Assembly (NCBI RefSeq): GCF_003860405.1
Contig: NZ_CP034170.1
Location: 2,542,001-2,606,000, forward strand
DNA: 64,000 nucleotides
Source: Nakamurella antarctica
GTDB lineage: Bacteria > Actinomycetota > Actinomycetes > Mycobacteriales > Nakamurellaceae
Direction of reading: 5' to 3'
Positions 1 to 64,000 of the stretch are shown one piece after another (the first letter of the stretch is position 1; each line of letters opens with the position of its first letter). The notes under the pieces are model-generated. The model had not been told where the DNA came from, made no database searches, and worked only from the letters and a program-made list of their open reading frames with translations. Made by a program: the position numbers and the translations under genes.

Positions 1-367
1 ATTGCGGGTCGTCGCGCCAGCCGCCGCGCAGACGCACGGTGTACGGGGGCACACCGCAGTGGCCGGACGACTCTAAGTCAGCATGGCCAGCGCGCAACAA
101 CCCGACTGCGGCCGACCGGGGGTCTCCGACCTCGGGCAATAAGTCCAAAGCGTCCAAAGTGCTCGGCGAAGATTCGCCACGTCCCCACCACAGTGCGCGT
201 CCCAGAAGCCGACCCTCATCCTCGATGACCCAGGACCACTCGGGCCGCATGCGGCCGGCCTCGAAGTCGTCGCGAACCTGCTTGCGGGACAGGCTCACCA
301 CTCCGGGGTCGTCGGGAAATTCAACAAGGGCATCGACGTCACCAGCGGTGGCTCGGCGAGTCTTCAC
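1..367 (-). CDS. GNAT-like acetyltransferase, C-terminus beyond window edge
   Basis: A minus-strand frame runs open from a GTG at 367 to the left window edge, about 122 codons. An AGGGA ribosome-binding site lies 7 bases before the GTG. The N-terminus (MKTRRATAGDVDAL) is typical of GNAT acetyltransferases, which begin with an R-x-A-T-x-x-D pattern. A WVIEDEGRLLGRALWW stretch at about residues 43-58 fits the central beta strands of that fold. The acetyl-CoA loop is not visible and probably lies outside the window. The substrate is unknown. Family assignment rests on pattern recognition only. Confidence 0.6.
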   Translation of the reverse strand, partial: MKTRRATAGDVDALVEFPDDPGVVSLSRKQVRDDFEAGRMRPEWSWVIEDEGRLLGRALWWGRGESSPSTLDALDLLPEVGDPRSAAVGLLRAGHADLESSGHCGVPPYTVRLRGGWRDDPQ

Positions 368-575
368 ACACTTATCCCTACCAGTGATGAAAATTTGCCG
401 GCGGCCACTCCCCTGGAACTAAGACCGCAGACGCACAGCCGCTACCACACAGCCGGCTTCTGCCTCCGCGCACAACATGCGCCTACCGCAGGTGGGGTTG
501 AGATAGATCCCGTGCAACCCGCGAGAGGCTCTGAACGGAGCTGTCGTCGGCTTCGATTTGATGCCCTCCGAATTT

Positions 576-1190
576 TTACGGTTTGAGGATTCGGACCCGG
601 CTGAGCGCGAATGTCACCCAACCGAAGAGCACGGTGAAGGCGGCTATCGCGAGGCAATACAGAGCCACCGATCCGTAGCCGGTCGCCGGGTCCAAAAACG
701 GATATGGCACCCAGCCATCAGTCGCACCGCGGATCAGGATCACGACCAGCCAGACGACGGGGTAGACCAGCACGATCCAGAGCCGCTTGTATGCCAGAGG
801 CTTACGGTCGGCGAATAGCACCCAATCGACCAGAGCATAGATCGGGATGATGATGTGCAGGATGTTGCTCGACCACCGGAGGTCGAACGATCCGGCGAGC
901 GAGGCGCCGGCCAAGAGCGTGTTGTAAACGATCCCGACAATCACGATGATTGTTGTCGCGACCGCGCGGAGGTAAATCACCCAGGGAGGCTGCTCCTTAC
1001 GGCCAAAGATGAAATAGGCGGACGCCAAAAAGGCCACCATGGTGATGATGTTGCTCTGAATAGTGAAGTAACCGAAGAAATTGAACGGATTGATCACGGT
1101 GCGGGCCGCGCTATAGGCGTACTGGCCGATGACTGCCACCAGGATTGCGAGACCGGCTACGAGCCTGAGAGTCCCAAAGAGTCGCTTCAC
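576..1190 (-). CDS. Pr6Pr-like six-helix membrane protein
   Basis: This is a hydrophobic protein of about 204 residues with roughly six membrane spans. Diagnostic stretches are NPFNFFGYFTIQSN after the first two spans and YPFLDP..GYG near the C-terminus, which match the uncharacterised Pr6Pr (proteorhodopsin-adjacent) membrane protein family. The open frame extends to 1262, but the GTG at 1190 puts the start just before the conserved RLFGTLRLVAG segment and has GGTGG upstream, so it was preferred. No function is known for the family. The gene stands alone, with an IS remnant on its upstream side. Confidence 0.65.
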   Translation of the reverse strand: MKRLFGTLRLVAGLAILVAVIGQYAYSAARTVINPFNFFGYFTIQSNIITMVAFLASAYFIFGRKEQPPWVIYLRAVATTIIVIVGIVYNTLLAGASLAGSFDLRWSSNILHIIIPIYALVDWVLFADRKPLAYKRLWIVLVYPVVWLVVILIRGATDGWVPYPFLDPATGYGSVALYCLAIAAFTVLFGWVTFALSRVRILKP

Positions 1191-1329
1191 TGATGTCCAC
1201 CAATCTGGTTGCACTGCGCGACCTCGATGAATAGTGCGTGCACCACAACTTTCGTTGAGCATAGTGTCGGGCGCTAGCCGTCCTGCACTGATGACGTATG
1301 AAATGCGAGCTTCTCGGACCCGCCCTTCT

Positions 1330-1548
1330 CGTCAAAACGGCTACTTCAAGGCCGGACTCGCCCGTGTACCCGCCGGCCCAGGGTCCTGGCAAACGGTCGA
1401 GAACCTCGAGCTCGCGACCCTCGGATGGGTCCACTGGCACAACATCCAGCGACTCCAGGGCTACCTCGGCGAAATCCCGCCCGCCGAGTTCGAGGACACG
1501 TTCTATGCTGGCCAAACCACGAGCACTCAGCTGGTGGGAATCAAATAG
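1330..1548 (+). pseudogene. IS3-family transposase C-terminal remnant
   Basis: The last 72 or so residues of an IS3-type OrfB (rve integrase) survive in frame: LELATLGWVHWHN, a QRLQGYLG segment, PPAEFE and a final LVGIK before the stop. The catalytic DDE core and everything upstream are missing, because the Pr6Pr gene begins within about 140 bases. The bases after the stop (about 1551-1580, GTCTCCATCAGACCCAGGGC) resemble the terminal inverted repeat of such elements. It is therefore the right end of a dead insertion sequence. Confidence 0.7.
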
Positions 1549-1720
1549 CGTAAGTCTCCATCAGACCCAGGGCGCTCCATCTAACTCCTCGAGGCACTTC
1601 GGTATGCACTTCAGTACCACCAAAGGGCACAAATGTGTCAGCCGAATTGCACCATGCGCTCCCTTGTCGCCGCCATCCTGACGCGGTAGGGAAACAATCA
1701 CCATTGCGACTGGAGGCATC

Positions 1721-2311
1721 ATGGGCAAGCTGATCTACGCGGCCAACATTTCACTGGACGGCTACCTCGAGGATGAGAGCGGCTCCTTTGGTTGGTCATT
1801 GCCGGATGCGGAAGTGCACCAGTTTTGGAACGAGCACGAGCGGCGCATTGGCACGTCCTTATACGGCCGTCGCATGTACGAGACGATGGCCGTCTGGGAG
1901 GACGACGACTGGTTGACGGGCGAGCCGGCCGTCGTCCGCGAGTACGCCAACATCTGGCGCGATACGGACAAAGTCGTGTACTCCAGGACACTCGACCGAG
2001 CCTCCACAGCGCGCACGAGGATCGAGCGGCAGTTCGAACCTGAGGCGGTTCGCAAGCTCAAGGAGACATCTCGCTCGGACTTGAGCATCGGGGGCGCGGA
2101 GCTAGGGGCGCAGGCGTTCCAATACGGGCTGGTCGACGAGTGCGTGCTCCTCCTGAGCCCCGCGGTCGTGGGCGGCGGCAAACCGGCGCTTCCCCGCGGC
2201 GTGGGCCTCACCCTCGAGCTACTGGACCACCGACGGTTCGCCAACGGCGTGATCTTCCTGCGCCACGCAATAAGGAGCGCATCGTCCGGAGCGGAGCTAA
2301 ACGCCACTTGA
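1721..2311 (+). CDS. RibD C-terminal / dihydrofolate reductase-family protein
   Basis: This 196-residue protein begins MGKLIYAANISLDGYLED, the signature start of stand-alone RibD-C/DHFR-like proteins, and has a GGAGG ribosome-binding site 4 bases before its ATG. Later hallmarks are TSLYGRRMYETM, IGGAELGAQAFQYGLVDE and SPAVVGGGKPALP, the nucleotide-cofactor and substrate region of the fold. These proteins are presumed NADPH-dependent reductases, but most stand-alone members have no assigned substrate. It lies alone in the accessory zone, with no riboflavin genes nearby, so a role in riboflavin synthesis is not supported. Confidence 0.8.
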   Translation: MGKLIYAANISLDGYLEDESGSFGWSLPDAEVHQFWNEHERRIGTSLYGRRMYETMAVWEDDDWLTGEPAVVREYANIWRDTDKVVYSRTLDRASTARTRIERQFEPEAVRKLKETSRSDLSIGGAELGAQAFQYGLVDECVLLLSPAVVGGGKPALPRGVGLTLELLDHRRFANGVIFLRHAIRSASSGAELNAT

Positions 2312-2967
2312 AGGAACCAGTCGTAGACCGATTTAAGATTCAGGCAACTAGAGTGTGCGCGGTTTAGTCGATGGCGTCATTCCGACAATCTATTAAATTT
2401 CTTTCTAACATCTCCACGTGGATGGCAAGGGAGCCTATGAGTTCCTCTGCTCCGATAAGTCCAAACTCTCGGTTTGCCCAATTAGTTCTTCCGTTGTCAC
2501 ATCGTAGACGGAGTAATATACATGCGCTCAAAATCTCCCAATCCGGGAGGCCGATGGGAAGTCGGTGGCCTCATACGAGATCCGAAGCTCGGCGTGGCCG
2601 GACGAGAATATGTGTCGAGGATCCGGGCTACTTTCACCACCGCATCGGCTTGTCCGCTTTTATAAGCCCCCAACCATCCCCTTTCTAACTCGTCTGACAT
2701 GTTGAGCGGACGAATCGGGACACCCACCGCCACCGACCACTGGAAACCCGCATTGAGTCGATTCCTCCTGCGACCAGTGTGCTGCAAGGCAGAGCGCCTA
2801 GATCCTCGTCGTGACCCAGCAACGCGGCGTGTTGCTGTTGATGAACTCCGCGCTCGGCCCCAGGTCAGACTGCGACCTTTCGAGCAGTCTTGTAACCGTG
2901 CGGTAATGGTGTCTCGCCGCGCCTGAGTGAGCGATGAGCTGACGCTCAAGCGGAACGGCTACTTCGG
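2312..2967. other. Intergenic, AT-richer accessory DNA without an intact gene
   Basis: About 650 bases lie between the RibD-C gene and the MFS gene. Base composition is visibly lower in GC than the neighbours around 2370-2560. Open frames on both strands have unconvincing composition. The only hint of former coding is on the minus strand at 2435-2700 (separate entry). Confidence 0.5.
2435..2700 (-). pseudogene. Possible decayed gene, unrecognised
   Basis: Two minus-strand frames read like protein in succession. The first starts MSDELERGWLGAYKSGQADAV. After a frame change near 2605, the text HAELRISYEATDFPSASRIG continues through one internal stop into VYYSVYDVTTEELIGQTESL. This pattern of a frameshift plus one stop suggests a decayed gene. 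No family is recognised, no ribosome-binding site precedes the first ATG, and chance cannot be excluded. Confidence 0.22.
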
Positions 2968-4185
2968 TTAACTGTCTCGCGCTCTCACGGAAGGGAGAAC
3001 CTTGGCGATGATCACCACGAGCAACCCCACTACTGGAACGATCGTGAGTCCGAGGCGCAGCGTCGCGGCATCCGCTATCGCACCGACGAGAGGTGGCGAC
3101 ACGAGAAAGCCGATGCGCAGCAACCAGCTGACCAGGGTCAGCGCCGTTCCCGGGCGAAAGCCGTCGAGTTCGTCGGCGGCTTGCATCGCAGAGGGGATGA
3201 GCGTCGCGACGCCGAGGCCCGCGAGGCCGAAACCTACGATGGTTGCGGGTATCGACGGAAACCACAGCGCCATGCCCATGCCGACGACGACGATGGCACC
3301 GCCGCTACGGGCGACGGCACGCTGGCCGAAGCGGTCGACGAGGCGGTCGCCGAAGATTCGGCCCACGAACTGCATCCCTTGCAGGGCGACGAACCCGATG
3401 CCGGCGACGAAAGCGGATGCTTCGAGCGGCCCGTTGAGGTAGATCACCGACCATGACGCCCCTGAGTCTTCGACTATCGCGCCCGCAGAGGCGATGAGCA
3501 CGAGTGCCACAAGGATCGCCCACTTCAGGACTCCCGCGCCGCGTCGAGGCGTGGGGTCGCTTGAGGTGACAGGGGGTTTGGCGACCTCCGCGGGTTCGGG
3601 TCCGGGGAGAAGAAAGCGATAGGAGAACACCGCAAGTCCGCCGAAGATTACCGCCGAGATCGCGAGATGCAGGGGAATGGGTATACGCGCCTGGGCCGCG
3701 GCCGCTCCGAGCACGCCGCCGAGTACGGCGCCGACGCTCCAGATGGCGTGAAACGAGTTGAGTATTGACCGGTTGAAGAGTCGCTGCACCCGCAACCCGT
3801 GTGAGTTCTGTGCGACATCGGTGATGGAGTCCATCGCGCCGGCCAATGCCATGCCTAACGCGAGAGTGAGCCAAATCGAGCCCGAACCTGCGAGGACGAT
3901 GCCGGCCGCCGTGACAAGGGTCGACACCACTGCGACCCGGGATGACCGAAACCGTCTGACGAGGAAGCCTGCGCTGAGCCCTGCGACGAGCGCGCCCAGC
4001 GGAAAAGCCGCTACAGCGAGCCCGAACGCGGTGTTGGTTAGCTCAAGGTTGCGCATCACTTCCGGGTAGCGCGGCAAGAAGTTGGCGAAGAGAGCGCCGT
4101 TGGTCAGAAATAGACCGGAGACCGCGAGGCGAGCGCGACGGGTCTCGATACTCGGGCGGCTTTCGCTCCGCGCTGTCCGCGTCAC
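2968..4185 (-). CDS. Major facilitator superfamily transporter, YbjJ/fucose-permease type
   Basis: This 405-residue integral membrane protein has about 12 predicted spans in two halves joined by a charged loop near residue 200 (EPAEVAKPP...TPRRG). The N-terminal half carries FANFLPRYPEV and AFGLAVAAFPLGALVAGLSAG, and the start of helix 5 reads FHAIWSVGAVLGGVLGA, as in the YbjJ/FucP branch of MFS carriers. A GTG start with GGGA 6 bases upstream was kept. It is transcribed divergently from a lacI gene, and a palindromic operator lies between them. A sugar or small organic substrate controlled by that repressor is therefore the likely role. Confidence 0.8.
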   Translation of the reverse strand: MTRTARSESRPSIETRRARLAVSGLFLTNGALFANFLPRYPEVMRNLELTNTAFGLAVAAFPLGALVAGLSAGFLVRRFRSSRVAVVSTLVTAAGIVLAGSGSIWLTLALGMALAGAMDSITDVAQNSHGLRVQRLFNRSILNSFHAIWSVGAVLGGVLGAAAAQARIPIPLHLAISAVIFGGLAVFSYRFLLPGPEPAEVAKPPVTSSDPTPRRGAGVLKWAILVALVLIASAGAIVEDSGASWSVIYLNGPLEASAFVAGIGFVALQGMQFVGRIFGDRLVDRFGQRAVARSGGAIVVVGMGMALWFPSIPATIVGFGLAGLGVATLIPSAMQAADELDGFRPGTALTLVSWLLRIGFLVSPPLVGAIADAATLRLGLTIVPVVGLLVVIIAKVLPSVRARDS

Positions 4186-4221
4186 ATCTATCCCGTTTCA
4201 CCTAAGAGAACCTACGAAAAA

Positions 4222-4237
4222 CCGTGAACGTTCACGG
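4222..4237. promoter_or_regulatory. LacI-family operator, perfect 16-bp palindrome
   Basis: CCGTGAACGTTCACGG is a perfect inverted repeat with the central CpG typical of LacI/GalR operators. It sits 29 bases before the lacI start and 36 bases before the divergent MFS start, so it can serve both promoters. Autoregulation plus control of the transporter is inferred. Confidence 0.75.
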
Positions 4238-4265
4238 CATCTTGTCACCACAGTACGGTGGGCAC

Positions 4266-5279
4266 ATGGCAACCATCAAACGCCGAGCAACGATCATCGA
4301 CGTCGCGCGTGTCGCCGGGGTTTCGAGACAGACCGTGACGCGCGCACTCAATGGCCTGCCAGATGTGAGTCCCGCAACCCGAGCGCGTGTCGTGGACACC
4401 GCCCGATCTCTGAGATACCGACCGAACCGCGCGGCGCAGGGACTCGTTCACGGCGGCGGAGTGACGGTCGGCTTGGTGGTTGAAGACCTCCGTAACCCGT
4501 ATTTTCCCGAGCTCGCGTCTGCCCTTAGCCGTATCGCTACCGATCGAGGCTGGAGCCTTGTGCTGTGCGACATTGGCGCCGAGGAAGGAAGAGCGCGACT
4601 AAGCCTGGCAGCCCTAGTGCATAGGGTGGATGCCCTGTTGCTTACTGGATGCCGGACGGACACCGTCGCGTTGTTGCCTCCCGAGGCATTGCGGGGGGTC
4701 GGGCTGGGAATACCTCTCGTGATGCTCGACGGTGAAGAAAGCCCCCATCTGGACGCGGTGGTGCGCATTGACAACAGAACAGGGGTTTACGCGGCACTAT
4801 CCCATCTGCGCGATATCGGCCGTCGCCGAATCGGCTTTATCGGGTCCCTACTGGGAAGTTCCCTTCGGAACGATCTTTATCGCAGCTTCCTTACCGAGAA
4901 CGGACTGGAATGGTCCGAGCAGTCCCAAGTCGTAGTTGAAGAAACTCATCAGGGCGGCATTGATGGGGCAGAACAGCTCATCGCTCAATACCCGGAGATG
5001 GATGCTGTGCTTGTCTACAACGACGTGATGGCAATCGGCGCACTGAAAGGCTTCCAGCACACCAAAGTCGAAGTTCCCGCGCGCATCGCGGTTATCGGAT
5101 TCGACGGCCTCGATATCGGATCGCTTGTCAGCCCCGAACTGACGACGCTGTCGATTGACAAAAGTGAGATCGCTCGCCACGCCATTGAACTGGTATCCAA
5201 CATTCTGGACGGAACTGCGACCCCCGACGATGGCAGTCGCGAAGTCGGATTGAGTCTGATCCTTCGCGGATCCGCCTGA
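4266..5279 (+). CDS. LacI-family transcriptional repressor
   Basis: The 337-residue protein has the N-terminal LacI helix-turn-helix at residues 8-30 (IIDVARVAGVSRQTVTRALNG), a hinge region with RPNRAAQGL, then a periplasmic-binding-protein-like effector domain with VGLVVEDLRNPYFPEL, IGFIGSL, VLVYNDVMAIGALKG and AVIGFDG. The frame is open from 4224, but the ATG at 4266 directly precedes the HTH and has GGTGGG upstream. It is divergent from the MFS gene and shares a palindromic operator with it. It is probably the local, effector-responsive regulator of that transporter. The effector sugar cannot be told from sequence. Confidence 0.88.
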   Translation: MATIKRRATIIDVARVAGVSRQTVTRALNGLPDVSPATRARVVDTARSLRYRPNRAAQGLVHGGGVTVGLVVEDLRNPYFPELASALSRIATDRGWSLVLCDIGAEEGRARLSLAALVHRVDALLLTGCRTDTVALLPPEALRGVGLGIPLVMLDGEESPHLDAVVRIDNRTGVYAALSHLRDIGRRRIGFIGSLLGSSLRNDLYRSFLTENGLEWSEQSQVVVEETHQGGIDGAEQLIAQYPEMDAVLVYNDVMAIGALKGFQHTKVEVPARIAVIGFDGLDIGSLVSPELTTLSIDKSEIARHAIELVSNILDGTATPDDGSREVGLSLILRGSA

Positions 5280-5641
5280 ACCCTCTCATGATCTCCGTCG
5301 CGATATGACGTGACGACCACTACGTCGATCTGAGGCGCTTCGGTCCGCTAATTTTCTGCCCCGGTTCGAAAGCCCCAGTTCGAAAGCCTCAGCCCGAAAC
5401 ACCCAGCCCGAAACACCCAGATGGACGGAGCCCAAGGCCTGTGTCACTATGGGGAAATGGCTCAGCGGCAGTTTCTTCTTGGGTACCGGATCCCGGTGCC
5501 CGTCAGCGGCTGAAGCCATCCGCCCCGACGACGCGCCCTGAGGTCCACCAGACCCGGGGTGTTTTTCATGTTCGGACCTGGACGCGAGCGTGGGCAGAAT
5601 GAGCAATGACGATGAATAGTACTCAGATCGGAAAGGTCGCC
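5280..5641. other. Intergenic region upstream of chorismate mutase
   Basis: No convincing gene is seen. A short imperfect direct repeat based on AGCCCGAAACACCC (about 5391-5419) and a related CAGTTCGAAAGCC motif just before it are the only structures noted. The promoter for chorismate mutase is expected here but is not resolved. Confidence 0.4.
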
Positions 5642-5992
5642 ATGAGCGAGAAAGATACGACCCTGCCCGTCGTGGAGGTTCCCACCGATGAGGCCGGAAT
5701 TGGACTGCTCCGGGTCGAGATCGATGCCATAGACGCAGAACTCGTCCGCTTGATCAAGAAGCGCACCGCGGTGTCGCACGCCATCGGAGCGGCCAGGATG
5801 GCGCAGGGCGGGCCACGTATTTCATACTCTCGCGAAATCGCCATCCTCGATCGGTTCCGCGATTTAGGCCAGCCGGGCTCCGACCTTGCGATGTTGCTGC
5901 TAGCAATGGGCCGCGGGAAGCTGGGCCGCGGCACCGCCGCCAACCCCACTGGCTCGCAGGCTGCCTCCCCTGCTGCTGGCGATCCTGCCTAG
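5642..5992 (+). CDS. Chorismate mutase, AroQ type
   Basis: This 116-residue, all-helical protein would convert chorismate to prephenate for phenylalanine and tyrosine synthesis. The first helix LLRVEIDAIDAELVRLIKKRTAVSHAIG carries the arginine and lysine pattern of AroQ mutases. The second has SREIAILDRFRDLG. Size and domain match the monofunctional actinobacterial enzyme (Mycobacterium Rv0948c type). An ATG at 5606 is in frame, but GAAAGG lies 6 bases before the ATG at 5642, which fits better. The 3' end overlaps the convergent response regulator by 4 bases. The last 25 or so residues are low-complexity Ala/Gly/Pro. Confidence 0.85.
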   Translation: MSEKDTTLPVVEVPTDEAGIGLLRVEIDAIDAELVRLIKKRTAVSHAIGAARMAQGGPRISYSREIAILDRFRDLGQPGSDLAMLLLAMGRGKLGRGTAANPTGSQAASPAAGDPA

Positions 5993-6660
5993 ATGAGACG
6001 GCGGTCCGTGGCCCACCTGGAAAGCTCGTAGCGGTTGGACATCTGGGTCTTACGCAGCACGGACGAGACGTGGGTTTCCACCGTTTTGATCGAAATAAAC
6101 AGCTGCGAAGCAATCTCCTTGTACGCATACCCCCTGGCCAGAAGGCGGAGTACTTCGCGCTCGCGCGGCGAAAGCAGATCCAGCTCAGGATTTACCGCTG
6201 GAACGGCCCCGTCGCGGTCGGAGAAAGCATCAAGCACGAAACCCGCTAGCCGCGGCGAAAACACCGCGTCCCCGCCTGCGACACGGACAATGGCGTCGGC
6301 AAGTTCTGGTCCGGAGATGGTTTTGGTGACGTACCCGCGGGCTCCCGCTCTGATCACATTGATGACATCTTCGGCGGCGTCAGAAACGCTGAGCGCCAAG
6401 AACACTGCCTCTGGGTAGAGGGCATGGACCTTCTCGAGCACTGCTCGGCCACCACCGTCGGGCATGTGAACATCAAGCAGCACGACATTCGGCCGCTCGG
6501 CAGTGATGCGGGTGACGGCTTCTGCTACCGAACCTGCTTCGCCGACGATGGCGATGCGATCGTCATTGAGTCCAGCGAGTTCGGCTTTGACGCCGGCCCT
6601 GAAGAGCGCGTGGTCGTCGACGAGGAAAACCGTGGTGGGACAGGCTATTGGGTCAGACAT
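5989..6660 (-). CDS. NarL/FixJ-family response regulator
   Basis: The 223-residue cytoplasmic regulator has a receiver domain with the acidic pair D15-D16, phosphoacceptor D63 in LLDVHMPDGG and K113 in GYVTKT. A LuxR-type helix-turn-helix follows at about 160-215 (LSPREREVLRLLARGYAYKEIA...KTVETHVSSVLRKT). It lies 61 bases downstream of the PspC-containing histidine kinase on the same strand, which is its evident partner. Promoter targets are unknown. The divergent PspC membrane gene behind the kinase is a candidate. Confidence 0.92.
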   Translation of the reverse strand: MSDPIACPTTVFLVDDHALFRAGVKAELAGLNDDRIAIVGEAGSVAEAVTRITAERPNVVLLDVHMPDGGGRAVLEKVHALYPEAVFLALSVSDAAEDVINVIRAGARGYVTKTISGPELADAIVRVAGGDAVFSPRLAGFVLDAFSDRDGAVPAVNPELDLLSPREREVLRLLARGYAYKEIASQLFISIKTVETHVSSVLRKTQMSNRYELSRWATDRRLI

Positions 6661-6721
6661 GGCGCTCTTTCGTCATTTTGGTGCTCATTTCTCACATGGC
6701 CACAGAGCAACTCTGCGCTCA

Positions 6722-8146
6722 TCATGCCGACACGGTCTGCTCAGGTTCCTCCTGCTCCGCACCAGCGGAAGGCACTCCTGACTGTTTCTTAACCGGCATC
6801 ACCAACTCCACCTCGGTACCTTCGCCAGGTGTCGAGGTGATCCGCGCCCGGCCACCGTGACGCGTCATCCGGCCCCGAATGGAGTCCGCGAGTCCATGCC
6901 GGTCCTCAGCAACCTTGGATACGTCGAAGCCTATTCCCCTATCGCGGACAAAGACTTCAACCGACGAGTCCAAAACCTCCGCATAGACGCTAATGTCCAC
7001 TCCCCCAGCGTGTTTGGCCGCGTTCACCATTGCCTCGCGAGCGGCCGCAACTACCGCCGCCACCTCTGGGTCCATCGCCACGTCGCCCACCACGACCGGG
7101 GTAACCTTCACCGCGTAGGTGTCCTCGACCTCGCCTGCTGCGACCGCCAAAGCGTCGCTCAGCATCTGCGGCCGATGCGACGACGCCCGGTCGGGGTCTG
7201 TCGCGTATCCGGCCGGGCCGTACAGCCAGGCACGCAACTCTCGTTCCTGAGATCGAGCCAGCCGCAACACTTCTCGACTGTCTGAGGATTGGCGTTGGAT
7301 CAGCGCAAGCGTTTGCAGCACCGAATCGTGCAGGTGAGCGGCGATGTCTGCTCGCTCTTTCTGGGTGATCAACTGTTGACGCTCGAAGGTGAGGTCGCGA
7401 ACCAGTCGCATCCACCACGGGATGAAGATGATCGCCACGCCAACGAGAGTGAGGCCCACAGCTACCAGCACACTGCGGGCAGCCGTCAGGTCGACTTGGC
7501 CAATGGAAAACAGCACAAGCCCGCCAACTACCAAGCTCGCGCCACCGACGACACGCCAGAGTGGCGCCCTGGCGGGTCGCACAAAACCTGCCGCACTACG
7601 ACGCCAACGCTGGCGGCGGTTTTCGTCCGCTTCCCGCCAGATGAACGCGCCGCCGATGGCCATGACACCCAACGGACCTACCAACCAACTGATCGAGGTC
7701 CCCATCCCGGAGGCGGCGAAAACCAGAACAACCGCAGCGGCGATCGCCGCGATTCCTACGGCTTGGCGCCGTTCGGTGCTGGAGGGCTCCCGTCCTTTGA
7801 TCTGGCTTACGGGTCCGGACACTAGGTCGCTGCCCTGCGGCACAAAGATCCATAAAAGCGAATACGCCAGCACCCCCACGCCGCCCAACACGGCAAGCAC
7901 CCCGAACGCCACCCGTACCCACACTGCATTAACCCGCAGGTGATCGGCGATTCCCTTGGCCACCCCGCCGATCACCCGGCCGTTCTGAGCGCGAACGAGA
8001 CGCGGTATGCCTTCGGCGGTGAACTGCTCCGGGCGTCCGCCGTGCACAGCGCGATACGTCGCAGCAGTGGGTCCTGCACCTGGATGCGGACCCGGATGAG
8101 CTGCGGCGCCCGTTGCACGCGCGTTGTCGGGGGAGGGACTCACCAC
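6722..8146 (-). CDS. PspC-domain sensor histidine kinase (HisKA_3)
   Basis: The 474-residue membrane kinase begins with a PspC domain at about 47-108 (RLVRAQNGRVIGGVAKGIADHL...AYSLLWIFVP) and further spans at about 130-170 and 195-245. The dimerisation/phosphoacceptor helix has AAHLHDSVLQTL, with H273 the likely phosphorylation site. The C-terminal HATPase domain shows EAMVNAAKHA, DRGIGFD and HGLADSI. Such NarL-partner kinases sense envelope stress or inhibitors at the membrane. It is followed by its response regulator and is divergent from a second PspC gene at 8246. Confidence 0.9.
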   Translation of the reverse strand: MVSPSPDNARATGAAAHPGPHPGAGPTAATYRAVHGGRPEQFTAEGIPRLVRAQNGRVIGGVAKGIADHLRVNAVWVRVAFGVLAVLGGVGVLAYSLLWIFVPQGSDLVSGPVSQIKGREPSSTERRQAVGIAAIAAAVVLVFAASGMGTSISWLVGPLGVMAIGGAFIWREADENRRQRWRRSAAGFVRPARAPLWRVVGGASLVVGGLVLFSIGQVDLTAARSVLVAVGLTLVGVAIIFIPWWMRLVRDLTFERQQLITQKERADIAAHLHDSVLQTLALIQRQSSDSREVLRLARSQERELRAWLYGPAGYATDPDRASSHRPQMLSDALAVAAGEVEDTYAVKVTPVVVGDVAMDPEVAAVVAAAREAMVNAAKHAGGVDISVYAEVLDSSVEVFVRDRGIGFDVSKVAEDRHGLADSIRGRMTRHGGRARITSTPGEGTEVELVMPVKKQSGVPSAGAEQEEPEQTVSA

Positions 8147-8245
8147 TAGATGGTCTCAGGTGGCAGCTCCGAGCACACCAGGGATCGCCCTGATTGGGTA
8201 AACCAGGGTGATCCCCGATAGCGGCCAAGGCCGCGGGACGACAGA

Positions 8246-9685
8246 GTGATCACCATGAATGAAACGCAGAACGGCACGAACCAGGGCGGCAGTGATTGGT
8301 GGTCGCGTAGGCCCCGCCGCTCCCGTGAGGATCGCAAAGTCGCCGGGGTTGCTGGCGGCGTCGGTCGCTACCTCGGCGTGGACCCGGTGCTGCTGCGGGT
8401 CGCATTCGTGGTGCTCACCATCTTCGGGGGCTTCGGCCTGTTTGCCTACGCAGCGGGATGGCTGCTGTTGGCAGCGGACGGCGATGAGGTCTGCGCCGCT
8501 GAGGCGCTCGTTGGCCGCGGTAAATCCTCTGTCTCAACAGGTTTCGCGCTGGTACTGGGCTTCGTGTGCCTCACGAGCATCGCCTCCGCCTTCTCGTGGG
8601 GACTCCCGTTCTGGCCAGTGGTGATTACCGCTGGGGTGGTTTTGTACGTCGCCCGCAAGCGCGGCTCGGGGCCGTTCCGGCCGGGAAGTGACTGGCAGCA
8701 ACGGATGCAGTTCGGTGGGCAGCAGTTCGGTGGGCAGCAGTTCGGTGGGCAGCAGTTCGGTGAGCAGCCGCAGGACGGCCGCACTCCACACTCCAGCGGG
8801 GTCTACGGTGAAGCACCGGCGAGCCCGTTTGACGCTCCCTCGTTGTGGGACCAGCCAGCCACACCTTCAGAGAACCCCACGCCGGTGTCGATGACGAAGA
8901 CGGCGCAGCCCGGCGTCTCCCAGGTAGCCGCTCCCCCAACGCCACCGGCATGGGACCCGTTGGGCGCAGCGCCTTTTGCGTGGGACCTGCCCGACATCGA
9001 CGTGGGACCGTATGGCTCCACTCAGTACAGCCCGGATCACTTCGGCGTGACGGGCGCCAGTTCCACCGCTGTCGCAACCAGAAACCGAAACTACGTCATC
9101 ACTCGGTTGACCCTAGGTTTTGCTCTCCTCACTGGCGCTGTGGGCGCGTTGGGCGTCCTCGGCGGTTGGATCTCTTGGCCGTGGGCAGTGGTCTCGGCGG
9201 CAATGCTTGCAGTCGTGGCGTTAGGTCTCTTCGTCGCGTCGCTACGTGGCCGTGCACCCTCGCTGATCGGGCCCGGCATCTTCCTGTCGGTACTGACCTT
9301 GGCCCTGAGTGTGAGCGGCATATCTGGCACCGCCGGTTTCGGAAACCAGCTCTGGGTCATCAGCCAAAGCAGCCAACTGCAGCCCGAATACCGGATCAAC
9401 GCGGGTGAGGGAGTGCTCGATTTGAGCGGCATCTCACTCACCGCTGGCGAGTCAGTCACGACCTCGCTCAAGGTGAGCGCAGGTTCCGGCAGTGTCACAC
9501 TGCCTGCGGGTGTCAACCTGAACGTGCAGTGCCGCACCGATGCCGGCGACATGGATTGCCTCGGCGAAATGCGCGACGGACTCCGCAACGCCTACACCTT
9601 CACCGACCTTAAACCGACCTACACCGGCACCATCAACCTGACCGTCCAGGTCAACGCAGGAGAATTGAAGGTAAGCCGTGGCTGA
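8246..9685 (+). CDS. PspC-domain membrane protein with repeat-bearing linker
   Basis: The 479-residue protein has an N-terminal PspC domain (REDRKVAGVAGGVGRYLGVDPVLLRVAFVVL region, about residues 27-75), further membrane spans near 95-135, a long Gln/Pro-rich linker, two more spans at about 290-365, and a C-terminal extracytoplasmic beta-rich part rich in Gly/Thr. Residues 154-174 are a (QQFGG)4 repeat. A GTG at 8246 and an ATG at 8255 are both possible starts. It is divergent from the PspC kinase and overlaps the next gene by 8 bases. It is probably an envelope-stress protein controlled by that two-component system (inference). Confidence 0.75.
   Translation: MITMNETQNGTNQGGSDWWSRRPRRSREDRKVAGVAGGVGRYLGVDPVLLRVAFVVLTIFGGFGLFAYAAGWLLLAADGDEVCAAEALVGRGKSSVSTGFALVLGFVCLTSIASAFSWGLPFWPVVITAGVVLYVARKRGSGPFRPGSDWQQRMQFGGQQFGGQQFGGQQFGEQPQDGRTPHSSGVYGEAPASPFDAPSLWDQPATPSENPTPVSMTKTAQPGVSQVAAPPTPPAWDPLGAAPFAWDLPDIDVGPYGSTQYSPDHFGVTGASSTAVATRNRNYVITRLTLGFALLTGAVGALGVLGGWISWPWAVVSAAMLAVVALGLFVASLRGRAPSLIGPGIFLSVLTLALSVSGISGTAGFGNQLWVISQSSQLQPEYRINAGEGVLDLSGISLTAGESVTTSLKVSAGSGSVTLPAGVNLNVQCRTDAGDMDCLGEMRDGLRNAYTFTDLKPTYTGTINLTVQVNAGELKVSRG
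8708..8767 (+). repeat. 15-bp coding minisatellite, four copies
   Basis: Four tandem copies of CAGTTCGGTGGGCAG (the last with one change) encode the QQFGG repeat in the PspC protein linker. The unit is a multiple of three, so copy-number change keeps the frame. Confidence 0.95.
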
Positions 9686-9941
9686 GAATTGGTCTACCAC
9701 CACAGGAACCGGCGCCCAGGCTAAATACCCGCCCGGCCAACGCGCTGATTTCCGCAAGGCCGGGGTCAGCGTTGCCGGGCTTGTCTTCGCGCTGGCATTC
9801 GCCTGCATCGCCTCAGTCGGGATCACCGGCGACCCATGGTGGCTCCTCAACCAAGGAACCAAGTGGGTAGCGGTCGGCCTCCTCGCCGTGGTGGGAATCG
9901 GCCTGGTGTTGACGACCTTGCCCGGTAGGGGCAAGCGGTAG
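9678..9941 (+). CDS. Small two-span membrane protein, unknown
   Basis: An 87-residue protein starts at a GTG inside the end of the PspC gene (8-base overlap, so translation is probably coupled). After a polar N-terminus of about 25 residues, two hydrophobic spans follow at about 30-47 and 62-80, ending in a basic GRGKR tail that should face the cytoplasm. No family is recognised. Overlap with the PspC gene suggests a shared envelope role. Confidence 0.65.
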   Translation: MAENWSTTTGTGAQAKYPPGQRADFRKAGVSVAGLVFALAFACIASVGITGDPWWLLNQGTKWVAVGLLAVVGIGLVLTTLPGRGKR

Positions 9942-9968
9942 GAGGTCCCCCGGCCTCAGCGACCGCTC

Positions 9969-10040
9969 ACTCCCACACTGCCTACTCCCATTCCGCCTAC
10001 TCCCACACTGCCTACTCCCACACTGCCTACTCCCATTCGA
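9969..10040 (-). repeat. 15-bp tandem repeat copying the guaA stop codon
   Basis: Four full units of ACTCCCACACTGCCT (plus strand, one variant with CATTCCG) and a partial fifth run into the guaA 3' end. Read in the guaA frame, each unit is TAG-GCA-GTG-TGG-GAG, so the guaA stop is followed by three further in-frame TAG codons at 15-base spacing and then a TGA. Confidence 0.9.
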
Positions 10041-11646
10041 TGGTGCCCGGCGGCTTGCTCGTAATGTCCAGCACCACACGGTTGACGTCAGCAACCTCGC
10101 CGGTGATCCGGTTCGAGATTTTCGCCAGCAGGTCGTACGGGATCCGAGACCAGTCGGCCGTCATGGCGTCCTCGCTGGAGACCGGCCGCAGCACGATGGG
10201 ATGCCCGTACGTCCGGCCGTCGCCCTGCACACCCACCGAGCGGACCTCGGCGAGCAACACGACCGGGCACTGCCAAATTGCTGTGTCGAGGCCTGCCGCC
10301 GTTAGCTCCTCGCGGACGATCGCGTCCGCAGTGCGAAGCAATTCAAGTCGGGCGTGCGTCACCTCGCCGATGATGCGGATACCCAGCCCGGGTCCTGGGA
10401 ACGGTTGCCTACCAACGATTTCCGGCGGCAGGCCTAACTCGGCGCCGAGCAACCGGACCTCGTCCTTGAACAATGCGCGTAGCGGCTCGACGAGTGCGAA
10501 CTTGAGGTCGTCAGGCAGGCCGCCGACGTTGTGATGGGACTTGATGGTCGCTGTTCCGGTGCCGCCGCCGGACTCGACCACATCCGGGTACAGGGTGCCC
10601 TGGACGAGGAAATCGACGCCGCCTTCTTCCTGCGCTATGGAGGCAGCCGCGTTCTCGAAGCTGCGGATGAACTCACGGCCGATGATCTTGCGCTTCGCCT
10701 CCGGCTCGGTGACGCCAGCAAGTGCGGTGAGGAACTGCTCTTGCGCGTCGACGGTGACGAGCTTGATACCGGTGGCCGCGACGTAATCTCGCTGTACCTG
10801 CTCGCGCTCACCCGCGCGCAACAGCCCGTGATCGACGAACACGCACGTCAGCTGATCGCCGACGGCCTTATGCACAATTGCGGCAGCAACCGCCGAGTCC
10901 ACCCCGCCGGATAGCCCGCAAATCACTTTGCGGTCGCCGATCTGCGCCCGGATCAGGTCAATCTGGTCGGTCAGAATCGAGTCTGCAGTCCAGCCCGGTT
11001 CCAAGCCGGCGACGTCGTACAAGAATCGTTTTAGTACCTCTTGCCCGTGCTCGGAATGCACCACCTCGGGGTGGTACTGGACGCCAGCGAACCTGCGTTC
11101 CAGATTCTCGAAGGCTGCGATCGGGGTGTCGACCGTGTGCGCTGTCACCGTGAAGCCGGCGGGGGCTTCGGCGACCGAATCTCCGTGGCTCATCCAGACG
11201 TTGACCTGGTCTGGCAGGTCGCGCAACAGACGTGAATCCTTACCCGTGACGTTCAAGGTGGTGCCGCCATATTCGCGCCGGCCCGTCTGATCAACGCGGC
11301 CACCGAGGGCGGTCGCCATCGCCTGGAACCCGTAGCAAATACCGAATACCGGAACGCCCGCATCGAAGAGGGCGGCGTCGATCTGCGGGGCACCTTCGGC
11401 ATACACCGATGACGGACCGCCCGAGAGCACTACGGCCGCAGGCTCTTTGGCCAGCATTGCCGCTAGCGACATCGTTGACGGGACTATCTCGGAGTAGATG
11501 TTGGCTTCGCGGATCCGCCGCGCGATCAACTGCGCGTACTGGGCGCCGAAGTCGACCACCAAAACTGGGTGCGACTGCGTCTGCGAGGCCGGACCGCTGA
11601 CAGCTGCTGACGCTTCGGATTGCGGGGACGTGGATGCTTCGGACAC
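10027..11646 (-). CDS. guaA: GMP synthase (glutamine-hydrolysing)
   Basis: It converts XMP, glutamine and ATP to GMP. The N-terminal class I amidotransferase has its Cys in [10 protein letters not shown] (about residue 104) and His/Glu in [11 protein letters not shown] (about 192-194). The ATP pyrophosphatase domain has the P-loop [10 protein letters not shown] near 243-252. The C-terminal dimerisation domain ends TIEWE, as in the family. The frame is open to a GTG at 11670, but the GTG at 11646 has AAAGGCGG upstream and was preferred. It lies in a purine neighbourhood with guaB and guaB3. A stop-codon repeat follows the gene. Confidence 0.95.
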
Positions 11647-11756
11647 TCGTCCGCCTTTCGCTGCTGACACACGCGATGAAATGGTTCGTCGCGCAAGGGC
11701 AAAGTCTATCCTCGCCCGCAGCCGCGCACGTGCCCGTCAACGGGCTTGAGTGCCCG

Positions 11757-12647
11757 TTACGCTTGGCACACGCGGCACCAATACAACTTGCGGCCAGCTA
11801 ACAGCTGCATGCTGACATCGGTTCCACACACCCGGCAAGGCAGGCCAGCGCGCCCGTAGACCCAATGCCGATCAACCCGGTCAGCCACGGCTGCTGCTTT
11901 GGCCTTTGCCGAGATCCCCTCCATCGTCAGCATTTTCCCGGTCCGGACGCCAATTTTCAGCAACCCCACCCAGTCCACCCACAACGCGGCGACAGCTTCC
12001 GCGCTGAGCTCGCGGCCAGTCACAAACGGATTGAGCCGAGCCCGGAACAGCATCTCCGCGCGGTAAACATTGCCGATCCCCGCCACCACCGACTGGTCCA
12101 TCAGCAGCGCCGCGATGGGAACAGACCGGTTCGCGATTCGGCGGGCGAATTCGGCGGCGGCCTGCGCGCGGGTGCCCCGGTAACTCAGCGGATCCGGTCC
12201 CAGTTTCGCCATCACCGTTGCGGCAGATTGCGGGTCGAGAATCTCGCAGGTGTTCGGCCCACGTAGGTCTGCCATCCGCCACGCCGGTCCGGGGGTGAGA
12301 AGCCTGAGCCGGACTTGGCCAATTGGTTCCGGCGGATCCTGATCCGCGCCGACGAGAGGCTTTATCCCGGTCCGTCCGATCCTGGCGTCAACCTCCACCG
12401 GGCCGGCCATGGCGCCAGCGAAATCCCACATTCCGTAAATGCCCAGGTGTACGCGGAGCACGGTCGCGTCGCCGAACGTGAGGAACATCTGTTTGCCGAC
12501 CGCCCGCGAATCAGTGAGCATCTTGCCCGTGATTTGTTCCGCGCCCGCCGAGAATCGACCCTGCGGTGAAGACGCCTCTATCGGTACCTGGGCAAAATCG
12601 GCTGCGAACGCCTTCGCGACCCGGTGAATCTTGTGCCCCTCAGGCAT
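11757..12647 (-). CDS. nei: Endonuclease VIII-type DNA glycosylase/AP lyase
   Basis: This Fpg/Nei enzyme of 296 residues removes oxidised bases and nicks the abasic site. The open frame extends six codons further, but family chemistry needs MPEGH at the N-terminus, with P2 as the Schiff-base nucleophile and E3 catalytic, so the ATG at 12647 is the start. The H2TH region (VVAGIGNVYRAEML) is intact, and the C-terminal zinc finger CRVCG...WCRVCQ is complete. It resembles mycobacterial Nei2. It is divergent from a DUF4031 gene. Confidence 0.9.
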   Translation of the reverse strand: MPEGHKIHRVAKAFAADFAQVPIEASSPQGRFSAGAEQITGKMLTDSRAVGKQMFLTFGDATVLRVHLGIYGMWDFAGAMAGPVEVDARIGRTGIKPLVGADQDPPEPIGQVRLRLLTPGPAWRMADLRGPNTCEILDPQSAATVMAKLGPDPLSYRGTRAQAAAEFARRIANRSVPIAALLMDQSVVAGIGNVYRAEMLFRARLNPFVTGRELSAEAVAALWVDWVGLLKIGVRTGKMLTMEGISAKAKAAAVADRVDRHWVYGRAGLPCRVCGTDVSMQLLAGRKLYWCRVCQA

Positions 12648-12775
12648 CCGCCGAGACCGCTCCACGAGGGAGGGCTTGGGGGCCCGGAACGTGAATGGCA
12701 GGCATCGGGTCGGCGATTACGGTTCTCACTCTTTAACTAATACCCCAATCAGATTCGGCGGCTATTCTCGTCGGC

Positions 12776-13057
12776 GTGACTGTTCTGATCGATCCACCGC
12801 GCTGGCCCGCACACGGTCGTCTCTGGGCGCACCTGGTGAGCGATGTTAGCTATGCAGAATTGCACGAATTCGCTGCTGCTCACGGCATCCCGGCCCGCGG
12901 CTTCGATCACGACCACTTCGACGTGCCGGGTGAGAGCTACCAGTTACTGATTGCTGCTGGCGCCGTGCCCGTTACCTCCCGAGAGCTGGTGGCGAGGCTT
13001 AGTGCGAGCGGGCTCCGGCGACCAAAACGGGAACGTCGTCTTGCCGCGTCCTCATAG
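12776..13057 (+). CDS. DUF4031 domain protein
   Basis: A 93-residue soluble protein starts at a GTG with TVLIDPPRWPAHGRLWAHL, the hallmark of DUF4031. The rest of the motif (HLVSDVSYAELHEFA, FDHDHFDVP) is intact, and the tail is basic. The conserved His/Asp residues suggest a metal site, but no function is established. It is followed 27 bases later by corA on the same strand. Confidence 0.8.
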   Translation: MTVLIDPPRWPAHGRLWAHLVSDVSYAELHEFAAAHGIPARGFDHDHFDVPGESYQLLIAAGAVPVTSRELVARLSASGLRRPKRERRLAASS

Positions 13058-13084
13058 CCAGCACTCACCTCGACAGGCGATGAT

Positions 13085-14200
13085 GTGCTGATGGATCGAA
13101 ACACCCAGACCCCTGCTGCGCAGAGCAGTGTCACGCACCACGCGGGCATCACTGGTGCCCCGCCACAAAGCACCCGGCCGCGGCACGTCATCGAGAACGA
13201 TGCGGTCTCTTCTATCCGCTGGGTCAATCAACGAATCGAAACCTTCTTCAGCGGCGATATTCTCGCCGACCTCCTCAGCGACGCTCCTGAACCGGGCGAT
13301 ACCATTCGCTGGGTGCACCTGTTGCGTGCCTGCGCCGCGGAGATCGACCAACTGGCTACGCGGTTCTCACTCGACGGAGCGGCCGTCGAGGATCTGCTTG
13401 CCGAACATGAGCGGCCCAAGTACGACCTCGGAATACAAAGTCTGCTCATCATCACTCGTGGAGCACACTTCGATTCCGACAGCGGCGATGTGTCTACCTA
13501 TCCCATTTCCGCGATCATGACGCCCACCGTGCTGGTGACAATCGCGGACGATCATTTCCCCCTTGCCGCATTCAGCGCCCGGTTGCAAAAATTGGACCGA
13601 AAGCTCAGCGGCGCAGCTCTATTGCACCAACTGATGGATTTAGTGGTGGACGATTACTCGCAAATATTTTTCGACCTCGCCGACACCATCGACAACCTTT
13701 CGGAACGAACTTTTCAAGACACACCGTTGACCCGCGACGAGCAAATAATGACCTTCCATCTTCGGCGAACCCTCACCGCGATGCGCCGAGTGCTTGGCCC
13801 CACCATGGATCTCGCGTCCTCCTTGGCGCTGGCATCAAAAAGCAAAAGCGCGGACGATGCGTTGGCTCTGATGCTGCCACCAGACACCGCCCGCGGCTTC
13901 GCGGACGTCAGCGAGCATGTGGCTCACACCAGCGACGGCATTAATGGGCTCCGCGAAGTGATGGGATCCCTGGTGGAGACCAACCTCTCACTCGCAGACT
14001 TCGCGCTGAACACCGTGATGAAGAAATTGGCGGGTTGGGCGGCACTGATCGCTGTCCCGACTCTGATCACAGGCTTCATGGGGATGAACGTCCCCTACCC
14101 CGGTTTCGGCACCACCACCGGGTTTATTGTCGCTGGGTTCGTCATGGTGGGAGCGGTTGGCGTGCTCTACAGCGCCTTCCGCCGCAAGGGCTGGCTCTAG
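13085..14200 (+). CDS. CorA-family magnesium/divalent cation channel
   Basis: The 371-residue protein has a large N-terminal cytoplasmic alpha/beta domain, long helices (VDDYSQIFFDLADTIDNL, RDEQIMTFHLRRTLTAMRR) and two C-terminal spans. The first span ends in the GFMGMNVPYPG signature, the GMN selectivity motif of CorA. The usual MPE after GMN is replaced by a short loop, which is common in actinobacterial paralogues. The GTG at 13085 has AGG 7 bases upstream. It is convergent with guaB3. Confidence 0.88.
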   Translation: MLMDRNTQTPAAQSSVTHHAGITGAPPQSTRPRHVIENDAVSSIRWVNQRIETFFSGDILADLLSDAPEPGDTIRWVHLLRACAAEIDQLATRFSLDGAAVEDLLAEHERPKYDLGIQSLLIITRGAHFDSDSGDVSTYPISAIMTPTVLVTIADDHFPLAAFSARLQKLDRKLSGAALLHQLMDLVVDDYSQIFFDLADTIDNLSERTFQDTPLTRDEQIMTFHLRRTLTAMRRVLGPTMDLASSLALASKSKSADDALALMLPPDTARGFADVSEHVAHTSDGINGLREVMGSLVETNLSLADFALNTVMKKLAGWAALIAVPTLITGFMGMNVPYPGFGTTTGFIVAGFVMVGAVGVLYSAFRRKGWL

Positions 14201-14231
14201 TCGGCCTGACCTTGGCGAGCCTTAGCGAGCC

Positions 14232-15371
14232 TTAGCCCCGGACGGTGAGCCCGACCTTCTGGAAATCTTTCAGGTCGCAGTAGCCCGTCTTGGCCATCGC
14301 CCGGCTGAGCGCGCCAAAGATGTTGGTATCGCCCAAGGTTCCGGAAGCCGGGCCCGTGAGAAGCGTCTCGAGGGACACATCATTGGAGCCACAAAACCCG
14401 ACGTGTCCACGAGGGAGTCGGGGATGTGCTGCGGCGCTGACCCAGTAGAAACCCTCGCCCGGCACGCTATCGGCAGCGGTCAACTGCTCGCCGAGCATCA
14501 CGGCGTCCGCTCCGCAGGCGATAGCTTTCACCACATCGCCGCTCGTGGCCATATCGCCATCCGCGATGACATGCACGTAGCGCCCACCCGTTTCGTCCAG
14601 GTAGGAACGCCGAGCCGCAGCCGCGTCCGCGATCGCTGTGGCCATCGGGACGTGAATCCCCAACACCGAATCGGTGGTGGTAGTCGAGCCAGCGCCATAG
14701 CCGACGATGACGCCCGCGGCGCCCGTCCGCATCAGGTGCGTGGCCGTCTGATAATTCGTGCAAGCGCCAACGATCACAGGCACGTCCAAACCAGCGATGA
14801 AATTTTTGAGATTGAGGCCTTCGCCGCCGTCCTGGACGTGCTGCGCCGACACGATCGTGCCCTGGATGACGAGCATGTCGATTCCCGCAGCCACCACCAG
14901 CGGGGTCATCGCGGCAGCGTGCTGCGGCGACACCCGCACCGCCACCGTGTTTCCCGTGCTCTTCATTCCACGAATCACTTCAGCGAGCAGGTCGGGATCG
15001 ATGGGCGCCGAATACAGCTCCTGGAGTTTGGCCACCGAGCCGTCAATGACGCCCTCGGACTCCTCCTCTTTGGCACCGTCCAGGATCTGCGCGATCTGGG
15101 CGGCCGGATCCGCATGGCGAGCCCACAAACCCTCTGCATCAAGGACACCCAGCCCGCCAAGTCGACCGACCTCGGCGATCACCGAAGGCGAGGACACCGC
15201 GTCCGTGGGGTGGGTCAACATCGGGATGCCGAACCGGTAGGCGTCAATCTGCCAGCTCGTCGAGACGTCGCCAGAGGAGCGGGTGCGCCGCGATGGCACG
15301 AGGGACACGTCGTCCAAAGTGAAGGTGCGGCGAGCACTGCGGCCCATCCCGATCTCGATGCTGTCCGCCAC
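14232..15371 (-). CDS. guaB3: GuaB3-family IMP dehydrogenase-related protein
   Basis: The 379-residue IMPDH/GMPR-type TIM barrel lacks CBS domains. It shows TLDDVSLVPSRRTRSSGDVS at the N-terminus, IADGDMATSGDVVKAIACGADAVMLG in the phosphate-binding region and a conserved GuaB3 C-terminus. The loop that carries the catalytic Cys in IMPDH reads GAGSTTTTD (about 226-234), so Thr stands where GuaB has C324. Work on actinobacterial GuaB3 has not settled its activity. AGGAG lies 7 bases before the GTG start. It is downstream of guaB, with a 111-base gap, as in other actinobacteria. Confidence 0.88.
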   Translation of the reverse strand: MADSIEIGMGRSARRTFTLDDVSLVPSRRTRSSGDVSTSWQIDAYRFGIPMLTHPTDAVSSPSVIAEVGRLGGLGVLDAEGLWARHADPAAQIAQILDGAKEEESEGVIDGSVAKLQELYSAPIDPDLLAEVIRGMKSTGNTVAVRVSPQHAAAMTPLVVAAGIDMLVIQGTIVSAQHVQDGGEGLNLKNFIAGLDVPVIVGACTNYQTATHLMRTGAAGVIVGYGAGSTTTTDSVLGIHVPMATAIADAAAARRSYLDETGGRYVHVIADGDMATSGDVVKAIACGADAVMLGEQLTAADSVPGEGFYWVSAAAHPRLPRGHVGFCGSNDVSLETLLTGPASGTLGDTNIFGALSRAMAKTGYCDLKDFQKVGLTVRG

Positions 15372-15482
15372 TGCGGGCTCCTCGTCATTGGTAGATCTAC
15401 TGGGTTACATCTCTTGGATATTGCTTGACCAAAATCTCAAACATCGTGCAGCAGATGGTTTTTCAGCTAACCGTTGCAGTCA

Positions 15483-17024
<1,542 letters not shown>

Positions 17025-17041
17025 TTACATGCCTTTCGTCC

Positions 17042-17062
17042 ACGCTCACGTCTGGTGAGCGT
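17042..17062 (-). promoter_or_regulatory. Perfect stem-loop in guaB leader
   Basis: ACGCTCAC-GTCTG-GTGAGCGT is a perfect 8-bp stem with a 5-base loop, ending about 20 bases upstream of the guaB start and immediately upstream of its ribosome-binding site. It could be an operator or an RNA hairpin influencing guaB. No poly-U follows, so a terminator for rsdA is less likely. Confidence 0.4.
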
Positions 17063-17250
17063 TCTCGGCCCGCTCACGAAGCGAACCAACCCATCAATCC
17101 TAGTGCGTCCGTTCCGGTGCTCCGGCGACGTCCGTGACGGCCTGATAAACGGTGCGAAGGTCGCTCAGCCGGCGGCCGGTATCGTGCCCTCGGGGTGGCC
17201 GCGGGCGAACTGCTCACAGTGTCCGGGTTGCGTACAGAGTCCAAAACCGA

Positions 17251-18639
17251 TTAAGAAGCTAGCGAGGGCTGGGTCGAGGTCAAGACCGCTGAGGCCCCTT
17301 CGACCGTCACAGACGGAGAACTTGAATCTGTGGTGGTTGGCGTGGTGGGGCCCGTAGTGGTGGGCTGCGTCGATGTAGTCGTGGACGAGGCGGACGTGCT
17401 CGGGTTGGCAGTAATTGGTGACGTTGCAGTTGGTGACGTTGCAGTTGGTGACGTTGAATTTGATGACGTTGTATTTGATGAAGTAGCAGGAGATGTCGTA
17501 GTAGGCGGTGTCGTAGGGGTTGACGTCGTAGTGGGGCTGGTAGTGGTCGAGGTCGTTGTCGAGTCAGCCGTAGTCGGGCTGGTGGTGGTCGACGTCGTCG
17601 GGTTCGAAGTAGTGGGTGATGGCGCAATAGTCGTAGCCGAGGTGGTGGGCACAGACGTCGCAAGCGGCAAGTTTGGCGTCGTGCCGGATGGCGGTGTGGC
17701 CGTCTGCTGGGTGCTGCTCAGCGAAGGAGTTGCCTGCGCTGAATCCGAGCTCGTTCCGGAGAACGGGGAGGAACCGCTCGCCGGCCCGCTGTCTGATAAG
17801 GGAGTGCCTGCTGGCTTCGATCCAGCCCCGGTTGAGACGCCTCCCGCCAGTGGACCACCGGTCGTCATTGCTTGAAGCGCGGCAGAGGCCCGGTTGTAAT
17901 CGGACTGCAGCGTCTGCTTCCCGTCCTTTTCTTGCACCTTCGGAAGGATGACGGTAACGGCCTCCAGCGCCACGACAGCATCCTCGGGGTGCCCAGCCGA
18001 AATTGCCGCATTCGCGACATCAATGCCCTCGCGAGCATCCCTGCCCGCGACCACGGAGTCCGCACGGTCGTTCCAGATCAATTGGGTGACCGGCCAGAGC
18101 GCATCTCCCGGCGCGGCATCCCGCGCGCCAATCGCGGCAGAGCCCAGCAGCAATGCAAAGATTGCCGCCGCTATCGCCATCACGGGCCGGAGCGGACTTC
18201 TCGGATTCGGCGCGGAGAGAACCAACCGGCCAGCTTCGGCTAGCGCGATCGGAGCGGGCAACGCCACCTCGTTGATTTCGCCCTGCCACGCGCTTAACAA
18301 CGCCCGTAACTCGGCGTCGGCTTTACTCCGCGCCTGCGTGCTAGGGAAGTCGTGCGTCCTGACGTCATCTGTGCTGGTGACGTCATCTGTGCTGGTGGCG
18401 TCATCTGTGCTGGTGACGTTCGGTGCAAGGATCCGCGTGTTCACGGGGCGAACTGGGTGCGCGGATACTGAGAGGTCGAAAAGGTCGCCCTCTCTCCCGC
18501 GGCCACTCTGCGAATGGGGCGCTTGTACGACTGAAGGTTGCTCAACGGCCTGGCTGAGCTGATCGATAAATGCGTCGTCAGCGTGGACGGCGGCGATGTC
18601 GATGGGGGCGTCTTTGGCGAAACGCGAGAAGATGCCCAT
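17251..18639 (-). CDS. rsdA: Anti-sigma-D factor, RsdA type
   Basis: The 462-residue single-span protein has an N-terminal DIAAVHADDAFIDQLSQ (residues 14-30) that matches the sigma-D-binding segment of mycobacterial RsdA. A TSTDDV hexapeptide repeat follows at 76-93, then one membrane span at about 152-171. The extracytoplasmic part ends in some 200 residues of Ser/Thr/Pro repeats, likely glycosylated or wall-spanning. Its ATG overlaps the sigD stop (TGATG), so the pair is translationally coupled. In mycobacteria, regulated proteolysis of RsdA frees SigD; the same logic is inferred. The tail is far longer than in mycobacteria. Confidence 0.82.
   Translation of the reverse strand: MGIFSRFAKDAPIDIAAVHADDAFIDQLSQAVEQPSVVQAPHSQSGRGREGDLFDLSVSAHPVRPVNTRILAPNVTSTDDATSTDDVTSTDDVRTHDFPSTQARSKADAELRALLSAWQGEINEVALPAPIALAEAGRLVLSAPNPRSPLRPVMAIAAAIFALLLGSAAIGARDAAPGDALWPVTQLIWNDRADSVVAGRDAREGIDVANAAISAGHPEDAVVALEAVTVILPKVQEKDGKQTLQSDYNRASAALQAMTTGGPLAGGVSTGAGSKPAGTPLSDSGPASGSSPFSGTSSDSAQATPSLSSTQQTATPPSGTTPNLPLATSVPTTSATTIAPSPTTSNPTTSTTTSPTTADSTTTSTTTSPTTTSTPTTPPTTTSPATSSNTTSSNSTSPTATSPTATSPITANPSTSASSTTTSTQPTTTGPTTPTTTDSSSPSVTVEGASAVLTSTQPSLAS
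18361..18414 (-). repeat. 18-bp coding tandem repeat in rsdA
   Basis: Three copies of an 18-base unit (GACGTCATCTGTGCTGGT on the plus strand, one with a single change) encode TSTDDA-TSTDDV-TSTDDV. A second 15-bp repetitive tract near 17400-17480 encodes the TSPTA-type repeats of the C-terminal tail. Confidence 0.85.
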
Positions 18640-19226
18640 CAGAGAAGCTCCTGCGTCAAACCGGCATCGGCCTCAAGAATGCTGCGCAGTTTTGCCAGCG
18701 CGCGGTGCTGCGCCACACGGACAGCACCTGGCGTGGTGGAAAGCGCCTCAGCAGTCTCCTCGGCGGTGAGACCGGCACCGATTCGCAGGCTGAGAATTTC
18801 GCGTTGGTTACTGGGGAGCTGGTCCAGCAACTGGAGCATCCGCGTCGTCACCGCTCCCTTCATCGCCAGCTCCTCGGGATCGGCGTCCTCAGAGACGACA
18901 TCTGGAACTTCGGCAACCGGGTGGCTCCGCGAACGACTGGCACTGCGGTGCGCATCAACGACCTTGTTTCCGGCGATACCGTACACGAAGGCCAGAAATG
19001 GCCGGCCCTCTCGGCGGTACTTCGGCAGCGCGGTGAGCACGGCCATACACACCTCCTGGGCAACATCATCAGCGGTCGAGAGGGAACGGTGGCCATCGGA
19101 CAAACGTGATCTGCAGTAACGCACCACCATCGGGTGGATACGTGCCAGCAACTCGCCCAACGCCCCGGTGTCACCACCGATCGCACGGTCGAGGACCGCA
19201 TCGAAGTCGTCCTCTATTTGGTCCAT
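18639..19226 (-). CDS. sigD: ECF RNA polymerase sigma factor SigD
   Basis: The 195-residue sigma-70 family protein has region 2 (MVVRYCRSRLSDG...STADDVAQEVCMAVLTALPKY) and region 4 (LLDQLPSNQREILSLRIGAGLTAEETAEALSTTPGAVRVAQHRALAKLR). The frame is open to a GTG at 19289. The ATG at 19226 gives the N-terminus expected from orthologues (MDQIEDDFDAVLDRA) but lacks a strong ribosome-binding site, so the start is uncertain. It is coupled to rsdA, and the same neighbours (bldM-like, sigma, guaB, guaB3) are seen in Streptomyces and Mycobacterium. Confidence 0.88.
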   Translation of the reverse strand: MDQIEDDFDAVLDRAIGGDTGALGELLARIHPMVVRYCRSRLSDGHRSLSTADDVAQEVCMAVLTALPKYRREGRPFLAFVYGIAGNKVVDAHRSASRSRSHPVAEVPDVVSEDADPEELAMKGAVTTRMLQLLDQLPSNQREILSLRIGAGLTAEETAEALSTTPGAVRVAQHRALAKLRSILEADAGLTQELL

Positions 19227-19444
19227 CGTTTCAGAGCACGCTCCCGTTACACCCGGCTGGGCGAAAAGCCGGAGTGCCGGTTCACCCACAAGGCACTTTT
19301 GCCCAGACCACTGTGACGCTTTGCGATAGATTCCCCCGCCTGCCCAGCTCCCTGGGCCACGCGTGCGCCTCGGGTTCTAGCGAAGCAGGGGGCGCTCATG
19401 CGGTGAACCTTGTCAGGCAATTCGGCCGCTGCATCCAGGCTGCC

Positions 19445-20194
19445 CTAGGCCACGAGCCCCCGACGGAATCCAATCGCCACCGCCTGGGCGCGATCGCGCG
19501 CACCCAGTTTGCGGAACAGACGTCGCGCGTGGGTCTTCACGGTGTCTTCGGAGAGAAACAGTTCGCGCCCGATTTCGCCATTGGACTGCCCCTGGCTCAT
19601 ACCGCGCAGCACCTGCAGCTCGCGCTCGGTCAAGTTGACATGGCCGTCCTCGGCTGACCGGGGAGACGGCAGCCGATGAGAGGACACTGTGTCGGCAAGC
19701 GCGGAGATAATCTCCGGCTGCGTCGCGTCCCAACGGAGGAATCCACGCGCACCGCAGGCGATCGCAGCCGCAATCGATGCCGTGTCGTCGGGAGACCCGA
19801 AAACGATGACCACGCCGTTCGGGTGCACCGCCAGCAGTCGCCGTGTCGCCTCGATCCCGCCGGTCAAAGCGCGCTGCGTCCCGATGAGAACGATGTCGGC
19901 GCTCTCGCGGCCATATCGAGCGAGCAATTCGTCCCCGTCGGCGACACAGTCGATCGTGCCTACCGATGGGATTGCGTTCATGACCCGGGTAAGTCCATCG
20001 CGGGCACTTCGTCGCTCGTCACAGATTAAAACGCTGGTCACAGAGGACTTCTCTCTGGGGGCAGGGGCAGGGACAGTGGAAGGTGAAATGGCACTAAATA
20101 CGGTGAGCGTAGATCTGGGCGCCGCACTACCCATGTTTGACGTAACGGCTGATGTGACGGCTGCGGTGGCATACCCCGTCGAATTTTGATTCAT
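19445..20194 (-). CDS. BldM-like orphan response regulator
   Basis: The 249-residue protein has a degenerate receiver domain and a LuxR-type C-terminus (LTERELQVLRGMSQGQSNGEIGRELF...DTVKTHARRLFRKLG). The C-terminus is near-identical in pattern to BldM of Streptomyces, and the location (groEL side, before sigD-guaB) is the same. The phosphoacceptor Asp is replaced by Gly (IVLIGTQRA, about residue 105), so phosphorylation is not possible there. A strong AGGAG lies 7 bases before the ATG at 20194. This gives 51 residues more than the GTG at 20041, where BldM-like sequence begins. BldM controls development with WhiI; here the targets are unknown. Confidence 0.82.
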   Translation of the reverse strand: MNQNSTGYATAAVTSAVTSNMGSAAPRSTLTVFSAISPSTVPAPAPREKSSVTSVLICDERRSARDGLTRVMNAIPSVGTIDCVADGDELLARYGRESADIVLIGTQRALTGGIEATRRLLAVHPNGVVIVFGSPDDTASIAAAIACGARGFLRWDATQPEIISALADTVSSHRLPSPRSAEDGHVNLTERELQVLRGMSQGQSNGEIGRELFLSEDTVKTHARRLFRKLGARDRAQAVAIGFRRGLVA

Positions 20195-20741
20195 GGTGTT
20201 ACTCCTGCTCCGCGGGAGGTGATTGCCGGTCGGCGGTGACTGCTGAACCGCTCGTAGCGAGGACCACAAAGTCCTGACGATTCATCCATACGAGTAACGT
20301 CTGATTCATCCGACAGCGAATCATCACCGTAGGTGTGCCTCAGCTTCGATTCCTCGTAAGGGGGAGCAGAAAATTTTGCACACTCTCTGGCTCGGGCGGA
20401 GGACATGCATGGATGGTAGCCCAACTTCGGGACACTGTCACTCCTTAGCGATCCGCGTTTCGTCACCCGATGGCATGACTTGAGCCAATCCCGCCCTGTT
20501 GCGTTGGCTTGGGGTCGCGTACCCGGTCCCCAAATTAGTGAAGACGCCTCCGCAGGTGTGTGGATCGTAGACACCGCGCCCAAACTTGCGCACGGTAGTG
20601 GCATCTGCCCCTACAGCGCAGCAATTGCGGAGGACTTAGCCGCACAGAGACCCTCAAATACCCCCAGCGCTCCCTACCGACTGCCTGCCGTCATTGGCAC
20701 AACTGGTCACCCATCAGAATGATGACCTGTGGTTTTTCCCA

Positions 20742-20825
20742 TCACATGCAGTCCTTGAGGATTCGACGGGCCTTGTTGCGCAACCTGTTCAGATCACGCA
20801 CCTTGCGCAACAGAGGGCCAACCAC
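20742..20825 (-). CDS. Candidate 27-residue basic peptide
   Basis: A GTG at 20825 is preceded by AAAGGAGGG, the strongest ribosome-binding site in this intergenic space, about 8 bases upstream. It opens a 27-codon frame rich in Arg, Lys and Leu (LLRKVRDLNRLRNKARRIL), predicted to form one amphipathic basic helix. The stop overlaps a further ATG with 11 codons. No family is recognised. It may be a true small protein, a leader peptide for the bldM-like gene, or chance. Confidence 0.3.
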   Translation of the reverse strand: MVGPLLRKVRDLNRLRNKARRILKDCM

Positions 20826-20956
20826 GCGTGTGTCCCTCCTTTTAAGCACTGCGCCGCAACTCTGTCGTTATCTGTGGCTGCTCCCAGCCCCATCTACCGG
20901 CCGTAGGCAGGACGCGCGCTTGTGAGAAATGCGCTCCGACGAGGAGAGAAACAGAC

Positions 20957-20994
20957 AGAGGCGAGGCCCAGCCTCACGGCCAAGCCCCGCCTCT
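20957..20994 (-). terminator. Probable groEL terminator
   Basis: An 11-bp stem (AGAGGCGAGGC / GCCCCGCCTCT, one G-U pair in the minus-strand RNA) with a 16-base loop lies 65 bases after the groEL stop. It is followed in the transcript by a pyrimidine-rich GUCUGUUUCUCUCC. Confidence 0.6.
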
Positions 20995-21058
20995 GCACTG
21001 CTACACACAGCGTCACTGCCACACACAACTTCGCTGCAGATAAGAAGCAGCGAACTTA

Positions 21059-22702
<1,644 letters not shown>

Positions 22703-22762
22703 TCATCACAATTTATTGGGACACAACTCACGCTGCCGGGGGCAGCTGGTGAAACAAGCAAC

Positions 22763-22796
22763 GCCCCAGCGGCCTAAAGGATTAGACCGCCGGGGC
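22763..22796 (-). promoter_or_regulatory. 15-bp stem-loop between groES and groEL
   Basis: GCCCCAGCGGCCTAA and TTAGACCGCCGGGGC pair over 15 positions (two G-U pairs in the minus-strand RNA) around a 4-base loop. It sits about 70 bases after groES and 80 bases before groEL. With no U-run after it, a processing or stabilising element is more likely than full termination. Confidence 0.6.
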
Positions 22797-22865
22797 GCAG
22801 ATGCTCAGGCGGCGGGGTGGCCGGCTGCGAGATCAATCTCGCTTAGCAAGCAACACCGCCGCACA

Positions 22866-23165
22866 TCACTTGGTGACCTTGGCCAGCACGTCGCGGGCAG
22901 ACAGGATCAGGTAATCCTGGCCGCTGTACTTAACTTCGGTTCCGCCGTACTTGGAGTAAATGACGGTGTCGCCTTCGGCTACGTCCAAGGGGACGCGGTT
23001 GCCGTTGTCATCGATACGGCCGGGGCCCACTGCGAGGACGGTGCCCTCTTGCGGCTTTTCCTTGGCTGTATCAGGGATGACGATGCCCGATGCGGTTGTC
23101 GTCTCGGCCTGGTTGGCCTGTACGAGGATCTTGTCCTCGAGCGGCTGGATGTTCACGCTCGCCAC
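22866..23165 (-). CDS. groES: Co-chaperonin GroES, 10 kDa
   Basis: The 99-residue GroES has the N-terminal [13 protein letters not shown], the mobile-loop [20 protein letters not shown] and the C-terminal [24 protein letters not shown]. The open frame extends 36 codons further upstream, but the GTG at 23165 has AAGGGGGA before it and gives the family N-terminus. It is the first gene of the groES-groEL unit, with CIRCE 109 bases upstream of its start. Confidence 0.96.
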
Positions 23166-23273
23166 GGTGTTCCCCCTTCTGGGGATCGACTCTTCAATAG
23201 ATTGTCTTGGTGTGCAGAACCGCTCACGCTGACCCCGTCGTCGCGGGTTCCGGAGTCGATGCGAGTTGTTCAA

Positions 23274-23300
23274 CTAGCACTCTAGCCATGAGAGTGCCAG
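23274..23300 (-). promoter_or_regulatory. CIRCE element (HrcA operator)
   Basis: CTAGCACTC-N9-GAGTGCCAG matches the CIRCE consensus TTAGCACTC-N9-GAGTGCTAA with the exact 9-base spacer; the arms have one mismatch to each other. It lies upstream of groES. HrcA-dependent heat-shock repression is inferred. Confidence 0.9.
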
Positions 23301-23353
23301 TTCTCAACTGGAGGGCCGTGGGCAGGCTGTGATGAGTGCCCGGGCGGGTGATT

Positions 23354-23370
23354 CGCGCACTTCGTGCGCG
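23354..23370. terminator. Compact hairpin after tsaD, possible terminator
   Basis: CGCGCAC-TTC-GTGCGCG is a perfect 7-bp stem with a 3-base loop between tsaD and the groES promoter. No U-run follows it. Confidence 0.35.
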
Positions 23371-23491
23371 CCATCCCGCTCTCCCCGGGTCTTCGCGTGC
23401 GCCATCCCGCCCTCCCCGGTGCTTCGTGCGCGCCATCCCACCCTCCCCGGTGCTTCGCGTGCGCCATCCCGCCCTCCCCGGTGCTTCGTGC
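23371..23491. repeat. 31-bp intergenic tandem repeat, about four copies
   Basis: Units starting CCATCCC at 23371, 23402, 23433 and 23464 are spaced exactly 31 bases and differ at a few positions. The alternation CGCGTGCG/CGTGCGCG shows two subtypes. The array fills most of the 290-base space between tsaD and CIRCE. Direct adjacency without spacers excludes CRISPR. Confidence 0.9.
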
Positions 23492-23592
23492 GATCCAGTT
23501 ATGTTGGCGCGACCCCAATAGCGATCGCGCGAACCCAAACCGATCGCACGAAGCGATATTCCCCGGCCAGAACCGAGCGAAGCCACCAACAA

Positions 23593-24672
23593 TCAGCCCG
23601 CGAGCACCTGCGACACCAGCATCCCCGGGTTTCCCGACAGCGTGCCCGACGACGGGAAGGCCCCGGCCCGCACCACGTGCGCGCCGACGGCGGCGATCAT
23701 CGCGCCGTTGTCCGTGCACAACCCTGGCCGTGGAATCCGCAGGGTCAGGCCCGCTGCCTCGCAGCGCTCAGCGGCCAGCGCTCGGAGCCGCCCATTGGCT
23801 GCGACACCGCCGGCTATCACTACCGTCGACAGCTTCAGGTCTGTGGCTGCGCGCACCATTTTGGCCGTCAGGACGTCCACCACGGCTTCCTGGAACGACG
23901 CGCAAATATCGTTGATGGGCAGCTCGCGCCCGTCCCGTTCGGCCTGTTCGACCCAGCGGGCCACTGCGGTTTTGAGTCCAGAGAACGAGAAGTTGTACCC
24001 GTTGTCGCGCCCTCCGGTGAGTCCGCGTGGAAACGCTATGGCTTTTGGATCGCCGGTGGCGGCTAGCTTGTCGATGACGGGTCCGCCGGGGTACCCCAAG
24101 CCGAGGAGTCGAGCGACCTTGTCGTAGGCCTCACCCGCAGCGTCGTCAATCGTTGTACCCACTTCGGTGATCTGCCCAGCCAGACTCTGCACGTGCAGCA
24201 GTTGTGTGTGGCCGCCAGAAACGAGCAGGGCCAACGTGTCCGACGGGAGCGGGCCGTGTTCGAGCGTGTCGGCGGCTACGTGGCCGGCAAGGTGGTTGAC
24301 GCCGAAGAGCGGCACACCCCAGGCTGCGGCATAGGCCTTGGCCGCGGCCACCCCGACCAGAAGTGCACCAGCCAAACCGGGACCCGAGGTGACGGCGATG
24401 GCGTCGACAGCACCAAAGGGCACCCCCGCCTTGGTAAACGCACCGTGCACCGTGGCGGTCATCGCCTCGAGGTGGGCCCGCGAGGCGATCTCGGGGACCA
24501 CACCGCCGAACCGCGCGTGTTCGTCCTGGGATGAGGCCAACTCCTGGCCCAACAGCTCGACGCCGTCCTCGGTGAGCCGGACAAGGCCAGCCCCAGTCTC
24601 GTCACAAGAGGACTCAAGACCCAGAATGACGGCGCCTGGGCCGAGGGTGACCAGGTCTGCGGATGCAGTCAC
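23593..24672 (-). CDS. tsaD: tRNA t6A threonylcarbamoyltransferase TsaD
   Basis: It transfers the threonylcarbamoyl group to A37 of ANN-decoding tRNAs, working with TsaB and TsaE. The 359-residue ASKHA-fold protein has [10 protein letters not shown] (residues 18-27), metal ligands H127 and H131 in [16 protein letters not shown] and a C-terminal CTDNGAMIA. The GTG start overlaps the rimI stop (GTGA), so the rimI-tsaD junction is coupled. tsaB, rimI and tsaD form one run, and tsaE is 2 kb upstream. Confidence 0.97.
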
Positions 24673-25163
24673 GCTTTTCTCTCCATCGTGTAGGCATCAG
24701 CGCCGCTGGGCTGATAGTAGTTGCGGCGCAGCGAAAGTCGAACGAACCCTAAGGACTCATACAATGCAATCGCGGCGGTGTTGTCGGTGCGCACCTCGAG
24801 CATCACGGGCAAGCCCGCGGCCGCTTCGAGCAGGTTGTCCATCATGTTTCGGCCCAAACCGCGACCCTGATATGACGGATGCACCCCAATGGTCTGCACC
24901 TCGGCTAGATCGACACTTCGCGCCAGGCCGGCGTAGCCCAGGACGCGCTCCCCCTCGCGGGCGACTACGTAGTGGTGGCCCTGAGCCAATTCGGACCAGA
25001 ACATTGCAGCAGTCCACGGAGAGTCGGCGGGGAACAGCACTTCTTCCAGGTGCGTGACCTGTTCGATGTCCCACCAGCGCATCGGTTCCAACACCGCACA
25101 CCCCCGCTTTAGGTCGAGTCCTGTTGGGCTGGAAGGGCTGTGCGTCACTTGGCCCGCACTCAT
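24669..25163 (-). CDS. rimI: Ribosomal protein S18 N-alpha-acetyltransferase RimI
   Basis: This 164-residue GNAT enzyme has the acetyl-CoA-binding motif [18 protein letters not shown] (about 103-120), [19 protein letters not shown] and the C-terminal [18 protein letters not shown] typical of RimI. It acetylates protein N-termini, classically ribosomal S18. Both ends overlap neighbours by 4 bases (ATGA with tsaB, GTGA with tsaD). The N-terminal 25 or so residues before MRWWDIEQV are an extension without a clear role. Confidence 0.93.
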
Positions 25164-25867
25164 CTGCCCAATACCGACTTCCGCTTACCCGAGGGCTCGG
25201 TGGCATCCGGACGCCGCAAGTACAGCGGGGTCAGCGGGCCGGGCGTGCGGCCCGCAGCAATGTCTGCGGCGACCGCGGTGATCAGACCAAAACCGAGGTC
25301 CCTGGTGGGTACGTGCACCGGCAAATCGCAGAAGGGTTCCAGCAGTCCCGCTCCCGGACCAACGATGAATTCTGGGTGTACGTCGTTATCGGCGAGCAAC
25401 TGCGGCACGGCGGCGGGGGTCACCGAGACCGGGCCGAACAAGGCGGTGCCACCTGGATGGAACACTGTGAGGAACACCTCTTTGCGCCGAGCGTCGGTAA
25501 CAACTAAAAAGTCGCCCGCCGGTCCGTCAACAGCTAAACCGCGGTGCGACGGCACGCCGTAGACCCCGATACCGAGGCCGTCCCCCAACGCGGTGCCAGT
25601 GGCGATCCCTACCCGCAATCCTGTGAACGGCCCCGGTCCGATGCCCACGACGATCGCGCCAAGATCTGCGAGAGTGACGCTCGCTTCGGCCAGACACTGT
25701 TTTGCCAGGGGGATGAGTTGCTCCGCATGGGCAAAAGCGTTGTCCAGCTCTGCATGTCCCAGAAAGCGGACTTCAGCGGCTTCAGCGGTGGGTTCAGGCG
25801 GTGCGTCGATCTCAGCCAAGGTGAGCGTTATCAGGGGCGTCGAGGTATCCATCGCGAGCGCAAGCAC
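25160..25867 (-). CDS. tsaB: t6A biosynthesis dimerisation protein TsaB
   Basis: The 235-residue ASKHA-fold partner of TsaD begins VLALAMDTSTPLITLTL and contains IVVGIGPGPFTGLRVGIATG, the family signature. It is not catalytic itself and is needed for TsaD activity. The open frame extends to an ATG at 25930, but homology starts at the GTG at 25867; no convincing ribosome-binding site precedes either, so the start is uncertain. Its stop overlaps the rimI ATG. Confidence 0.92.
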   Translation of the reverse strand: MLALAMDTSTPLITLTLAEIDAPPEPTAEAAEVRFLGHAELDNAFAHAEQLIPLAKQCLAEASVTLADLGAIVVGIGPGPFTGLRVGIATGTALGDGLGIGVYGVPSHRGLAVDGPAGDFLVVTDARRKEVFLTVFHPGGTALFGPVSVTPAAVPQLLADNDVHPEFIVGPGAGLLEPFCDLPVHVPTRDLGFGLITAVAADIAAGRTPGPLTPLYLRRPDATEPSGKRKSVLGR

Positions 25868-26104
25868 GAGAACAATCTTATGGTGCGCTGCCAGCGCACT
25901 CTGACCGCGCGGGCAGCATGCTGCGGCCATTTTTCTTCACCGGGCACTGGTCGTACGTAACGCCCTGCGCTGAGAGTTTCTGAGGCACCGCGATGCGGCG
26001 CGTTTCGGATGGGTCAAATAGTGCGAAACTGACCCCACCACACATCGGGCGACAGGCGGAGCACCCGGATCACCTCACACATCCCGTCAGGCAGGAGAAC
26101 GCAG

Positions 26105-27142
26105 ATGGCCCAGCACGCGACACTGGCCGATGTTGCTCTGCTGGCGGGGGTTTCGCTCGCTACCGCCAGTCGCGCCCTCGCCGAGGGGCACGGCCGCACC
26201 GTCGGTGTGGACCTACGAGCCAGAGTCCACGCCGCGGCGCTGGAGCTGAATTACTCGCCCAACGCTAACGCGCAGGCCATGCGCGGGCGCCGGTTCACCA
26301 TCGGCATGGTTGTGCACGATATTGCCGACCCCGTCGCTGCCACCATTGCCTCCGGGGTGCTCGCTGCAGCCCGCGAGAAGGGTATCCCAGTGAGCATTGC
26401 CACCACCGGCACCGACGCCGACGCCGAGGTGCGCCACGTCGAGATGCTCCGCCAGCTGCGGGTAAGCGCGATCATCCTGGCTGGCTCCCGGTTCGTCGAA
26501 TCCAGTGCCCAACGGTGGTTGGAGGAAGAGGTTGCAGCGATGCGCGGCGGCGGCGGAAGCGTCGTGGTGATCGGTCAGCCACAACTTCACACCGACACGA
26601 TCGCCGTCGACAACTTCGGCGGGGCAGCGCATCTAGCCCGTGTCCTTTGGTCGCAGGGATACCGGCGCTTCGCGGTTCTGGCTGGCCCCGAGGAGCTATT
26701 GACCTCACAAGATCGCCTCGCCGGGTTCCGACAGGGACTGGCGGACAACGGCCGTGCGCTCCCGGAGGAGAACGTTCTGAGTAGCGAAATGACGCGAAAG
26801 GGCGGCTACACCGCGATGACGGAGCTGCTCGAGCGAGACATCGATGTCGACTGCGTTTTCGCCGTCACGGACATGATGGCCGTCGGCGCGATGGCGGCGC
26901 TGCGCGACCAGAGACTCTCGGTACCCACCGATATGGCCATCGCCGGCTTCGGCGACATTCCGGTGCTGCGCGATATTCAGCCCAGCTTGACGACGGTTCG
27001 ATTGCCGCTGGAGCAGATGGGTCGCCGCGCGCTGGCGCTTGCGATTTCCACCTCGGGTTCAGTGGACGTGACCGAACCTGTCGTGGAGAGCGTCGAAGGT
27101 GAAGTCGTCGTCCGGGCAAGTACCCCTGGGCTGGCCGGCTAA
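26105..27142 (+). CDS. LacI-family transcriptional regulator
   Basis: The 345-residue repressor has its N-terminal HTH at residues 6-27 (TLADVALLAGVSLATASRALAEG), a YSPNANAQAMRGR hinge region, and an effector domain with TIGMVVHDIADPVAATIASGV, CVFAVTDMMAVGAMAALRD and IAGFGDIPVLRDIQPSLTTVR. GGAG lies 9 bases before the ATG. It is inserted on the plus strand between tsaB and tsaE, which are otherwise adjacent parts of one pathway. Upstream, GGGTCA (26011-26016) and TGACCC (26030-26035) form a weak candidate operator. The target genes are unknown; the GH1 glucosidase about 10 kb away is one possibility. Confidence 0.88.
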   Translation: MAQHATLADVALLAGVSLATASRALAEGHGRTVGVDLRARVHAAALELNYSPNANAQAMRGRRFTIGMVVHDIADPVAATIASGVLAAAREKGIPVSIATTGTDADAEVRHVEMLRQLRVSAIILAGSRFVESSAQRWLEEEVAAMRGGGGSVVVIGQPQLHTDTIAVDNFGGAAHLARVLWSQGYRRFAVLAGPEELLTSQDRLAGFRQGLADNGRALPEENVLSSEMTRKGGYTAMTELLERDIDVDCVFAVTDMMAVGAMAALRDQRLSVPTDMAIAGFGDIPVLRDIQPSLTTVRLPLEQMGRRALALAISTSGSVDVTEPVVESVEGEVVVRASTPGLAG

Positions 27143-27153
27143 AAAAAGAGCCG

Positions 27154-27615
27154 TCAGCTCAGTTGCGCGAGCCGTTGTTCCCAGAATTGCCCCACGCCGC
27201 GCAGCTGGGCGCGCCGAGTATCGTCCGGAAGCCGCTCCAACGTCACCACCAAGTGGTCCCCAGCGAGGCGTTCGGCGACTCCCTCACCCCATTCGACCAC
27301 CACTGCGGCCCGCTCCAAGTCGCTGTCCAAATCCAGGTCGTCAAGCTCCAACGGACCCGAAAGCCGATACGCATCAACGTGAACCAGGCCCGGACGTCCT
27401 TCCTCGCCGGCCGGGTGCACACGCGCGATGACGAACGTGGGTGACGTGACGAGCCCGATGACACCCATCCCCGCCGCGATCCCTTTCGTCATGGCGGTCT
27501 TGCCGGCCCCTAAACTTCCGGACAGGATGACGACGTCGCCGGCGTGGAGTAGCGCGCCAAGTCTGCGACCAAAAGCGTCGGTGTCTTCGGCCGAGTTCAG
27601 TTTCAGGTCAAGCAC
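27154..27615 (-). CDS. tsaE: t6A biosynthesis ATPase TsaE
   Basis: This 153-residue P-loop ATPase energises the TsaB-TsaD cycle. The Walker A motif GSLGAGKT is at residues 33-40, followed by GLVTSPTFVIARVHPA, HVDAYRL and VVEWGEG, all family hallmarks. The GTG start lies 8 bases inside the end of the upstream alpha/beta hydrolase, so translation is coupled. It is convergent with the plus-strand lacI, with only 11 bases between stops. Confidence 0.96.
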   Translation of the reverse strand: MLDLKLNSAEDTDAFGRRLGALLHAGDVVILSGSLGAGKTAMTKGIAAGMGVIGLVTSPTFVIARVHPAGEEGRPGLVHVDAYRLSGPLELDDLDLDSDLERAAVVVEWGEGVAERLAGDHLVVTLERLPDDTRRAQLRGVGQFWEQRLAQLS

Positions 27616-28867
27616 TTTTAGTCCTTATCGCGGCGAGGTCCATTGATCGGTGTAGCAACCTCCGGAGCGCGTCGTTGGTTTCCTCTGGAGCTTCCAACGG
27701 CGCCAAATGTCCGGCGCGCTCCACTATTACCAGCTCCGCATCGGGCAACGCGTTGGCGATAAACACCGATTGCTGCGCAGGCGTAATGCGGTCCGCATCC
27801 CCTGCGAGCACCAGGACCGGAATCCCCACCACATGAGCGAGCGAGGCGATCTGGTCGTGCGACACAATTGCAGGCACAAAATCCGCGATGACCTGAATAG
27901 ACGTGCCGGTCAACATGTCATCGAGGTAGTCAACCAGTGCGCCCGAAACGTCCTTGCGCGCGAAACCTATCGCCCGCGTGAGGAGCCAGACAGCGTCGCG
28001 AGTGGACGCACGCCCCCGCTCAAGGAGGCCTGGGTATCGGACGGCTGTCGCGGCCACCACCCGCACCAACGCGTTAGAGCTGTGCAAAAACTCGCGCTTG
28101 ATCTGTGGATTCGGGCGCTCCGAGACTGAGGTACAGAGCAAACCCACCCCCACCACCCGATCTCGAAAGAGGCCAGGGTTAATACCCGCGAGGGCGAGCA
28201 GCGCCATCCCGCCCATCGAGTGGCCCACCAATACCAACGGTCCGGTGGGCGCGCAAGTGGCGATGACCGCAGCAAGATCAGCGGCCAAGTCCGTCATGGT
28301 CGGGTGCTGGATTTTGGATTTGCCCGAAAGCCCGTGTGATCGGTGGTCATAGAACACCATCCGCACCTGCGGGGCCCGTGATGCAGACGTGCCCCCAGCA
28401 CTTTTGCCCGCAACACTTTTCGACGCCATACTTTTCGACGCCATACTTTTCGACGCTGTGCTTTTCTCCGCTAAACCTTTCGCCGCTGTGCTTTTCTCCG
28501 CTACACCTTTCACCGCAGCTATCCCCGCGGCCGCGATCCCAGGCGTCGCCCCGAAGTCCGGGCCGGCAAGGCCCAGCCGCTGGAAGTGCCACGCGCCCAA
28601 CCGCAGCGCCCAACCGTGCGCGAACACCACGGTCAGTGGTGCGTCGGCCGGGCCGGTCTCCTCGACGTGGAGTAACGCGCCGTCTTCGGCGAGAACGGAG
28701 TAGGACCTGTCGACCGGGAGAGCATCGAATTGGTCCGCAGCTTCCAACGTGACGGCACGGTATTTCTTCATTGCGGCGCGCTGGGCAGTGATCCCGCCGA
28801 GAGCCGCGGCTCCTACCACCCCGAGAACCACTCCGCCAGCGCCAAGGGCTCTACTAACCACGCTCAT
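27608..28867 (-). CDS. Alpha/beta hydrolase with Ala/Lys/Ser repeat insertion
   Basis: The 419-residue hydrolase starts with a hydrophobic signal-anchor-like stretch (about residues 8-28). The oxyanion segment is VVFAHGWALRLGAWHFQ. An insertion at 119-158 of AEKSTAAK/SMASK-type repeats follows, and the core resumes at RMVFYDHRSHGLSG. The nucleophile S217 is in GHSMGG, the acid is in VLAGDADRITP and the His is near RAGHLAPLE. The same gene lies between alr and tsaE in other actinobacteria. Its ATG overlaps the alr stop (ATGA). The substrate is unknown. Confidence 0.85.
   Translation of the reverse strand: MSVVSRALGAGGVVLGVVGAAALGGITAQRAAMKKYRAVTLEAADQFDALPVDRSYSVLAEDGALLHVEETGPADAPLTVVFAHGWALRLGAWHFQRLGLAGPDFGATPGIAAAGIAAVKGVAEKSTAAKGLAEKSTASKSMASKSMASKSVAGKSAGGTSASRAPQVRMVFYDHRSHGLSGKSKIQHPTMTDLAADLAAVIATCAPTGPLVLVGHSMGGMALLALAGINPGLFRDRVVGVGLLCTSVSERPNPQIKREFLHSSNALVRVVAATAVRYPGLLERGRASTRDAVWLLTRAIGFARKDVSGALVDYLDDMLTGTSIQVIADFVPAIVSHDQIASLAHVVGIPVLVLAGDADRITPAQQSVFIANALPDAELVIVERAGHLAPLEAPEETNDALRRLLHRSMDLAAIRTKSA
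28394..28513 (-). repeat. 15-bp-based coding repeat in alpha/beta hydrolase
   Basis: A tract of 15-base units (consensus near CTTTTCGACGCCATA on the plus strand, degenerating on both sides to CTTTTCTCCGCT-type copies) encodes the SMASK/EKSTA repeats. It adds about 40 residues between two core beta strands of the hydrolase. Confidence 0.85.
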
Positions 28868-30186
28868 CGCGGATCCTGACCGACGTATTCGCGGCCGACC
28901 CGCGCACTGATCCTGGTAACAATTTCATAGTCGATAGTGCCCGCGGCATCCGCCCAATCCTGCGCAGTGGGTTCGCCCCTATCTCCGCTACCGAAGATCA
29001 CCACTTCAGTCCCCGGCACCAGAGCCGGGTCCGGATCCGGCCCCAGATCGATCACCATCTGGTCCATCGCAATCTGGCCCACCACCGGGTACCTCCGGCC
29101 GCCGATCCAGACCTCGGCGTGGCCGCTCGCCGCTCGCGGGATGCCATCGCCATAGCCGAGCGGTACCAATGCCAAGACCGTCTCCCGCGGCGTGCGGAAG
29201 ATGAAGTTGTACGAAACCCCATGCCCTGTAGGCACTTTCTTTGTCAAGGCGAGTGGCGCTCGTAACGACATCGCGGGTTTCAGGCCGTGGCGGCCCGATT
29301 TCCCGTGCGGATCGAGCGGGTCGAGTCCGAAGATGGCGAGCCCGCATCGCACCATCGTGAAATACGTCTCGGGAAGCATGAGAGTGGCAGCCGAGTTTGC
29401 CAGGTGCACGTGCTCGGGTTCTAGGCCAGCGGTATGGGCCACCCGGACGGCGTTGCGAAAGATCTCAAGCTGCTCGGCGACGCTGGGGTCGTCCAGCACT
29501 TCGGCGCTGCCCAGATGCGACATCACACCCGTTACCCGCACTGCACCGCGGTTTTCCGCCGCGGCGGCGGCCGCGACCAGATCGGTCCACTGCCAGCGGC
29601 TGGCGCCACCGCGCCCCAACCCGGAATCCATCTTGAGGTGGATGTGCGCAGGTTTCCCGTTACCGGCATCGGCGGCGAGGACGGCGGTGAGTTGCTCGAG
29701 AGACGAGACCCCCACTGTCACGTCCGCTGCCAGCGCCTGGGCGATGTCGGACGTGGGAGCCCAGAGCCAGCACAGCAGTGGCGCTGTGATTCCGGCCGCG
29801 CGCAACGCAACGGCCTCCTGCGGGAGCGCGACACCGATCCAGTCGGCGCCGCCGGCAAGCGCTGCGATCGCGGCGGCGACGGCGCCATGCCCGTACCCGT
29901 TAGCTTTCACTATCGCCATCAACGCTCGCGGGGGTTGGCCCGCCACTTGGACTCCTTCGCGGAGCAACGCCACGTTGGCCGCAATAGCGCCAACGTCCAC
30001 GCGCGCAACGGTGGCGCCCAGAGAAGTGGCGCCCAGAGAAGCAGCGCCCAGAGAAGTGGCGCCCAGAGAAGTGGCGCCCAGAGAAGCAGCGCCCAAGGAA
30101 GCAGCGCCCAAGGAAGCAGCGCCCAGGGGAGCAGCGCCCAGGGAAGCAGCGCCCAGGGAGGTGGTGGGAGTGCGCGCGCTGGTCAT
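28864..30186 (-). CDS. alr: Alanine racemase with N-terminal SLGAA repeat
   Basis: This PLP-dependent fold-III racemase makes D-alanine for peptidoglycan. The lysine that binds PLP is K94 in VKANGYGHGA, and the catalytic tyrosine is Y326 in GHGVSYNF. DSGLGRGG, LANSAATL and GYGDGIPR are also present. Residues 9-58 are ten SLGAA/T pentapeptides before the first core strand (VARVDVGAIAANV), an extension absent from normal alanine racemases. The ATG at 30186 was chosen over an upstream TTG. It is coupled to the hydrolase by ATGA, in a cell-wall/t6A run. Confidence 0.95.
   Translation of the reverse strand: MTSARTPTTSLGAASLGAAPLGAASLGAASLGAASLGATSLGATSLGAASLGATSLGATVARVDVGAIAANVALLREGVQVAGQPPRALMAIVKANGYGHGAVAAAIAALAGGADWIGVALPQEAVALRAAGITAPLLCWLWAPTSDIAQALAADVTVGVSSLEQLTAVLAADAGNGKPAHIHLKMDSGLGRGGASRWQWTDLVAAAAAAENRGAVRVTGVMSHLGSAEVLDDPSVAEQLEIFRNAVRVAHTAGLEPEHVHLANSAATLMLPETYFTMVRCGLAIFGLDPLDPHGKSGRHGLKPAMSLRAPLALTKKVPTGHGVSYNFIFRTPRETVLALVPLGYGDGIPRAASGHAEVWIGGRRYPVVGQIAMDQMVIDLGPDPDPALVPGTEVVIFGSGDRGEPTAQDWADAAGTIDYEIVTRISARVGREYVGQDPR
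30013..30162 (-). repeat. 15-bp coding minisatellite in alr, ten copies
   Basis: Ten tandem copies of a 15-base unit (GCGCCCAGAGAAGTG and variants with GCA, AAGG and GGGA changes, plus strand) encode SLGAA/T. The variants occur in blocks, which points to successive local duplications. Confidence 0.95.
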
Positions 30187-30304
30187 GCTGTGATCCAAAC
30201 ACGATTACTAGCGGCAGCCAAACACGATCGCAGCGCCGCCGCTGGACCACCGTCACTAGCGCGAGCCACACAGGGGCACCACAATTGCGTTTGCGGCCCG
30301 CACC

Positions 30305-31714
30305 TCAGCGCAGGTGGTCCCAGAGTTGCGAAGCCCCCGCCAGCCCTGCCGCGTGCAGCCGTTCCCCCGCCAGACCATGCAAGAACACCCCTGCCGCGGC
30401 GGCAGTAAGCGGCGGCGCCCCTGTCGCCAGCAGCGACCCGATGACGCCGGACAGCACGTCGCCCGTCCCGGCCGAGGCCAACCATCCGCAACCCGTGCGG
30501 TTGACGAACGTGTGCGCTCCGTCAGAGATGATGGTGGCGCTTCCTTTAAGCACGACGACGGCGTGCGAGCGCAACGCCGCGGTCCGCGTGGCCGTCAGTC
30601 GATCCGAGAGATCAAGGTCTGGGAAGAGGCGCGCGAATTCGCCCTCGTGTGGCGTCAACACGGTGGTGCGCCCCCGAAGCTGGCGGCTCACCAGCAGGTG
30701 GGGGTGCCGAGATACCAGCGTCAGGCCGTCGGCGTCGACTAATACTGGCTCTGGCTTGTCGATAACCACCGTCAACCGATCCAGCGCATCCTGGTCCGTA
30801 CCCATACCGGGCCCCACCACCCACGCCTGCGACCGGCCTGCCCCCGAGACCGTCCCGGTAGCAACGGCTTCCGGCCAATGACGGACCACCTCGGCCGCTT
30901 GGGGGCCGGCGTACCGCACCATTCCCGGCCGCAACCGCACGGCGGCTCCGACGCACAAAATGGCGGCGCCCGGATACGTCGTCGAACCCGCCACCACGCA
31001 CACCACCCCGTCGCTGTATTTGTCGGCACGAGTCCCGGGATCACCCAGCAGACCCGGTATCTCAGTCAGGCTGCAGGCATCAACCGCCTCTGCAGATACG
31101 TCCATGCCGACTGCGGCCAAAACCAGCTCACCCGGCTGGGCCAGCAATCCTGTCTTTACCCCGCCGAAGGTCACGGTGACATCGGCGGCGAAGCTCACCC
31201 CGGGCGCCGCCCCCGTGTCGGGATGGACTCCACTGGGGATATCGACCGCGACCTTGTACGCGGATGTCGCATTCGCCAACTCGACTAGCGCGGCGGCAGC
31301 GGGTCGCAGCGGCGGTGTCGCCCCAATTCCCACCAGCCCGTCGATGATGACGTCGGCTCGCCCGAAAAGTGTTGCAACAGAGGTATTTTCCATCCCAACA
31401 ACGACTCGCCCGCCCGCCTTCAGGAACTGCGCCAGCGCCGCCTCGTGCACCTGCTTCGGGTTCGCCAGAAACGCGGTCACCGCAACCCCGCGCCGGCGCA
31501 AAATCGTTCCCGCTACGAGCGCGTCGCCGCCATTGTTCCCACCGCCGACCAACAACAGCGCGCGACTGCCGGGAATGAGGTGGCCCGAAAGCCCGGCCAG
31601 TGCTGCCTGCGCCACTGCGAACGCGGCCCGATACATCAGCACCGTTGGACCATGTCGCTGCAGCGCCACGCTTTCAGCCCGCAGCACACCCGCCACGGTG
31701 TAGGCGGAGATCAC
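30305..31714 (-). CDS. nnr: Bifunctional NAD(P)H-hydrate epimerase/dehydratase
   Basis: This 469-residue metabolite-repair enzyme restores damaged NADHX/NADPHX. The N-terminal YjeF epimerase domain has GGGNNGGDALVAG (about 57-69) and VDIPSGVHPDTG. The C-terminal ribokinase-like ADP-dependent dehydratase has VLTPHEGEFARLF and SAGTGDVLSGVIGS. Its GTG overlaps the acpS stop (GTGA). Fusion of both domains is the usual bacterial arrangement. A 118-base gap separates it from alr. Confidence 0.95.
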   Translation of the reverse strand: MISAYTVAGVLRAESVALQRHGPTVLMYRAAFAVAQAALAGLSGHLIPGSRALLLVGGGNNGGDALVAGTILRRRGVAVTAFLANPKQVHEAALAQFLKAGGRVVVGMENTSVATLFGRADVIIDGLVGIGATPPLRPAAAALVELANATSAYKVAVDIPSGVHPDTGAAPGVSFAADVTVTFGGVKTGLLAQPGELVLAAVGMDVSAEAVDACSLTEIPGLLGDPGTRADKYSDGVVCVVAGSTTYPGAAILCVGAAVRLRPGMVRYAGPQAAEVVRHWPEAVATGTVSGAGRSQAWVVGPGMGTDQDALDRLTVVIDKPEPVLVDADGLTLVSRHPHLLVSRQLRGRTTVLTPHEGEFARLFPDLDLSDRLTATRTAALRSHAVVVLKGSATIISDGAHTFVNRTGCGWLASAGTGDVLSGVIGSLLATGAPPLTAAAAGVFLHGLAGERLHAAGLAGASQLWDHLR

Positions 31715-32127
31715 AAGCCTGGGCCCTGGCCCAGCGCCACCACGACCGCCGCGGCGATGCCAGCGTCATGGGACATCGATATCTGCCATCGCGTAATCCC
31801 CGCGGCGACCGCCGCTGCCTGCACGGTGTCGACCGTCACCAGGCTGGGTGCGCCATTGCCCGAGCTGACGACACTGCAATGATGCCAATCCATCCCGGCT
31901 GGCACGCCCAACGCTTTGGCCACCGCTTCCTTCACCGCAAAGCGCGCGGCAAGTGATGCTGCCCGGCGCGGCGCACCGGTCGAGGTCACCTGCTCACCAG
32001 CGGTAAAGAGCCGCTCTCGGAGCGCGGGGGTCCGCACGAGCGAAGCAGCGAACCGTTCCACCGCCACCACGTCGATTCCCACGCCCAGCACGCGGGCATC
32101 GGGGGGAAGCGCCGGAAAAGAGGTCAT
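31711..32127 (-). CDS. acpS: Holo-[acyl-carrier-protein] synthase
   Basis: The 138-residue enzyme moves phosphopantetheine from CoA to acyl carrier protein. Metal-binding and catalytic motifs are GVGIDVVAVERF near residue 16 and ARFAVKEAVAKALG near 61-74. The C-terminal WQISMSHDAGIAAAVVVA is also typical. It lies 5 bases downstream of glmS and is coupled to nnr downstream, so the three genes look co-transcribed. Confidence 0.93.
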   Translation of the reverse strand: MTSFPALPPDARVLGVGIDVVAVERFAASLVRTPALRERLFTAGEQVTSTGAPRRAASLAARFAVKEAVAKALGVPAGMDWHHCSVVSSGNGAPSLVTVDTVQAAAVAAGITRWQISMSHDAGIAAAVVVALGQGPGL

Positions 32128-32132
32128 CGGAG

Positions 32133-33992
32133 CTATTCGACCGTCACTGATTTCGCCAAGTTGCGTGGCTTGTCGACGTCGAACCCGCGGGCTCGGGCGA
32201 TTTCCGCGGCAAGGATCTGCAGCGGAACTGTCGCGACCAGTGGCTGCATGAGCACCGGCACCGAAGGCAGCGAGATCAGCGTGTCCGCAAAAGGCGCCAC
32301 GATATCGTCGCCGTCCTCGCAGATGACGATGGTCCGTGCGCCGCGCGCCTGAATCTCTCGAATATTGGACAGCAACTTCGAGTGCAGCAGCGGTCGCAGT
32401 TTCGGCGATGGCGTCACCACCACCACCGGCAGGCCCTCCTCGATCAGCGCGATCGGGCCGTGCTTGAGCTCGCCCGCGGCGAAACCTTCCGCGTGCATGT
32501 ACGCCAGTTCCTTCAGCTTGAGTGCGCCCTCCAGAGCGACCGGGAACCCCACGTGCCGGCCCAGGAAGAGCACAGCCTTCGCATCCACCAGCTCCTGGCC
32601 GAGTGCCCGGACCGGATCCATGCGGGTCAACGTTTCCGCCACCGCAGCGGGCATCGCCGACAGGTCGGCAAAATCGCGGGCCACTTCGTCGCTGTACTTC
32701 ACGCCACGGGCCTGCGCCAATGCCAAGCCGACGAGGTAGTTAGCAACGACCTGGGCCATGAATGCCTTCGTCGAGGCGACACCGATCTCCGGACCGGCAT
32801 GGGTGTAAAGAACCGCGTCGGATTCGCGGGGGATCTGCGACCCGTTGGTGTTGCACACGGCGAGGACCCGAGCCTTTTGTTCGCGGGCATGGCGGACCGC
32901 CTCCAACGTGTCGGCCGTCTCACCAGACTGAGAAACCGCCACCACCAACGTGTCCCGCGTCAAAACCGGGTCGCGGTAACGGAACTCGCTGGCGAGCTCG
33001 ACCTCTACGGGCAGCCGGGTCCAGTGTTCGATCGCATACTTGGCGACCAGCCCGGAGTGGTAGGCGCTGCCGCAGGCCACGACGACGACCTTGTCGATGG
33101 TGCGCAGCTCGTCGTCCCCCAGGCGCTGCTCGTCGAGCAGGATGGAGGTGCCGTCGAAATGGCCGCGCAGGGTGTTGGCGATCGCGTCGGGCTGCTCCTG
33201 GATTTCCTTGTCCATGAAGTACTCGAAGCCGCCCTTCTCCGCAGCCTCAGTGTCCCAATCGACGTGGAAGGCACGGAAGTCTGCGTCTCCCCCGGTAAAC
33301 GAGCTGACTTCGTAGGTGTCCGGGGTGATGACCACCAGTTGGTCCTGGCCGAGCTCCACGGCCTCGCGCGTGTGGGTGATGAAAGCGGCGACGTCGCTCG
33401 CGACGAACATCTCCCCCGCACCCACGCCGATCACCAGCGGAGAGTTGCGGCGGGCGGCCACCAACACGTTCGGGACGTCTGCGTGGGTAGCAACCAACGT
33501 GAACGCTCCCAGCAGCCTGGCGCACACGGCGGCCATCGACGCTGGCAGGTTCCCGGCAGCTGTGCCGCTGTTGTACTCGCGGGCCAGCAGGTGCGCGACG
33601 ACCTCGGTGTCGGTATCGGAGGTCAGCTCCACCCCAGCGGCTTCGAGCTCCGCGCGCAGCGGTGAGAAGTTCTCGATGATGCCGTTATGGATGACGGCCA
33701 CTCTGCCGGAGGTGTCGCGGTGCGGGTGGGCGTTGCGATCCGTCGGGGCGCCGTGGGTGGCCCAGCGGGTATGACCGATTCCCGTACTGCCCGGGAGCGC
33801 CACGCTGCCGCCGTCGATCAGCCTTTCGAGGTTTGCCAGAACGCCAGCTTTGCGGGCGACACCCAAGTCCCCGTCGTTGTCCAGGATCGCGACGCCGGCA
33901 GAGTCGTACCCGCGGTATTCCATCCGCCGCAGGCCCTCCAAGACGAGAGGCAACGCTTGACGTGATCCGACATATCCAATGATTCCGCACAT
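32133..33992 (-). CDS. glmS: Glutamine--fructose-6-phosphate aminotransferase
   Basis: This 619-residue enzyme makes glucosamine-6-phosphate, the first step of UDP-GlcNAc and hence peptidoglycan synthesis. The N-terminal nucleophile is C2 (MCGIIGYVG), with glutaminase motifs GIGHTRWATHG and NGIIENF. Two SIS sugar-isomerase domains follow (VVACGSAYHSG, VSQSGETADT, LGRHVGFPVALEGALKLKEL). The C-terminus PRNLAKSVTVE is the family end. It lies upstream of acpS, and glmM for the next step is about 5 kb away. No glmS ribozyme was recognised in the 100-base leader. Confidence 0.98.
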   Translation of the reverse strand: MCGIIGYVGSRQALPLVLEGLRRMEYRGYDSAGVAILDNDGDLGVARKAGVLANLERLIDGGSVALPGSTGIGHTRWATHGAPTDRNAHPHRDTSGRVAVIHNGIIENFSPLRAELEAAGVELTSDTDTEVVAHLLAREYNSGTAAGNLPASMAAVCARLLGAFTLVATHADVPNVLVAARRNSPLVIGVGAGEMFVASDVAAFITHTREAVELGQDQLVVITPDTYEVSSFTGGDADFRAFHVDWDTEAAEKGGFEYFMDKEIQEQPDAIANTLRGHFDGTSILLDEQRLGDDELRTIDKVVVVACGSAYHSGLVAKYAIEHWTRLPVEVELASEFRYRDPVLTRDTLVVAVSQSGETADTLEAVRHAREQKARVLAVCNTNGSQIPRESDAVLYTHAGPEIGVASTKAFMAQVVANYLVGLALAQARGVKYSDEVARDFADLSAMPAAVAETLTRMDPVRALGQELVDAKAVLFLGRHVGFPVALEGALKLKELAYMHAEGFAAGELKHGPIALIEEGLPVVVVTPSPKLRPLLHSKLLSNIREIQARGARTIVICEDGDDIVAPFADTLISLPSVPVLMQPLVATVPLQILAAEIARARGFDVDKPRNLAKSVTVE

Positions 33993-34030
33993 TCTGAGTA
34001 TCCTAACGGCCCTCCCCTCGCGCTAAGCCC

Positions 34031-34069
34031 TTGCCAGGGTTCATTGCCAGGGTTCATTGCCAGGGTTCA
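34031..34069. repeat. 13-bp intergenic tandem repeat, three copies
   Basis: TTGCCAGGGTTCA is repeated three times exactly, and a fourth partial copy (TCGGCCAGGT) follows. It lies between the AAA ATPase stop and the glmS start. Confidence 0.95.
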
Positions 34070-34091
34070 TCGGCCAGGTCATCGGCTGGCG

Positions 34092-35750
34092 TCAGCTTTC
34101 GATGGGTCGCCCGCCACGTTGTTTCACGACCTCCGCGTCCGGGACCGGAGCCACCACACTGTTCGCTGGCGTCACATACCCGGTTCGATCGGCCTTGGCA
34201 GAGGCCGAAACCGCTCGCACGTCGGCCCACTCCCGCAGGGCCGCGATCTGCTCGGACTGCGTCACCGACAATGGCACCGTGTTGCGAACGGATCGGTGTA
34301 GGTCGTCAACCTGGAGATGTCGCCGGCCGTCGAAAGCGTCAAAGCAGGCGGCGATCACGGCCTGTTCGATCTCGGCCCCGGAGAAGCCCTCCGTCATCAG
34401 CGCCAGATCCGTCAGGAGTTCGTCGGTGATTGGGAGAGGGCCGAGGCCTTTGCCCTTCCGGAGCCTGCTGTCCAGGTGCAATCGAAAGATGTCGACCCGC
34501 TCTATCGCGGTAGGCAGGTCGATAAAAAAGATCTCGTCGAATCTGCCCTTCCGCATGAATTCCGGGGGGAGCCGTGAGATGTCGTTCGCGGTTGCGATGA
34601 CGAATACGGCCGCGGTGCGCTCCTGCATCCAGGTCAGGAATGATGCGAACACGCGGGCACTGGTGCCGGAGTCCCGCTCGCCGCCCGCGGAGCCGAATCC
34701 CTTCTCGATCTCGTCGATCCACAGCACGCAGGGGGCGATGGCCTCGGCCGACTTCAGCGCCGTGCGCATGTTCTCCTCCGATGCACCCACCAACCCGGCG
34801 AATACCTTGCCCACATCGAGCCGAATCAGCGGGATCTGCCAGGCCGAGGCCATCGCTTTGGCGGTCAACGACTTGCCACAACCCGGGATACCCGTCACCA
34901 GAACGCCTTTGGGCGAGGGAAGCGCGTATTCGGCGGCCTCGGCCAGCCACGCGCCGGACCGTTTCACTAGCCACGTTTTCAGATTTGCCAGCCCGCCAAT
35001 GTCGGCTAACCGAATCTGCGAGTCCACCACCTCCAGCAGCCCGGACTTGCGAATGATCTGCCGCTTCTCTTCCAGCACCACACTCACGTCATTCACGGTG
35101 AGCCCGCCGTCGGCGCCCATCGCGCGAGCGAACGCGTTCTCGGCCTCTCCCAAGGTCAAGCCGAGGGCCGCCTTGGCGATCTGTTCTTTACCCGAGTCCT
35201 CGATATCAACCCGGACGGTGCCCGCGGCAGAGTTTCGCTCGATCATTCCGTCCAACAGCGTGCGGACTTCCGCCTCCGACGGCAACGGGAAGTCGACAAT
35301 GGTGGCCACGTGTTCCAGCTCCGGCGGGAGACGCAGCAACGGCGACACCAGGATCAGCGTGCGCGCCTGCGAACCGTCGCGGTAGAGCTGTGCAATGTCA
35401 CGAAGCTGCCGCACCAGCTGCGGATCAGCCGGTTGGTTCGGCGCACCCAACCACGGGTGGAGATCGAAAAAGATTGCTGCCGAACCCAGGTCGAGGTTTC
35501 GTGCCGAGTTCAACGCCACCTGGGGCTGTGTGGTTTCGGGCGGGCCGGGCTTGCCGAGCGCGGCGAAACCGTTCGTCACCGACCACGTATAGACCGTGCG
35601 GGGGCTCCGGATCAGCTCCCGGCTCGTGAAGAGTGCGGCCAATTCTGCCAACACCCGTGTCTCCTCCGATGTCTGGATATAGAGCAAGGGAAAACGAGCG
35701 CGGATCAGCTGCCGCATATTCTCTCGGAACACCGATACTGCTTCGGCCAC
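34092..35750 (-). CDS. AAA ATPase, Ycf46-like
   Basis: The 552-residue protein has an N-terminal half that resembles the degenerate front domain of cyanobacterial/plastid Ycf46 (RQLIRARFPLLYIQTSEETRV, AIFFDLHPWLG), and a C-terminal AAA module. Walker A GIPGCGKS is at 287-294, Walker B CVLWIDEIEKG at 341-351, followed by sensor ATANDISRLP and the RKGRFDE arginine-finger region. Ycf46 proteins have been linked to photosynthesis regulation in cyanobacteria; in a non-phototrophic actinobacterium the role is open. It is a single gene upstream of glmS. Confidence 0.82.
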   Translation of the reverse strand: MAEAVSVFRENMRQLIRARFPLLYIQTSEETRVLAELAALFTSRELIRSPRTVYTWSVTNGFAALGKPGPPETTQPQVALNSARNLDLGSAAIFFDLHPWLGAPNQPADPQLVRQLRDIAQLYRDGSQARTLILVSPLLRLPPELEHVATIVDFPLPSEAEVRTLLDGMIERNSAAGTVRVDIEDSGKEQIAKAALGLTLGEAENAFARAMGADGGLTVNDVSVVLEEKRQIIRKSGLLEVVDSQIRLADIGGLANLKTWLVKRSGAWLAEAAEYALPSPKGVLVTGIPGCGKSLTAKAMASAWQIPLIRLDVGKVFAGLVGASEENMRTALKSAEAIAPCVLWIDEIEKGFGSAGGERDSGTSARVFASFLTWMQERTAAVFVIATANDISRLPPEFMRKGRFDEIFFIDLPTAIERVDIFRLHLDSRLRKGKGLGPLPITDELLTDLALMTEGFSGAEIEQAVIAACFDAFDGRRHLQVDDLHRSVRNTVPLSVTQSEQIAALREWADVRAVSASAKADRTGYVTPANSVVAPVPDAEVVKQRGGRPIES

Positions 35751-35850
35751 GTGTGCCTGCCCCTCGTTGCACCACCGCGGGCTGCTCCCGCGAGGGCCTT
35801 AAGGCTATTCTTCCAGTAGGCAAGGCGCTCTTCGCAGACCCGGTGCGCCC

Positions 35851-35895
35851 ACCACTTTCACCAGCACCACTTTCACCAGCACCACTTTCATAAGG
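35851..35895 (+). repeat. 15-bp repeat forming a ribosome-binding region
   Basis: Two exact copies of ACCACTTTCACCAGC are followed by a third whose end changes to ATAAGG. That changed end is joined to AGGCC, creating the AAGGAGG ribosome-binding site of the hydrolase gene. Confidence 0.9.
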
Positions 35896-35907
35896 AGGCC
35901 TCTGCCG

Positions 35908-36720
35908 ATGGCTCGCACCGCTGCCAGCGTGGAAAACCCGTCGCTCGAGTACCTCGCGCACCTGGGCCCCTATCGGGTGGCGCGCGGCGAGCTCGCCCTC
36001 GCTGGGATCCCTGGAGTCGTCTTTGCCCCGTTGTCGGGAAAGAATCTTCCCGCCGTCGCCTTCGGTCACCACTGGATGCAGCCCATCGAGCGGTACGCGG
36101 ACACGTTGCGCTACTTCGCTTCCTGGGGGATCGTCGCCATCGGCCCCAGCACCGAACATGGGCCCTTACCGTCGTTCGCCGGGCTTGCCGTCGACCTCGC
36201 GACCTCCCTCTCACTCATTGCGCACACCCGGCTCGCCGAAGGAGCGGTCACCGTCGACCCGGCGAAGATCGGTGTCGCTGGCCACGGCCTCGGCGGCGGC
36301 GCTGCCGTGCTGGCGGCCGCGCAGGACAGTGAGATCAAGGCCGTCGCTACGGTCAACGCCGCCAACACCCGTCCGTCGGCAATCACCGCCGCGGGCCTGG
36401 TGACCGTGCCCGGCTTGCACCTTTCCGGCGGCAAGGATGTGCTCTCCCCGCCGGAGGCGAATGCCACTCTCATCGCCGAAGGGTGGGCTGGCCCCGTCCA
36501 ACTACGCACCATCAAGAAGGCCTCGCACTTGGGCTTGGCCGAGGGCAAGCACTGGACCAACAAGCTGACCGGCTCCGAGGCGGAAAGGGCGACACAGCAG
36601 GTGGCTCGGATGCTGATGACGGCGTTCTTCCTGCGTCATCTGGATGGACAAGAGCAGCTCGCCGACGACCTGGACGGCAAGATCAGCGGCACCAAAATTA
36701 TCGAGATAGGCCACGGCTGA
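35908..36720 (+). CDS. Alpha/beta hydrolase-fold protein lacking the nucleophile Ser
   Basis: The 270-residue protein resembles dienelactone-hydrolase/chlorophyllase-type enzymes: VVFAPLSGKNLPAVAFGHHW (oxyanion region), FASWGIVAIGPST, VDPAKIGVAGHGLGGGAAVLAA, LHLSGGKDVLSPPE and a late KKASHLGL His. The nucleophile elbow reads GHGLGG, with G127 where Ser is expected, so classical hydrolase chemistry looks impossible. AAGGAGG precedes the ATG. The GH1 gene follows on the same strand after 76 bases. It may be a pseudo-enzyme or use another residue. Confidence 0.75.
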   Translation: MARTAASVENPSLEYLAHLGPYRVARGELALAGIPGVVFAPLSGKNLPAVAFGHHWMQPIERYADTLRYFASWGIVAIGPSTEHGPLPSFAGLAVDLATSLSLIAHTRLAEGAVTVDPAKIGVAGHGLGGGAAVLAAAQDSEIKAVATVNAANTRPSAITAAGLVTVPGLHLSGGKDVLSPPEANATLIAEGWAGPVQLRTIKKASHLGLAEGKHWTNKLTGSEAERATQQVARMLMTAFFLRHLDGQEQLADDLDGKISGTKIIEIGHG

Positions 36721-36796
36721 GAAGTTCTCGTCCTGAACTTCGCCCCATAGCACCCAGTAACCGCCGCTGCGCGCGGCCAACCACAGAAGGACTTCC

Positions 36797-38221
36797 ATGA
36801 CGGTCCCCGCAGCTCCCCGCTCCTTCCCCGACGGATTCACGTGGGGTTCGGCCACCGCGTCCTATCAAATCGAAGGCGCGGCAACCGAAGGCGGCCGCGG
36901 CCCCTCCATCTGGGACACCTTCAGCCACACGCCGGGCAAAGTTCTGGGCGGCGATACCGGCGACGTGGCAGTCGACCACTACCACCGGTACGAAGAAGAT
37001 CTCGATGCGATGAAGGCGATGGGCCTTGGTGCGTATCGCTTCTCGATCGCGTGGCCCCGAGTGCAGCCGGGCGGCCGTGGACCGCTCAACCCCGAAGGCG
37101 TTGCCTTTTATTCGAAGCTGCTGGACGGCCTCATCGCCCGGGGAATCAAACCCGTTGCCACGCTGTACCACTGGGACCTCCCCCAGGAGCTGGAGGACGA
37201 AGGCGGCTGGACAGCTCGCGAGACGGCGCTGCGATTCGAGGAGTACGCCCGGCTGATCGTGGCTGCCCTGGGCGATCGAGTCCACACCTGGACCACCTTC
37301 AACGAGCCGTGGTGCACCGCGTATCTCGGCTACGCCTCCGGTGTCCACGCTCCCGGCCGCCACGACGGCGCCGCGGCCCTGGCCGCCGTCCACCACCTCA
37401 ACCTGGCCCACGGGCTCGCCGGCCGGGCCATCAGAGAACTGGCGCCGAACGCGCAACTCTCGATCACCTTGAACCTGCACGTGATCCGACCCCGTTCGAG
37501 CTCGACGGATGATGCCCGGGCCGTCCAGCGATTGGACGACCTCGGCAACGGAGCCTTCCTCGGCCCACTGCTGGATGGTGCCTATCCGGAGCGCCTTTTC
37601 GGCGACACAGCAAAAACCACGGATTGGTCGTTCGTCCTCGACGGCGATCTCGAGCTCATCAACATTCCCATAGACGTGCTCGGCATCAACTACTATTCGA
37701 CCACCAGAGTTGCGCTATGGGACGGGGTGTCGGACCGCGTGATGGCCGATGGCCACGGCGACTCCCCCTACAGCCCCTGGGTGGACTGCGACGACATCGA
37801 CTTCCTCGTCCAGCCCGGTCCGTACACCGCGATGGGCTGGAATATTGACCCCAGCGGCATGACGGAACTACTGCTGCGCACCTCGAAGGCCTACCCGCAC
37901 CAGCCGATGATGATCACCGAAAACGGCGCTGCCTTCGACGATGTCGTGGTCGACGAGGATGGGGTGGCCCGCATTCACGATCCGCTACGGGTCGACTACC
38001 TCTCCCGCCATATCGATGCAGTCGGGGTAGCAATGGACGCTGGCGCGGATGTCCGCGGATACTTTTTATGGTCGTTGCTGGATAACTTTGAATGGTCGTA
38101 CGGCTACTCCAAGCGGTTCGGGATTATCGGTGTTGACTTCGACACCCAGGTCCGCACGTGGAAAGACAGCGCCCTCTGGTACCAGGAGCTGATCCGCACC
38201 CACCAGCTCCCCGCGATCTAG
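36797..38221 (+). CDS. Beta-glucosidase, glycoside hydrolase family 1
   Basis: This 474-residue retaining enzyme cleaves terminal beta-linked sugars. The acid/base is E170 in TTFNEPW and the nucleophile is E375 in ITENGAAF. The N-terminus [19 protein letters not shown] and the aglycone-site [17 protein letters not shown] are complete. There is no signal peptide, so it is cytoplasmic and acts on imported glycosides. AAGGA lies before the ATG. It is the second gene after the hydrolase, with an imperfect GAAGTT/AACTTC inverted repeat in the gap. A LacI-type regulator is expected; two are encoded in this window. Confidence 0.95.
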
Positions 38222-38301
38222 GCCTGTTGCACACCCGCCGAGCCTAGCGACAACAATCCGCCGAGTGGTGCCCTATCCGACCCGCTGTTGGGCGTAATAG
38301 T

Positions 38302-38318
38302 GCACCGCTCGGCGGTGC
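38302..38318. terminator. Hairpin between convergent bgl and glmM genes
   Basis: GCACCGC-TCG-GCGGTGC is a perfect 7-bp stem with a 3-base loop, centrally placed between two convergent stops. It could terminate in both directions, although no U-run follows. Confidence 0.45.
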
Positions 38319-38329
38319 GGGGAACCGGG

Positions 38330-39769
38330 TTAGGACTGAGCGACCACTTCGGCAACGCGCTCCGCGATGGACAGCGCGAGTTCGGCAGTCGAGGCCTCCA
38401 CCATGACCCGCACCAGCGGCTCGGTGCCAGAGGGGCGCAACAGCACCCGCCCACCCGCGGCTGCTAGTTCCAGCTCTGCCTGCGCGACCGCAGCGGCCAC
38501 TGCGGCAGATGACGCGACCGCGGCCTTGTCGCCGACGCGGACGTTAATCAGGGTCTGCGGGAACATGGTGACCAGGCTGGCAAGCTCAGCGAGCGACTGG
38601 CCAGTCACCGCCATCTGCGCCATCAAATACAACGCGGTGAGTAGTCCGTCGCCAGTGGTGGCGTGCTCAGCTAAAATAAAATGGCCCGACTGCTCGCCGC
38701 CCAGCGTGTAACCACCCGACCGCATCTGTTCAAGAACGTACCGGTCACCCACCCCGGTGGTTTTGACCGTAATGTCGGCCAGTTCCATCGCTTTGTGGAA
38801 GCCAATATTGGCCATCACGGTGGTCACGACAGTATTGGACGCCAGTTCGCTGCGCGCCTTCATCGCGGTCGCGAGGATCGCTAAAATAGCGTCGCCGCCC
38901 ACGTCGTTGCCGCCGGCATCCACAGCCAAGCAGCGATCAGCGTCGCCGTCATGGGCGATACCGAGATCGGCGCCGTGCTGGACGACTGCTTCGCGCAGGC
39001 CCCCCAGGTACGTCGACCCGACGCCGTCATTGATGTTGAGGCCATTGGGTTTTCCGGCAATCACGATCACTTCCGCGCCCGCCCTGCGATACGCCTCGGG
39101 AGCCACCTCGGAGGCTGCGCCATGGGCGCAGTCCACCACAATTTTCAGTCCCGCCAGCGAATGCGGCGTCGCGAGCAGGAGGTGATCCAGATAGCGGCGG
39201 CTCGATTCATCAGCCTTCTTAATGCGGCCGATGCCCGCGCCCGTGGGCAGAACCCGGCTGGCCACCTGCGCGGCGTTCATCCCAGCCTCGATGGCGTCCT
39301 CGGCAGCGTCATCCAACTTGTGGCCGCCTGCAGCGAAAATTTTAATGCCGTTGTCCGGCATAGCGTTATGCGAAGCGGAGATGACGACGCCCAAGGTGGC
39401 GTGCAATTCTCCGGTGAGAAAGGCGACCGCGGGGGTGGGCAAAACACCCAGTAGCAGCACATCGCAACCGGCGGAAGCGAGGCCGGCGGCGACCGCGGCT
39501 TCCAGCATTTCGCCGCTGGCGCGCGGATCGCGGCCCACCACCGCGACAGGGCGACGGCCGGAGAAACCGGAGTCGGCGTCACCGGAATCAGCGGGGTCGA
39601 GAGAGTCCGCGTCGGTGTGGTCGGTTGCGGGTACAAGACCAAAAATGCCCTGCCCCCGCCCCTGCGACAGCACGAATGCTGCCGAAGTGGCTAGGCGCAG
39701 GGCAGTTTCCGGAGTCAAGTCGACGTTCGCTAAACCGCGAACGCCGTCCGTCCCAAAAAAACGGGCCAC
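38330..39769 (-). CDS. glmM: Phosphoglucosamine mutase
   Basis: It converts glucosamine-6-phosphate to glucosamine-1-phosphate on the way to UDP-GlcNAc. The 479-residue protein starts [11 protein letters not shown], carries the phosphoserine S133 in [16 protein letters not shown], the metal-binding DGDADRC, the sugar-binding GGEQSGH and the phosphate-binding [11 protein letters not shown]. An insertion at about 48-72 ([19 protein letters not shown]) is acidic and unusual. The GTG start follows rpsI by 6 bases, so rplM-rpsI-glmM form one unit, as in Streptomyces. Confidence 0.97.
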
Positions 39770-39775
39770 GACTGA

Positions 39776-40342
39776 TTAACGCTTGGAGTACTGAGGTGCC
39801 TTCCGGGCCTTCTTCAAACCGGCCTTCTTGCGTTCCTTGATACGTGCATCGCGGGACAGGAAGCCAGCCTTCTTCAGCGGCGGGCGGTCTTCCGGTTCCA
39901 AGTCGATCAGGGCGCGGGCGATGCCCAAGCGCAGCGCACCGGCTTGGCCAGTGTTGCCGCCGCCAACAAGGGTGGCGTGGATGTCGAAAGACTCAGCCTT
40001 TTCCAGCAAGACCAACGGCTCTTTGATCAGCTGCTGGTGGACCTTGTTCGGGAAGTACGAATCCATGGTGCGGCCGTTGAGGGTGAAGACACCGGTGCCA
40101 GCGGTCAGGCGGACCCGAACGACGGCTTCCTTGCGGCGACCCACTGTCTGGATCGGACGGTCAACGACGATGACGCGCGGCGCGGCCGGAACAGCTGCGG
40201 GCGGAGCGTCTTCGGTGCTGGCGTCAGCAACCTCGGAGCTGGCAACAGCATCACCAATGGTGTGCTCGAGCTCGGTAACCTCGGAGTACTTCTCTTCGCT
40301 CACAATGTCCTCAAGATTCTCAGGGGAGTTCTGCTCAGTCAC
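39776..40342 (-). CDS. rpsI: 30S ribosomal protein S9
   Basis: This 188-residue small-subunit protein has a C-terminal tail ([12 protein letters not shown]) that reaches the P-site tRNA. The core starts at [13 protein letters not shown] near residue 67. The preceding 60 or so residues are acidic and Ala/Glu-rich, an N-terminal extension seen in actinobacterial S9. The GTG start overlaps the rplM stop (GTGA). Confidence 0.96.
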
Positions 40343-40782
40343 TGGGAGACCTGAACGATCTCGAACGGTGCTGGCTTCTGCGCGGAGTGCGGGTGCACGG
40401 GTCCGGCGTAGACCTTCAGCTTGTTGGCCAAGCTGCGACCCAGCGGGCCGTGGGGCAACATGCCGGTGATGGCCTTTTCGACCAAGGTCTCGGGCTTGGT
40501 GTCGAGCATCTCGCCAACGCTGCGCTTGCGCAGACCGCCCGGGTAACCCGAGTGACGGTACAGGAACTTGGTCTCCCGCTTGTTGCCACTGATGGCAACC
40601 TTTTCCGCGTTGATAATGATGACAAAGTCGCCGGTGTCGACATGCGGGGCGAAGATCGCCTTGTGCTTGCCGCGCAGCAACTGAGCCGACTGGCTGGCCA
40701 ACCGGCCAAGCACGACGTCGGTCGCGTCGATTACATGCCAGGCGTGGGTGATGTCGCCAGGCTTGGGGCTGTACGTGCGCAC
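40339..40782 (-). CDS. rplM: 50S ribosomal protein L13
   Basis: This 147-residue large-subunit protein has [43 protein letters not shown] and [19 protein letters not shown]. The frame is open 22 codons further, but the GTG at 40782 has AGAGG 8 bases upstream and gives the normal N-terminus. It is the first gene of the rplM-rpsI-glmM unit and is divergent from the DMT permease. Confidence 0.96.
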
Positions 40783-41228
40783 AGGTCTGCCTCTTCGTCT
40801 TATCGCAATTGTCTTCGGTCGTGAGGCTCTACTCCTGCGATGAGGCAAAAGTGGATAACCCTCAGGTGTTTCGCCGGTGAACTGCTGGCAGCAAAAAACT
40901 CTCGCGTACTCGCCTGTTCATGGGCAATGCAGACTTCGCTGCACACCGAAGAGTCAGATTACCGCGCCGAGTGCCTCGAGGTCAAAGTGAGCCAGAAATC
41001 GCTCGACCACTCAGCGCGTCGGAGCGGTTCATCCGCGCCCAGGTGGGGTACTTGTGCAGCGTAAGGCGCTCACGCCTGCCCGCATACAGGCTTTCCCTAG
41101 TGACTTATCTGACGTACTCAAGTTGCCCACCGGCAAACAACGCAACGTGCGCGACAGGCCGCCTTGCGCAAGAATCGGGCTATGAACCACGGGGGAACCG
41201 CCACGGGCCGCAGATCTGAGGATCACAC
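40783..41228. other. Divergent promoter region of rplM and DMT permease
   Basis: About 450 bases contain no convincing gene. GCCTG...CAGGC and GGCGCTCACGCC-type short inverted repeats around 41065-41095 are the only structures noted. Promoters for both directions are expected here but are not resolved. Confidence 0.45.
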
Positions 41229-42083
41229 ATGCTGATTGGGTTTGGCTTAGCGGTCTTGGCCGCCGTGCTTTCCGGGTCCGGCTCCGTCCTGCAGTCGATC
41301 GGGGTACGCCGCGCTGGTAGCGCTGGCGGCTCAGCGGTGGCGCTGGCCGACCTGCGGAAGCAGCCTTTCTACTTCGCCGGGTTACTCTCCGACATTCTCG
41401 GTTTCCTCTGCGCCGCCACCGCACTGCACCGCTTACCCCTGTTCTTCGTGCAGTCCGTCGTAGCCTCCAGCGTCGGCGTCACAGCATTGATCTCGGTGAT
41501 TCTCGGGACTCGGATTGGCCGCGCCGGATGGACGGCCCTGGCCATCGCGGGCGCGGGGCTTGTGGCGCTTGCCGCATCCGCTGAACCGGGCCCTTCCACG
41601 CCGCTGCCCCGCACCTGGCACTGGATCCTCCTGCTCGGCGTCGTCCCGATCGCTGGCATTGGCTACCTCGGCTACCGGGTGCACAGGCGGTACTCCGCGC
41701 CGGTTCTCGCGCTTGCGGCTGGCTTGAGCTATGCGGCCGTTGCCATCTCGGCTCGGTCGTTCCATGCACCGGACGAGTTCTGGCAGATTCTGGGCGAGCC
41801 GGCGGCCTGGGCGATTCTGGTCAACGGCCTGAGCGCTGCGATTCTGTTTGCGCTGGCCTTGCAGAAGGGTACTGCGACAACTGTTGCAGCAGTGGTCTTT
41901 TCAACGCAGACGGTGTTTCCCTCCGCGGTGGGTCTTTTAGTGCTGGGCGACAGTGTGCGCTCCGGGTTTGCCGTAGTGGCCGCCATCGGATTCTTCTGTG
42001 CCGTCGGCGGCGCGGTATCGCTGGCGCACTTCGCGGCGCAGAAGAAACATGTGCCGAGCATTCGGGCCGTACCCCGCGCTTAA
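41229..42083 (+). CDS. DMT-superfamily permease (EamA/NIPA-like)
   Basis: This 284-residue integral membrane protein has nine or ten hydrophobic spans. SGSGSVLQSIGVRRAG at the N-terminus, LHRLPLFFVQSVVASSVGVTALISV and a second repeat with TATTVAAVVFSTQTVFPSAVGLLVLGDSVR fit the internal duplication of DMT carriers. Substrate and direction are unknown. GAGG precedes the ATG. It is inserted between rplM and truA on the opposite strand and is convergent with truA. Confidence 0.8.
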   Translation: MLIGFGLAVLAAVLSGSGSVLQSIGVRRAGSAGGSAVALADLRKQPFYFAGLLSDILGFLCAATALHRLPLFFVQSVVASSVGVTALISVILGTRIGRAGWTALAIAGAGLVALAASAEPGPSTPLPRTWHWILLLGVVPIAGIGYLGYRVHRRYSAPVLALAAGLSYAAVAISARSFHAPDEFWQILGEPAAWAILVNGLSAAILFALALQKGTATTVAAVVFSTQTVFPSAVGLLVLGDSVRSGFAVVAAIGFFCAVGGAVSLAHFAAQKKHVPSIRAVPRA

Positions 42084-42096
42084 GGCCGTCTGCGAC

Positions 42097-43038
42097 TTAC
42101 GAGTCAAGCGTGCGGAACGCTCTCGTCATCTGCGCTCTCGCCGCTAACTCGCTCGCCAGCGGATAGTCAACACCCATTAACGTCAACCCGCGTGCCGGCG
42201 CGACGTGGATCGCCGACGTTCGCTGCCGCGCAGCAAGCTTGACCGCTGGGTCGGTGATCGGCAAGCGACCTTCACCGACGGCCAGCAACGCGCCCACCAG
42301 TGACCGCACCATGGAATGGCAGAACGCGTCAGCGCTGACATCGATGGCTAGCACCGGCTCCTCGTCCAATGCGTTGACCACCAGGCGCTGCACTTCGCGC
42401 ACGGTCGTCGCGCCGACCCGCGGCTTGCAGAATGCAGCAAAATCGTGCAGGCCAACAAGCCCATCGGCGGCCTCCTGCATCCGGGCTGCGTCCAACGCAC
42501 GGGGCCAGCCCAGAGTGTCGAAGCGGCGCAACGGTTCTACCCCCGAAGGCTCGGCCGTGACGCGATAGCGGTAGTGCCGTCGCAGCGCCGCGAACCTGGC
42601 ATCAAAGCCGCGGGGCGCAATCACTACCGTGCGGACGCGAATGTCCAGCGGCAGCAGACCGGCCAGCCGCCTGACGAGTCCCCGCAGCGGCTCGAAATAC
42701 TGCAGAGCGGGGCCACGTGCTGCGCTCTCGGCGCCGGAGATCTTCGCGACTCCAGCGGGTGTCCGCGGAGCCAAGGCCAGTAACGCCGCGGCGTCGACGT
42801 CCGCGTGCGCCACCTGTCCCCTCGCGTGTACGCCGGCGTCCGTTCGGCCGGCAACGACTAAGTCGATGGGGCTGCGGAGCAAGGTATGCAGGGCTGCGGT
42901 GAGTTCACCCGCGACCGTTCGAAGATTTGGCTGGATTGCCCAACCGGAAAATGCTGTCCCATCGTAGGAAAGGTCTAGGCGGAGCCGAATAGTCTTCTCC
43001 GCCAACGACGAAGGCCCGCCACCCGGCGCGGTTCCCAT
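42097..43038 (-). CDS. truA: tRNA pseudouridine(38-40) synthase
   Basis: It converts U38-U40 in tRNA anticodon stems to pseudouridine. The catalytic Asp is in VAGRTDAGVHARGQVAH. LSYDGTAFSGWAIQP at the N-terminus and FCHSMVRSLVGALLAVGEG near the C-terminus are family motifs. The ATG at 43038 has GGAA upstream and is preferred over a GTG ten codons earlier. About 28 residues near the middle (RTPAGVAKISGAESAARG) are inserted relative to short TruA proteins. It follows rplQ by 44 bases, as is usual in actinobacteria. Confidence 0.94.
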   Translation of the reverse strand: MGTAPGGGPSSLAEKTIRLRLDLSYDGTAFSGWAIQPNLRTVAGELTAALHTLLRSPIDLVVAGRTDAGVHARGQVAHADVDAAALLALAPRTPAGVAKISGAESAARGPALQYFEPLRGLVRRLAGLLPLDIRVRTVVIAPRGFDARFAALRRHYRYRVTAEPSGVEPLRRFDTLGWPRALDAARMQEAADGLVGLHDFAAFCKPRVGATTVREVQRLVVNALDEEPVLAIDVSADAFCHSMVRSLVGALLAVGEGRLPITDPAVKLAARQRTSAIHVAPARGLTLMGVDYPLASELAARAQMTRAFRTLDS

Positions 43039-43082
43039 GACGGGTTCCGGTCGGGCGGCGGGCCGCACGTTCGGGTCGAGAT

Positions 43083-43742
43083 TTACTTCTTATCCTGCGC
43101 GTCGTCAGAAGCAACAGCGTCGTCAGAAGCAACGGCGTCGTCAGAAGCAACAGCGTCGTCAGCTGACGCGTCATCAGAAACAACAACATCCTCAGCCACA
43201 GCATCGTCAGAAACCACGACGTCGTCAGCTGCAGCGTCGTCAGAAACAACAGCATCGTCAGCCACAACGTCTGCGGCTACAGCATCGTCAGCGGCGTCAG
43301 ACTTCTTGGCAGCCTTCGGGCGAGCGGCGTTACTGGACGTGCCAGCGGCGCGGCGGGTGACCCGACCGGCTGCGGAAGAAACGGTCTCTTCCTTGACGAG
43401 CTCGATGATGGCCATCGGAGCGTTGTCGCCCTGGCGAGCAAGGGTCTTGATGATGCGGGTGTAACCGCCGGGACGGTTCTCGAACAACGGTGCGATATCA
43501 GCGAAAAGCGTGTGGACCACGTTCTTGTCGCGGATGACCTTCAAGATCTCACGACGAGCGTGCAGATCGCCGCGCTTGGCGGTGGTGATCAGCTTCTCGG
43601 CGTAGGGGCGCAAGCGCTTCGCCTTGGCCTCGGTGGTCTTGATCTTGCCGTGCTCGAACAACGACTGCGCAAGGTTGCGCAGGATCAGGCGTTCGTGCTG
43701 CGGGGATCCGCCGAGACGGGGGCCCTTGGAGGGAGTAGGCAT
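43083..43742 (-). CDS. rplQ: 50S ribosomal protein L17 with acidic repeat tail
   Basis: The 219-residue protein has the normal L17 core in residues 1-117 ([25 protein letters not shown]...[25 protein letters not shown]). The C-terminal 85 residues are Asp/Ala/Val/Ser repeats such as SDDAVA. Alkaline/acidic tails on L17 occur in actinobacteria, but this one is long and built of 18-base repeats. The ATG at 43742 replaces an upstream start nine codons earlier on homology. Confidence 0.95.
43095..43290 (-). repeat. 18-bp-based coding repeat in rplQ tail
   Basis: Units of about 18 bases such as GCGTCGTCAGAAGCAACA (plus strand) recur exactly near 43100-43160 and degenerate further along, encoding SDDAVA-like hexapeptides. 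Confidence 0.8.
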
Positions 43743-43797
43743 GTGGTGCTCCTGTAATCGTGTCCACACCCATGGCGGGTGCGGGTGGGGCGGTCGA

Positions 43798-43885
43798 CCG
43801 GGAGCGAACTCCCGGCCACCGACGGTTTCCTCGTGTGTTCGGCCGGCCTCCGAAGAGGCAGACCGCCCGCCTCAGATCGAGGCGG
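43798..43885 (-). promoter_or_regulatory. Two hairpins between rpoA and rplQ
   Basis: A 7-bp stem CCGCCTC/GAGGCGG (43867-43885) is followed in the transcript by CCGGGAG-UUCG-CTCCCGG (43798-43815), a perfect stem closed by the very stable UUCG tetraloop. They may tune rplQ expression or protect the rpoA mRNA end. No U-run follows. Confidence 0.5.
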
Positions 43886-43930
43886 ACCGTACTGCGTCAT
43901 TTGCGGGCGGTGAAAACCAAACCCGGAAAA

Positions 43931-45022
43931 CTAGATTTGTTCGGTCTCCGCGTAATCCACGTCGGCCTCGCCAGCGGCAGCTGGCTGCTCGTCAACAACA
44001 TCGCTGGCGGGCTCGGTTGCCTCTTCGTCGTCAGACCAATCGGCGTCGGCGTAGGCCAGCGCCACCGCGGTCGGGTCGAACCCGGCCGGTGAGTCCTTGA
44101 GGCCCAAGCCCAAGCCGTGGAGCTTGACCTTGACCTCGTCGATCGACTTCTGGCCGAAGTTGCGGATGTCGAGCAGGTCGGCTTCCGTGCGGCTGACGAG
44201 TTCGCCCACCGTGTGGATGCCTTCGCGCTTCAAGCAGTTGTAGGAACGGACCGTGAGGTCCATTTCTTCGATCGGCAACGAGAACGCCGCGATATGGTCT
44301 GCCTCGGCCGGTGACGGGCCAATTTCGATGCCTTCGGCGTCGATGTTGAGCTCGCGAGCCAAGCCGAACAGTTCCATCAACGTGGTACCGGCCGAGGCCA
44401 GTGCATCACGCGGGGAGATGGAGGACTTGGTCTCGACATCGAGGACCAAGCGGTCGAAGTCGGTGCGCTGCTCAACACGAGTTGCCTCGACGCGATAGGT
44501 GACCTTCAAGACCGGGGAGTAGATGGAGTCGACCGGGATGCGGCCGATCTCTGCGCCGACAGCCTTGTTCGGCGACGCGGGAACATACCCGCGGCCGCGC
44601 TCGACGACGAGTTCGATCTCCAGCTTGCCCTTTTTGGTGAGGGTGGCGAGCTTCAGATCGGGGTTGTGCACCGTGACACCGGCCGGGGGCGCGATATCGG
44701 CTGCGGTGACGTCGCCCGGGCCCTGCTTACGCAGATACATGGTGACGGGCTCGTCCTCTTCCGAAGAAACAACAAGTTCCTTCAGGTTCAGGATCAGCTC
44801 GGTGACGTCTTCCTTCACACCGGGGACCGTGGTGAATTCGTGCAGCACACCGTCGATGCGGATGCTGGTAACAGACGCGCCCGGGATGGACGAGAGCAAC
44901 GTGCGGCGAAGGGAGTTACCGAGGGTGTACCCGAAACCGGGCTCCAACGGCTCGATGACGAACCGCGAGCGGTTGTCAGCAATGGTCTCTTCGGTCAAAC
45001 CTGGGCGCTGAGAAATCAGCAA
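43931..45022 (-). CDS. rpoA: DNA-directed RNA polymerase subunit alpha
   Basis: This 363-residue alpha subunit has an N-terminal assembly domain ([44 protein letters not shown]) and a C-terminal promoter/activator-binding domain ([38 protein letters not shown]), then an acidic tail of about 45 residues. The frame is open to 45109, but GGAGG lies 7 bases before a TTG at 45022 that gives the conserved MLISQRP start. TTG initiation is therefore strongly supported. It is in the rpsM-rpsK-rpsD-rpoA-rplQ order. Confidence 0.97.
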
Positions 45023-45115
45023 GGTGATGCCTCCAATGAAGTGATGCCGTCCGCTATATGACGACAAACAGGGATACAACGCGACCCGCAACTTGCGGCC
45101 GCTTGACACACCTCA

Positions 45116-45143
45116 CCCGCCGGGGCGCTAAGCCACCGGCGGG
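45116..45143 (-). promoter_or_regulatory. Perfect 8-bp stem between rpsD and rpoA
   Basis: CCCGCCGG and CCGGCGGG flank 12 bases, 33 bases after the rpsD stop. It could be an attenuator, or a terminator with a separate rpoA promoter in the remaining leader. Confidence 0.45.
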
Positions 45144-45176
45144 CGAGGACAACTTTCGAGCTGGAAAGCTGAATTA

Positions 45177-45782
45177 CTACTTGGAGTAGTACTCAACGAT
45201 CAGCTGTTCGGTCAACTGCGAGTCGATCTGAGCGCGCACCGGCAGCTGATGGATCAGCACGCGGAGCGAGTTCGGAACAACCTGCAACCACGCCGGCGTC
45301 GGGCGGTCGCCGAAGGTCTGGCGAGCCAGCTCAATCGGGAACTTCTCGACAGACTGCTTGCGGATGTCGATGATGTCGTATTGGGAAACCCGGTAGGACG
45401 GAACATCGACGCGCTGGCCGTTGACGTGGAAGTGGCCGTGGGTCACGAGCTGGCGAGCTGCACGACGGGTGCGAGCCAAACCTGCGCGGTACACGACGTT
45501 GTCCAGACGCGATTCCAGGATCTGCAGCAGGGTCTCGCCGGTCTTACCCGGGCGGGATGCTGCTTCCTTGTAATAACGGCTGAACTGCTTTTCCATAACG
45601 CCGTAGGTGAAGCGAGCCTTCTGCTTCTCCTGCAGCTGCGTCAGGTATTCCTTCTCCTTGGTGCGCGCACGACCGTGCTGCCCGGGAGGGTAAGGACGCT
45701 TCTCGAATGCCTGATCGCCACCGACGAGGTCGACCTTCAGACGACGAGACTTCTTGGTGATAGGACCGGTATATCTAGCCAT
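45177..45782 (-). CDS. rpsD: 30S ribosomal protein S4
   Basis: This 201-residue 16S-rRNA-binding assembly protein has an S4 RNA-binding domain (RLDNVVYRAGLARTRRAARQLVTHGHFHVNGQRVDVPSYRV). The N-terminus ARYTGPITKKSRRLKVDLVG has no zinc-binding cysteines, so it is the C-minus form. It lies in the alpha operon between rpsK and rpoA, as in mycobacteria. In many bacteria S4 autoregulates this operon. Confidence 0.97.
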   Translation of the reverse strand: MARYTGPITKKSRRLKVDLVGGDQAFEKRPYPPGQHGRARTKEKEYLTQLQEKQKARFTYGVMEKQFSRYYKEAASRPGKTGETLLQILESRLDNVVYRAGLARTRRAARQLVTHGHFHVNGQRVDVPSYRVSQYDIIDIRKQSVEKFPIELARQTFGDRPTPAWLQVVPNSLRVLIHQLPVRAQIDSQLTEQLIVEYYSK

Positions 45783-45802
45783 GAGTTATTTCCTTCCCCG
45801 TA

Positions 45803-46207
45803 TCAGACCCGGCGCCGCTTGGGCGGCCGAGTTCCGTTGTGCGCCTGCGGAGTGACGTCGGAGATGGAACCGACCTCGAGACCAGCAGCCTGAAGTGAAC
45901 GAATTGCCGTCTCGCGACCCGAACCGGGGCCCTTGACGAACACATCCACCTTCTTCATGCCGTGCTCCATCGCCTTGCGAGCGGCGGATTCGGCGGCCAT
46001 CTGGGCGGCGAACGGGGTGGACTTGCGGGAACCCTTGAAGCCAACGTGGCCGGCGGATGCCCAGGAAATCACAGCTCCGGAAGGATCAGTGATCGAAACG
46101 ATGGTGTTGTTGAACGTGCTCTTGATGTGAGCGTGGCCGTGGGCGACGTTTTTCTTCTCTTTACGTCGGATCTTCTTCGGCGCACCCTGGCGAGTCTTGG
46201 GGGGCAC
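45803..46207 (-). CDS. rpsK: 30S ribosomal protein S11
   Basis: This 134-residue platform protein has [51 protein letters not shown] and the Arg-rich C-terminus [13 protein letters not shown]. The GTG start has AGG 7 bases upstream. It lies 5 bases downstream of rpsM and 20 bases upstream of rpsD. Confidence 0.97.
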
Positions 46208-46212
46208 AGTTT

Positions 46213-46587
<375 letters not shown>

Positions 46588-46755
46588 ATGGCGCGGTACT
46601 CCTTCACGGCTGCAGAGGTGTCGGTCGCGAGCCACCCGGTGTCTATTCCGGCCCCGGCCTCTGCCCGGGGGTGTCCGTCACCACGTACATGACGGATGGT
46701 CTCGCGATGGAAATCTCCTGTGCCCGCTGGGGAGCTCAGGAGGGGCCTGCGATTG

Positions 46756-46869
46756 TCAGCCTTGGCGTTGCTTGTGGCGGACGTTCTCGCAGATCACCAT
46801 GACGCGGCTGTGGCGACGAATCACCTTGCACTTGTCACAGATCTTTTTGACACTCGGCTGGACCTTCAT
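46756..46869 (-). CDS. rpmJ: 50S ribosomal protein L36, zinc-binding form
   Basis: This 37-residue protein begins [19 protein letters not shown] and ends [10 protein letters not shown]. The zinc ribbon ligands C11, C14, C27 and H32 are all present, so it is the zinc-containing form. An AGAAAGAGAAGG-type purine stretch precedes the ATG. It lies between infA and rpsM, the normal position. Confidence 0.97.
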
Positions 46870-46902
46870 GTGCCTTCTCTTTCTTAGGTCCGGACAGATG
46901 GA

Positions 46903-47124
46903 CTACTTGTAGCGGTAGACGATCCGGCCTTTGGTCAGGTCGTAGGTCGAGAGCTCGACCACCACCCTGTCCTCGGGGAGGATCCTGATGTAGTGCTGCC
47001 GCATCTTGCCGCTGATGTGAGCAAGGACGCGGTGGCCGTTTTCCAGTTCAACCCGGAATGAGGCGTTTGGGAGTGCTTCCACTACCCGGCCTTCGACCTC
47101 GATAGCGCCGTCTTTCTTGCTCAT
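46903..47124 (-). CDS. infA: Translation initiation factor IF-1
   Basis: This 73-residue OB-fold factor occupies the ribosomal A site during initiation. The sequence [20 protein letters not shown]...[23 protein letters not shown] is complete. AGGATAT lies before the ATG. It is the first gene of the alpha-operon block; here a three-gene cassette lies upstream of it instead of map. Confidence 0.98.
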
Positions 47125-47522
47125 ATCCTCCGCAATCTGAAACCGTCAGAGCCGGGATTCTTGTTCGAACCTCAGCCACTTCTACTACCACTGGCAAAAA
47201 CACTCCGCCCACTCCAGCCATCCGCACGTTTTCGCTGATCAGCGATAGTGTGAACACACCGTTCCAGGCACAGCTTTGCCCCCTTCAGCGTGAACTGATG
47301 GAGGCGATTGGCCAACAAAATGGGGCATCGAGACGCACTTGGGACGGCAGTGGCGAGAAGTACCTACCACTTGAGACCGACCATGCGCCGACACGACATG
47401 CTTGCCGAGGATCGAGTCTACGTTGAAAGGCCTGATAGAACCAACTCGGCAGCAGGGGGGCGCCCCCCGCTGGCTATCCCCGATCACTGTCACCTATCAC
47501 TGTCGCGATCACTGCCGCCGAA
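47125..47522. other. Promoter/leader region of infA operon
   Basis: About 400 bases have no convincing gene. TCGCTGATCAGCGA (47232-47245) is a perfect 14-bp palindrome and GTGTG-AA-CACAC follows directly, 105 bases or so upstream of infA. A (G)ATCACTGTC direct repeat occurs three times at about 47484-47516. A separate infA promoter is therefore likely here. Confidence 0.5.
47232..47245. promoter_or_regulatory. 14-bp palindrome upstream of infA
   Basis: TCGCTGATCAGCGA is a perfect inverted repeat, with a second short one (GTGTGAACACAC) right next to it. It is a candidate operator in front of the infA-rpmJ-rpsM block. No known regulator motif was matched. Confidence 0.4.
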
Positions 47523-48236
47523 CTAGGCGCCCTTCTGCGACAAGTTGGTCAGGTACGCCGCCATTCCCGCTGGGGCCCTGCCCGTCATCCGCGCGCTGGT
47601 CAGCACCGGGCTCTCCCCCGTTCGGAGAATGCGACCACCCAGCCCTTGCACGGCCTCAGCCAGCAGTGCGTCTTCATGGGTCTGAACCGCCGCAAATCCA
47701 CCGGAAGTTCGATACATCCGATTGCTAATCCCGAGATTCGCCCCATGGACATGGGGATGCCCGTCAATCAGCAGGTGTGCGTCCCGCCACCGCCGAAGCA
47801 GGTGGTCCTGCAACTCGTCAGGGTCGGGACGGACGGTTCCCAACAGCATGTCGAACCCTGCACTGGCGGCTTCCAGGTGCGTGCGAAGCCAGCGCGCAGG
47901 TACCACCGAGTCCGCGTCCGTACACGCAATCCAGCCGTCATCACCCAACAGCTCGCAGGCGTACCGCGCTCCCACATGACGGACGGCGCCGACCACGCCG
48001 AGTTCGCACTCCAGGATGTCCACCCCGCCGAATGCCGCGGCTATGTCGGCGCTTGCGTCGGTGCAACTGTCCAACACCAACACGATCCGCACGCACGCGT
48101 CCGAATACGACCGCACATCATCGACCGATTCGAGCACAGCCTCGAGACTGCGGCCCAGTCGGTCCGCCTCATTACGGGCCGGTATGACGACTGCTATCCC
48201 GTTAGTGGCAGCCCGAGTTCCCGGCCAAGACGTCAT
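47523..48236 (-). CDS. Family 2 glycosyltransferase (cassette gene 3)
   Basis: The 237-residue GT-A-fold enzyme has AVVIPARNEADRLGRSLEAVL at the N-terminus, a DxD metal/nucleotide-sugar motif in ACTDADSVVP (107-109) and a C-terminal GGFAAVQTHEDALLAEAVQ acceptor region. No membrane span is seen. Its ATG overlaps the stop of the PIG-L/methyltransferase gene (ATGA). Donor and acceptor sugars are unknown. The three coupled genes suggest one small-molecule glycoconjugate pathway. Confidence 0.85.
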   Translation of the reverse strand: MTSWPGTRAATNGIAVVIPARNEADRLGRSLEAVLESVDDVRSYSDACVRIVLVLDSCTDASADIAAAFGGVDILECELGVVGAVRHVGARYACELLGDDGWIACTDADSVVPARWLRTHLEAASAGFDMLLGTVRPDPDELQDHLLRRWRDAHLLIDGHPHVHGANLGISNRMYRTSGGFAAVQTHEDALLAEAVQGLGGRILRTGESPVLTSARMTGRAPAGMAAYLTNLSQKGA

Positions 48237-49621
48237 AGGAGCCCCTCACTGCGGGCCACGGAGGCGACATCCGGCCCGGCGAAGACGTCGAGCAGGAAGT
48301 CCTCCTCGACATGGCTTGCCAACACGGACAACTCGGAGCGCTCCCGCAATGCCGCGTGCACGTCATCCCCGCGCAGCGGGTAGTCCGCCACCGGGTGTCG
48401 CCAGTGGCACGCGAGGATGACGCCGCCGGGTGCGAGGGAGGAAACAGCACGGCTGATGAGCAACGCCAAGTCGGGGGTGTCGCAGTAATAACCGATCTCG
48501 GAAAGCACGATGAGGTCGAAGAGGGCTTCAGGCCACTCGGCCGGGACTGCGCGCTGCTCGAATCTCACCCCGAGCGCGTCCCCAAGCCGTTGGCGCGCAG
48601 CACTTAAGGGCTTTTCGGCGATATCGGTGGCCAGCACTGTGTCGCACCGGGCGGCCAGCTCGGCAGTGAGAACACCAATGGAGCAGCCGGGCTCAAACGC
48701 GGCGGCGAACCTCTTCCGGGGCAGCGCCGCGAGGGTCAGTGCGCGCTTTCGTGCTTCATACCAACGGGTTTCGAAACCCCAGGGGTCTGCGCGGTCGCCG
48801 TAGAACTCGTCAAAGAACGCGCGTGGCAGGCTACCGACCTGCAGCCCAGGGGCAGGAGCGCTCTCGAAGTAGGACTCGTACGGCCGATCGAAATGCGCCG
48901 CAAAGTCCGGCGGCACTATGCACTCATCCCCCGCTGCTGGCGACAGCGGCAGCAACTGGCTGACATGCGCCCGCATCGCGGCGCGCTTTTTCCGGAGCTC
49001 GTCAGGTCCGAGAACAAACTTTGCCGTCGGCAGGTCCGCCGCCTCGACCTGCGACGGGATGGCCCAATGCCACCACCAGATGGGGTACTCCCACAACCGC
49101 GCGCCGGTACCGGATACCAGCGCTGCCGCGGCGTGCCCGGCAGCTTGATGGTCCGGGTGCCCGTCCCCTCGCCAGGGGGCGACGACCAGCGTGGCGGCGT
49201 CACATGTGAGAGTGTGCAGGTCGCGTGTCAGAGCCGAAAGGTGTCGCTCCAGGCCGCCATCGGGCAGGCCGAGGATGCGCACCGATGCACGCGGCGCCAC
49301 TTCCCCGAGCGCGGCGTAGAGCTCCCTTCGGCGAATTCGCGCAAGGTCGGCCGGCTCATGGGTCGGCGAACCCGGGTGGGACGCCTCCCCCAGGGTTGCC
49401 ACCCACACATGGATTTCGATGCCCGCGCTGCTGGCCGCCGCCAACAGACCGCCGGCCCCGAGCGATTCGTCATCCGGATGCGCCGCCAGCACGATCAGTC
49501 GGGATACTCCCGCAAGGTTCACAATTGAGGCGGCTTCGGCGTCGAGCCGGACGTCCCAGACGAGTTCGTCAGTTCCCGCATCGCGGTGGTCGAACCGGGG
49601 TGCCTGGGCGGGCGTCACCAT
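48233..49621 (-). CDS. PIG-L deacetylase fused to SAM methyltransferase (cassette gene 2)
   Basis: The 462-residue protein has an N-terminal PIG-L/LmbE zinc deacetylase with AAHPDDESLGAGG (H48, D50-D51) and GDGHPDHQAAG (H154, D156, H157), the motifs of N-acetylglucosaminyl deacetylases such as MshB. The C-terminal class I methyltransferase has FEPGCSIGVLTAELA (about 308-322) for SAM binding, of the NodS type. The fusion implies deacetylation of an amino sugar followed by methylation on one intermediate. It overlaps the upstream dehydrogenase gene by 7 bases and the glycosyltransferase by 4. Confidence 0.88.
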   Translation of the reverse strand: MVTPAQAPRFDHRDAGTDELVWDVRLDAEAASIVNLAGVSRLIVLAAHPDDESLGAGGLLAAASSAGIEIHVWVATLGEASHPGSPTHEPADLARIRRRELYAALGEVAPRASVRILGLPDGGLERHLSALTRDLHTLTCDAATLVVAPWRGDGHPDHQAAGHAAAALVSGTGARLWEYPIWWWHWAIPSQVEAADLPTAKFVLGPDELRKKRAAMRAHVSQLLPLSPAAGDECIVPPDFAAHFDRPYESYFESAPAPGLQVGSLPRAFFDEFYGDRADPWGFETRWYEARKRALTLAALPRKRFAAAFEPGCSIGVLTAELAARCDTVLATDIAEKPLSAARQRLGDALGVRFEQRAVPAEWPEALFDLIVLSEIGYYCDTPDLALLISRAVSSLAPGGVILACHWRHPVADYPLRGDDVHAALRERSELSVLASHVEEDFLLDVFAGPDVASVARSEGLL

Positions 49622-50631
49622 GGCAGATCACCGGCCAGCACGTCGCGGCCCAGAGCCGCCTCATCCTTTTCCGCATGATGTTGCCGCAGGTAGATCTGCA
49701 GGTCGGCCACTCGGCGAGCGTGGTCCTCGTCCAAGGCCAGAGGTGCCGGTCCGAGGAGATGCCCCACCCTCGTGATGACGTCTTCGGCAGCGTCCGCCAC
49801 CACGCAGCGCACCCGGGTAGCGAGCAGGCTACCGGCGACGCCAGTCGCGGCGCCGGAATCTACCGCCATAGCCGCAGCGGCGAGCACCGAGCGCGCTGCG
49901 GTGAGCTGCACATCCACCGCTCCCACCTGCATCTGCGAGATCTGGTCCACGTCGCGCTCGGCCAGCTTTCGGAAAAGGAACCGGGCAATGCCCACGGCGC
50001 CGCCGTACCAACATGCTGCGACACCCATTCCGCCCCAGGCGAACCCTGGCCGCTGCAAATACCAGTCCTCGTCGCCGACCGGCGTTGCTGACACCTGGTC
50101 CAGCTCGATCGCGGTCGACACCACCTGCGCCAGACCCAACGACTTCCACGCGCCTGTCTGGACCTCTATCCCAGCATCACGCAGCGAGATGGCGAACAGC
50201 CTCCGGTGGCCACCGGGAGTGTGGGCGGTGACCAACGCATCGCTCACCGACCCCGCTAAGGAACACCAGGGCTTGGTGCCCGTCAAGAGCCAGCTGCCGT
50301 CCGGCCGCTCACGGGCATCGACGGTGGCTCCGGGAGCCTCTGCGGCAAATACTCCCCACGTCGACCCGGCTGCTGCAAGGTTCAGCCCCGCTTCGGACAG
50401 TATTGCCAGCGCGTCCAGGTGGGCCTCGGCGACACGGGCCGCAGTAAGGTCGATAGCCGCGATGTCGGACAACATCTGCCAGCGCGCCGCCGTCCCACCG
50501 GAACCCGGCATCGGCGCCGCTGCGCTGAGCTCACTGGCAAGCGACAACGCCTGTGCGGCATTGCCTTTGACCCCTGCGGCTTGCACCAGGAAAGCCTGGA
50601 CATCGAACGAAGATACAACGGTGACCGGCAT
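49615..50631 (-). CDS. Acyl-CoA dehydrogenase-like flavoprotein (cassette gene 1)
   Basis: The protein has about 338 residues and the helical and beta domains of the acyl-CoA dehydrogenase fold: WGVFAAEAPGATVDARERPDGSWLLTGTKPWCSLAG in the middle domain and GVAACWYGGAVGIARFLFRKL plus AEDVITRVGHLLGPAPLALDEDHARRVADLQIYLRQHHAEKD in the last. Sequence is divergent from fatty-acid enzymes, so the substrate is probably specialised. The ATG at 50631 is preferred over an upstream GTG. It is the first gene of the cassette, about 110 bases downstream of map. Confidence 0.82.
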   Translation of the reverse strand: MPVTVVSSFDVQAFLVQAAGVKGNAAQALSLASELSAAAPMPGSGGTAARWQMLSDIAAIDLTAARVAEAHLDALAILSEAGLNLAAAGSTWGVFAAEAPGATVDARERPDGSWLLTGTKPWCSLAGSVSDALVTAHTPGGHRRLFAISLRDAGIEVQTGAWKSLGLAQVVSTAIELDQVSATPVGDEDWYLQRPGFAWGGMGVAACWYGGAVGIARFLFRKLAERDVDQISQMQVGAVDVQLTAARSVLAAAAMAVDSGAATGVAGSLLATRVRCVVADAAEDVITRVGHLLGPAPLALDEDHARRVADLQIYLRQHHAEKDEAALGRDVLAGDLPW

Positions 50632-50742
50632 GGCGCCCCGATCCTGAAGGCAGCACACGCCGCACAGCGAGGAGGGCCATCTGTTTGACCTGTCGAACTA
50701 ATAACCGTTACCGGGTGCGGGCAAACCTCCACCGCACGCGGT

Positions 50743-51576
50743 TCAGTCCAGGCTGATGGGCGTGATGCCGTACGGGGCGAGCATCGCCGCTCCAGCGTCG
50801 GCGGCAGTCAGGACGCTGATGCCGTCGTCGAGGATCGCCACCGAGTGTTCGACGTGGGCGGCCCGTGAGCCGTCCTTCGTGACCACCGTCCATCCGTCGT
50901 CGAGTTCTTTCGTGACCCCGGTGCCGAGTGTCAACATGGGCTCGATCGCCAACGCCATCCCGGCGACCAACTTCAAGCCCTTGCCCTGGCGGCCAAAGTT
51001 CGGCAGAAACGGATCCATGTGCATGGCGGAGCCGATGCCGTGACCGCCGTAGCCAGCTACCTCGCCGTAACCGCGGCCGTCCCGTCGCACACTCGCTTTC
51101 ACGCTGCCTTCGATGGCCGACGTGACGTCACCCATCTTGCCGCCCGCCCTCATCGCCGCGATCCCTGCCCACATCGAATCCGTAGCTGCCTGAATGAGAC
51201 CGACCTCCGCAGTCGGCGCCGAACCGCCCACGTGAAAGGAAATGGCCGAATCGGAGTGCCAACCGTCGACGATGCACCCGCAGTCGATCGAAATCAGATC
51301 GCCGTCAGCCAGCACCTTCGAAGGGGAGGGAATGCCGTGCACCACTTCGTCATTCACCGACGAGCAGATGGTGCCGGTGAACCCGTGGTAGCCCTTGAAG
51401 TTGGAGATAGCGCCAGCCTCGGTGATCACCTTCGAACCGATGGCGTCGACGTCGTACGTCGTCATTCCTGGTTCGACAGCCGCGCGCATCGTCTCCAGAG
51501 CCCGAATCAGGATCAGCCCGGACGCGCGCATTTTCCGCAGTTCGTCGCGCGACTTTATTTCTATACCTTTGGACAT
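50743..51576 (-). CDS. map: Methionine aminopeptidase, type I
   Basis: It removes the initiator Met from new proteins. The 277-residue pita-bread fold has metal ligands D98 (SIDCG), D109 (HSDSA), H179 (GGHGIG), E212 (IEPML) and E243 (HVEHS), with substrate-contacting H80. It lacks an N-terminal SH3-binding zinc extension. GAGGGAG lies 8 bases before the ATG. It is downstream of secY-adk in the normal order, but infA is displaced by the cassette. Confidence 0.97.
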   Translation of the reverse strand: MSKGIEIKSRDELRKMRASGLILIRALETMRAAVEPGMTTYDVDAIGSKVITEAGAISNFKGYHGFTGTICSSVNDEVVHGIPSPSKVLADGDLISIDCGCIVDGWHSDSAISFHVGGSAPTAEVGLIQAATDSMWAGIAAMRAGGKMGDVTSAIEGSVKASVRRDGRGYGEVAGYGGHGIGSAMHMDPFLPNFGRQGKGLKLVAGMALAIEPMLTLGTGVTKELDDGWTVVTKDGSRAAHVEHSVAILDDGISVLTAADAGAAMLAPYGITPISLD

Positions 51577-51592
51577 TCGGACGCTCCCTCAA

Positions 51593-52147
51593 CTAGAGAA
51601 GGTCTTCGCGACCCAGTGCTACAAGAATGCGATTCTGGACGTCCTCGATGGCGCCAACGCCATCGACCCGCACCACCTTGGGACCGTAGTGGTCCAGCAG
51701 CGGCGTGGTTTCCGTGTGGTAGATGCTCAAGCGACGGCTGATAGCAGCCTCGGTGTCGTCGGCGCGGCCGCGGGCCATCATCCGTTCCAGCAGCACCTCG
51801 TCGGGGGCGGTCAGCAAAAGCACGGCGTCGAGAACCAACCCGCGCTCCTCGCATAACGAGTCGAACCACTCGGCCTGCGACAGGTTGCGGGGAAATCCGT
51901 CCAACAGAAAGCCTGTGGCATCCGGCTCGGCCAAGCGATCGGCCACCATGGCGCTGGTAATGGTGTCTGGAACAAGATTGCCCGCATCCATGAACTTCTG
52001 TGCTTGCAGCCCGAGCTCCGTGCCGTGCCCAACATTTGCCCGAAAAAGATCGCCGGTGGAAACATGCGGAACGTGAAGGTGCTCGGCGAGCAGCGCTGCC
52101 TGCGTTCCCTTGCCGGCGCCCTGCGGCCCAATGATGAGCAGCCGCAT
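51593..52147 (-). CDS. adk: Adenylate kinase, short form
   Basis: It balances AMP, ADP and ATP. The 184-residue protein has the P-loop GPQGAGKGT (7-15), STGDLFRA, the DGFPRNLSQAEW AMP-binding region and RADDTEAAISRRL. The LID is the short type without zinc cysteines, as in mycobacteria. Its ATG overlaps the secY stop by one base (TGATG). Confidence 0.97.
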   Translation of the reverse strand: MRLLIIGPQGAGKGTQAALLAEHLHVPHVSTGDLFRANVGHGTELGLQAQKFMDAGNLVPDTITSAMVADRLAEPDATGFLLDGFPRNLSQAEWFDSLCEERGLVLDAVLLLTAPDEVLLERMMARGRADDTEAAISRRLSIYHTETTPLLDHYGPKVVRVDGVGAIEDVQNRILVALGREDLL

Positions 52148-53490
52148 CAGCGCAAGAACCCTTCGTAGTTGCGCTGCATCAATTGGGTTTCGATCTGCTT
52201 AATGGTGTCCAGACCGACACCGACCATGATCAGCACCGCGGTTCCGCCGAAGGGGAAGTTCTGGTTGTTATTGCTGCCGGTGATCTCTAGGAAGAGGTTC
52301 GGCAAAATCGCGACGATACCCAAATACAGCGAGCCCGGGAGCGTAATGCGGCTCAGGACGTACTGCAGGTATTCGGCGGTGGGGCGACCCGGACGGATAC
52401 CGGGGATGAACCCGCCGTACTTCTTCAGGTCGTCGGCGCGCTCGGTGGGGTTGAAGGTAATACCGACGTAGAAGTAGGTGAAGAAGATGATCAACGCGAA
52501 GTACAGCAGGATATGCGACCAAGAGCCCTGGTCGACGATGTAGCGCTGCACCCATAGTTGCCAGCCGCCGCCGACGTAATTGCCGTCTGCGTCTCTGCCG
52601 ACACCGCCGCCGATCAGCTGGATGAGCAGCGTCGGGATGTAGAGCAGCGACGTAGCGAAGATGACGGGGATGACGCCGGCCTGGTTCACCTTCAACGGCA
52701 GGTAGGTCGAGGTGCCGCCGTATTGGCGTCGGCCGATCATCCGCTTGGCGTACTGGACTTGAAGTCTGCGCTGGCCCTGTTCCACGAACACGACGGCGGT
52801 GATAACGACGAGGGCGATACCGCAGAAGATCGTGAAGATGACACCCTTTTGGTTGGTCAGGATGTTCCCGCCCTCAGCCGGGATTCGAGATGCGATCGAG
52901 GTGAAGATCAACAGCGACATACCGTTACCGATTCCGCGGTCCGTAATCAGCTCACCCATCCACATGACGGCGGCGGTGCCAGCAGTCATCGTGAGGACGA
53001 GGGTGATCAGGGCCAGTGCGCTCTGGTCGGGGATCAGCTGGTCCTTCACGGCGCAGTTCGGGAACATGCTGCCGTTCATTGCCAAGGCGATAAATGCGGT
53101 GGACTGAAGGATGCCCAGAGCGATTGTTAAATACCGGGTGTACTGCGTCATCTTCGCCTGGCCGGCCTGGCCCTGCTTCTTCAGTTCTTCGAAACGCGGG
53201 ATGACGACCGTCAGCAGCTGGGTGATGATGCTCGCCGTGATGTACGGCATGATGCCAAGGGCAAAAATACTGAGCTGTAGCAGTGCGCCGCCAGAAAACA
53301 GGTTCAGCAGCGTGTATACATCCGCGGTTCCGCCCACGTTTGCATCAATGCACTGGTTGATAGCCTTATACGACACCCCTGGGGAGGGGATCGATGTGCC
53401 GATACGGTAGATCGCCAACATCCCGAGGGTGAAGAGGATCTTCTTACGTAGGTCAGGCGTCTTTAACGCCGACACGAACGCGGTGAGCAA
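52147..53490 (-). CDS. secY: Preprotein translocase subunit SecY
   Basis: This 447-residue protein forms the channel of the Sec system and has ten spans. LTAFVSALKTPDLRKKILFTLGMLAIYRIG begins the protein, ALGIMPYITASIITQLL is the second span region, and NPTERADDLKKYGGFIPGIRPG is the cytoplasmic loop C5. The frame is open to 53562, but AGGAGG 4 bases before a TTG at 53490 gives the conserved MLTAF start. It is coupled to adk. A 400-base gap with a strong hairpin separates it from rplO. Confidence 0.97.
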   Translation of the reverse strand: MLTAFVSALKTPDLRKKILFTLGMLAIYRIGTSIPSPGVSYKAINQCIDANVGGTADVYTLLNLFSGGALLQLSIFALGIMPYITASIITQLLTVVIPRFEELKKQGQAGQAKMTQYTRYLTIALGILQSTAFIALAMNGSMFPNCAVKDQLIPDQSALALITLVLTMTAGTAAVMWMGELITDRGIGNGMSLLIFTSIASRIPAEGGNILTNQKGVIFTIFCGIALVVITAVVFVEQGQRRLQVQYAKRMIGRRQYGGTSTYLPLKVNQAGVIPVIFATSLLYIPTLLIQLIGGGVGRDADGNYVGGGWQLWVQRYIVDQGSWSHILLYFALIIFFTYFYVGITFNPTERADDLKKYGGFIPGIRPGRPTAEYLQYVLSRITLPGSLYLGIVAILPNLFLEITGSNNNQNFPFGGTAVLIMVGVGLDTIKQIETQLMQRNYEGFLR

Positions 53491-53894
53491 TGATCCTCCT
53501 GATATCACCGTCCCTGCTACGTAGCAGGTCCGGCCTTCGCGGGCTGACGCCCGGTCTGGCAATCTTGGCTAATGCCGTCGCAGAGTGCGGCGACACTTGT
53601 GATGAAATTCGTGGGCCCGGTAAACCGCACCATGGGGCTTGTGAGGCCCTGCCAGCGTCGCTGCGGTGAGATCGCCGTCCGTCCCGCGCACGTGGCGCAG
53701 AACAATTGGGCGCGGAACCCTGCAGAGCGCTAACGCACCCGACTCCGAACTGTAACGCACCGCAAGCCAGAACCTGTATTTTTCGGATCTGTCGGACAGT
53801 GAATCGCCGCGAGGAAGGCGAACGAGCGGACACGCGCAGCGGCCCCCGGCTGCTCCCGTACAGGAGGAGCCAGGGGCCACTGGATGAAACTGGG
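53491..53894. other. secY leader / rplO downstream region
   Basis: No gene is recognised in about 400 bases. It starts, in transcript order, with the rplO terminator hairpin and ends with the secY ribosome-binding site, so a separate secY-adk-map promoter is expected between. Confidence 0.5.
53837..53882 (-). terminator. 20-bp stem directly after rplO
   Basis: CAGCGGCCCCCGGCTGCTCC (53837-53856) pairs with 53863-53882 around a 6-base loop with one mismatch and two G-U pairs in the RNA. It begins 13 bases after the rplO stop. No U-run follows, so termination may be intrinsic without a U-tract, or the hairpin may mark an mRNA 3' end. Confidence 0.65.
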
Positions 53895-54338
53895 CTACAG
53901 AGCCGAAACGCTTCCACCGGCGGCGGCGATCTTTTCCTTCGCCGAACCGGAGAATGCGTGCGCGGTCACGTCGAGCTTGACGCCGGCAATTTCGCCTTCG
54001 CCAAGAACCTTGACCAGCTTGTTGTCGCGAACGAGGCCAGCGGCCACGATCTCGTCAACGCCCACGGAGCCACCTGCGGGGAAGTGCTCGGCCAGCTGGC
54101 CGATGTTCACTACCTGGTAGCTGACGCGGAATCGGTTCTTGAAGCCCTTGAGCTTCGGCAGACGCATGTGAATGGGGATTTGCCCACCCTCGAAGCCTGC
54201 GGGGACGTTCTTCCGTGCGCCGGTACCCTTGGTACCGCGACCGGCGGTCTTACCCTTGGAGCCTTCACCACGGCCGACGCGAGTCTTGGCAGTCTTGGCT
54301 CCAGGAGCGGGACGCAGATGATGGATTTTAATCGTCAT
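53895..54338 (-). CDS. rplO: 50S ribosomal protein L15
   Basis: This 147-residue 23S-binding protein has [34 protein letters not shown] and [20 protein letters not shown]. It lies 6 bases downstream of rpmD at the end of the spc block, followed by a strong hairpin rather than directly by secY. Confidence 0.97.
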
Positions 54339-54343
54339 CTACT

Positions 54344-54538
54344 TCACTCCCCTTCAGTGTCTGAGACCGTCTCGACCGAGATCAGGTGACGGACGGTGTG
54401 GATGTACCCACGGTTCACGGCGTTGTCCGGGACAACGACCGTCTGGTGGATCTTCTTCAGGCCGAGCGAACGCACGGTTTCCCGCTGGTTCGGCTTGACG
54501 CCGATGATGGACTTCTTCTGAGTGACGGCGAAAGCCAT
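54344..54538 (-). CDS. rpmD: 50S ribosomal protein L30
   Basis: This 64-residue protein contains VTQKKSIIGVKPNQRETVRSL and KIHQTVVVPDNAVNRGYIHTV. The ATG at 54538 is one base after the rpsE stop. The longer open frame in this reading frame is a continuation into rpsE and is not real. Confidence 0.95.
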   Translation of the reverse strand: MAFAVTQKKSIIGVKPNQRETVRSLGLKKIHQTVVVPDNAVNRGYIHTVRHLISVETVSDTEGE

Positions 54539-54539
54539 A

Positions 54540-55199
54540 TCAGGCCCCCTGTCCAGCACGCGCCCGCAACATAGCGGCCGGAGCGACGTCTTCGATCGGC
54601 AACCCACGACGGGCAGCGACCTCTTCGGGACGAACCAGACCCTTGAGACCAGCGATCGTGGCATGCACGATGTTGATCGGGTTGTCCGAACCGAGCGACT
54701 TGGACAGAATGTCGTGGATTCCGGCGCACTCCAGCACGGCCCGCACCGGACCACCGGCGATGACGCCGGTACCCGGGGAAGCCGGACGGAGGAGCACGAC
54801 ACCAGCAGCCGCTTCACCCTGGATGGGGTGCGGGATGGTGCTGGCGATACGCGGAACCTTGAACATGCTCTTCTTGGCCTCTTCAACACCCTTGGCGATT
54901 GCCGCGGGAATTTCTTTGGCCTTGCCGTAGCCGACACCGACGGAACCGTTTCCGTCACCGACGACGATCAGGGCGGTGAAGCTGAAGCGACGACCACCCT
55001 TAACTACCTTGGACACGCGGTTGGTGGCGACAATGCGCTCCATCAGCGGGTTCTTCTCTACGACAGCGTCGCGGCGACCGTCACGACGGCCTCCATCACG
55101 ACGGCCTCCATCACGACGATCGTTGCTGGCACCGCCAGCACCGCCGGCGCCGCCTGTAGCCTGCGACGAGTTGCCGTCGCGGCGTTGGGGTCCGGGCAT
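54540..55199 (-). CDS. rpsE: 30S ribosomal protein S5
   Basis: This 219-residue decoding-accuracy protein has a dsRBD-like N-domain ([29 protein letters not shown]) and a C-domain ([31 protein letters not shown]). An N-terminal tail of about 48 residues is built of GGAGGAGG and RRDGG repeats. GAGAGGGA lies before the ATG at 55199. Confidence 0.97.
55075..55120 (-). repeat. 15-bp coding repeat in rpsE
   Basis: About three copies of TCACGACGGCCTCCA (plus strand) encode the RRDGG repeats in the S5 N-terminal tail. Confidence 0.85.
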
Positions 55200-55230
55200 T
55201 AGATGTCCCTCTCGATCTTGTTCTTCATGA

Positions 55231-55638
55231 TCAGAACTCCAGTCCGCCGCTGCGAGCAGCGTCGGCCAGGGCCGCAATGCGACCGTGATACTTGTCGCCG
55301 CCGCGGTCGAAGACCACGGAGGAGATGCCGGCAGCCTTCGCGCGGTCGGCGATCAATTCGCCTACCTTGCGGGCTTTGGCTGTCTTGTCGCCGTCTGCGC
55401 TGCGCAGGTCGGCTTCCAGGGTCGAGGCCGAAACAACGGTCTGGCCGATGCTGTCGTCAACAACCTGAACGAAAAGGTGACGCGAGGAGCGGTTGACAAC
55501 CAGACGCGGACGAGCCGCGGTGCCGACAACCTTCTTGCGAAGCCGGAAGTGGCGACGGGTACGTGCGGCAGAGCGGACCTGCGAGATGCTCTTGCCGGTG
55601 CGCTTGCCGATCCTTGTGTTTACAGAGTTGGCAGCCAT
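55231..55638 (-). CDS. rplR: 50S ribosomal protein L18
   Basis: This 135-residue 5S-rRNA-binding protein has [37 protein letters not shown] and the C-terminal [27 protein letters not shown]. Its ATG overlaps the rplF stop by one base (TAATG). Confidence 0.97.
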
Positions 55639-56177
55639 TACTTACCTGTCTTTCCGACCTTGCGCCGGACAACTTCGCCGGCGTAACGCACGCCCTTACC
55701 CTTGTACGGGTCAGGCTTGCGCAACTTGCGGATGTTGGCGGCGACTTCGCCGACCAACTGCTTGCTGATTCCTTCGACGCGGAACTTTGTCGGGGTTTCG
55801 ACCACGAAGGTGATTCCCTCCGGCGCGATAACCGGCACCGGGTGCGAGTAACCGAGTGCGAACACCAGGTCCTTGCCCTCGACTGCGACACGGTAACCAA
55901 CACCAACGATTTCCATTGGCTTGACGTAGCCCTCGGTGACGCCAACAACCATGTTGCTGACGAGAGTGCGGGTCAGGCCGTGGCGGGAGCGTGAGTCGCG
56001 CTCGTCGTTGGGGCGGGTGACGGCAAGGGTGCCGTCTTCTTCGCGGGTGACGGAGATCGGCTCGACAACCTGGTGGGACAAGGTGCCCTTGGGGCCCTTG
56101 ACCACGATCGAAGCGCCGTCGATGGCTACGTCAACGCCCGCGGGGACGGTGATGGGCAATCTTCCAATACGTGACAT
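55638..56177 (-). CDS. rplF: 50S ribosomal protein L6
   Basis: This 179-residue protein lies near the GTPase centre. [33 protein letters not shown] starts the protein and the C-terminal [26 protein letters not shown] is the conserved rRNA-binding loop. It lies 12 bases downstream of rpsH. Confidence 0.97.
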
Positions 56178-56189
56178 TGTGGCTCTCCC

Positions 56190-56588
56190 TTACCAGACGT
56201 AGGCGAGAACTTCCCCGCCCACCTTCTGCTTCGCGGCCTGACGATCAGTCATCAAGCCGGTGGACGTGGAGATAATCGCAATGCCAAGGCCGCCAAGGAC
56301 CTTGGGCAGCTCGGTGGAGCGGGAATAGATCCGCAGTCCGGGCTTGGAGACACGCTTGATGCCGGCCAGCGAGCGTTCGCGGCTGGGGCCGTACTTCAAG
56401 GTGATCTTCAACGTTTTACCAACGGTGGCATCTTCGGTGGTCCAGGAGCCGATGTAGCCCTGCTTTACCAGGATGTCCGCGATATTGCCCTTCAACTTGC
56501 TGAAGGGCATGGAGACCTCGTCGTGATACGCCGAGTTTGCATTACGGAGACGCGTCAGCATGTCCGCAATCGGGTCTGTCATTGTCAT
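56190..56588 (-). CDS. rpsH: 30S ribosomal protein S8
   Basis: This 132-residue protein contains [39 protein letters not shown], with the C-terminal [35 protein letters not shown]. The ATG at 56588 gives the family start. In E. coli S8 is the translational repressor of the spc operon. A 9-bp hairpin lies between rpsN and this gene. Confidence 0.97.
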
Positions 56589-56682
56589 GGCAGGTAACGC
56601 CTTTCCCGCCGCGGTTCCTCTCACGCGATCACTCACGAGGGGCCTTCGACGAAGTGTGCTGGGCGTGATGCTCAGCGGTGCT

Positions 56683-56710
56683 TTCTGCTGGTCCGAATTG
56701 GCCAGCAGAA
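56683..56710 (-). promoter_or_regulatory. Stem-loop between rpsN and rpsH
   Basis: TTCTGCTGG (56683-56691) and CCAGCAGAA (56702-56710) form a perfect 9-bp stem with a 10-base loop in the 140-base rpsN-rpsH gap, which is long for this operon. It is a candidate control site for S8-type feedback or mRNA processing. Confidence 0.5.
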
Positions 56711-56728
56711 TATCTGGGGCAGAACTGA

Positions 56729-57034
56729 CTACCAGCTGGACTTGGTGATGCCCGGCAGTTCGCCGCGGTGAGCCATCTCGCGGGTCTTGATACGGGACAA
56801 CCCGAACTTGCGGAGGAATCCACGCGGACGACCGTCAGAGGCATCGCGGTTGCGGTAGCGGGTAGCGCTCGAGTCGCGGGGCAGCTTCTGCAGAGCGGAT
56901 TGCGCCGCCTGCTGCTCTTCCTGCGTCGTGTTCACGCCGACGATGATGGCCTTGAGTTCCGCGCGACGTACCGCGTGACGCTCAACCAACACCTTGCGCT
57001 TGTTGTTCTTGACAATCTTTGAAGTCTTGGCCAT
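56729..57034 (-). CDS. rpsN: 30S ribosomal protein S14, zinc-independent form
   Basis: This 101-residue S14 has no cysteine at all, so it is the long C-minus form rather than the roughly 61-residue zinc-ribbon type Z that many actinobacteria keep in this operon. [27 protein letters not shown] and the C-terminal [33 protein letters not shown] are conserved. It lies one base downstream of rplE. Confidence 0.96.
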
Positions 57035-57035
57035 A

Positions 57036-57617
57036 TCAGATCTCCTTGAAGGGGAAGCCCAGGAGCTTCAGCAGTGCGCGACCTTCGTCGTCGGTGGCAG
57101 CCGTGGTAACCACGGTGATGTCCATACCGCGCGGACGGTCGATCCGGTCGATATCGATCTCGTGGAACATCGACTGTTCGTTCAGACCGAAGGTGTAGTT
57201 GCCGTTGCCGTCGAACTGCTTGCCCGAGAGGCCGCGGAAGTCGCGGATACGGGGCAGCGCGATGGTCAGCAACCGGTCCAGGAACTCCCACATGCGGTCG
57301 CCGCGGAGGGTGACCTTTGTGCCGATGGGCATGCCTTCGCGCAGCTTGAACTGTGCGATGGACGTCTTGGCCTTCTTCACCTCGGGCTTTTGCCCGGTGA
57401 TGGCTGTGAGGTCGCGAACGGCGCCTTCGATGAGCTTCGCATCACGCGCGGCCTCACCGACACCCATGTTCACGACAACCTTGACCACGCCAGGAATCTG
57501 CATGACGTTGCCGTAGCTGAACTGCTCTTGCAGGCTGCTCTTGATCTCGGCCGCGTAGCGAGCCTTGAGACGCGGAACTTCCTTGGCGTGTACGTCTTGG
57601 AATTCTGCGGTTGTCAT
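57036..57617 (-). CDS. rplE: 50S ribosomal protein L5
   Basis: This 193-residue 5S-rRNA-binding protein has [52 protein letters not shown] and the C-terminal [21 protein letters not shown]. It overlaps the rplX stop by one base. Confidence 0.97.
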
Positions 57618-57946
57618 TACAGGTCCTTCCCGGTGCGACGGGAAACGCGAACACGGCGCACCTTGTCGCCCGTTTCGTCCAGACGGGTTCCGACGCGGGT
57701 CGGCTTGCCTTCGGCATCAACAACCATGACGTTGGAGATGTGGATGGCTGCTTCCTGAGTCACGATGCCACCGGTCTTGGCGCCACGCTCGGTGCTGGAG
57801 ACCGCGGTGTGCTTCTTGATCCGGTTGACGCCTTCGACCAGGACTCGGTTGGTGTCGGGGTAAGCCTGAATGACCTTGCCCTTGGCGCCCTTGTCCTTGC
57901 CGGCGATGACGAGGACGGTGTCGCCCTTTTTCACCTTCATACCCAT
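57617..57946 (-). CDS. rplX: 50S ribosomal protein L24
   Basis: This 109-residue assembly initiator has a KOW motif: [43 protein letters not shown] lies 10 bases before the ATG at 57946. It lies 2 bases downstream of rplN. Confidence 0.97.
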
Positions 57947-57948
57947 GG

Positions 57949-58317
57949 TTACAGCACCTCCGGTGCCAGTGAAATGATCTTCATGTACTTCTTGTCGCGC
58001 AGCTCGCGGCCGACCGGCCCGAAGATGCGAGTGCCGCGGGGATCGCCATCAGCCTTGATCAGGACAGCGGCGTTCTCGTCGAACTTGATGTAGGAGCCGT
58101 CTTGACGACGCCTCTCCTTGACGGTGCGAACGATGACGGCTTTGACGACGTCACCCTTCTTGACCCCGGCGCCCGGGATGGCATCCTTGACAGTTGCGAC
58201 GATGATGTCGCCAATGCCTGCGTACCGACGGCCGGAGCCACCGAGTACACGGATGCAGAGGATCTCCTTGGCGCCGGTGTTATCGGCCACCCGGAGTCGC
58301 GATTCCTGCTGAATCAC
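57949..58317 (-). CDS. rplN: 50S ribosomal protein L14
   Basis: This 122-residue protein contains [58 protein letters not shown] and [23 protein letters not shown]. The GTG start has AAGAAAGCGG upstream. In other actinobacteria rpsQ precedes it closely; here a nuclease-like gene and two terminators intervene, so it probably starts a new transcript. Confidence 0.97.
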
Positions 58318-58371
58318 TGCATACCGCTTTCTTATCGACTGCTTGCTGGTTCTGTCGCCGACACACTAAAA

Positions 58372-58416
58372 GGCAAGAGGAAGTTCAGGCGTCATACCTG
58401 ACTTTTCACTCTTGCC
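58372..58416 (-). promoter_or_regulatory. Long stem-loop in rplN leader
   Basis: GGCAAGAG (58372-58379) pairs with CTCTTGCC (58409-58416); inside it AAGT/ACTT and CAGG/CCTG pair around a CGTCATA loop. It lies 55 bases upstream of rplN and could mediate feedback by a ribosomal protein. Confidence 0.55.
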
Positions 58417-58569
58417 CTGCTCGCCGCACTGCGGCGGGCTTTATGCTTCGGTTATTGACAGTTCCCTGGCGGGATTTCCGACCTCGCCAGGCCAGATACG
58501 AGACGCGGCTCTCGCGAGCCATGTCCCAATGGGCCAGACTACGGCATGAGGCGGGTCTGCGCTAATCAA

Positions 58570-58611
58570 GCGGCTGCTGTCTTGCGGCTGCTGTCTTGCC
58601 GCTGCTGTCTT
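58570..58611. repeat. 14-bp intergenic tandem repeat, three copies
   Basis: GCGGCTGCTGTCTT is present twice exactly and a third time with one change, directly beside the left palindrome of the nuclease insertion. Confidence 0.95.
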
Positions 58612-58640
58612 GCCGCGGCGCGCTCCCTGTATTTACCGCC

Positions 58641-58694
58641 CAGTGAAGGTTTTCCACGCAGTATCACGTGATTCTGCGTGAGAAACCTGCACTC
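58641..58694. repeat. Palindrome PAL-L beside the DUF559 gene
   Basis: Arms 58641-58661 and 58674-58694 match at 17 of 21 positions, with a TATCACGTGATT centre that is itself palindromic (ATCACGTGAT). The core reads GGTTTTCCACGCAG and CTGCGTGAGAAACC. It ends 6 bases after the nuclease gene stop. A related palindrome lies on the other side of the gene. Confidence 0.85.
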
Positions 58695-58700
58695 GAGAGG

Positions 58701-59630
58701 TCAGTGCGCCGGAATAGCACGGCCCTGCAGCTGGCTCAGAGTCTGCCGGATCGTCCGGACCACCCACGCGGGATCATTGACGATTTGGCGCCACGTGAAG
58801 CGGAGCACCGTCCAGCCCACCGCGGTGAACTCGGCGTCTCGGAGACGATCGGACTCGAACGCTGCCCGCGTTCCATGACTCTCGAAACCGTCGATCTCGA
58901 TCAGCAGCGGGACATCTTCGAATCTGAGGTCGGGAATCCGGTACGCCTTGCCCACGCGTATTTTGCTGTTGGCCACCCACCCTCCGATGCCAGCGGCGCG
59001 AAGATCTGCGTGAAACCTCCGTTCGGCAGCGGACCAGGGATGAGTCGCGCACTGGGCGACCGCCTCCCTGGCAGCGGCCCATCCCCTGCTTCCGCGGCCG
59101 AGATCCAAGGTGCGCTCCAGAACCGGCGCCCTGAGCCTGCTCAAACGCGCCAACGTATCGAGCACGTCTGCGTTGCCCACCGCGCTCAGATCCACGGCTG
59201 TTCGATGCTGCGACGTCAACTGAAGTCCGTCATGAAAGCGCGTGTCGGCGGTAGGCACACTGCGCCGTCGCACGATTAGCCCGGATCGACCAGGTTTGCC
59301 TTGGCTGGGCGGGATCCACACCTCTACCGACGTTGGAGCCGAAGTGGTTACGCCCCACCACCAGGCCGCGGCATCCATGGCGATGACGGCGCGCTCCCCC
59401 GCCCACAACCAGGTAGCCCGAACACGCGTTCGGCCGTGGTCACGTGCGGCGTCTGAGTCGGCCAGGTACACGCCCGGATGCAGCCGGCGCCAGCTGCCAC
59501 GAGTCACCCATTGTTCGTACCGCCTATCTGCGAGGCCGGTGGCTCGCGCCTGCGCCCTGGTAATCAGCCCCTCTTGGAGTTCGATGGTTTTATCGAGGCC
59601 GAATGTCTGTGCCAGGTCGATGAGGTTCAT
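58701..59630 (-). CDS. AbiEi-type / DUF559 nuclease-like protein inserted in ribosomal operon
   Basis: The 309-residue protein has an N-terminal AbiEi-antitoxin-like winged-helix region (LITRAQARATGLADRRYEQWVTRGSWRRLHPGVYL, about 22-56) and a C-terminal DUF559 domain of the Vsr/PD-(D/E)xK nuclease superfamily, with D234 in RIPDLRFEDV, E245 and D247 in LIEIDGFESHG, and H252. The metal-binding D...ExD pattern is intact, so nuclease activity is possible. Actinobacteria often carry many such proteins of unknown role. It sits between rpsQ and rplN and is bracketed by two related palindromes. Confidence 0.8.
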   Translation of the reverse strand: MNLIDLAQTFGLDKTIELQEGLITRAQARATGLADRRYEQWVTRGSWRRLHPGVYLADSDAARDHGRTRVRATWLWAGERAVIAMDAAAWWWGVTTSAPTSVEVWIPPSQGKPGRSGLIVRRRSVPTADTRFHDGLQLTSQHRTAVDLSAVGNADVLDTLARLSRLRAPVLERTLDLGRGSRGWAAAREAVAQCATHPWSAAERRFHADLRAAGIGGWVANSKIRVGKAYRIPDLRFEDVPLLIEIDGFESHGTRAAFESDRLRDAEFTAVGWTVLRFTWRQIVNDPAWVVRTIRQTLSQLQGRAIPAH

Positions 59631-59720
59631 CGTCTCAGTGGACTGGGTTTGCTAGGGCGACACCGTTATGCCCGGGCGATTGTGGACAGCGGAGCGCTTG
59701 TGGACAGACCCCAACTTTGG

Positions 59721-59778
59721 CCGAGTGAATGTTTTCCACGCGGGAATGGGCATTTTTGCGTGGCATACCTGCACTCGG
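59721..59778. repeat. Palindrome PAL-R beside the DUF559 gene
   Basis: Arms 59721-59741 and 59758-59778 match at 17 of 21 positions around a 16-base centre. The core GTTTTCCACGC and the closing ACCTGCACTCG are shared with PAL-L, in the same orientation. It lies about 90 bases upstream of the nuclease start. Confidence 0.85.
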
Positions 59779-59888
59779 CGAGCATTTCCGGCTTGGTCGT
59801 CGCAGTGGTCCCCATCGCGGGATGGTCTGTGTGGCGCCCACCAGCGCAGGTTTCTTCAGCTGCCACGGGTCACGCGATGAATCTTCCG

Positions 59889-59922
59889 TGGTTCTGGACG
59901 AACGCATCACCGTCCAGAACCA
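59889..59922. repeat. Perfect 12-bp inverted repeat
   Basis: TGGTTCTGGACG and CGTCCAGAACCA flank 10 bases. It may be an operator or terminator upstream of the nuclease gene; no U-run follows on either strand. Confidence 0.7.
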
Positions 59923-60201
59923 TCTGGACACCAGCGGCACGATCACCACCATCTGAATGAGGCCACCGCTTCGCAGGACGGAACCCTAGTTCAACACTGA
60001 GCGCCGTCTCTGGATCCCAAATAAGTCAATCGAACGGGTCCACCGGAAAGAGCGCGGTCTGATCAATGTGGCATTCTGCCGAGACCACGGCCCCGGACCG
60101 GTCCGGCCGCCCACGTCAGAAAGCACTTGGACCCGGCGAAGCGCTGACAGCACTTCTAGGCCGCGCGAGAACCAGGACATTCCCAGTCGAGGCCTGGACT
60201 T

Positions 60202-60270
60202 GGCCCACCGTAGGTGGGCCCTTCCCGAAAACCACAGCAGCCCCGGAGCCAATCGGCGCCGGGGCTGCTG
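60202..60270 (-). terminator. Tandem hairpins terminating after rpsQ
   Basis: A perfect 12-bp stem CAGCAGCCCCGG/CCGGGGCTGCTG (60235-60270) starts 11 bases after the rpsQ stop and is followed in the transcript by GUGGUUUUCGG. A second perfect stem GGCCCACC-GTA-GGTGGGCC (60202-60220) follows. Together they make a strong intrinsic terminator. Confidence 0.75.
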
Positions 60271-60280
60271 GGTACTAGGA

Positions 60281-60586
60281 CTACTTAGCCTTTTCGAGGA
60301 TCTCGACAAGGCGCCACCGCTTGGTGGCGGACAACGGACGGGTCTCCATCACGAGAACGCGATCGCCAATACCGGCGGCGTTGGCCTCGTCATGAACGTG
60401 CACCTTGGAGGTGCGACGGATGACCTTGGAGTAACGCGGGTGCTTGACCCGATCTTCCAACGCCACGACAACAGTCTTGTTCATCTTGTCGCTGACGACG
60501 AGGCCTTCGCGGACCTTGCGGTCGTTGCGCTTGTCGACGGCAACTTCTTCGGTACCCGCAGCAGCGGTGTTCTCTTGCTCGCTCAC
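60281..60586 (-). CDS. rpsQ: 30S ribosomal protein S17
   Basis: This 101-residue OB-fold 16S-binding protein contains [45 protein letters not shown]. The N-terminal 22 residues are an acidic extension. The GTG start overlaps the rpmC stop (GTGA). It is now the last gene of the S10-type transcript, followed by terminator hairpins. Confidence 0.97.
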
Positions 60587-60822
60587 GCGGATACTCCATT
60601 TCCTTCAGGTCCGGTCGAAAGACCGAGTTCGCGTTCACGCATCACGGTGTAGATGCGGGCGATATCGTGCTTGACCGTACGCAGCCGACGGTTGTTGTCC
60701 ATCTGGCCAGTGGCCATCTGGAATCGGAGGTTGAAAAGCTCCTCCTTGCCCTCCCGCAGACGCAGAAGGAGTTCGTCACCGTTAAGCTCGCGCATTGCGT
60801 TCGCCGCAGTCTGTTCAGCCAT
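60583..60822 (-). CDS. rpmC: 50S ribosomal protein L29
   Basis: This 79-residue protein near the exit tunnel contains [51 protein letters not shown]. It overlaps rplP by one base (TGATG) and rpsQ by four. Confidence 0.96.
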
Positions 60823-61241
60823 CAGATGTCACCACCCTCTCGCGTAATGATCCGGCACTTCATGGGCAATTTGTGGATTGCGCGGCGCAGGGCCTCGCGG
60901 GCGATCTCTTCAGTCGGGTAGCTCATCTCGAACAGGACGCGGCCTGGCTTGATGTTAGCGACCCACCACTCCGGCGAACCCTTACCGGAACCCATGCGGA
61001 CTTCCGCAGGCTTCTTTGTGAGGGGACGGTCCGGGAAGATGTTGATCCAAATCTTGCCGCCACGCTTGATATGACGGGTCATAGCAATACGAGCGGATTC
61101 GATCTGTCGATTGGTGACGTACGCGGGCTCGAGAGCCTGGATGCCGAAGTCACCGAAGGTGACGGCGGTGCCGCCGGACGCCATGCCGACCCTGTTGGGA
61201 CGGTGCTGCTTCCGGTGCTTTACCTTGCGGGGAATGAGCAT
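60822..61241 (-). CDS. rplP: 50S ribosomal protein L16
   Basis: This 139-residue protein at the A-site side of the 50S contains [61 protein letters not shown] and [23 protein letters not shown]. It lies 3 bases downstream of rpsC. Confidence 0.98.
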
Positions 61242-61244
61242 GGG

Positions 61245-62081
61245 TCAGCTCTCCGTGTTCTCAGCGGCAACCGGAGCTGCTGCTGTTTCAGGATCGGCTG
61301 CGGCACGGCCGGCCTCGGTGGAGGTCGGGGTGGTGCCGGAAGCGCCGGACCGTCGACGAGCCGGGCGCTCTGCGCGGTCGTCACGACGACCCGCCGGGGC
61401 ACCAGCTGAACGCTGAGCTGCAGCTGCAGCTTCGGCCTTCTGCTCGCCAAGGGTGCCCAAAAGGTCACCCTTGTAGATCCAGACCTTGACGCCGATGCGG
61501 CCGAATGTGGTCTTGGCTTCGAAGAAGCCGTAGTCAATGTTCGCGCGCAGGGTGTGCAGCGGCACACGACCTTCGCGGTAGAACTCTGCGCGGGACATTT
61601 CGGCCCCACCCAGACGACCGGAGCACTTCACACGGATGCCCTTGACGCTGCTGGACCGCAGAGCGGTTTGCATCGACTTGCGCATCGCGCGACGGAAGCT
61701 CACGCGGTTAGACAGCTGCTCGGCAACACCCTGAGCGACGAGCTGAGCGTCGGACTCCGGGTTGCGCACCTCGAGGATGTTGAGCTGCACCTGCTTGCCG
61801 GTCAACTTCTCCAGCTGGGTCCGAATGCGATCGGCTTCGGCGCCGCGGCGGCCGATGACGATGCCGGGGCGTGCGGTGTGGATGTCCACCCGTACACGGT
61901 CCCGGGTGCGCTCGATCTCAACCTTGGAGATACCAGCGCGGTCCATGCCCTTGGACATGAGCTTGCGGATGGCAACATCCTCAGCGACGTACTCGGCGTA
62001 TGCCTTGTCGGCGTACCAGCGTGAAGTCCAATCGGTGGTGATACCGAGTCGGAATCCATGCGGGTTGATCTTCTGACCCAC
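61245..62081 (-). CDS. rpsC: 30S ribosomal protein S3
   Basis: This 278-residue mRNA-entry protein contains [22 protein letters not shown], a KH domain with [16 protein letters not shown], and [27 protein letters not shown]-terminal tail of about 65 residues is Ala/Arg/Glu-rich, as in other actinobacteria. The GTG start overlaps the rplV stop (TAGTG). Confidence 0.98.
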
Positions 62082-62515
62082 TAGGAGGCCCTACCCTTCA
62101 AATTCTTGGTGCCGCTGGTGCGGCGGGCCCGTGAGCCATCAGCACCGGCCGGCACCGAGGCGACGACGATCGTGATGTGGCAGGTCCGCTTACGGATGCG
62201 GAAGGCGCGACCCTGTGCGCGAGGCTGGAACCGCTTCATGGTCGGACCCTCGTCGACGAACGCGGTCTGGATGAACAGCGAATCGCGGTCCAACCCATCG
62301 TTGTTCTCGGCGTTGGCCACGGCGGAGGCGATAACCTTGGCGACCGGTTCGGCTGCTGCTTGCGGAGCGAAGCGCAGGATAGTCAACGCTTCGGCAGCGG
62401 CGCGGCCACGGACCAGGTTGATGACGCGTCGCGCCTTCATCGGGGTCATGCGGACGTATCGTGCGGTGGCGCTGGCCGTCTGCAACGGCTCGGCGTTCTT
62501 ATGGGACTGAGTCAT
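62081..62515 (-). CDS. rplV: 50S ribosomal protein L22
   Basis: This 144-residue exit-tunnel protein contains [56 protein letters not shown], with the tunnel loop [23 protein letters not shown]. The N-terminus has about 14 extra residues. It lies 5 bases downstream of rpsS. Confidence 0.97.
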
Positions 62516-62520
62516 GGAAA

Positions 62521-62802
62521 TCAGCCTCTCCTTGAACGGCGGTCGTCCTTGACGTGACCCTTGAAGGTCCGTGTCGGAGCGAATTCGCCCAATTTGTGGC
62601 CGACCATCGACTCGGTGACGAACACCGGGACGTGCTTGCGGCCGTCGTGAACGGCGATCGTGTGACCCAGCATGTCGGGGATGATCGTCGAACGACGCGA
62701 CCAGGTCTTAATTACGGCTTTGGAACCCTTGTCATTAGCGACATCCACCTTCTTGAGCAGGTGGTCATCGATGAACGGGCCCTTCTTGAGGCTGCGTGGC
62801 AT
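62521..62802 (-). CDS. rpsS: 30S ribosomal protein S19
   Basis: This 93-residue head protein contains [72 protein letters not shown]. Length and ends are normal. It lies 63 bases downstream of rplB. Confidence 0.98.
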
Positions 62803-62865
62803 CTGTGCTCTACCTTCCTACTCAGATTTGGGTTGCTGTTAATGGGGCGACGGTGAATTTCAGGC

Positions 62866-63705
62866 TCATCGCTTCTTGCCACCCTTACGACGACGACGAA
62901 CGATCAGCTTGTCGCTGGCCTTGTTTGGCCTGCGGGTACGCCCTTCCGGACGACCCTTCGGGTTAACAGGGTGACGACCACCGGAGGTCTTACCTTCACC
63001 ACCACCGTGCGGGTGGTCGACCGGGTTCATGGCGACACCACGGACGGAGGGGCGCTTGCCCTTCCAGCGCATACGGCCGGCCTTGCCCCAGTTGATGTTG
63101 GACTGCTCGGCATTGCCGACCTCGCCGATGGTGGCGCGGCAGCGGACGTCGACGTTCCGGATTTCACCGGACGGCAAACGAAGCTGAGCGTAAGGACCGT
63201 CCTTGGCAACGAGCTGCACGCTGGTCCCTGCGGACCGAGCGATCTTGGCGCCGCCACCTGGGCGGAGCTCGATGTTGTGGATGACCGTACCGACCGGGAT
63301 GTTGCGCAGCGGCAGGTTGTTACCGAACTTGATATCAGCGCCCGGACCAGTTTCGATCGCGGCGCCCTGAACCAGCTTGTTCGGGGCAATGATGTAGCGC
63401 TTCTCGCCGTCCGCGAAATGCAGCAGCGCGATACGCGCTGTGCGGTTCGGGTCGTACTCAATGTGGGCGACCTTGGCGGGCACCCCATCTTTGTCCGCAC
63501 GACGGAAGTCGATGATGCGGTAGGCACGTTTGTGCCCGCCGCCCTGGTGGCGAGCGGTAACTCGGCCGTGAACGTTACGACCACCCTTGGAGTGCAGTGG
63601 GGCGATCAGCGACTTCTCTGGTGTCGTACGAGTGATTTCAGCAAAGTCTGAAACCGAGGCGCCACGACGACCAGGAGTGGTCGGCTTGTATTTACGTATA
63701 CCCAT
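62866..63705 (-). CDS. rplB: 50S ribosomal protein L2
   Basis: This 279-residue protein supports the peptidyl-transferase centre. [15 protein letters not shown] starts the protein, [23 protein letters not shown] follows, and the catalytic-centre-proximal [28 protein letters not shown] is intact. It lies 25 bases downstream of rplW. Confidence 0.98.
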
Positions 63706-63730
63706 GGTGTTTTCTCTGCGTCCCTATTTT

Positions 63731-64000
63731 TCAGGCGCCGTTGAAGATCTCGATCGGCTTGCTGTCCTTAGACAGCGTGACGATCGCGCGCTTGGTCGAC
63801 TTGCGTTGTCCGAATCCGGCCTTGGTCCGCTTGCGCTTACCAGTCCGGTTCAAGGTGTTCACGGAAACGACCTTGACGTTGAAGATCTTCTCGATAGCGA
63901 TCTTGATCTGCGTCTTGTTCGAGTCCGGGTGCACAACAAACGTGTAGCGGCCGGTCTCGAGAAGTGCGTAGCTCTTCTCCGAAACTACGGGCGCCTGGAT
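63731..64000 (-). CDS. rplW: 50S ribosomal protein L23, N-terminus beyond window edge
   Basis: The last 89 residues are present, from [23 protein letters not shown] at the edge through [25 protein letters not shown] to the stop. The frame stays open to the right edge, so the start lies outside. An internal ATG-like start at 63934 is not the true start. L23 docks trigger factor and SRP at the tunnel exit. Confidence 0.95.

Follow-up and report, generated by a model that had tools for sequence, protein, structure and literature searches.

The window, by which we mean the whole stretch of Nakamurella antarctica DNA that was analysed (64 kb), contains a putative nuclease gene bracketed by the ribosomal protein genes rplN and rpsQ, all three lying on the minus strand. 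The gene itself stands between two imperfect palindromes. The features are as follows:

57949..58317, minus strand: rplN (ribosomal protein L14), flanking gene, identified by Pfam L14
58638..58695, unstranded: downstream imperfect palindrome, copy 1 of the cognate repeat, 6 bases past the stop codon
58701..59630, minus strand: AbiEi-DUF559 nuclease gene, an open reading frame of 309 aa
58722..59039, minus strand: Vsr/EDxHD-like nuclease domain, residues 198-303, from structure matches and conserved residues
58890-58892, minus strand: codon of D247, nuclease domain
58896-58898, minus strand: codon of E245, nuclease domain
58929-58931, minus strand: codon of D234, nuclease domain
59022-59024, minus strand: codon of E203, nuclease domain
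59046..59612, minus strand: AbiEi-like module, residues 7-195, from VIA-align and PADLOC
59720..59777, unstranded: upstream imperfect palindrome, copy 2 of the cognate repeat, starting 90 bases before the start codon
60281..60586, minus strand: rpsQ (ribosomal protein S17), flanking gene, identified by Pfam S17

Judged from domain models and a predicted structure, the product of the window gene is a fusion protein in which a module resembling the AbiEi antitoxin is followed by a nuclease of the Vsr/EDxHD type. DUF559 (PF04480, 32.2 bits against a gathering score of 20.6) and AbiEi_1 exceed the Pfam cut-offs, while the matches to AbiEi_4 and MTES_1575 stay below theirs. Among PADLOC models the AbiEi model fits with an E value of 3.8e-19 and there are also weak Hhe matches. 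In the AlphaFold2 model (mean pLDDT 91.7) residues 7-195 superpose on the AbiEi antitoxin 6y8q (VIA-align, Z 13.9, rmsd 4.3, 180 aligned residues), and the protein resembles the Rv2827c structure 1zel with Z 9.3. For residues 198-303 the matches are the putative endonuclease 3hrl (Z 13.7) and the catalytic domain of the homing endonuclease I-Bth0305I, 3r3p (Z 13.1); over a slightly longer range the nuclease region matches Vsr, 1cw0 (Z 11.1). The acidic set of this nuclease consists of E203, D234, E245 and D247, and all four residues are present; an intact D...ExD pattern had been pointed out in an earlier reading based on the sequence only. Regarding an AbiEii toxin gene, the neighbours are rplN and rpsQ and the other ORFs of the spacer are short or antisense, which rests on the ORF list without a toxin model. 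A scan of the genome contigs with the window protein as single query found no relative.

The two palindromes of the window are 58-nt direct repeats that are 74% identical and have GTTTTCCACGC and ACCTGCACTC in common in the same orientation. The sequence-only reading had described two related palindromes bracketing the gene, and both their positions and the shared stretches are confirmed. Its count of 17 matching positions in arms of 21 is slightly altered because the arms were bounded differently: 22 of 26 arm positions match in the best hairpin of the downstream palindrome and 22 of 29 in that of the upstream one. The downstream copy has the top score of three palindromes found in a scan of the 64 kb, and the arm pattern, with up to 3 mismatches allowed, matches only the two flanking palindromes in the window (0.00 expected). 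By reading, the GTAG tetranucleotide that marks one palindrome end in REP/RAYT systems is absent from these two palindromes. A search of the organism's own 3.38-Mb genome for further copies, which had been proposed earlier, returns no others than the two flanking ones at E ≤10, i.e. no dispersal. The window unit is thus a low-copy example that has just its two flanking copies. Near the downstream palindrome, at 58570-58619, a 14-bp unit similar to GCGGCTGCTGTCTT is repeated in tandem three times.

The gene occupies the spacer between rplN and rpsQ (58318-60280), and it had been asked whether empty sites without gene and palindromes exist there. Within the genus the distance between rplN and rpsQ matches does vary widely, the extremes being about 128 bp and 17 kb (loci L286-L315), but a clean empty allele of the window gene could not be established. 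In N. silvestris a homologue with 52% identity lies beside rplN, and rpsQ is on another contig.

Does the pairing of gene and palindrome extend beyond this locus? The homologue set was drawn from Nakamurella genomes (not all located places are included) and from named genomes, which contributed 79 loci and, as judged from their titles, belong almost without exception to Actinomycetota. From 145 distinct genes, 108 were full-length with enough flanking sequence and 37 were dropped. The pairing score is the best ungapped repeat between the 350 bp upstream and the 410 bp downstream, without a palindrome requirement, and the threshold was set at 20 or more. A matching repeat is found on both sides of 75 of the 108 homologues; it is usually palindromic and differs from gene to gene. 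In contrast, when upstream and downstream flanks were swapped between genes the score reached at least 20 in 3 of 600 cases, and among neighbouring ORFs in 1 of 43. The pairs come both from Nakamurella genomes (38 of 51 loci) and from the others (37 of 57). It is important to note that the 108 homologues include orthologues and are not fully independent. In an additional mycobacterial set of 30 loci, which are the best matches among 48 gene-bearing genomes, repeat pairs occur at 15. Our results thus support the earlier idea of a unit made of a gene and its cognate palindrome. The association is strong, the window case is the tip of a general pattern, and the data demonstrate that most members of a large actinobacterial family of AbiEi plus Vsr/EDxHD-type nucleases are paired with their own palindrome of about 58 bp.

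A hairpin with at least 14 matched positions is formed by 129 of 148 repeat copies (from 74 loci scoring at least 22), with median values of 58 bp for the length, 26 bp for the arm and 3 bp for the spacer. The remaining copies are weakly self-complementary; at L034, L109, L030 and L085, for example, the paired repeats are poorly self-complementary. Relative to the gene, the start of the downstream copy roughly coincides with the stop codon (median −3) and the upstream copy ends at a median of 100 bp before the start codon. As to relative orientation, 32 of the 75 pairs are direct, 20 inverted and 23 ambiguous. L043 and L072 may represent a variant layout, since their flanking repeats are long, inverted with respect to each other and only weakly self-complementary. 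A CTGAG-like motif was considered as a shared central loop and rejected; it is at the centre of 6 of 70 loci, makes up 9.3% of centres versus 1.2% of off-centre stretches and is present in at least one copy of 12 of the 15 mycobacterial pairs (no control).

The repeat pair scores below 20 in 33 of the 108 homologues. Close relatives that carry the gene without palindromes had been named as the observation that would refute the unit, and this is partly met. Three of the 33 were inspected: one has the downstream palindrome only (L131), one the upstream palindrome only (L143), and the N. silvestris homologue beside rplN (L016) has arrays of related palindromes beyond the scored flanks on both sides. 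Pairing is also reflected in the nuclease domain. None of the 90 paired genes has lost D234, E245 or D247, and 88 of them also have E203, whereas the four-residue core including E203 is broken in 7 of 48 unpaired genes as compared to 2 of 90 paired ones (p 0.009).

The palindrome type follows the protein. Palindromes of two genes are similar (score of at least 18) in 13 of 13 pairs with protein identity of at least 80%. The share falls to 35% at 60-80% identity (26 pairs), to 4% at 50-60% (28 pairs), and to 0-1% in each identity band below 50%. Recognition could not be assigned to the HTH alone: palindrome similarity goes most closely with identity of the middle domain, but the domains do not vary independently of each other.

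Palindromes are not confined to gene flanks. We searched for them in 17 Nakamurella genomes and 20 genomes of the named loci, and many palindrome families have solo copies, with dispersal in Nakamurella, Micromonospora, Pseudonocardiales and Mycobacterium. In Nakamurella all 150 matches listed, of 326, fall in genomes carrying the cognate gene; beyond the 150 listed there are three matches in two genomes that supplied no palindrome (one in G004, E 0.019; two in G015, best E 7.8e-4). Matches in the named genomes cross between related species, e.g. L087-type copies occur in G023, where the status of the cognate gene is unchecked. Among 118 mycobacterial genomes the gene is found in 48 and palindromes in 49: both in 40, the gene only in 8, the palindrome only in 9 and neither in 61 (Fisher p 6e-15). 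Without the 15 genomes that were the source of the palindromes the numbers are 25, 8, 9 and 61 (p 5e-10). Neither value is corrected for descent, and since gene and palindrome can be co-inherited both overstate independence; moreover, four candidate stretches were scored per mycobacterial genome, which makes absences and copy numbers uncertain. The Nakamurella matches listed and the mycobacterial association nevertheless bear out the expectation that copies accompany DUF559-type cognate genes. RAYT as the driver of the palindromes is rejected: PF01797, the RAYT family, is absent from 29 of the 31 genomes searched and present in only 2, with E. coli as positive control.

The genome of the window's host has three units with three different palindromes, namely the window gene, G000:C1:3183251 and G000:C1:2509049. 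A copy belonging to the last of them lies within the window:

23484..23553, unstranded: solo copy of the G000:C1:2509049 palindrome family, beside tsaD, not part of the window unit

This solo copy is separated from the end of tsaD by about 40 bp and lies towards groES. Positions 23380-23490 hold tandem units of about 30 bp that begin with GTGCTTCGTGCG or GTGCTTCGCGTG and resemble the end of the adjoining solo palindrome.

Solo copies are illustrated by N. silvestris, where the 20 copies of the L170 type that were compared match at 67-71 of the 72 query positions and have unrelated flanks. Eleven of the 20 lie between two open frames of at least 200 bp that both end within 30 bp, as compared to 62 of 4000 and 27 of 2151 background positions. 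This placement bears on two rival explanations. The palindromes might be only autoregulatory operators, as for AbiEi antitoxins, with the extra copies being other regulated sites. Two AbiEi monomers bind a pair of 23-bp inverted repeats with 3 bp between them, in the pairs bound by Rv2827c the separation is 13 bp, and in both cases the repeats are in the protein's own promoter (PMC7319586); the palindrome geometry of our family is similar. However, neither a second copy at the stop codon nor solos at convergent 3' ends are promoter sites, and an operator-binding role does not account for D234, E245 and D247 being kept in every paired gene. We regard operators alone as unlikely, though still admissible.

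It is likewise rather unlikely that the palindromes are only terminator hairpins between convergent genes which turned repetitive, the nuclease gene being adjacent by chance or for insulation. The convergent-end placement of the N. silvestris solos fits such a role, and so does the start of downstream copies close to the stop codon. Yet the upstream copy ends well before the start codon, the gene's own palindrome is matched on both sides, and types follow the protein. Furthermore, G–T and A–C mismatches are equally frequent (142 versus 136), which means that there is no coding-strand RNA bias. On the same counts a coding-strand RNA hairpin is rejected as the main selected feature, and the RNA-hairpin option of the sequence-only reading accordingly fits less well. 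Insertion of solo palindromes into existing terminator stems was considered too and is not supported, as the complementarity of the N. silvestris flanks is equalled in 58 of 1000 permutations and so lacks significance.

In Micromonospora, palindrome types at orthologous sites differ between species. In this genus and its near kin the gene holds one chromosomal neighbourhood: for 13 loci, the sequence on at least one side of the gene is shared with L119. Five sites of one Micromonospora genome (G036) were compared with four other genomes. Across species the L214 site has types A, D, A-prime and B, the L220 site types A, B and A-prime, and the L215 site types B and C, all three being clearly different. 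At the other two, L221 and L216 (the latter is the upstream copy belonging to the gene itself), the type is A or its near variant A-prime. In M. sonchi (G039) the L216 copy is missing and the downstream copy is kept; L221 is not alignable there. In M. lutea (G026) four of five sites are A-prime, the same as the flanks of its own gene, one of the four being that flank. Ten of 12 loci in G036, one gene flank included, are type A, but these loci were found with a type-A query and the count is therefore favoured. Differing types at orthologous sites fit overwriting in place or repeated insertion at one site, and the two cannot be distinguished. Many solo palindromes at L214-L225 have C-rich tracts on the left, e.g. 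CCCACCCC, and G-rich tracts on the right, e.g. GGGGTGGG, with tract lengths varying between species.

The stable neighbourhood speaks against a transposon-like single-gene element in which the palindromes are the ends and the gene itself is moved, and the transposition-end option of the sequence-only reading fits less well for this reason. The compact layout of palindrome, promoter, gene and palindrome would suit such an element, as would the several members per Nakamurella genome. On the other hand, the three units of the window's genome carry different palindromes and the alignment of 20 solo flanks gave no conspicuous target duplication (without a systematic search), which leaves little room for this explanation. 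A defence nuclease acting against foreign DNA with such palindromes, the host copies being tolerated or a decoy, can draw on the AbiEi and weak Hhe matches among PADLOC models and on the kept nuclease residues, but it does not predict host dispersal or gene-specific palindromes and seems highly improbable.

Besides the palindromes, the region upstream of the gene contains two further elements, found by reading the sequence:

59681..59689, minus strand: DnaA-box-like CTGTCCACA, nearer the start codon
59699..59707, minus strand: DnaA-box-like CTGTCCACA, 18 bp further upstream

The high-affinity DnaA box of Streptomyces and Mycobacterium is given as TTGTCCACA (PMC4285127). On that basis both copies at the window gene are one base off the high-affinity box and the family consensus GTTRTCCACAG includes it. 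T.TCCACA occurs within 130 bp upstream of 63 of the 108 homologues and the core TCCACA upstream of 77, with at least two copies in 38; 28 of 33 same-strand core spacings are 18-22 bp. T.TCCACA was found in 0 of 108 downstream windows and in 0 of 107 and 0 of 106 distant windows (core in 1, 4 and 2, respectively), upstream of 0 of 107 other ORFs (core in 1), and in 0 of 30 homologues of the mycobacterial set. The boxes are not commoner with pairing (41 of 75 paired versus 22 of 33 unpaired genes). That DnaA binds to these boxes is only inferred from their sequence.

We consider it reasonably probable, though far from secure, that gene and palindromes constitute a REP/RAYT-like unit whose enzyme is unrelated to RAYT: the palindrome would be bound by an AbiEi-like dimer, and its conversion and spread would be driven by the nuclease. 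The pairing of gene and cognate palindrome, the dispersed copies, the type differences between orthologous sites and the retained nuclease residues are all observed; binding, cutting and spread are inferred. Two protomers would bind the two arms of about 25 bp, as AbiEi does on paired 23-bp repeats. With a dimer bound to a 58-bp palindrome, the two nuclease domains would come to lie at the centre, where they might nick or cut, perhaps on an extruded or single-stranded palindrome at the replication fork. The nick or cut would provoke copying from another palindrome copy, and such copying would keep copies alike, overwrite older types and sometimes seed new intergenic sites. Cutting or nicking with repair from another copy would explain why copies are alike, why types switch and why copies are dispersed. 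The upstream copy may double as an autoregulatory operator. By analogy, the family geometry is that of AbiEi operators (PMC7319586) and of the target of I-Bth0305I, which dimerises on nearly 60 bp (PMC3943268).

The earlier comparison with RAYT/REP systems, in layout and not in family, holds. As in REP/RAYT (TnpAREP, REPtron), palindromes flank the gene and are dispersed extragenically in the same genome; this applies to many members, the window unit being flanked and not dispersed. RAYT genes are vertically kept, and so is the present family as seen in Micromonospora. The enzyme differs, being AbiEi plus a Vsr-type nuclease and not HUH Y1, and so do the palindromes, with a median of 58 bp versus 20-40 bp for REP (PMC3733652). 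With the EDxHD homing endonuclease I-Bth0305I the family shares the fold of the catalytic domain, the acidic residues and, by inference, a dimer target of similar size. Unlike there, the DNA-binding part is AbiEi-like, and the putative target is on both sides of the gene and elsewhere and, as far as the layout shows, is not interrupted by the gene. The AbiE type IV toxin-antitoxin system (AbiEi, Rv2827c) has the two-domain AbiEi fold and paired inverted-repeat DNA of similar size, whereas our family has a fused nuclease, a second palindrome at the stop codon and dispersed copies, and the window gene is located between ribosomal genes. VsrA of Caulobacter has a DUF559/Vsr-type nuclease domain too, but it is proposed to act in mismatch repair linked to a methyltransferase, and palindromes are not described in the portion of the paper available (PMC12907096).

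Several observations do not agree easily with the REP/RAYT-like unit. If the enzyme does cut the flanks of its own gene, damage to the host would be expected unless the activity is restrained, which is unexplained, and no insertion boundary with target duplication has been established. In addition to the unpaired third of the homologues (33 of 108), no gene was detected in 9 of the 118 mycobacterial genomes although palindromes are there, and 8 of 118 show the reverse. The association is established and the mechanism is not, as neither binding nor cutting has been demonstrated. A wider proposal can be made only tentatively, as a serious possibility that falls somewhat short of probable: Actinomycetota would have a REP-like class of dispersed palindromes which, in place of an HUH transposase, a restriction-fold nuclease fused to an AbiEi-type binder spreads and rewrites by cutting and gene conversion, timed to replication in many members via paired DnaA boxes in the promoter, and its specificity would diversify fast, dragging the genomic copies along.

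To our knowledge, HUH-type RAYTs are so far the only enzymes known to be dedicated to dispersed palindromes in bacteria. No literature linking DUF559 or AbiEi-nuclease genes with dispersed palindromes was found, as far as titles and the openings of abstracts tell, subscription journals being mostly outside this scope. The layout is that of the REPtron, from which the present units differ in enzyme, in palindrome geometry and probably in chemistry, and the pairing of nuclease and palindrome looks like a new kind of partnership between a gene and a repeat. A second, unrelated enzyme with the layout of a gene plus palindromes would be a convergent solution and, if this is true, would suggest a function for a large and little-studied family of nucleases. 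Since the cognate palindrome stands on either side of many of these genes, genome sequences may directly reveal what many of the proteins recognise, a code that is testable with purified protein.
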